NCBI GenBank assembly: GCA_028293025.1
Contig: JAQGLF010000042.1
Location: forward strand, 1-32,832
From: Alphaproteobacteria bacterium
GTDB taxonomy: Bacteria; Pseudomonadota; Alphaproteobacteria; Sphingomonadales; Sphingomonadaceae
Direction: 5' to 3'
DNA length: 32,832 nucleotides
Shown: positions 1 through 32,832 of the stretch, in pieces
Layout of the letters: the number at the start of each line of letters is the position of its first letter
Numbering within the stretch: the stretch's first letter is position 1
The notes under the pieces: generated by a model
The model's input: the letters and a program-made list of their open reading frames with translations, nothing else
What the model was told of the DNA's origin: nothing
Database searches by the model: none
Translations under genes and position numbers: made by a program

Positions 1-523
1 CCGAGCCCTGGATGATGTGGATGTTATCGCCATCAAAGTCATACTTCGAAAGAAGCTCGCGGATTTCCATTTCGACGAGTTCCAGAATTTCTGGATCATC
101 GACGAGATCGACCTTGTTCATGAACACGACGAGCTGCGGCACGCCGACCTGACGGGCGAGCAGGATGTGCTCGCGGGTCTGCGGCATCGGGCCGTCGGTG
201 GCCGACACGACCAGGATCGCGCCGTCCATCTGCGCGGCGCCGGTAATCATGTTCTTCACATAATCGGCGTGGCCCGGGCAATCGACGTGGGCGTAGTGGC
301 GCGCCGCGGTCTCATATTCGACATGGGCGGTCGAGATGGTGATGCCGCGCTCGCGCTCTTCCGGCGCCTTGTCGATATTGTCGTAGCTGGTGAAGGTGGC
401 GCCGCCGCTCTCGGCGAGGACCTTGGTGATCGCCGCGGTGAGCGACGTCTTGCCATGGTCGACGTGACCGATGGTGCCGATGTTGCAGTGCGGCTTCGTC
501 CGCTCGAATTTCGCTTTGGCCAT
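1..523 (-). CDS. tuf: Elongation factor Tu, N-terminal part (runs off window start)
   Basis: Reverse strand from 523 reads [38 protein letters not shown]..., the EF-Tu N-terminus with P-loop; downstream of fusA in str operon order. Confidence 0.96.
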
Positions 524-570
524 TTCCCTAACCCTCGTTCTTTCTATCCAAAATCAAATGCTTCAGGCGC

Positions 571-2646
<2,076 letters not shown>

Positions 2647-2709
2647 GATCTGCAAACTCCAATGTCGGGAGTCAGGCCGGGCCTGACACCGACGATATAG
2701 GGATTAAAA

Positions 2710-3198
<489 letters not shown>

Positions 3199-3306
3199 TC
3201 AGCCGGGTCCGGAACCTGTCCGGGGCTTACTCTGTGCGGGCTTGCACCCGCTCGGTAGACCCCGGCCTGCGCCGGGGCAGCTCTACGCGGGCTCGCGCCC
3301 GCTCGG

Positions 3307-3678
3307 TTACTTCGGACGCTTGGCGCCGTATTTCGAGCGGGACTGGCGGCGATCCTTGACACCCTGGGTGTCGAGAACGCCGCGCAGGACGTGATAGCGG
3401 ACGCCGGGCAGGTCGCGCACGCGGCCGCCGCGGATCAGGACCACGCTATGCTCCTGGAGGTTGTGCCCCTCGCCGGGAATGTAGCTGATCACCTCGCGCT
3501 GGTTGGTGAGGCGGACCTTGGCCACCTTGCGAAGCGCCGAGTTCGGCTTCTTCGGCGTGGTGGTGTAGACGCGGGTGCAGACGCCGCGCTTCTGCGGATT
3601 CTGCTCCATCGCAGGGACCTTGGATTTGGCCTTCTGCGGCTCGCGACCCTTGCGGATCAGCTGGTTGATCGTCGGCAT
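3307..3678 (-). CDS. rpsL: 30S ribosomal protein S12
   Basis: [59 protein letters not shown]...; canonical S12. Confidence 0.97.
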
Positions 3679-3877
3679 GAAGCCCTTCACTTCCTTCAAG
3701 TTACTTTACCGAGGCGCAAAAAACGCAAGCAACCGGGGCGGCCTTGCGGCCCCCTGGCCCTTGCGACGCAACAGCAATGTTCAAGCTCTTGTCGCCCGCT
3801 GCGGGAAGGCATGGTTTCTCAACGAGAATCCCGCCGTCCCCGGGCGAGCCGGCCTATAGCCGCGAGCGCCATATGGG

Positions 3878-4378
3878 TCAACGGGCCAGATTTGTGAAGG
3901 GCGCCGCCTCGCCTCCCGCCGCTTCGGCGACCCAGCGGCGCGCCAGCGGCTGCAGGTCGGCATAGGCCGTCCAGGTGGATTCCGCCCAGGCGCGGACCGC
4001 CTTTCCCCACGCCATGGCATCGCTTTCCTGCGGAAGGTCGCCGATCGTCATCGTGCCGAACCGGTCCGGCAGAGGCGGCTTGTCGAGCCGGCGCTCGCCG
4101 TTCAGCCAGCGGTGGAGCCGCTCCGGCCCCACCGCCGCGGCCGCCCCGCCCTCGAGCATCCAGCAAAGGCCGGCGAGGTGGGCGGCGAGCGACTTGGCCG
4201 AGGCGCAGAAATCCTCCGGATGCTGCAGGCAATAGGTGTCGACGAACATGCGGTGCGCGCGGAAGAAGAGCGGATCGGAGAAGTCGCGGGCGAGAAATGC
4301 CTCGAAGCGCGCCCGGCAGCCCCGCCGGCCACCCGCCGTCGCCCAGCCGCATCGGTCGCAGGCCTCCGTCGCGATCAT
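3878..4378 (-). CDS. DUF5946-like conserved protein
   Basis: 166 aa; N-terminal CDRCGW, 'CRARFEAFLARDF...RAHRMFVDTYCLQHPEDFCASAKSLAAHLAGL' resembles the DUF5946 pattern. Confidence 0.6.
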   Translation of the reverse strand: MIATEACDRCGWATAGGRRGCRARFEAFLARDFSDPLFFRAHRMFVDTYCLQHPEDFCASAKSLAAHLAGLCWMLEGGAAAAVGPERLHRWLNGERRLDKPPLPDRFGTMTIGDLPQESDAMAWGKAVRAWAESTWTAYADLQPLARRWVAEAAGGEAAPFTNLAR

Positions 4379-4489
4379 GTCGGGGGACTGCCACCAAGTG
4401 CGTCGCCCGGCAACGCCGGTGCACCGGATCCTTCCGCTCTCCTTGCCGGACCGGACAACCGCAGAGCCGGGGTGGCTATGCGTGTTTCG

Positions 4490-5935
4490 TCAGTCCGCCG
4501 GGCCGCCGATGGGCGCGATGCGGGCTCCGGCGCCGGCGGGGCCCCGCAGGAAGCGCGCCGAGGCGGCGAGCGCGAGCTCTCGCGCCTCGCCGGCGGTGGC
4601 TGGAGGCGCCGAGGCCGGCGCCGCCCGCGCCATCAGCCGGGCATGTTCGGGAATGCGGGCGGATCCGGTGGGAAGCTTCAGCGCCGCCTCGGCGAGCGAG
4701 CGCTGCATGTTGTTCGGCGGCGCCGCCTCGGCGGCGGCGAGCTCGGCCGGCTTGGCCGCGACGTTCGGCATCGAGGTGTGCGACGGCCCGTCATTGGTCG
4801 GCGCCGGCAAAGAGAGCGCGGCGAGCAGGTCGGGCGCGACGGCATCGCGCGCAGTCAGCGGTCCTCCCAGGCCGAAGAGGTTGCGCAAAGTCGCCAGGAT
4901 GGAGGTGTGGTCGAACGGATAATGCGCGCCCGCCGGCGGCCGGATCACCGACCCGGGCGGGATCCAGGGCGATATCAGCACCGCGGGAACGCGCACCCCG
5001 TAGCGATCGAAAGCGAATTTGTTGGGGTGGAAGCCGTCCGGGGACACGGCCGCGGGCGGCGGCACATGGTCGTAAATCCCGCCATGCTCGTCATAGGTGA
5101 TGATGAACAAGGTGCGGTCCCAGCCCGGACCGGTCCGAAGCGCCTGGTAGCAGCGGGCGATGAGCCGCTCGCCATAGCCGACGTCGTGCGAGGGGTGCTG
5201 ATCGTTGGGCGGCGACGTCAGCGGCAGCACGAAATAGCGCGGCTCGATGAAGCTGTAATTGGGCAGATTGCCAGTCCGCGCGTCTTCCAGGAAGTCCGGG
5301 TTGAAGTCGTACAAATGGTCGGGAACCTCGCTCCAGATCTGGGAGAGGAGCACCGCGGCGTGCGAAACGTCGTGACGGTAGATTCTCCAGCTGCGCTTCT
5401 TCTGCGTCAGGCGGTTGAAGATCGTCGGCATCTTGTACGGCGCATGGGATGCCGTGTTGTTGACATAGCCGCCGCCGGTGCCGGTATGGACGAAGAAGCG
5501 GTTCGGCCAGGTCTGGTTGGGCGCGGAGGCGTGCCACCGGTCGGAGACGCCGAAGCTTCGCGCCAGCTCCGTGATCACGGGCACTTGCTGGGGAGAGAAG
5601 CCGTGCATAGGCGTCTCGGGAACGACGCCCTGGCGCTTCATATAGTTCGACACGAAGCCCGACATCGTCGCCGGGGCGCCGGGAGCGGCGCCGTCGCCGA
5701 ATATCTGCTCGCTGATATCGAGAAAAGATTCGCCGGTTCCGGGCTTGGGGATGGTCATCAGACCCGGGGTCGTCGCGTCGCCGGCCCAGACCTTCACCTG
5801 GCCGCCGTTCCAAGGATTGGACTCGTCGCCCGTCAGGCCGTCGAAGGTCGGTCCAGGCAGGTAAAGCCGTCCCAGCATCGAATCGAAGGACCGGTTCTCA
5901 AGCATGAGAACCACCACATGATCGATCAGCGCCAT
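4490..5935 (-). CDS. Phosphoesterase / phospholipase C family protein
   Basis: MALIDHVVVLMLENRSFDSMLG...; ENRSFD, NRFFVHTGTGGG, ITYDEHGGIYDHVPPP motifs of PF04185-type phosphoesterases; strong upstream RBS (AGGGGAGAG). Confidence 0.88.
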   Translation of the reverse strand: MALIDHVVVLMLENRSFDSMLGRLYLPGPTFDGLTGDESNPWNGGQVKVWAGDATTPGLMTIPKPGTGESFLDISEQIFGDGAAPGAPATMSGFVSNYMKRQGVVPETPMHGFSPQQVPVITELARSFGVSDRWHASAPNQTWPNRFFVHTGTGGGYVNNTASHAPYKMPTIFNRLTQKKRSWRIYRHDVSHAAVLLSQIWSEVPDHLYDFNPDFLEDARTGNLPNYSFIEPRYFVLPLTSPPNDQHPSHDVGYGERLIARCYQALRTGPGWDRTLFIITYDEHGGIYDHVPPPAAVSPDGFHPNKFAFDRYGVRVPAVLISPWIPPGSVIRPPAGAHYPFDHTSILATLRNLFGLGGPLTARDAVAPDLLAALSLPAPTNDGPSHTSMPNVAAKPAELAAAEAAPPNNMQRSLAEAALKLPTGSARIPEHARLMARAAPASAPPATAGEARELALAASARFLRGPAGAGARIAPIGGPAD

Positions 5936-6420
5936 CGTCTCTCTCCCCTTCGAATCCCCTTGTTTCGACGACTCCGACGCCCGGCCGACCTCGTCGATCG
6001 CTCGATCACACCGGGTGCGGCCGCGCTTGGAAACACCCGGCAATTGGGCTGGCCGGATGACTCGTGATCGGAGCCGCCGATGAAGAGATGCAAATAGCCA
6101 AGTGCGCGCAAATCGATCTGCGGACCGCGCACGATCTCCGTCACGGACGCGCTCGTGCGTGATAGCGGCTGTTCGAATCCTGTATTCGAGCGCACGATTC
6201 CCCCCAGGCTCGCGCAGGGATCGTAACACATATTATCCAGGCGGCAACGCGCCATTCACCCCCATTTCGGGCGGAGTCTTCCTCGCCGGCCGCCCCCTCG
6301 ACTTCCGCTTTACATCGATCCCGCCACTGCCTGCGCCGCCGATGATCCAAATTCGGCAGGTTCTGCCGAATGCCGCGCGCTTTCGTACCAATGCGATTGT
6401 TCCAGAGCGCATCACGAGGC

Positions 6421-6495
6421 TGGCTGGGGCGGCAGGATTCGAACCTGCGAATGCCGGTACCAAAAACCGGTGCCTTACCACTTGGCGACGCCCCA
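6421..6495 (-). tRNA. tRNA-Gln (anticodon TTG)
   Basis: Reverse strand TGGGGCGTCGCCAAGTGGTAAGGCACCGGTTTTTGGTACCGGCATTCGCAGGTTCGAATCCTGCCGCCCCAGCCA; 7-bp acceptor TGGGGCG/CGCCCCA, GGTTCGAATCC T-arm, loop TTTTGGT gives anticodon TTG, encoded CCA. Confidence 0.95.
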
Positions 6496-6583
6496 ACGGC
6501 CGGTGGGCCGGCGCCTTATAGCGGCCCCTGCACCCCGGGGAAGAGCGGATTGGGCTGGCCTCTCTCCCCGTGGCGCCTTCGCG

Positions 6584-7474
6584 TCAGGCGTTGGACACCC
6601 GCCGGTGCACCAGGTCGAGATAATCCTTGCGCAGCAGCCGGGTCATTTCGCCGACCTCGAAGCGCCAGGGGCCGGCTTCGGCGACGGGGGTCACCTCGGC
6701 GGCGCTGCCGGTGAGGAACATCTGCTCGAAGCTTTCGAGCTCCTCCGGCCAGATCACCCTTTCCTGCACTGCGATGCCGCGCTTCTGCGCCAGTTCGATC
6801 ACGGTCTGCCGGGTGATGCCGTTCAGGAAGCAGTCCGGCACCGGCGTGTGGAGGGCGCCGTCGCGGACGAAGAAGACGTTGGCCCCCGTTCCTTCCGCCA
6901 CCTGGCCGCGCCAGTCGAACATCAAGGCGTCGTCATAGCCTTTCGCCTGCGCGTCGTGCCGGGCCAGCGTGCAGATCATGTAGAGGCCCGCGGCCTTGGA
7001 TTCGGTCGGCGCGGTATAGGGGGCTGGGCGGCGCCATTTGGAGATGTCGAGGCGGAGGCCCTTCATCAGCGCCTCCTCGCCGAAATAGGCGCCCCAATAC
7101 CAGCAGGCGATGGCGAGGTGGATCTTTGACTTCTGCGCCGAAACACCCATCTGCTCGGAGCCGCGCCAAGCGAGCGGACGCATATAGGCATCCTCGAGGT
7201 CGTTCGCCTTCAACACGTCGCGGCAGGCCTGGTCGATCTCCTCGACGCTCCAGGGGATGTCGAAGCCGAGCAGCTCGCCGCTCCTCCTGAGCCGCTTGCT
7301 GTGGTCGGTGAGGCGGAAAATCTCGCCGGCATAGGCCCGCTGCCCCTCGAAGACCGAGGAGGCGTAATGGAGGGCATGGGTGAGGACGTGGACCTCCGCT
7401 TCGCGCCACGGCACCAGCTTGCCGTCCAGCCAGATCCGGCCGTCGCGATCGTCATAGCTGCGCTGGTCGGTCAT
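6584..7474 (-). CDS. ilvE: Branched-chain amino acid aminotransferase
   Basis: MTDQRSYDDRDGRIWLDGKLVPWREAEVHVLTHALHYASSVFEGQRAY...; 296 aa class IV aminotransferase. Confidence 0.93.
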   Translation of the reverse strand: MTDQRSYDDRDGRIWLDGKLVPWREAEVHVLTHALHYASSVFEGQRAYAGEIFRLTDHSKRLRRSGELLGFDIPWSVEEIDQACRDVLKANDLEDAYMRPLAWRGSEQMGVSAQKSKIHLAIACWYWGAYFGEEALMKGLRLDISKWRRPAPYTAPTESKAAGLYMICTLARHDAQAKGYDDALMFDWRGQVAEGTGANVFFVRDGALHTPVPDCFLNGITRQTVIELAQKRGIAVQERVIWPEELESFEQMFLTGSAAEVTPVAEAGPWRFEVGEMTRLLRKDYLDLVHRRVSNA

Positions 7475-7575
7475 TCCTTCGCCCTCGGGTCTCGTCGCGG
7501 CGCGGGATAGGGCCGGGCGGGGGTGGGCGTCAATGTGGAGGAAGTTGCGGCGTCAGAGTCGTTCCGGGGTCCCGC

Positions 7576-7663
7576 GTCATTGCGAGCGGAGCGGAGCAAT
7601 CCGGCGCTGGTCCTGTCGCGAACGCGGGCCGGATTGCCGCGTCGCTTCGCGCCTCGCAATGAC
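7576..7663. repeat. Interspersed palindromic element (family GTCATTGCGAG), copy 1
   Basis: gtcattgcgagcggagcggagcaatccgg ... ccggattgccgcgtcgcttcgcgcctcgcaatgac; imperfect inverted arms, same family at 13250 and 19924. Confidence 0.85.
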
Positions 7664-7705
7664 GGTGTGGGGATTGTCCGACGGCGAAGGCCAGCCGACC
7701 TTCCC

Positions 7706-8659
7706 TCAGCTCCGCCACGCCCTCCCCGACTGGATCAGCCGCTGCCGCGACGTGTTGCCGGGGACGGCGATGTGGGTCGCCGGGTCGTATTCCCGGCCCA
7801 CCGCCGGGCTGCCCTGCGGCACCCAGATCTCCACCCGCGTGTGGGTGTAGGATTCGGGGATGTAGCGGATGTAATAGCCGTCCGGGTGGAGGCTCCAGCG
7901 GCCGGAGGGGATTTCCTGGCTGCCCGGGCCCATCGGCGCCGCGCCGGCGAGGACGGCGGCGCGCTCGAGCTCGGCATAAGTGGCGCCGGGCGTGCTCAGC
8001 ATCCGCCGCAGATTGGCCTCGGCCTCGGCGATCCTGCGCAAGGGAGCGGGCATGTCGAACGGCAAGCCGGAGCCGCTGAGGATGTCGAGCGCGCTGCGGT
8101 TGAGCGAGGCGAGCTGGCGCGGCGAGAGCAAACGCGCGGCGACTGCCTTGTGCTCGCTGCTCAAGTCCTCGAACTTGGCGCGGGCGATGATCGCCCAGAG
8201 CAGGGTCTGGATCAGATGCTGGTCGATCTCGGGATGGTTCACCGAATTGCGGACGATCGTCATCACCGCGTCCTGCGCCGGGCCCCTGGGCGGCGCGTAG
8301 AGATAGCCGTCGCCGCCGCCCGGCCCGTGGGTGCCGGCGTGGAGGCAATAGCTCTGGTCGAGCAAGGCATAATAACCGGGCTGGAGGACGAAGCCGCCAT
8401 TGGGCGTGCGCTGGAGCTGCATCAGCGCGCGCAAAGCCTCGCGCGGGGAGAAGCCGTCCTTGGTTGGATCGCCCCATTTTGCATCGGGGAGGCTGGTGGT
8501 GATCGGCTCCTTGCCGCCGAGGAAGTTCGGGACCGGCGCATTCTGGCCGAGCCGGCCGAGCGCATGGCCGAGGCCGCCGAGCTGGGCGGGCGCCGGGGTG
8601 CCGACGCAAAGGATGAGCGCCGCGGCCGCGGCCGCACGGAGCGTGGTGGCGATTTTCAT
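7706..8659 (-). CDS. Putative secreted/periplasmic protein of unknown function
   Basis: 317 aa with signal peptide-like N-terminus MKIATTLRAAAAAALILCVGTPAPAQ; no family recognised. Confidence 0.75.
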   Translation of the reverse strand: MKIATTLRAAAAAALILCVGTPAPAQLGGLGHALGRLGQNAPVPNFLGGKEPITTSLPDAKWGDPTKDGFSPREALRALMQLQRTPNGGFVLQPGYYALLDQSYCLHAGTHGPGGGDGYLYAPPRGPAQDAVMTIVRNSVNHPEIDQHLIQTLLWAIIARAKFEDLSSEHKAVAARLLSPRQLASLNRSALDILSGSGLPFDMPAPLRRIAEAEANLRRMLSTPGATYAELERAAVLAGAAPMGPGSQEIPSGRWSLHPDGYYIRYIPESYTHTRVEIWVPQGSPAVGREYDPATHIAVPGNTSRQRLIQSGRAWRS

Positions 8660-8770
8660 GTGGCTGGCCCCCCTGATCGCGAGGAAAAGCGCCCCCGCTC
8701 TCCCTTCCAGAGCGCGAGATTAACCCAAACGGGCGCCGGGCGGAAGCGAATGGTGTGGAGCTGGAGCGGG

Positions 8771-9598
8771 TCAGGAAGCGGGCTTGCGCGCCGCCTCGGC
8801 CATTTCGATCCCGCGGCGGCGGGAGGCATCGAGGGTGCGCAGCAGCAGCGGGCGCAGGCCCTCCTCGGCATCGAGCATCTTCAGCCCCGCCTCGGTGGTG
8901 CCGCCGGGGCTGGCGACGCGGCGGGCGAGCTCGGCCGGCGGCTCGGGAGAGGCGGCGGCGAGCGCGGCGGCGCCCTCTGCCATGAATACGGCCAGACGGC
9001 GCGCCTGGTCCTCCGGCAGGCCGAGGGCGGCGGCGGCCTCGGTGAGCGCATCGAGGAAGCGGTAGAGGAAGGCGGGGGCGGCGGCGGTGAGGTGGCCGGC
9101 GAGGGCGAACAGGGCCTCGTCGTCGATCCATTCGACATGGCCGAGCGCCGCCATCAGCCGCTCGATCGTGGCGCGGGCGGCGGGCTCGGCGTCCCGGGAA
9201 TGGAGGCCGACGACGCCTTTGCGCAAAGCGACGGGCGTGTTGGGCATGGCGCGGACGATGGCTCGCGGCACGGGGAAACGCTGCCGCAACGCCTCGACCT
9301 CGACGCCGGCGAGGATCGAGACGAGGATCGTTTCCGGCGCGAGCACGGGAGCAAGGGCCGGGGCGACCTCGTCCAGCTTCTGCGGCTTGACGCCGAGCAG
9401 GACGAGCGCCGGCACCTCGTCCTCCGGCAGCATCGTGAGGACCCGAACCCCCCGCCCCACCGGTCGCCCGCTCGGCCGCACAACCGTGATCTCGCCCGGA
9501 TGGGCGCCGGCATCGAGCCAGCCGGTCAGCATCGCCCCCGCCATATTGCCGCAGCCGATCAGGAAGAGGGGTCCGGGAAGAAGGGGGGAGTCGGTCAT
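8771..9598 (-). CDS. proC: Pyrroline-5-carboxylate reductase
   Basis: FLIGCGNMAGAMLTGWLDAG, RAMPNTPVALRKGVVGLHS, RVASPGGTTEAGLKML signatures. Confidence 0.94.
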   Translation of the reverse strand: MTDSPLLPGPLFLIGCGNMAGAMLTGWLDAGAHPGEITVVRPSGRPVGRGVRVLTMLPEDEVPALVLLGVKPQKLDEVAPALAPVLAPETILVSILAGVEVEALRQRFPVPRAIVRAMPNTPVALRKGVVGLHSRDAEPAARATIERLMAALGHVEWIDDEALFALAGHLTAAAPAFLYRFLDALTEAAAALGLPEDQARRLAVFMAEGAAALAAASPEPPAELARRVASPGGTTEAGLKMLDAEEGLRPLLLRTLDASRRRGIEMAEAARKPAS

Positions 9599-9623
9599 GT
9601 GCTTCTCGTCGCCCGGCTATGCT

Positions 9624-9738
9624 CGTCGCCCCAGCGAAGGCTGGGGCCCCAGTGAGAGCCAGCACTTACAGGGTTGCCGGGCGAGGCTCCAGCACCGTGC
9701 GTGCTCTCGCTGGGGCCCCAGCCTCCGCTCGGGCGATG
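9624..9738. repeat. REPIN-like double hairpin (family GTCATCCCAGCG), copy 1
   Basis: Left arm cgtcgccccagcgaaggctggggccccagtgagagc, right arm gctctcgctggggccccagcctccgctcgggcgatg (near reverse complement); the left arm folds gccccagc-gaag-gctggggc. Confidence 0.88.
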
Positions 9739-9790
9739 TCTCTTTACGAAGGCGTTGCGAATCTACGCATGGACGGGCAGCGTCGACGCC

Positions 9791-10090
9791 ATGCGGGGCG
9801 GTTGGGTCTACATCCTGTGCAACAAGCCGCACGGGGTGCTCTATGTCGGCGTGACCGCGGACCTCGTCCGGCGCATCGCGCAGCATCGCGCCGGGGAAGG
9901 CGCCGTGTTTGCGCGGCGGCATCACTGCACCCGCCTGGTTTATGCGGAGCCGCACGAGAGGATCGAGGAGGCGATCCGCCGGGAGAAGGCGATCAAGGCC
10001 TGGCTGCGGCTGTGGAAGCTGCAGCTCATCCAGGAGCATAATCCCGAATGGGAGGATCTGTTCGAACGCATCCAGGCGGTGGAGGGGTAA
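9791..10090 (+). CDS. GIY-YIG nuclease domain protein
   Basis: MRGGWVYILCNKPHGVLYVGVTADLVRRIAQHRAGEG...AIRREKAIKAWLRLWKLQLIQEHNPEWEDLFERI; standalone GIY-YIG (UPF0213/YhbQ-like) domain; start codon uncertain. Confidence 0.93.
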   Translation: MRGGWVYILCNKPHGVLYVGVTADLVRRIAQHRAGEGAVFARRHHCTRLVYAEPHERIEEAIRREKAIKAWLRLWKLQLIQEHNPEWEDLFERIQAVEG

Positions 10091-10100
10091 GGCTCGTCGG

Positions 10101-10215
10101 CGTCATCCCAGCGAGGCTGGGATCCCAGTGAAAGAAGGCGCGAGCTATGGTGAGGGGCGCGGCTCAAACGTCCGTGCATGTCCTCGCTGGGGTCCCAGCC
10201 TTCGCTGGGACGACG
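10101..10215. repeat. REPIN-like double hairpin (family GTCATCCCAGCG), copy 2
   Basis: Left arm cgtcatcccagcgaggctgggatcccagtg, right arm tcctcgctggggtcccagccttcgctgggacgacg; each arm folds (atcccagc-gag-gctgggat; gtcccagc-cttc-gctgggac). Confidence 0.88.
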
Positions 10216-10222
10216 TGCGAGG

Positions 10223-10732
10223 TCAGGCCTCGCCCTGGGTTTCGATCAAAGCCGCGGCGATCGCTTCCTGGGGGGTCTTGCCGGCCCAGAGGACGAACTG
10301 GAAGACCGGGTAGAAGCGCTCGCATTCCTCGATCGCCGTCTCGACCAAAGTCTCGGCCTGCTGGAGCGAGAGGAGGCCGCTTTCGTCGCCTTCCAGAAGG
10401 ACGGCGTGGCGGAAGAGGACGAGGCCGCTATTGCTCCACAATTCGAAATGGCCGAGCCAGAGCTGCTCGTTAACGAGGCCGATCGTCTCGTAAACCGCGG
10501 CACGCTTGTCGGCGGCGACGCGGATGTCGGGGAGCGCCAGGAACTGGAGGACATGGTCCTCGTCCCGCCATACCGCGCGAAGCTCGTATTGCGCCCAGCT
10601 GCCCTGGAAGTTGGCGACGATCTCTTCGTCCCCGCCCCGTTCATAGGACCAGTTATGAGCGCTGAAATAATGTTCGAGCATGTCGATGGGAGCACTCGTC
10701 TCCCGCTCCAGCTCGTACTCGTCGACGTTCAT
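10223..10732 (-). CDS. YbjN domain-containing protein
   Basis: 169 aa, ...PIDMLEHYFSAHNWSYERGGDEEIVANFQGSWAQYELRAVWRDEDHVLQFLALPDIRV...; YbjN-like. Confidence 0.85.
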   Translation of the reverse strand: MNVDEYELERETSAPIDMLEHYFSAHNWSYERGGDEEIVANFQGSWAQYELRAVWRDEDHVLQFLALPDIRVAADKRAAVYETIGLVNEQLWLGHFELWSNSGLVLFRHAVLLEGDESGLLSLQQAETLVETAIEECERFYPVFQFVLWAGKTPQEAIAAALIETQGEA

Positions 10733-10830
10733 CTCGCGTCCCCGGCCCGCGTTTGTTCACGGGCGAATCTGCCCGGCGCTCCCCTAAAGCGCAAGGGGAG
10801 CGCGGGCCAGCACATACATTATGTTGTGGA

Positions 10831-11130
10831 TTACACGCCCGGCGGCGACGAAGTTGTGGATTTCTTCGGCTTTCCGGCGCCGCCGGCCGCCGCAGCCGCC
10901 TCGAGCGCGTCGAGCCGGACCTTCAGCGCATGATTCTCCTCGCGGGCGGCGACGGCGATCGCCTTCACCGCCTCGAACTCGTCGCGGCTGATCATGTCGA
11001 GGCCGCCGATCCATTCGCGCATCCGCTCGCGAAAGGCGCCTTCGGCCTCGCGGGTCATGCCGGCGAGCGTGCCGGTAGCGCCGTTCATCACCTTGACGAA
11101 ATCGTCGAACAGGCGGTTTTCGGACTGCAT
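10831..11130 (-). CDS. ubiK: Accessory factor UbiK family protein (BMFP/YqiC)
   Basis: 99 aa; MQSENRLFDDFVKVMNGATGTLAGMTREAE...ISRDEFEAVKAIAVAAREENHALKVRLDALE. Confidence 0.82.
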   Translation of the reverse strand: MQSENRLFDDFVKVMNGATGTLAGMTREAEGAFRERMREWIGGLDMISRDEFEAVKAIAVAAREENHALKVRLDALEAAAAAGGAGKPKKSTTSSPPGV

Positions 11131-11151
11131 GATCGTCCTCCTGGGATAGGT

Positions 11152-11670
11152 TCAGAGCGGGATATCGGTGCCCGAGGCGGGCGCCGCAAGCTCCGCGTCC
11201 GGATTGAGCGTGCAGATCGCGTGATTGAGCGCGCCGGCGAAGAGCAGCCAGGCGAGATAGGGCAGCATCAGCAGGCCCGCGACGCGGCGGATGCGCGAGA
11301 AGAGAAAGGCGGCGGCCGCGGCCAGCGCAAACATCGCGACGATCACCCAGAAAGCGAGGCTCGCCTTGTGCGCGGCGAAGAAAAGCGGCGACCAGGCGTA
11401 ATTGAGCGCGAGCTGGGGGAAGAAGAGGCCCAGCGCCAGCGGCCGGCCGCGCGCGCCGCGAGCGTGAAGGATGAGGGCCAGCGCCAGGCCGAGGCCGATG
11501 TAGAGGAGCGTCCAGGCGACCGGAAAGACCCAGGCGGGCGGCATGAAGGCGGGCTTGCGCAACGCGGCGAACCAGCCATTGGCATAGCCCGAATTGGAGG
11601 CGACGCCTGAAAGGGTCCCGAGCAGCAGGACCGACGGCACCGTCACCAGCGCCCAGCGCAGATAGGACAT
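11152..11670 (-). CDS. tspO: TspO/MBR family protein
   Basis: MSYLRWALVTVPSVLLLGTLSG...WFAALRKPAFMPPAWVFPVAWTLLYIGLGLALALI...LNYAWSPLFF; start chosen at MSYLRW. Confidence 0.9.
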   Translation of the reverse strand: MSYLRWALVTVPSVLLLGTLSGVASNSGYANGWFAALRKPAFMPPAWVFPVAWTLLYIGLGLALALILHARGARGRPLALGLFFPQLALNYAWSPLFFAAHKASLAFWVIVAMFALAAAAAFLFSRIRRVAGLLMLPYLAWLLFAGALNHAICTLNPDAELAAPASGTDIPL

Positions 11671-11736
11671 GCGCAATTGCGCGCGGGAGGCAATCGCCGT
11701 CATCCCCGGCGCGCTACCCGTGCGCAAGGGGGCGGA

Positions 11737-12468
11737 TCAAGCCTTTCGCGCGGCGAGCAGGAACTCGACATTGCCTTCGGGACCGGTGATCGGGCTTTGC
11801 ACCACGCCCTCGACCGTCCAGCCGCGCGAGGCGATCCAGGCGGCGGCAGCTTCGCAGACGCGGGCGTGGACGGTCGGATCGCGGACGACGCCGCCTTTGC
11901 CGATCTCGCTTCGCCCGGCCTCGAATTGCGGCTTGATCAGGGCGACGAGGCGGCCGCCGGGCCTGGCGAAATCCAGCGCCTTGTCGAGCACCTTGGCGAG
12001 CGAGATGAAGCTCGCGTCGCAGACCAGGATGTCGACCGGTTCGGTGACGATCGCGTCGGTGAGATAACGCGCATTGGTCTGTTCGTGGACGATCACGCGC
12101 GGATCCTGGCGCAGCTTCCAGGCGAGCTGGTTGGTGCCGACGTCCACCGCGAACACTTTCGCGGCCCCCCGCTGGAGCAGGACATCGGTGAAGCCGCCGG
12201 TGGAGGAGCCGATGTCGAGCGCCACCGCCCCGGCGACGTCCCAGCCGAAATGATCGAGCGCATGAGCGAGCTTCACGCCGCCCCGCGACACGAAGGGATG
12301 CTCCCGCCCGCGCACCTCGAGCGCCGCGTCTCCGGCCAGCCCCTGCCCCGCTTTTTCGATCCTGCGCTCGCCCGAAAAGACCAGGCCGGCGAGGATCAAA
12401 GCCTGCGCCTTCGCCCGACTCTCCGCGAGCCCGCGATCGACGAGCAATTGATCGGCGCGCGCTTTCAT
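11737..12468 (-). CDS. tlyA: TlyA family RNA methyltransferase
   Basis: MKARADQLLVDRGLAESRAKAQALILAGLV (S4) ... ALDIGSSTGGFTDVLLQRGAAKVFAVDVGTNQL ... CDASFISL. Confidence 0.94.
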   Translation of the reverse strand: MKARADQLLVDRGLAESRAKAQALILAGLVFSGERRIEKAGQGLAGDAALEVRGREHPFVSRGGVKLAHALDHFGWDVAGAVALDIGSSTGGFTDVLLQRGAAKVFAVDVGTNQLAWKLRQDPRVIVHEQTNARYLTDAIVTEPVDILVCDASFISLAKVLDKALDFARPGGRLVALIKPQFEAGRSEIGKGGVVRDPTVHARVCEAAAAWIASRGWTVEGVVQSPITGPEGNVEFLLAARKA

Positions 12469-12911
12469 TCTGATGGAGGCGTCGCTTCGATCAGGGAAGA
12501 TCGGTTCACGCGAAGGCGCGAAGACGCGAAGCGGTGATCGTTCACGACACGCTTGAGACCTTCGCGGAAGGTTTCGCCGCCGAAGTTCATGAGCAGCCCC
12601 AAGGGCTGCCTGGCGAGGCGCAAATAGGTCTGGAGCTGGCGGCCATGGACCGGCGCGAGTCGATCGACCGATTTGATCTCGATGATCAATCGTCCTTCGA
12701 CGAGCAGATCTGCGCGGAAGCCCTCTCCAAGGACCATGCCGTCAAACTCTATGGGGATCGGCTTCTGCCGCTCAACGGCCAGTCCACGACGAACCAGGCT
12801 CGCCGCCATGACCGCTTCATAGACGGATTCGAGAAGGCCCGGTCCAAGCTCCTTGTGGAGCTTTAAACCGCAATCGATCGCAATGCTGGCAAGCTCCTCG
12901 ACATCCATCAT
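12465..12911 (-). CDS. GxxExxY family protein (PD-(D/E)XK nuclease-like)
   Basis: MMDVEELASIAIDCGLKLHKELGPGLLESVYEAVMAASLVRRGLAVERQKPIPIEFDG...FRADLLVEGRLIIEIKSVDRLAPVHGRQLQTYLRL...LLMNFG; GPGLLESVY is the family signature. Confidence 0.92.
   Translation of the reverse strand: MMDVEELASIAIDCGLKLHKELGPGLLESVYEAVMAASLVRRGLAVERQKPIPIEFDGMVLGEGFRADLLVEGRLIIEIKSVDRLAPVHGRQLQTYLRLARQPLGLLMNFGGETFREGLKRVVNDHRFASSRLRVNRSSLIEATPPSE
12503..12532. repeat. Inverted repeat of GxxExxY unit, tlyA-side copy
   Basis: ggttcACGCGAAG-GCGCGAAG-ACGCGAAGc; 21 bp perfect inverted match to 12920-12940. Confidence 0.9.
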
Positions 12912-12918
12912 CGCGGCC

Positions 12919-12940
12919 CCTTCGCGCCTTCGCGTGAACC
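12919..12940. repeat. Inverted repeat of GxxExxY unit, distal copy
   Basis: ccttcgcgccttcgcgtgaacc, reverse complement ggttcacgcgaaggcgcgaagg. Confidence 0.9.
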
Positions 12941-13003
12941 ATCTTAAGCGAGGACCCACGCAGCGCGCGAGGAAATTGGAGCCAGCAGATGCAGTTTCTG
13001 CAT

Positions 13004-13033
13004 TTGTCATTGTCTATCTTTGCAGTTGAGAAT
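13004..13033 (+). promoter_or_regulatory. Candidate promoter of the 26-aa micro-ORF
   Basis: TTGTCA, 18-nt spacer, GAGAAT; weak motif match only. Confidence 0.3.
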
Positions 13034-13099
13034 AGCTGCGGCCGCCCTAAATGAGCGTTGCGGAAGCGAAACGGCTCCCGCTGATGTGAAGGAAATGAA

Positions 13100-13180
13100 A
13101 TGCGTATGTTCGAGACAGCGGCGGCCGGCATGGTCGCGCTCGCCGCTCAGATGCTCGTCGTCGCGATCGTCCTGATGTAA
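13100..13180 (+). CDS. Putative 26-aa hydrophobic micro-protein
   Basis: ATG...TAA = MRMFETAAAGMVALAAQMLVVAIVLM; AAGGA 6 nt upstream of ATG; intrinsic terminator 27 nt downstream; absent from the supplied ORF track because of size. Confidence 0.6.
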   Translation: MRMFETAAAGMVALAAQMLVVAIVLM

Positions 13181-13207
13181 CGGCGTCGCCACGCGACGAA
13201 GCACTGC

Positions 13208-13234
13208 AAGCCGCCGGCCATCCCGGCGGCTTTT
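13208..13234 (+). terminator. Rho-independent terminator
   Basis: AAGCCGCCGG-CCATC-CCGGCGGCTTTTGCATTTT: 10-bp perfect stem, 5-nt loop, T-tract. Confidence 0.85.
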
Positions 13235-13249
13235 GCATTTTGGGCTTTC

Positions 13250-13336
13250 GTCATTGCGAGGGGAGCGTGCAATCCAGTGCTGATCCTGGATCAAATGCTC
13301 GCTGGATTGCCGCGTCGCTACGCTCCTCGCAATGAC
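13250..13336. repeat. Interspersed palindromic element (family GTCATTGCGAG), copy 2
   Basis: gtcattgcgaggggagcgtgcaatccag...ctggattgccgcgtcgctacgctcctcgcaatgac. Confidence 0.87.
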
Positions 13337-13357
13337 TGGAGTAGTCCGCTCCGTAGC

Positions 13358-15283
13358 TCAGGCCCGCGCCCCCTCCACGACCCCCGCGCTATTGTGCCGC
13401 AAGGCTTTCAGGACGGTTTCGACGATCCCGTCGGCGTCCAGGCCGGCATCCGCATATTGGCGCTCGGGCTTGTCCTGGTCCTGGAAATGGTCGGGCAGGC
13501 GCATGGTCCTGAGCTTGAGGCCGGCGTCGATCAGGCCGAGGTCGCTCGCCAAAGTGAGGACATGGGCGCCGAGGCCGCCGATCGAGGCTTCCTCGACCGT
13601 GACCGCGACTTCGTGGCTGGTGAGCAGGCGGCGGATCAAGGCCTCGTCGAGCGGCTTGGCGAAGCGGAGGTCGGCGACCGTCGTCGAAAGACCCCTCCCC
13701 TCCAGCGCCTCTGCGGCCTTCAGCGCTTCCTCGAGCCTGGTGCCGAGGGAGAGGATCGCCACCTTCTTGCCGTCGCGGACGATCCGGCCCTTGCCGATCT
13801 CGAGCCGCTCGGGCGTCGCGGGAAGCGGCACGCCGGTGCCGTTGCCGCGGGGGTAGCGGACCGCGATCGGGCCGCTGTCATGCAGCGCCATGGTGTGGAC
13901 CATGTGGACGAGCTCGGCCTCGTCGGCCGCCGCCATCAATGTGAAATTGGGCAGGGTGCCGAGATAGGCGAGGTCGAAGCTGCCGGCATGGGTGGCGCCG
14001 TCGGCGCCGACCAGCCCGGCCCGGTCCATGGCGAAGCGGACCGGCAAATTCTGGATGGCGACGTCGTGGACGACCTGGTCGTAGGCGCGCTGGAGGAAGG
14101 TCGAGTAAATGGCGCAGAACGGCCGGTAGCCCTGGGCGGCGAGACCGGCGGCGAAGGTCACGGCATGCTGCTCGGCGATGCCGACGTCGAACATCCGCTC
14201 GGGGAACAAGGCGCCGAACCGGTCGAGGCCGGTGCCGGACGGCATCGCCGCGGTGATCGCAACCACCTTCTCGTCGCGCTCCGCCTCCGCGACCAGCGCC
14301 TGCGCGAAGACGGCCGTGTAGCTCGGCGGCCCCGGCTCGCTCTTCGCCTGGACGCCGGAGACAACGTCGAACTTCTGGACGCCGTGATATTTGTCGGCCG
14401 CCGCCTCGGCCGGGCCATAGCCCTTGCCCTTCTTGGTAACGACATGGACCAGCATCGGCCCCTCGTCGGCATCGCGGACATTTTCGAGGATCTTGACCAG
14501 CCGCTCGACATTATGGCCGTCGACCGGGCCGACATAATAGAAGCCCAGCTCCTCGAACAGGGTGCCGCCGGTGGCGAGGCCGCGGCCGAACTCCTCCATC
14601 TTGCGGGCGAGGTTGTGGAGCCGGTTCGGCAGCTTGCGGGCGAAACGCTGGGCGAGGTGGCGCAGGGTCAGATATTTGGGCGAGGAGACCAGGCGGGCGA
14701 GATAATGGGAAAGGCCGCCGACGGGCGGCGCGATCGACATGTCGTTGTCGTTCAGAATCACGATCAGCCGGTTGCCGGCCGCTTCGGCATTGTTCATCGC
14801 CTCATAGGCCATGCCGGCCGACATGGCGCCGTCGCCGATCACCGCGATCGCCTTGCCCGGCGTGCCGGCAAGCTTGTTGGCGACGGCGAAGCCGAGCGCC
14901 GCCGAGATCGAGGTCGAGCTGTGGGCGGCGCCGAACGGGTCGTATTCGCTCTCCGCACGGCGGGTGAAGCCGGAAAGGCCGCCGCCCTGGCGCAGGGTGC
15001 GGATGCGGTCGCGCCGGCCGGTCAGGATCTTGTGCGGATAGGCCTGGTGGCCGACGTCCCAGATCAGCCGGTCCGCCGGCGTGTCGAAGACGTAGTGGAG
15101 CGCGACGGTGAGCTCGACGACGCCGAGCCCGGCGCCGAGATGGCCGCCGGTCGTCGACACGGCCGAGATCGTCTCGGCGCGGAGCTCGTCGGCGAGCTGG
15201 CGCAGCCGGCCGGGATCGAGCCGGCGCAGATCGGCGGGGGTCGAAACCTGGTCGAGGAGGGGCGTCTCGGGGCGGTCGGTCAT
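13358..15283 (-). CDS. dxs: 1-deoxy-D-xylulose-5-phosphate synthase
   Basis: 641 aa; [49 protein letters not shown]...; [17 protein letters not shown]. Confidence 0.97.
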
Positions 15284-15389
15284 CGGGGCTGATATGATCC
15301 TTGTCGGCCCCGCGAGCTAGTGAAAAGCGCCCATTTTGTCGAATGTTGATGCTGTGCAGGCGGGGTGCAGCACCGGCGCGCCGCGCCTT

Positions 15390-16040
15390 CTATCGCAGCC
15401 CGGCCCGCCGCAGCCATTTCGGAAGCACGATGCGGCGGAGAAGCACCAGCAGGACGGCGAGCGGCAGCATCACCGTTGCCAGTCGATCCGGCGGGATCAG
15501 CAGGACCGGCAGGAACAGCAGCGGCAAAGCGGCCGCGGCGGCAAAGCGGACCCATTTCTCGCTGCGGCTCACGCCCGGCAGCATCAGGCCCGGACGAAAG
15601 GCAGCATAGCCCCACATCAGGGTGTTGAGCAGGCCGCAGGCGAACATGGTCAGGCCGTAGAGGCTGAGGCGGGCCTCGCCGCCCGACTCCAGATAGACGG
15701 TGCGGATCATCGCCGGGATGAGCGCGATCAGGCACAGCATCGCCAGCGTCAGGATGGTCAGCGGCAGGTCGACCCTGCGCAGCCGCGCGAACAGATTGCG
15801 GTTGCTGATCCAGAAGATGCCGGCGATCACGAAGCTCAGGAAATAGACCAGGAGGCTGCGCCGGCCGGCGACGATCAGCTCGATCAGGCCGCCGCGGGTC
15901 GGCAGGCGGACGTCGAGCGCCGCCAAAGTGGTCGCGATCGCGAAGATGCCGTCCGACAGCATGATCAGCCGGTCGTAGGAATGGCGGCGGACATGCTCGT
16001 CCACCCCTTCGATCGTGGCGAGGGATTCGGGTTCGCTCAT
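15390..16040 (-). CDS. TMEM175/DUF1211 family integral membrane protein (putative K+ channel)
   Basis: RLIMLSDGIFAIATTLAALDVRLPTRGG...; FSDGIFAIA-like TMEM175 signature; start chosen at MSEPE. Confidence 0.82.
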   Translation of the reverse strand: MSEPESLATIEGVDEHVRRHSYDRLIMLSDGIFAIATTLAALDVRLPTRGGLIELIVAGRRSLLVYFLSFVIAGIFWISNRNLFARLRRVDLPLTILTLAMLCLIALIPAMIRTVYLESGGEARLSLYGLTMFACGLLNTLMWGYAAFRPGLMLPGVSRSEKWVRFAAAAALPLLFLPVLLIPPDRLATVMLPLAVLLVLLRRIVLPKWLRRAGLR

Positions 16041-16107
16041 CGGGAGGGTGCGGCGGTCATGGTGCGCCGTTATGCGCACGCCTGAAGGAGCCGGCTAGTA
16101 CAAAACC

Positions 16108-16220
16108 CGTCATCCCGGCGGAGGCCGGGATCCCAGTGGAGATACGCAGGAACGTATGTGCAGCATCTGCCCAACTTCCGCGGCAAATCTCCCTGGGATC
16201 CCGGCCTCCGCCGGGATGAA
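16108..16220. repeat. REPIN-like double hairpin (family GTCATCCCAGCG), copy 3
   Basis: cgtcatcccggcggaggccgggatcccagtggagat ... atctccctgggatcccggcctccgccgggatgaa; both arms fold atcccggc/gccgggat. Confidence 0.9.
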
Positions 16221-16250
16221 GGGTACTGCACGGCCTCTACCGGCAGACCC

Positions 16251-16733
16251 TCAATCCTTGCGGCAATCCTCGCAGGTGCCGCGGACCTCGATCACCGGGC
16301 GGTCGGGGGAGAAGCCGGCCTGTTTCGCCGCGTCGCGGACGCCGCCCGCCAGCTTGTCGTCGTCGAGATGGGTGGTCTGGCCACAATTGTCGCAGATCAG
16401 GAAGATGCAGTCGTGGAGGCAGGCCGGGTGATCGTTGGCGACATAGGCGTTGGCGCTTTCGACCCGCCGGGCGACGTTGGCGTTCACGAACAGGTCGAGG
16501 ATCCGGTAGACGCTGTTGGCGGCGACGCGGCGGCCCTGGTCCTTCGAGACCTTGTCGGCGATGTCGTAAGCGGAAGCGGGGCGGTCGAAGCTCGCCAGCG
16601 CCTCGAAGACGGCGGCGCGCATCTGCGTCCACTGCTCGCCCGAAGCCTCCATCGTCGTACGCGCCGCGCCGGCGAGCGAGCCGCCCTCCTCGCGATCGTG
16701 ATGATGCCGCGCGTGATGCTGGTGATCGGCCAT
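16251..16733 (-). CDS. zur: Fur family transcriptional regulator, Zur-like
   Basis: His-rich N-terminus; ASAYDIADKVSKDQGRRVAANSVYRILDLFVNANVARRVESANAYV...HPACLHDCIFLICDNCGQTTHLDDDKL; Cys pairs CDNC and CEDC. Confidence 0.82.
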   Translation of the reverse strand: MADHQHHARHHHDREEGGSLAGAARTTMEASGEQWTQMRAAVFEALASFDRPASAYDIADKVSKDQGRRVAANSVYRILDLFVNANVARRVESANAYVANDHPACLHDCIFLICDNCGQTTHLDDDKLAGGVRDAAKQAGFSPDRPVIEVRGTCEDCRKD

Positions 16734-16792
16734 GAAACGAATTTAGGCGTTCGACGGGGCTGCGGCAAGCGCCCGCCCCGGATGAATGCGCT

Positions 16793-17173
16793 TCAGGCGA
16801 CTGCGCGACGGTTCAAATCGTGGCCCAGAGCAAGGATGAGGACCCCGACGATCGTGTAGACGGTGCCGGCGCCGCCTTCGGGAAGGCTGAGCGAGCCCGC
16901 CATCACGCCGAGGCCGAGGCCGCCGACCGCCGCAGGCATCATGAAGCCGTGATGGACGATGCCGCGGCCAAGCGCGGCGATGCCGAGGCCGATGGCGAAG
17001 ACCAGGCCGGTCTCGTGGATCCGCGGATCGAGCAGCATGCCGCCGGCCGAGGCGAGCAGGGCGACGAAGATCGCGCTCGCCACGCAATGGACGAGGCACA
17101 GGCCGGAGAGGCCGATGGCCATCCGGTCGAACAGCCCCCTTTGCGCCGCATTGGCGAACATCTTTGCGCTCAT
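16793..17173 (-). CDS. MerC domain-containing membrane protein
   Basis: 126 aa; RMAIGLSGLCLVHCVASAIFVALLASAGGML matches the MerC SxLCLxHC helix. Confidence 0.8.
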   Translation of the reverse strand: MSAKMFANAAQRGLFDRMAIGLSGLCLVHCVASAIFVALLASAGGMLLDPRIHETGLVFAIGLGIAALGRGIVHHGFMMPAAVGGLGLGVMAGSLSLPEGGAGTVYTIVGVLILALGHDLNRRAVA

Positions 17174-17205
17174 TCCTTTCGCAGCCGCTCTATAATCGCC
17201 CGATA

Positions 17206-17223
17206 GTGAAGTTACAACATCAC
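17206..17223. promoter_or_regulatory. Candidate Zur box upstream of the merC-like gene
   Basis: gtgaagttacaacatcac, imperfect 18-bp palindrome (14/18); core atgttgtaactt resembles ATGTTATAACAT-type Zur sites. Confidence 0.45.
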
Positions 17224-17277
17224 ATATTTCGAAAAAGTTGCATTGAGAAGCGCCGTCCGGAACGATAGGCGCGGGCC

Positions 17278-18324
17278 ATGGCCACGAAAGCCGCCGCCCC
17301 GTCCGCGCCCGCCCGGCCGCGCCCCTTCGCTCTGTCCAACTGGCTGCTGCTGGTGGCGGCGATGGTGCTGGCGACGGTGGTGGTGGGCGGCATCACCCGT
17401 CTGACCGAATCCGGCCTGTCGATCGTCAAATGGGAGCCGGTCGCGGGTGCGCTGCCGCCGCTCGGCGATGCGCAATGGCAGGCCGAATTCGCCGCCTACA
17501 GGCAGAGCCCGCAATATCAGCTGGTCAATACCGGCATGACGCTGGCCGACTTCAAGACCATCTTCTTCTGGGAATATGTCCACCGGCTGCTCGGCCGGGT
17601 GATCGGCCTCGTCTTCTTCTTCCCGCTCGCCTGGTTCGCCTGGAAGCGGGCGATCCCGAAGGGCTATGGCTGGAAGCTGGTCGCGATCCTCGGGCTCGGC
17701 GGGCTGCAGGGGGCGATCGGCTGGTGGATGGTCGCCTCGGGACTGGTCGAGCGGCCGGAGGTCAGCCATATCCGCCTCGCCATCCACCTGCTGACCGCGC
17801 TGACCATCTTCTCGGCCTGTCTGTGGGTCGCGCTCGACCTGCGCGCCCTCGCCCGCGATCCCGCGGCACGGCCGGCACGAATGCCGACGGCGGGGATCTG
17901 GGCCCTGTCCCTGCTCGCGCTGCAGCTGATGTTCGGCGCCTATGTCGCCGGCCTCGACGCCGGTTTCGCCTACAATAGCTGGCCGAAAATGGGCGACGAA
18001 TGGTTCCCGAGCGACACGCAGATGATGCATCCCTGGGTGCGCAATTTCGTCGACAATCCGATCGTCGTGCAGTTCGTCCACCGCTGGCTGGCCTGGGGCG
18101 TGGCGGCCTTGGTGGCCTTGCTCGCCGCGACGGCATGGCGCCGCGGCCGCAGCCGCCACGCCGCCGCCTTGATCGTCGCCGTAGGCCTGCAGATCTCGCT
18201 CGGCATCTCGACCCTGCTCAGCGGCGTCGCCATCCCGATCGCCGCCGCGCATCAGGGGATGGCGGTGCTGCTGCTCGCCACAATTCTCGCCACCTCGCAT
18301 GTTTTGGGCGAGCGGCCGGCGTGA
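17278..18324 (+). CDS. ctaA: Heme A synthase (COX15/CtaA)
   Basis: GGITRLTESGLSIVKWEPVAGALPPLGDAQWQAEFAAYRQSPQYQ...FFWEYVHRLLGR. Confidence 0.96.
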   Translation: MATKAAAPSAPARPRPFALSNWLLLVAAMVLATVVVGGITRLTESGLSIVKWEPVAGALPPLGDAQWQAEFAAYRQSPQYQLVNTGMTLADFKTIFFWEYVHRLLGRVIGLVFFFPLAWFAWKRAIPKGYGWKLVAILGLGGLQGAIGWWMVASGLVERPEVSHIRLAIHLLTALTIFSACLWVALDLRALARDPAARPARMPTAGIWALSLLALQLMFGAYVAGLDAGFAYNSWPKMGDEWFPSDTQMMHPWVRNFVDNPIVVQFVHRWLAWGVAALVALLAATAWRRGRSRHAAALIVAVGLQISLGISTLLSGVAIPIAAAHQGMAVLLLATILATSHVLGERPA

Positions 18325-18662
18325 CGGACATCGTCACCGTCTACGCGACCTTCGCGGAGGAAGATGAGGCCGCCCGCATTGCCCGCACCCTAGTCGAGGA
18401 GCGGCTCGCCGCCTGCGCCAACATCCTCGGTCCCTGCCGCTCGATCTATCGCTGGAAAGGCAAGGTCGAGGATGCCGAGGAGGTCGCGGTGTTGTTCAAG
18501 ACGACGGCCGGCGGCGCCGAGGCCCTGATCGCCCGCCTCGCGGCGCTGCACAGCTACGACGTGCCGGCGGCGGTGGTGTGGCCGATCGCGGCGGCGCTCG
18601 AGGCCTATGCCGGCTGGGTCGCGGAATCGGTCGCGGGCGAAGTCGCCCTTCGGCGCGATTGA
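18321..18662 (+). CDS. cutA: Divalent cation tolerance protein CutA
   Basis: GTG start overlapping the ctaA stop; VTDIVTVYATFAEEDEAARIARTLVEERLAACANILGPCRSIYRWKGKVEDAEEVAVLFKTT. Confidence 0.93.
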   Translation: MTDIVTVYATFAEEDEAARIARTLVEERLAACANILGPCRSIYRWKGKVEDAEEVAVLFKTTAGGAEALIARLAALHSYDVPAAVVWPIAAALEAYAGWVAESVAGEVALRRD

Positions 18663-18779
18663 CGTCGACGAAATCGGCCATCGCCGGCGACTATGACGCT
18701 CGAAGGTATCATTTTACCTTCCGCAAAAGCCGCGCTTTTCCTTGACTTCGAGGGCCTCGGCTGCCATTTACCCGCCTCG

Positions 18780-18802
18780 GCGCCGCCCCTGTGAGGCGGC
18801 GC
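18780..18802 (+). promoter_or_regulatory. Leader hairpin upstream of rplM-rpsI
   Basis: GCGCCGCC-cctgtga-GGCGGCGC, 8-bp perfect stem, 44 nt before the rplM start. Confidence 0.5.
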
Positions 18803-18846
18803 ACTGCTTTTCAAAAGAGGTCGCATCCTCAAGGGAGATTCAGGCC

Positions 18847-19326
18847 ATGAAGGCGCTGATGAAGACCACCAAGTCGGCCAAGCCGCACGAGGTGGAGAAG
18901 AAATGGCATCTGATCGATGCCGAGGGGCTCGTGGTCGGGCGGCTCGCGTCGATCATCGCCAACATCCTGCGCGGCAAGCACAAGCCGAGCTACACGCCCC
19001 ATGTCGATTGCGGCGACCATGTCGTCGTCGTCAACGCCGGCAAGGTGCGTTTCACCGGCAAGAAGCTGCAGGACAAGGTCTACTGGCGCCACACCGGCTA
19101 TGTCGGCGGCATCAAGGGCGTCACCGCCGGCAAGGTGCTCGAGGGCAAGTTCCCCGAGCGCGTGCTGGAGAAAGCGGTCGAGCGGATGATCCCGCGGGGA
19201 CCGCTGGGCCGCGACCAGATGCGCGCCCTTCACCTCTATAACGGCACCGAGCATCCGCACGGCGGCCAGAGCCCCGAAATTCTCGATGTCGCGGGCATGA
19301 ACCGCAAGAACAAGGTGGGTGCCTGA
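18847..19326 (+). CDS. rplM: 50S ribosomal protein L13
   Basis: [64 protein letters not shown]... Confidence 0.97.
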
Positions 19327-19907
19327 TGTCCGACAATCGCCAGTCCCTTTCCGATCTCGCCGGGCTGACCGGCGCCGCTCCGGCTCCGGCTCCGGCCCCT
19401 GCCCCGGCCGCCGCGCCCGCCGAGGGCGAAGCCGGCGCGCCCGCGCCGGCCGAGGATCAGGGCGTCTCCACCCAGGGCTCGCAGATCCAGGCGGTGCTTC
19501 GCGAGCAGCAGCTCGACAAGCAGGGCCGGGCCTATGCGACCGGCCGCCGCAAGGACGCCGTCGCCCGCGTCTGGCTGAAGCCGGGCAGCGGCCAGATCGT
19601 CGTCAACGGCCGCGACCAGAACGTCTATTTCGCCCGGCCGACGCTGCGCCTGATCATCAACCAGGTGTTCGACATCACCGAGCGCCGCGGCCAGTATGAC
19701 GTGATCGCGACCGTCAAAGGCGGCGGCCTTTCGGGCCAGGCCGGCGCCGTGCGCCACGGCATCTCGACCGCCCTCACCCGCTACGAGCCGACTTTGCGCC
19801 CGGCGGTCAAGCAGGCCGGCTTCCTGACCCGCGACCCGCGCGTCGTCGAGCGCAAGAAGTACGGCCGCGCCAAGGCCCGCCGGTCCTTCCAGTTCTCGAA
19901 GAGGTAG
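19326..19907 (+). CDS. rpsI: 30S ribosomal protein S9 with Ala/Pro-rich N-terminal extension
   Basis: [33 protein letters not shown]...[28 protein letters not shown] overlaps the rplM TGA. Confidence 0.97.
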
Positions 19908-19923
19908 GGCTTACCCACGTCCC

Positions 19924-20012
19924 GTCATTGCGAGCGGAGCGCGGCAATCCAGTGCTGATTACGAGCCATGCGCCGGACTGGATTGCCGCGTCGCTTCGCT
20001 CCTCGCAATGAC
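19924..20012. repeat. Interspersed palindromic element (family GTCATTGCGAG), copy 3
   Basis: gtcattgcgagcggagcgcggcaatccagtgctgatt...ctggattgccgcgtcgcttcgctcctcgcaatgac. Confidence 0.87.
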
Positions 20013-20096
20013 GGGCGCAATGCTCCAGCCGGCAGCTGGGACTCACGCCCGGCACCGCTCGGGCCTATGCTTCTGCGCAGCGAAGGGGGAAGCGGG

Positions 20097-20360
20097 ATGC
20101 AGAATCTGGACATTGGTGTGGTGATCGACACGAACGATCCCACGGGCGATTTCCGCGTGCGGGTGATGATCCCCAGCGTGCTCGCGGACCAGCCGGTCTG
20201 GGCGCGCGTTTGCCAGTCGAACGCGTCCGACAGCTTCTGCCTGCCCGAAACGGGCGACCAGGTCCTCGTCGGTTTCATCGGCGGAGACCTCGATATGCCC
20301 GTCCTCCTCGGCAACCTGTCGAGCCCCGAAAGGCCGCCCGCTACGCCGCCAGGTGGATGA
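20097..20360 (+). CDS. Phage baseplate V / gp5-VgrG OB-fold-like small protein
   Basis: MQNLDIGVVIDTNDPTGDFRVRVMIPSVLADQPVWARVCQSNASDSFCLPETGDQVLVGFIGGDLDMPVLLGNLSSPERPPATPPGG; matches the 'RVRVxIP...WARV...LPExGDxVLVGFxxGDxxxPVxLGxL' pattern. Confidence 0.75.
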   Translation: MQNLDIGVVIDTNDPTGDFRVRVMIPSVLADQPVWARVCQSNASDSFCLPETGDQVLVGFIGGDLDMPVLLGNLSSPERPPATPPGG

Positions 20361-20376
20361 TCGGCCCGCTTTCCCT

Positions 20377-20799
20377 TCAGCCGGCGGCGTGGCGTTCGCG
20401 GGCCGAGGCGTAGGAGACGGCGATCAGCGTCTCGAGCACCCCCGAATCCGCATCGGCGAGCGACTTCAGATAGAGGCAGCCCTTGCCGGTCCTGTGCCTG
20501 CCGAGGCGCGCAAGCAGGTCGTCGCGCCCGCCGGCGCCGAGGCCGAGATAGAGGACCAGCTCCTTCGCCCGCGGCGAGAAGCCGACCAGCATCGATTCGC
20601 CTTCTCGGCCGCTCTCATATTTGTAATGGTAGCGGCCGAAGCCGACGATGCTCGGGCCCCAGAGCCGCGCCGGCTCGCTTGTGATCCTGGCCATCGTCTC
20701 GCAAAGCGCCTGCGCGTCCGCCCGCCGCGCCGGATCGGGGACGGAAGCGAGGAAAGCGCCGACATCGGCATCGGTCTCCTGGGTCTTGTTGTTGGCCAT
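20377..20799 (-). CDS. DUF1801 domain-containing protein
   Basis: MANNKTQETDADVGAFLASVPDPARRADAQALCETMARITSEPARLWGPSIVGFGRYHYKYESGREGESMLVGFSPRAKELVLYL. Confidence 0.88.
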   Translation of the reverse strand: MANNKTQETDADVGAFLASVPDPARRADAQALCETMARITSEPARLWGPSIVGFGRYHYKYESGREGESMLVGFSPRAKELVLYLGLGAGGRDDLLARLGRHRTGKGCLYLKSLADADSGVLETLIAVSYASARERHAAG

Positions 20800-20925
20800 T
20801 TTTTCGCCTCCCGCTTTCAGCAGACTGCCGTCCGGCGGCTCGTCCGACAAGGCCAAGCCGCTCGGCTCGGTTTGACCGCAAGACCCGGGGTGCCCGGTCG
20901 GCCGCGAGGGGGCAGGCCCCGCGAC

Positions 20926-21636
20926 ATGGAAGCACACGATATCTCGCCGACCAGGGTCGACGCAACGCAGCTTTCGAAGCAGCTCGACATGCGGGGCTGG
21001 GCCTCGTTGCCGTCCTTGCTCGACGAAAACCAATGCGCCGACCTGCGCGCGCTGTACGACGAGGACGGCGCCTTCCGCTCGACCATCGTCATGGCGCGAC
21101 ACGGCTTCGGTTCGGGCGAATATCGCTATTTCGCTTATCCCCTGCCGCCGCTGGTGGCACGGCTGCGGGCTTGGCTCTATCCGCCGCTGGCCGAAATCGC
21201 CAATCGCTGGGCGGCGGTGCTCGGCGCGCCGGCCGACTTTCCTCCCGCCCACGAGGATTATCTCGCGCGCTGCCGGGAGGCCGGGCAGGGCCGGCCGACG
21301 CCGCTCCTCCTCCGCTACCGCGCCGGCGATTACAATGCGCTCCATCAGGACGTTTACGGCGATCTGGTCTTCCCGCTGCAGGTCGCGATCCTGCTGTCCG
21401 AGCAGGGCGAGGATTTCGACGGCGGGGAGTTCCTGCTGGTCGAACAAAGGCCGCGCATGCAGTCGCGCGGCTCGGTCGTGCCGCTCCGCCGCGGCGACGC
21501 CGTCGTCTTCCCGGTCCGCCACCGGCCGGTCCGCGGCACGCGCGGCTTCTACCGAACGGCGATGCGCCACGGCGTCAGCGAATTGCGCTCGGGCGAGCGG
21601 CTGACCCTCGGCCTCATCTTCCACGACGCCCGCTGA
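20926..21636 (+). CDS. 2OG-Fe(II) oxygenase family protein
   Basis: 237 codons; RYRAGDYNALHQDVYGDLVFPLQVAILLSEQGEDFDGGEFLLVEQRPR...MRHGVSELRSGERLTLGLIFHDA; HxD...H jelly-roll signature. Confidence 0.83.
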   Translation: MEAHDISPTRVDATQLSKQLDMRGWASLPSLLDENQCADLRALYDEDGAFRSTIVMARHGFGSGEYRYFAYPLPPLVARLRAWLYPPLAEIANRWAAVLGAPADFPPAHEDYLARCREAGQGRPTPLLLRYRAGDYNALHQDVYGDLVFPLQVAILLSEQGEDFDGGEFLLVEQRPRMQSRGSVVPLRRGDAVVFPVRHRPVRGTRGFYRTAMRHGVSELRSGERLTLGLIFHDAR

Positions 21637-21655
21637 AAGCGGACCCCCTCGGCCC

Positions 21656-22645
<990 letters not shown>

Positions 22646-22801
22646 TCTCTCTCTCCCGTTCGCGCCGACCGGGCCTTAACGGCCGGGTCGCCGTCGCGTC
22701 CCATCGGCCCGTCGCGCCGGCGCCGCCATAGGCCGCAGCGGGCACGGCCGCAACGCGCGCATCCGCTTCCCTTTCGCCCCCCGCTGAGGCACGGGAGGGC
22801 G

Positions 22802-23152
22802 ATGCTCTACCTCGTCGTCAAGGCCGGGCTGTCCGGGCTCATCGTCGCCATCATCTCGGAGGTCGCCAAGCGCTATCCGGGATGGGGCGGGCTGATCGCC
22901 TCCCTGCCGCTCGTGTCGGTGCTCGCCATGATCTGGCTGTGGCGCGACACCGGCGACAAGGTCCGCCTGGCCGTCCAGGCCGAGGCGACCTTCTGGTTCG
23001 TCCTCCCCTCGCAACCGATGTTCCTCCTGATCCCGTACATGCTGCGCCACGGCTGGCCCTTCTGGGCCGCCCTCGCCGCCGGCTGCGCGCTCACCATCCT
23101 GCTTTATTCGCTGACCTTGTGGGTGGGGCCGAGGCTGGGTCTGCGGCTTTGA
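22802..23152 (+). CDS. DUF3147 family membrane protein
   Basis: MLYLVVKAGLSGLIVAIISEVAKRYPGWGGLIASLPLVSVLAMIWLWRDTGD...FWFVLPSQPMFLLIPYML. Confidence 0.85.
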   Translation: MLYLVVKAGLSGLIVAIISEVAKRYPGWGGLIASLPLVSVLAMIWLWRDTGDKVRLAVQAEATFWFVLPSQPMFLLIPYMLRHGWPFWAALAAGCALTILLYSLTLWVGPRLGLRL

Positions 23153-23199
23153 GCCGGTATTGACGGTGGCGAAGGGTCGGGGCCGTCCGACCCCCGCGC

Positions 23200-23757
23200 T
23201 CAATGGTGCATCTCACCCTTCGCCATCATCATATGGTGCTGCTGATGATGGACGCCGTCGCTCATCAGCCCGAAGAAGCCGAGCGCGCGGATTTTCTGCG
23301 CTGCCGCCGCATTGTCGCCGGTCACGATCATTGTCGCGCCGTCGGGCGTGTCCGCCACGCTCGCATGCCGGCCGTCGCGACCGTCGGTCATCGCGTCGTG
23401 GCTCCTGGTCATCCGCCGGATCGAATCCGCCACCGCTCCATCGCCGCCGATGTCGAACCGCATGCCGCCCGTCACCGGCGTCGCGGCGACCCGCGCGTGA
23501 AGCACGACATTGTCCATGTCGACCAGATGGGCCCGCAGCGCATCCACATCGACCTTCGACCAATCGGTGCGCGGATCGGCCTCGAGCAGGGCGACCACTT
23601 CGGTGATAGCACCGAAGGCGGCCTGGCCGCTCTCCTTCGGCATGGTTGCGTTGCCCGCATCCATGCCCGCCATGTCATGCCCTTGATGGCCCACATGCTG
23701 GGCATGAACGCCGATGGGGACGGCGAGGAGGACGGCGGCGAATAACAGCTTTCTCAT
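23200..23757 (-). CDS. Secreted His/Met-rich protein, putative metal-binding
   Basis: MRKLLFAAVLLAVPIGVHAQHVGHQGHDMAGMD...DGVHHQQHHMMMAKGEMHH; signal peptide and His/Met-rich termini; start at 23757 rather than the 585-aa ORF. Confidence 0.75.
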   Translation of the reverse strand: MRKLLFAAVLLAVPIGVHAQHVGHQGHDMAGMDAGNATMPKESGQAAFGAITEVVALLEADPRTDWSKVDVDALRAHLVDMDNVVLHARVAATPVTGGMRFDIGGDGAVADSIRRMTRSHDAMTDGRDGRHASVADTPDGATMIVTGDNAAAAQKIRALGFFGLMSDGVHHQQHHMMMAKGEMHH

Positions 23758-23811
23758 GTCTTTGCTCCTGGCTGGATGCCCGGAGGTTGCACGGAAGGCG
23801 GCGACAGGAAT

Positions 23812-24369
23812 ATGATCGCGATCATGTCCGAATTGCTTGCTTGTCTCGGCCGCCTGCCGGCCGATGCCTTCACGATCGGCTCCGGCCAGCCCCTGTTCCG
23901 GCGCGGCGATCCGGTGCGCCACCTGTTCACGGTGGAGAGCGGACTGGTTCACCTGGTGCGTTATCAGGAGGATGGAACGGCCACCGTGATGCAGCGTGCC
24001 CAAAGGGGCGACGTGGTGGCGGAAGCGTCGATGTTCGGCACCCGTTATCATTGCGACGCGGCAGCCGTAAGCGATGCGTCGCTGCGCCGCCTGTCGATGG
24101 CGCACGTGCGCGCGGCGATGGATGCCGATCCCGGTTTCGCCCGTGCCTGCGCGGAGCATCTGGCGCACGAAGTCCACCGGATGCGCGTGCGGTCCGAGAT
24201 CATGGGCATGAAGCGCGTGGCCGGGCGGCTCGATGCCTGGCTGTCGATGCGGCCGCTCCCGCCCAGAGGCGAATGGGGCGCCCTCGCCGCCGATATCGGC
24301 GTGACGCGGGAAGCGCTCTACCGCGAGCTGTCCCGCCGACGGCGACAAGCCGCACCTTCTATCCATTGA
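23812..24369 (+). CDS. Crp/Fnr family transcriptional regulator
   Basis: Cyclic nucleotide-binding-like LFRRGDPVRHLFTVESGLVHLVRYQEDGTATVMQRAQRGDVVAEASMF and HTH GALAADIGVTREALYRELSRRRR. Confidence 0.88.
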   Translation: MIAIMSELLACLGRLPADAFTIGSGQPLFRRGDPVRHLFTVESGLVHLVRYQEDGTATVMQRAQRGDVVAEASMFGTRYHCDAAAVSDASLRRLSMAHVRAAMDADPGFARACAEHLAHEVHRMRVRSEIMGMKRVAGRLDAWLSMRPLPPRGEWGALAADIGVTREALYRELSRRRRQAAPSIH

Positions 24370-24402
24370 CAGCCGAATAGCTTTCTTCTTCCGCGATGCT
24401 GT

Positions 24403-26568
24403 GTGTTCCGCTTTTCCGGGGTTGCCGTGCAATTCGTCAAATCCGCGCTCCTGATCGGCGCCCTTGCGGCAACCGCGTCGGCCCATGCGACCCCGCCGCG
24501 CGATGCCGACGACGATGATGAGCGGGCGAAGCCCGAGACCGAGATAACGATCACCGCCCGCCGCCTCGACGTCGCCCGCGAACGGGTCGAGCCGAGCCTC
24601 GGCGCCTCGACCTATACTTTGACCAACGATGCGGTCGAGAACCGTCCCGGCGGAGAGACGACGAACCTCGGCCGCGTGCTGCTGCAGGTGCCGGGCGTGG
24701 CCCAGGACGGCTCCGGACGGCTGCTGGTGCGCGGCCGGAGCGGGCTTCAATACCGGATCAACAACGTCGTCATTCCGGAAGGCGCCGCCGATCTTGGCGA
24801 GCGGCTGAGCACGCGCCTCGCCGACAAGGTGCAGCTCATCACCGGCGCGCTTCCCGCCCAATACGGCCTCGCCTCGGGCGGCGTCGTCGCCATCACCACC
24901 AAGAGCGGCGCCCTGCAGGACGGCGGCCAGGCGGAGCTTTACGGCGGCAGCCGTCATGAGATCGAGCCAGCCTTCGAGCTGGCGGGATCGTCCGGCCCGA
25001 CCAGCCTGTTCGCCTCCGGAAGCTATTCAAGCAGCCGCCTGGGGCTGAGCTCCCCCGACGGCAGCGCCGATCCGCTCCATGATCGCACGCACCAGATCGA
25101 GGGCTTCGCCTTCGCCGATCACATCATCGACGATGCCTCCCGAGTCTCCCTCATCCTCGGCACGACCAACGAATGGTTCCAGGTTCCGAACCTGCGCGGC
25201 CTCGACGCGGCGACCTATGACGCACCCGCTCCTTTCCGGCGGCCGCTGGCGGTCCGCGGGACAAGCCGCTTCCCCAGCGAAAATCTGGACGCGCGGCAAC
25301 GGGAGAATAGCGATTATGCCATCGCCAGCTATTTGAGGTCGGATGGACCGGCCACCCTCCAGGCGTCCGTGTTCGGCCTGGTCTCGAGCGTGGCCTACCG
25401 TCCGGACGGGACCGGCGATCTTCTCTTTTCCGGGCTCAGCCAAAGCGTCGAGCGGCGGGAATCCGCGGCAGGTCTCCAGGTGGAGGGCGCCTGGCAGGCA
25501 GGCCCCCGCCACACGATCCGCGGCGGTGCGATCGCCGATTTCGCAAGCGAGCGCGAAACGCGCGACTCGATGGCCCTGCCGATCGACGCCACCGGCCGCC
25601 AGACGTCCGACCAACCGATGCTCTTTCGCGAACTCGCGCACCGGACGCGCGGGCGGTTCAGTACCTTCCTGCAGGACGAATGGAAGCCGCTGGCGCCGCT
25701 GACCGTCAATGCCGGCCTCCGCTTCGACCGCGTCGGCGGCGAAGGCGGCGGAACCGCCCTCAGCCCACGTCTCAACCTCGTCTGGAGCATGAAGAAGGGC
25801 GCGGCTTTCCACGCCGGCTATGCCCGCTATTTCGTGCCGGCGCGGCAGGAGGGGGACGTGCCCGACCTCGTGGGGACGACGGGGGCGCTTCCCGGCGTCT
25901 CGAGCGCGCCGCTGCGGGCCCAGACCGACGATTATCTCGACGCCGGCGTCCAGGTTGCGAAGGGCGGCCTCAGCCTCGGCCTCGACGCTTATTGGCGGCG
26001 CTCGAAGAATTTCCTCGACGAGCGCCGCGCCGGCCCACCCCTCGCGTCGCGCAGCTTCAACTATGCGCTGGCGCGCTCGCGCGGCGTCGAGCTGAGCCTG
26101 ACCTATGTCGGCGGCCCCTTCTCGGCCTGGTCCTCGCTCGCCGTCGCGGCGACGAGAGCGAAGGGGATCGTCTCGCATCAAGCCTATTTCACCGATGCGG
26201 AGCGCGCGTTCGCCGCCGGCCACTGGATCCGGCCGGAAGGCGACCAGAGGATCACCGCCTCGGGCGGAGCATCATGGCGGATCGAAAGGCTGCGCCTGTC
26301 CGCCAGCGCGCTCTATGGCAGCGGGTTTCCGCAAAGCGCGCCTCTGTTCGGACCGGGGGCAGGTCGCCTCCCCGCTTATGTCCAGGTCGATCTCGCAGCC
26401 GTCTATCGGATCGAAGGTCTGCGCGACCGGCCGCTGGATATCAGGTTCGACGTGATCAACGCCTTCGACCGTCGTTACCAGCTGCGCGACGGCACCGGCA
26501 TCGGCGGGCATCTTCCCGAATGGGGGCCGCCAAGGGGTTTTTTCTTGGGCGTCGAACAGACGTTCTGA
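24403..26568 (+). CDS. TonB-dependent receptor
   Basis: Signal sequence; plug domain LGRVLLQVPGVAQDGSGRLLVRGRSGLQYRINNVVIP...YGLASGGVVAITTKSG; C-terminal ...FFLGVEQTF; start (GTG) uncertain. Confidence 0.9.
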   Translation: MFRFSGVAVQFVKSALLIGALAATASAHATPPRDADDDDERAKPETEITITARRLDVARERVEPSLGASTYTLTNDAVENRPGGETTNLGRVLLQVPGVAQDGSGRLLVRGRSGLQYRINNVVIPEGAADLGERLSTRLADKVQLITGALPAQYGLASGGVVAITTKSGALQDGGQAELYGGSRHEIEPAFELAGSSGPTSLFASGSYSSSRLGLSSPDGSADPLHDRTHQIEGFAFADHIIDDASRVSLILGTTNEWFQVPNLRGLDAATYDAPAPFRRPLAVRGTSRFPSENLDARQRENSDYAIASYLRSDGPATLQASVFGLVSSVAYRPDGTGDLLFSGLSQSVERRESAAGLQVEGAWQAGPRHTIRGGAIADFASERETRDSMALPIDATGRQTSDQPMLFRELAHRTRGRFSTFLQDEWKPLAPLTVNAGLRFDRVGGEGGGTALSPRLNLVWSMKKGAAFHAGYARYFVPARQEGDVPDLVGTTGALPGVSSAPLRAQTDDYLDAGVQVAKGGLSLGLDAYWRRSKNFLDERRAGPPLASRSFNYALARSRGVELSLTYVGGPFSAWSSLAVAATRAKGIVSHQAYFTDAERAFAAGHWIRPEGDQRITASGGASWRIERLRLSASALYGSGFPQSAPLFGPGAGRLPAYVQVDLAAVYRIEGLRDRPLDIRFDVINAFDRRYQLRDGTGIGGHLPEWGPPRGFFLGVEQTF

Positions 26569-26722
26569 GCAGCACATCGGCTGATGCAGCGGCTGGCCGA
26601 GCCGAGGCTCGGAGGAATGTCAGGGCCCCGCTTCTCTCGCTGTTCGTTCGGCCGGCAATCTACAAGCTGCTCGGCTGTCGGCTCCTCGGGGAGGCTGCTG
26701 CCGAGAGCCAAACGGAGCTCTG

Positions 26723-27904
26723 ATGTCCGACGCCATTCTCGCAGCATTGCGCATGGCCTTCGCCATGGCCTGGGAAATCCTCTGGCCGCTGATCCTCGGC
26801 TTCGCCCTCTCGGCCGTCGTCCAGGCATTGGTGTCGCACAAGCAGATGAGCCGGCTGCTTCCCGACGACAGCCCGAGGAGCCTGGCCATCGCTTCCGCTC
26901 TCGGCGCGGCCTCCTCCTCCTGCTCCTATGCGGCGGTGGCGCTGGCGCGGTCGATCTTCCGCAAGGGCGCCGATTTCACCGCGGCGATGGCGTTCGAAAT
27001 CGCCTCCACCAATCTGGTGCTGGAGCTGGGCATCATCCTCGTCGTGCTGATGGGCTGGCAGTTCATGGCGGCGGAGTTCGCCGGCGGCCCCGTCCTCGTC
27101 TTCCTCGTCGCTTTGATCTTCCGCCGGCTCCTGTCGCGCCGGCTGGTGCGGGAGGCCAAAGAGCAGGCGGAGAAGGGGATCGCGGGACGGATGGAAGGCC
27201 ATGCGGAGATGGACATGGTGGTGACGGAGGGCGGCTCGCTTCCGCGGCGGATCGCCTCGGCGAAGGGGCTTACAGCGATCAGCCATTATTTCGTGATGGA
27301 CTGGGCCTCGATCTGGGTCGACATCGCCGGCGGCCTGCTCATCGCCGGCGCGCTGGCCGCCTGGGTGCCGCAGGGCTTCTGGCAGGGTTTCTTCCTCAGC
27401 GGCCATCCCGTGCTCGCGAAATTGTGGGGGCCGCTGGTCGGGCCGCTGGTGGCGGTGATGTCGTTCGTCTGCTCGGTCGGCAACGTGCCGCTCGCGGCGG
27501 TGCTGTGGAACGGCGGCATCAGCTTCGGCGGCGTGATCGCCTTCATCTATGCCGATCTGATCGTGCTTCCGATCCTCAACATCTACCGCAAATATTACGG
27601 ACTGAAGATGGCGGCCTTCCTCTTCGCGAGCTTCTACGCGGCGATGGCCGGCGCTGCGCTCGTCGTCGAGCTGCTGTTCGGCGCTCTCGGGCTGATTCCG
27701 CCGCAGCGGCACGCGCGGATCGTCGATGCCTCCATCTCCTGGAACTACACGACCTGGCTCAACCTCTTCTTCATCGGCGTCGCGGCGCTGCTCCTCTGGC
27801 GATTCTTCACGACGGGAGGACCGGCGATGCTCCGGATGATGAACAAAGCAGGGCACGCACGAAAGCGGGGCGACGGACACGGCCGCCATCCTGCCGCTCC
27901 CTAG
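26723..27904 (+). CDS. Predicted permease (PF03773/ArsP-like)
   Basis: Polytopic; GAASSSCSYAAVALARSIFRKGADFTAAMAFEIASTNLVLELG and SVGNVPLAAVLWNGGISFGGVIAFIYADLIVLPILNIYRKYYG duplicated motifs. Confidence 0.8.
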   Translation: MSDAILAALRMAFAMAWEILWPLILGFALSAVVQALVSHKQMSRLLPDDSPRSLAIASALGAASSSCSYAAVALARSIFRKGADFTAAMAFEIASTNLVLELGIILVVLMGWQFMAAEFAGGPVLVFLVALIFRRLLSRRLVREAKEQAEKGIAGRMEGHAEMDMVVTEGGSLPRRIASAKGLTAISHYFVMDWASIWVDIAGGLLIAGALAAWVPQGFWQGFFLSGHPVLAKLWGPLVGPLVAVMSFVCSVGNVPLAAVLWNGGISFGGVIAFIYADLIVLPILNIYRKYYGLKMAAFLFASFYAAMAGAALVVELLFGALGLIPPQRHARIVDASISWNYTTWLNLFFIGVAALLLWRFFTTGGPAMLRMMNKAGHARKRGDGHGRHPAAP

Positions 27905-29307
27905 TCGATCTTCAGCCTGACGAACGCCATCGCGCCTTTGGAATCGCCGCCATAGAACGGCTTCAGCGGAGCGGGCACGAAGTTGAAGGCATAGAGGCCG
28001 CCCAGCCCGAGCTTCACATGCGCGGCCAGGCGGAAATCGCGAATGAGGCCGAGGGAGACCTTGCCGACGTCGAACCTGGGCCCGTGACGGCCGCCGACAA
28101 AGAGCAGCTCGTTGTTTTGAATCGCCTCGCCGCGCCCGAAAAGCGTCCAGTCGTCGAGATTGACGGCGCTCTCCAGCACCCAGGCGTCGAGATCCTCGCC
28201 GCCGCTCGACCGCCGGCCCCAGGCGGCCGTCGTCGACCACCAGCCCTTCGCACCGAGGCGCCGCGTGTAGATCCCACTGGCGGACCATTTCGTCTGGTTG
28301 GTGTCGGGCTCGAGCTGCTCCGGGCTCTCGAGGTGCGCCCAACTCCCCTGGAACGACAATTCCGCGGTCGGATTCCAGGACACGCGCACCGCCGTCGAAT
28401 CGAGCGGCCCCGTCTCGATATCGAAGCGGTGCTGGTCGGGCTCGCGCCCGTGGAAGCGCGACGCCTCGATCTTGACATTGTCGTAGACGAAGCCGGCGGT
28501 GACGACGCCGAAAGTGATGTGCGTCGAATCCAGCCAATGGTGCGAGATCGGCGCCTCCGGCGAATCCAGGATCGACATGCGGTGCATGAAGGCCGGCGGC
28601 CCAAAGGCAGGCTCGCCCGGAAGGCCGGCATAGAGGAAGGCGCTCGCCTTGCCGCCGAGGCGGAGGCTGTAGCTCGCCGACAGCTCCATGAAGAGATCGT
28701 GCGGGTGCTGGCGATCGATCAGCGGATCCCGGCCGTTGGCGGTCTCTCCCGAGGCGAGCAGCAGCGGATAGCCGCTGCTGCCCATGAACGGGTCCGGGCT
28801 CAGCATCGCCTTGAGCTGGAGGACGTTGCCGTTCGCGAACGGCCGCTGGGCGATCCCCATCAGCATGCCGGAGACGAAGGCCGTGTCGTCGCCCCGCCGG
28901 CCGCCTTGCCTGTCGTAGACGCCGTTCAGCAGCGCGTGGCCCATCAGCATCCATCCTCCGCGCATCGTCTCGATGCCGCCATGGATCGAAGCGTCCGGCT
29001 GCCAGGCGGTGCCCGAGGCTTCCCGCGTCATCGGGTAAGCGCCGAGCGCACCGGTCATGGCGCGCCGGCTCGTGACGTCCGTGCTTCCCATCTCCATGCC
29101 GCCCATCGGCTCGGGCGGCGCTTCCGCCGGATGCCCTGCGGTCTCGGTCCCGGCCGGCGGCGGCGCGGGCTCCTGCCGCGGCGGCGCGGGCTGGGGCATC
29201 GTCATGCCCGGCATCGGCTGCGCATCATGGCCCTGATGCTGCGCCGAAGCGGGGGAGAAAGCGAGCGACCCGGCAGCGGCGGCGGCGGCGAGGCGAAGCG
29301 ACTTCAT
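27901..29307 (-). CDS. Outer-membrane beta-barrel-like protein with Met/His/Pro-rich N-terminus
   Basis: Signal peptide; QHQGHDAQPMPGMTMPQPAPP...MGGMEMGS; amphipathic beta-rich remainder ending GGDSKGAMAFVRLKID. Confidence 0.72.
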   Translation of the reverse strand: MKSLRLAAAAAAGSLAFSPASAQHQGHDAQPMPGMTMPQPAPPRQEPAPPPAGTETAGHPAEAPPEPMGGMEMGSTDVTSRRAMTGALGAYPMTREASGTAWQPDASIHGGIETMRGGWMLMGHALLNGVYDRQGGRRGDDTAFVSGMLMGIAQRPFANGNVLQLKAMLSPDPFMGSSGYPLLLASGETANGRDPLIDRQHPHDLFMELSASYSLRLGGKASAFLYAGLPGEPAFGPPAFMHRMSILDSPEAPISHHWLDSTHITFGVVTAGFVYDNVKIEASRFHGREPDQHRFDIETGPLDSTAVRVSWNPTAELSFQGSWAHLESPEQLEPDTNQTKWSASGIYTRRLGAKGWWSTTAAWGRRSSGGEDLDAWVLESAVNLDDWTLFGRGEAIQNNELLFVGGRHGPRFDVGKVSLGLIRDFRLAAHVKLGLGGLYAFNFVPAPLKPFYGGDSKGAMAFVRLKID

Positions 29308-29310
29308 CTT

Positions 29311-29586
29311 CTACCGCGCGCTGCGCTCGAGCAATTCGATCAGCTCGCCGGCCTTGCGGCGCTGCTCGTCCTTGTCGCCGGCGACGATCGCGCCTTCGAT
29401 ACAATGGCCGAGATGGCCCTTCAGCATCTCGGTCTCGACCCGGGCCATCGCCGCCCGTGCCGCCTGGATCTGGGTCAGCACGTCGATGCAATAGCGGTCT
29501 TCCGCCACCATCCGCGCCACGCCCCGGATCTGACCCTCGATCCGGTGCAGCCGGTTGAGCAGCTTTTCCTTGTTCGCGCGTTCCAT
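29311..29586 (-). CDS. CsoR/RcnR/FrmR-family metal-sensitive repressor
   Basis: MERANKEKLLNRLHRIEGQIRGVARMVAEDRYCIDVLTQIQAARAAMARVETEMLKGHLGHCIEGAI; C-H-C ligand positions. Confidence 0.92.
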   Translation of the reverse strand: MERANKEKLLNRLHRIEGQIRGVARMVAEDRYCIDVLTQIQAARAAMARVETEMLKGHLGHCIEGAIVAGDKDEQRRKAGELIELLERSAR

Positions 29587-29609
29587 GGGTCCTCCTGCCG
29601 GCCCTCTAC

Positions 29610-29626
29610 ATACCCCATGGGGGTGT
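29610..29626. promoter_or_regulatory. Candidate CsoR-family operator
   Basis: ataccccatgggggtgt, G/C-tract palindrome 24 bp upstream of the repressor start. Confidence 0.6.
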
Positions 29627-29864
29627 TTGCAAGATGCCGCAACGGCGGCCGGGCCGAAATGCCTGTCGCCCGTCGCCGGGATGATCTCGGCCGCCGCTTC
29701 GAACCGGCTGCGCAATGTCGGCTCGCAGACAGACAAGCCTCTCCGCTTTTGCTAGAAATTGTCGCCGGGGAGTAGCGCGCGGCCGGTCCGGGCGCCGGAG
29801 TAAGCGGGGTGGATATGTGCCGGGTTCGTTACGCAGCGCCGACGGCCTAGGCTCGGTGCCGTCG

Positions 29865-30605
29865 ATGCACTTCGCCAACAACCGCCTCCTCTCCACCTTC
29901 AGCCCCGCCGAGCGCGTGCTGCTCGAGCCTCATGCGACCGTGGTCGAGCTGCGGCGGGGCGACGTCCTGTTCGAGCCGGGCAGCGATGTGCCCGCGACCC
30001 ATTTCCCCTCTGCCGGCACGGTGGTGGCGATCGTCATCGGCATCGCCGACGGCCGCACCGTCGAAGTCGCGACGATCGGCAAGGAGGGCGCGGTCGGCGG
30101 CATCGTCAGCGACGGCAAGGCGCCGGCTTATGCCCGCGCCGTCGTCCAGGTGCCGGGCTTCGCCTTGCGCCTCGACCTCAGGGCGCTCGAAGCCGCCAAG
30201 GCGCGCTCGCCCTATGTCCGCGACCTCTTCTCCCGCTATGCCGACGCCTTGCTCGCCCAAGTCATGCAGTCGGTCGCCTGCAACGCCTTCCACCCGCTCG
30301 AGGCGCGCTGCTGCCGCTGGCTGCTGACCGCGCAGGACCGTTCCGGCGGCAACGAGATTCCGCTGACCCAGGAATATCTCGCCGAAATGCTCGGCGTGCA
30401 GCGCACGACGGTGAGCGCGGTCGCCCGCGTGCTGCAGGATCAGGGATTGATCCGCTACCGCCGCGGCACCATCCGCATCCTCGACCGCGCCGCCGTCGAG
30501 CAGCGATCCTGCGAATGCTATGAAAACGTCGAGCGCCATTTCCGCGACGTGCTGCCCGAGATCAGGCCGCAGAAGATCGTCGACGCCGCGGACGGCACGA
30601 CATGA
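29865..30605 (+). CDS. Crp/Fnr family transcriptional regulator
   Basis: MHFANNRLLSTFSPAERVLLEPHATVVELRRGDVLFEPGS...ARCCRWLLTAQDRSGGNEIPLTQEYLAEMLGVQRTTVSAVARVLQDQGLIRYRRGTIRILDR. Confidence 0.92.
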   Translation: MHFANNRLLSTFSPAERVLLEPHATVVELRRGDVLFEPGSDVPATHFPSAGTVVAIVIGIADGRTVEVATIGKEGAVGGIVSDGKAPAYARAVVQVPGFALRLDLRALEAAKARSPYVRDLFSRYADALLAQVMQSVACNAFHPLEARCCRWLLTAQDRSGGNEIPLTQEYLAEMLGVQRTTVSAVARVLQDQGLIRYRRGTIRILDRAAVEQRSCECYENVERHFRDVLPEIRPQKIVDAADGTT

Positions 30606-31234
30606 TGATGGCGGCGGTGCGGGATGACAGCATCGCCTCGGAAACGCCCGAGCTTGACGTCGATTCGATCCGGCTGCTCGAGCTCCGCCACCGGATCAAG
30701 AATCTGCTCGCCATCGTCCAGGCGGTCGCCAACCAGACCCTGCGCTCCGGCCGCTCGATCGACGAGGCGAGGAAAGCGCTCGACGGCCGGCTGGGGGCGA
30801 TGGGTCAGGCGGTCGACATGCTCCTGCAGACCGGCTGGACGGCCGCGCCGCTCGCCGAGCTGATCGACCGCGGCCTCGTCCACGCCGGCGGCCGCATCGC
30901 CGCGGCGGGGCCGGATCTCGTGCTCAACGCCGACGCGGTGATGGCGCTGACCCTCGTCTTCCACGAGCTGGAGAGCAATTCGATCAAATATGGCGCGCTC
31001 TCCGCCGATGACGGCAGCGTCGCGATAAGCTGGGCGGTCGCTGGCGAGCGGTTCGAGCTCGAATGGGTGGAGCGGGACGGCCCGGCCTGCGCGCCGCCGT
31101 CGCGCCAGGGCTTCGGCTCGCGGATGATCGCCAAGCTGGTCGGCGGCCGCTTCCGCGGCGCCGCCGAGACCGAATTCAGATCGGACGGACTGCGCTGGCG
31201 CCTCAGCGCGCCGCTGGCGGGGCTGCTGCCCTAA
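30602..31234 (+). CDS. HWE/HisKA_2-type sensor histidine kinase without recognisable sensor domain
   Basis: LLELRHRIKNLLAIVQAVANQTLR (H-box), VFHELESNSIKYGALS (N-box), LEWVERDGP (WxE). Confidence 0.88.
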   Translation: MMMAAVRDDSIASETPELDVDSIRLLELRHRIKNLLAIVQAVANQTLRSGRSIDEARKALDGRLGAMGQAVDMLLQTGWTAAPLAELIDRGLVHAGGRIAAAGPDLVLNADAVMALTLVFHELESNSIKYGALSADDGSVAISWAVAGERFELEWVERDGPACAPPSRQGFGSRMIAKLVGGRFRGAAETEFRSDGLRWRLSAPLAGLLP

Positions 31235-31307
31235 TTGGGTGCCGGCGGGCCTGTCGCCGGAAGCGCGCCCGCTTCCCCTCCCCGCCGCCTGAAGCTACGG
31301 GACGAGA

Positions 31308-32561
31308 ATGGGGTTTCTTCGGACCGCCCGCCTCACCCTCGCGCTGACGGCCATGGCCTTTGGCGGTCCGGCGGCCTTGAGTGCGCCGCCCGCTGCGTGG
31401 GTCGGCAGCTGGGCGAGCGCGCAGCAGGTCCCGGAGCCGCAGAACAGCCTTCCGGCCGAGGCGCTGACCGATGCGACCCTGCGCCAGCATGTCCGCCTCA
31501 GCCTCGGCGGGCGGCGGCTGCGGGTGCGCCTCTCCAATTTGTTCGGGACGGCGCCGCTCGAGGTCGACGCGGCGACGATCGCCCGCGCCGCCGACCCCGC
31601 CGGTGCCGCCCTCGTCCCCGGCTCGGTGCGGCCGCTCACCTTCACCGGCGAGGGCCGCGTCACCATTCCCGCCGGCGCGGAATATCTCTCCGATCCGGTC
31701 GACCTCGACGTGCCGCCGCTGGCGACCCTCGCGATCAGCCTCCATTTCCCGCTATCGCCGGCGCGGCAGACCGGCCATCCGGGCTCGCGCGCCACCTCCT
31801 GGGTCGCGCCCGGGAACCAGGCTGCCGCTCCCGCTCTCCAAGGAGCGAATGGAGTGGCGCATTGGTATCAGCTGGCAAATGTGGAGGTGGAGGCAGCGCC
31901 GGGCGCCGCCGTCATCGTCGCGTTCGGCGATTCGATCACCGACGGCCATGGCGTGCCGACCGACCGCGACACGCGCTGGCCGGACATCCTCGCCGAGCGG
32001 CTGCAGGCGGCGCCGGCGACGCGCGGGATCGGCCTGCTCAACATGGGCATCGGCGGCAACCGGATCCTGCTCGACGGGCTCGGCCCCAATGCGCTCGCCC
32101 GCTTCGACCGTGACGTGCTCGGTCCGTCCGGCGTCCGTTGGGCGATCCTTCTGGAAGGGATCAACGATCTCGGCACGTTCGGCCAGGACGGGACGCCCGG
32201 CCCGGCCGCGCACCAGGCCCTCGTCCGGCGCATGGTCGCCGCTTATGCGCAGATGGCGGCGCGGGCACGCGCAAGGGGCATCCGCTGCATCGCGGGCACG
32301 ATCATGCCGTTCGCGGGCTCCGGCTACAAGCCGGACGCGGCCAAGGAGGCCGACCGGCAGGCGCTGAACCGCTGGATCCGGGCGCCCGGGCATTTCGACG
32401 CGGTGATCGACTTCGACCTCTTGGTGCGCGACCCGAACCATCCCGACCACATGCGGGCGGAATACGATTCCGGCGACCATCTCCACCCGTCCGAAGCGGG
32501 CTACCGGGCGATGGGGGAGGCGATCCCGCTCACCCTGTTCCGAACGGGCGGAGGGCGATGA
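31308..32561 (+). CDS. SGNH/GDSL hydrolase family protein
   Basis: VIVAFGDSITDGHG (block I), NMGIGGNRIL, GINDLG, DHLHPSEAGYRAMGEAI; signal peptide-like N-terminus. Confidence 0.93.
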   Translation: MGFLRTARLTLALTAMAFGGPAALSAPPAAWVGSWASAQQVPEPQNSLPAEALTDATLRQHVRLSLGGRRLRVRLSNLFGTAPLEVDAATIARAADPAGAALVPGSVRPLTFTGEGRVTIPAGAEYLSDPVDLDVPPLATLAISLHFPLSPARQTGHPGSRATSWVAPGNQAAAPALQGANGVAHWYQLANVEVEAAPGAAVIVAFGDSITDGHGVPTDRDTRWPDILAERLQAAPATRGIGLLNMGIGGNRILLDGLGPNALARFDRDVLGPSGVRWAILLEGINDLGTFGQDGTPGPAAHQALVRRMVAAYAQMAARARARGIRCIAGTIMPFAGSGYKPDAAKEADRQALNRWIRAPGHFDAVIDFDLLVRDPNHPDHMRAEYDSGDHLHPSEAGYRAMGEAIPLTLFRTGGGR

Positions 32562-32832
32562 TCCGCAACGCCGCCGCCCTTCGGCCCGGCTGGGCCCTGC
32601 TCTTCGCGCTGATAATGCTGCGGGCGGTGGTGCCGGCCGGTTTCATGATCGGGACGGCGGCGTCCGGCGCGCCGGCTCTGGTCCTCTGCCCCGGCGTCGA
32701 GGCGCCGCCGCCGGTCCACAAGATGGCGATGCATGGCGCCGGGCACCGTCACGATCCCGCGACGCATCGCGAGAGCCCCTGCCCCTTCGCCGCCCTCGCC
32801 GCGCCGGCGCTGCCGCCCGCGCCGCCCGCAAT
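32558..32832 (+). CDS. DUF2946-like small protein, partial (runs off window end)
   Basis: ATG overlaps the SGNH stop; MIRNAAALRPGWALLFALIMLRAVVPAGFMIGTAASGAPALVLCPGVE...HRESPCPFAALAAPA; absent from the ORF track because no stop is reached. Confidence 0.6.
   Translation, partial: MIRNAAALRPGWALLFALIMLRAVVPAGFMIGTAASGAPALVLCPGVEAPPPVHKMAMHGAGHRHDPATHRESPCPFAALAAPALPPAPPA

Follow-up and report, generated by a model that had tools for sequence, protein, structure and literature searches.

The stretch of DNA analyzed here (the window; 32,832 nucleotides) carries, between the host genes proC and ybjN, a small stand-alone GIY-YIG nuclease gene enclosed by two REPIN-like elements (Table 1). The product of this gene scores 56.5 bits with the Pfam GIY-YIG model (PF01541; cut-off, 22.6), and its catalytic residues (Y7, Y18, G20, R28, H32, and E65) are intact as well as invariant among the relatives compared. 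The arms of the left element (9626-9665 and 9697-9736) are 88% complementary over 40 nt, and those of the right element lie at 10101-10131 and 10184-10215. A comparison over 45 nt gave 82% likeness between the elements, and both fold considerably better than shuffled sequences (z of -8.8 and -6.3 for the left and right element, respectively, with 0 of 200 shuffles as good). A preliminary description of this DNA had claimed a GIY-YIG ORF between two REPIN-like double hairpins, which the coordinates, the Pfam domain, and the folds confirm; arm complementarity and fold z-scores also agree with the two inverted hairpin arms that it assigned to each element, exactly ten bases were counted where it gave approximately 10 bp between the stop codon and the right element, and Pfam matches bear out all three minus-strand neighbors (proC, ybjN-like, and ubiK). 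The window gene has one complete REPIN on each side; most relatives have a single arm per side, so that the nuclease gene lies between both arms of what amounts to one enlarged REPIN.

Table 1. Features of the nuclease locus and its surroundings (positions refer to the window)
Feature	Position	Strand	Basis
proC, pyrroline-5-carboxylate reductase, flanking host gene	8771..9598	-	PF14748
Intergenic insert separating proC from ybjN	9599..10222		Comparison with same-genus relatives
Left REPIN-like element, inverted pair of hairpin-forming arms, outer ends CGTCG...	9624..9738		Fold, arm comparison
Stand-alone GIY-YIG nuclease ORF, 99 aa, clade A	9791..10090	+	ATG 9791, TAA 10088-10090
Right REPIN-like element, two inverted arms, ends CGTCATCCC...GGGACGACG	10101..10215		Fold, arm comparison
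ybjN-like flanking host gene	10223..10732	-	PF10722
BMFP/ubiK gene, neighbor	10831..11130	-	PF04380

In the window's own genome (G000, a draft of 389 contigs that is 88% complete), the repeat family of the window occurs at approximately nine further places (16 BLAST matches, both arms included), and several of these copies are REPINs of 70-115 bp. This genome encodes four GIY-YIG proteins, UvrC and three stand-alone nucleases; inverted flanking repeats were found at all three stand-alone genes, while uvrC was without them. The repeats differ among the three genes, with CGTCGCCCCAGCGAAGGCTGGGG at the window gene, CCGTTCGGGCTGAGCTTGTCGAAGCCC at a second locus (L001), and CTCATCCTGAGTAG...CGTATCGAAGGACC at a third (L002).

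Relatives of the nuclease, called at E <= 1e-5, are present in 70 of the 101 genomes that made up our order-level sample, often in two to seven copies, some of them broken, and 31 of the 32 order-level loci inspected reached the threshold of our flank test (i.e., an inverted-repeat score of >=30 when the upstream flank is compared with the downstream one). Flank scores were bimodal in an independent phylum-wide sample of GIY-YIG loci drawn with the Pfam model, and on the tree flanking repeats occurred only in two subclades (38 of 40 loci; 33 of 34 in clade A, which includes the window gene, and 5 of 6 in clade B), as compared to 0 of 20 other GIY-YIG loci, a count that covers 17 UPF0213/YhbQ-type and three other loci and leaves out E. 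coli YhbQ, which served as a landmark in the tree only. The flank trait requires 4 changes on this tree; shuffled labels required 18.8, and none of 500 shuffles reached so low a number. Clade A (support 97/93) and UPF0213/YhbQ form separate supported clades. A further scan, of named genomes and plasmid records, used a hand-made clade A consensus that was picked independently of flanks and yielded 88 testable loci; by the same score threshold of >=30, inverted repeats were present on both sides of 84 of these relatives, as compared to 21 of 1064 control segments of equal size taken from the same loci (Fisher p ~1e-101). The preliminary description had stated that its proposal would fail if most homologs of the subfamily were without repeats or if the repeats flanked random genes equally often; the 84 flanked relatives run counter to the former, and the 2% of flanked control segments, together with the single such pair on the chromosome described below, run counter to the latter. 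Repeat type is also predicted by nuclease subclade, as CTGAGCNTGTCGAAG-type repeats were found at 7 of 7 evaluable clade B loci, and a single gene out of 80 in clade A had the CTGAGCNTGTCGAAG word nearby. With a median dN/dS of 0.10 (92 pairs), the nuclease is under strong purifying selection across species.

The repeat population was characterized in a relative (G007) with a nearly complete chromosome (2.40 of 2.42 Mb scanned) and a single clade A gene. The repeat of this gene has 120 copies with up to five mismatches, as compared to none for the reversed motif. These copies form 36 converging pairs, 35 of which are REPINs spaced 39-67 bp; the GIY-YIG gene is located within the remaining pair, the sole longer one (351 bp). 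Within 700 bp, only five diverging pairs and one same-orientation pair were found. Most sites are either a REPIN or a lone arm, and symmetric solo palindromes number just two. Conservation starts exactly at the outer CGTC...GACG, with no conserved bases outside, and none of the 36 pairs showed a target-site duplication of 3 or more bases. The repeats show the hallmarks of REPINs, namely inverted hairpin arms with short spacing, many intergenic copies, exact ends, and no duplication of the target; the intergenic position of the copies was judged by neighboring genes only. Across the 101 genomes, repeat number is associated with gene number (rho of 0.48 for clade A and type A repeats and of 0.60 for clade B and type B repeats, without phylogenetic correction and with gene counts transcribed by hand from tables); cross-type correlations are likewise positive, so type specificity is weak, and three repeat-rich genomes had no detected nuclease gene. 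The independence of repeat number from the gene, which the preliminary description had also named as an outcome that would speak against it, was hence not observed, with the reservation that the association is weakly type-specific and not corrected for phylogeny.

With regard to mobility, ybjN and proC directly adjoin in several same-genus relatives (including G007, G019, and G020), other same-genus relatives carry different REPINs at this junction, and the nuclease unit was present there only in the window's genome among the relatives compared; the empty junctions support the earlier claim of an insertion between proC and ybjN. Erythrobacter sanguineus has at least seven near-identical nuclease units at unrelated sites, which share a common block of 412-474 bp followed by wholly unrelated flanks, and recent within-genome copy pairs were found in three further genomes. 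As the E. sanguineus block extends beyond the hairpins by approximately 40 bp on the left and 20-60 bp on the right, the unit that moved does not run exactly from repeat to repeat, and its movement could have resulted from ordinary recombination between other repeats in intergenic DNA. In Sphingobium plasmids, a unit of approximately 350 bp is found at a site that holds one solo palindrome in two related plasmids and neither unit nor solo in others; a unit in Sinorhizobium likewise occupies the position of a solo palindrome in relatives. In both genera, the solo combines the outer hairpin halves of a unit (the left hairpin contributes its left half and the right hairpin its right half), and these occupied and solo sites are equally compatible with insertion into a palindrome and with deletion from a unit. 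A 50-kb syntenic Sphingobium comparison found that 3 of 3 palindrome-bearing indel sites were REPINs or the nuclease unit; no clean empty-site REPIN junction was found in these 50-kb stretches, where the junctions are too diverged to reveal the chemistry of insertion.

We thus consider it probable that the nuclease gene and its hairpin ends represent a compact selfish mobile unit, with REPINs as its gene-less derivatives, and that the nuclease drives the spread of both. The small GIY-YIG nuclease would recognize its own palindromic repeat family (an outer CGTCA/CGTCG motif followed by a hairpin) and would nick the repeat, probably when it is single-stranded in replication or DNA uptake; repair would then copy the complete unit, or the arm pair alone (i.e., a REPIN), to new intergenic sites. 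The relation of REPINs to the nuclease unit would thereby be that of MITEs to their insertion sequence, with the nuclease in the role that RAYT, a Y1 transposase, has for classical REPs. To the observed architecture, confinement to two subclades, match between subclade and repeat, exact-ended REPINs, recent copies, empty sites, and purifying selection, this reading adds repeat cleavage, a cut site, a preference for single strands, and repair-driven copying, all of which we infer. GIY-YIG enzymes hydrolyze DNA and are not known to rejoin strands; copying would therefore presumably depend on host repair. This point and the negative search for a target-site duplication in G007 speak against the proposed insertion step.

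The analogy with RAYT that the preliminary description had drawn holds for the architecture. As in REP/REPIN-RAYT systems, inverted hairpin pairs occur in intergenic positions in tens to hundreds of copies, without an observed target-site duplication, and one gene is bracketed by inverted copies of the repeat. However, the flanked enzyme is a GIY-YIG rather than a Y1/HUH protein, which places these loci outside the REP/RAYT systems, and the outer motif is CGTCA/CGTCG, while classical REPs carry a GTAG-type motif. A gene within terminal inverted repeats, accompanied by many short gene-less copies with the same ends, is also the arrangement of insertion sequences and MITEs, although there is no known transposase here and no target-site duplication. 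The closest solved relatives by sequence, UPF0213/YhbQ proteins (1zg2 and 1ywl), share domain and size with the window nuclease, yet they belong to a different clade, whose tested members have no flanking repeats.

An alternative that we regard as unlikely, while giving it some weight, is domestication of the nuclease as a site-specific, Ssn-like enzyme that acts on single strands, for which the repeats are cutting sites that regulate DNA uptake or genome maintenance and the flanks are autoregulatory or selected, without any transposition. Ssn, a GIY-YIG nuclease of Neisseria, reportedly is specific for a single-stranded repeat (NTS), affects natural transformation, and is said to have many homologs with matched sequences; a link between a GIY-YIG nuclease and a repeat has reportedly already been published for Neisseria. 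Ssn, like the nuclease described here, is reported to be a stand-alone GIY-YIG protein paired with a many-copy genomic repeat. The strong purifying selection across species, the location of a clade A homolog within a gonococcal repeat array, and the reported cutting by Neisseria Ssn of a repeated sequence, with its modulation of natural transformation, all favor this alternative; by contrast, multiple and broken copies, recent copies at unrelated sites, and empty sites look mobile. What apparently sets our loci apart from Ssn is a compact arrangement with inverted repeats on both sides of the gene, together with the evidence on dispersal. An Ssn-like role and a mobile unit can, moreover, both be true.

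Homing provides another route, in which a solo palindrome is cut and the unit is copied in by break repair with the hairpin halves as homology. The Sphingobium and Sinorhizobium units, located exactly at solo-palindrome positions of relatives, are what such a process would leave, but deletion between short direct repeats inside both hairpins yields the same junctions, and the G007 chromosome contains mostly REPINs or single arms and just two symmetric solos; we find this explanation quite improbable. The unit is also set apart from intron and intein homing endonucleases by its intergenic location between proC and ybjN. It is highly improbable that a RAYT (Y1/HUH) elsewhere in the genome spreads the repeats, with the GIY-YIG gene as a passenger: while a Y1 transposase domain was matched in 31 of the 101 related genomes, this domain (PF01797) was found neither in the 88% complete draft G000 nor in 70 of the 101 genomes, and repeat number hardly tracks Y1 count (rho of 0.17-0.24 across the 101 genomes, as compared to the values for GIY-YIG count given above). 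Equally remote is the notion that the hairpins, which are intergenic and have strong stems, are bidirectional terminators or ordinary repeats in a repeat-rich place where the gene landed by chance, given the rarity of such flanks in control segments, the G007 repeat pair that encloses the nuclease gene only, and the tested UPF0213/YhbQ-type loci, none of which is flanked. On the basis of the control segments and the contrast between clades, we reject both the terminator and the passenger reading. A mobile unit driven by its own nuclease hence is our preferred reading, and the GIY-YIG nuclease likely represents a second, non-RAYT engine that disperses bacterial hairpin repeats.

Outside the Alphaproteobacteria, clade A relatives with nearby repeats were found in Neisseria gonorrhoeae, Aeromonas caviae, Spirosoma (Bacteroidota), and Planktothrix (Cyanobacteriota), in a non-systematic sample of few loci judged by eye and flank score. 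The N. gonorrhoeae homolog (51% identity to the window protein) is embedded in a dense array of CGTCATTCCCGCGCAGGCGGGAATC, a dRS3-like repeat, and the same record contains a second non-UvrC GIY-YIG gene. The dRS3/NIME repeats of Neisseria have the core ATTCCCN8GGGAAT, which equals a repeat type observed at these nucleases; other nucleases are accompanied by other repeat types. The literature searched, which did not include the Ssn report, yielded neither an enzyme for dRS3 spread nor work that links GIY-YIG to REP, REPIN, RAYT, MITE, or dRS3. A plausible although tentative extension is that GIY-YIG nucleases of the two subclades are the engines of widespread autonomous hairpin-ended mobile elements in several phyla, with common GTCATTCCCGCG...- and GTCATTCTGAG...-type repeats, including neisserial dRS3, as their gene-less derivatives.

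Short hairpin repeats with no known means of spread number from dozens to hundreds in many bacterial genomes, and dispersal by a 100-aa nuclease would account for repeat families beyond the reach of RAYT. If the proposed role is correct, RAYT/REPIN would have a second, enzymatically unrelated counterpart, REPIN-like populations would have arisen with two unrelated enzymes, a large natural set of nuclease-target pairs could be read off gene flanks, and the origin of the neisserial dRS3/NIME arrays would become directly testable.

A number of individual loci showed additional features. In Sinorhizobium meliloti (CP090106.1; L109, 2168-2330), an internally deleted unit, which consists of a repeat, the last part of the gene, and a repeat, lies approximately 300 bp upstream of an intact unit and resembles a MITE-like derivative. 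At L370 (Sphingobium TomTYG73, near 24900), a frameshift interrupts the nuclease gene in one plasmid out of several close relatives, which shows decay in place. On a Planktothrix agardhii plasmid (L113, 2200-3040), a clade A nuclease is located between an MmeI-type restriction gene and DISARM drmA, amid GTCATTCTGAG...-type hairpin repeats. With regard to plasmid records, PLSDB entries NZ_CP119140.1, NZ_CP119142.1, and NZ_AP026896.1 (2.2-4.9 Mb) apparently are misfiled chromosomes. At three loci (L069, L070, and L100), the right repeat is translated in frame as the C-terminus of the nuclease (...GFPLSRE, ...HPGESRDPRTRDW). Finally, the clade B GIY-YIG frame at L002 of the window's genome (G000:C283, 781-1857) is open across the right repeat and extends into a SpoU/TrmJ-like methylase (PF01541 and PF00588), and clade B matches in many relatives have similarly long open frames (368-462 aa), which suggests a conserved read-through or fusion of the clade B GIY-YIG gene upstream of trmJ.
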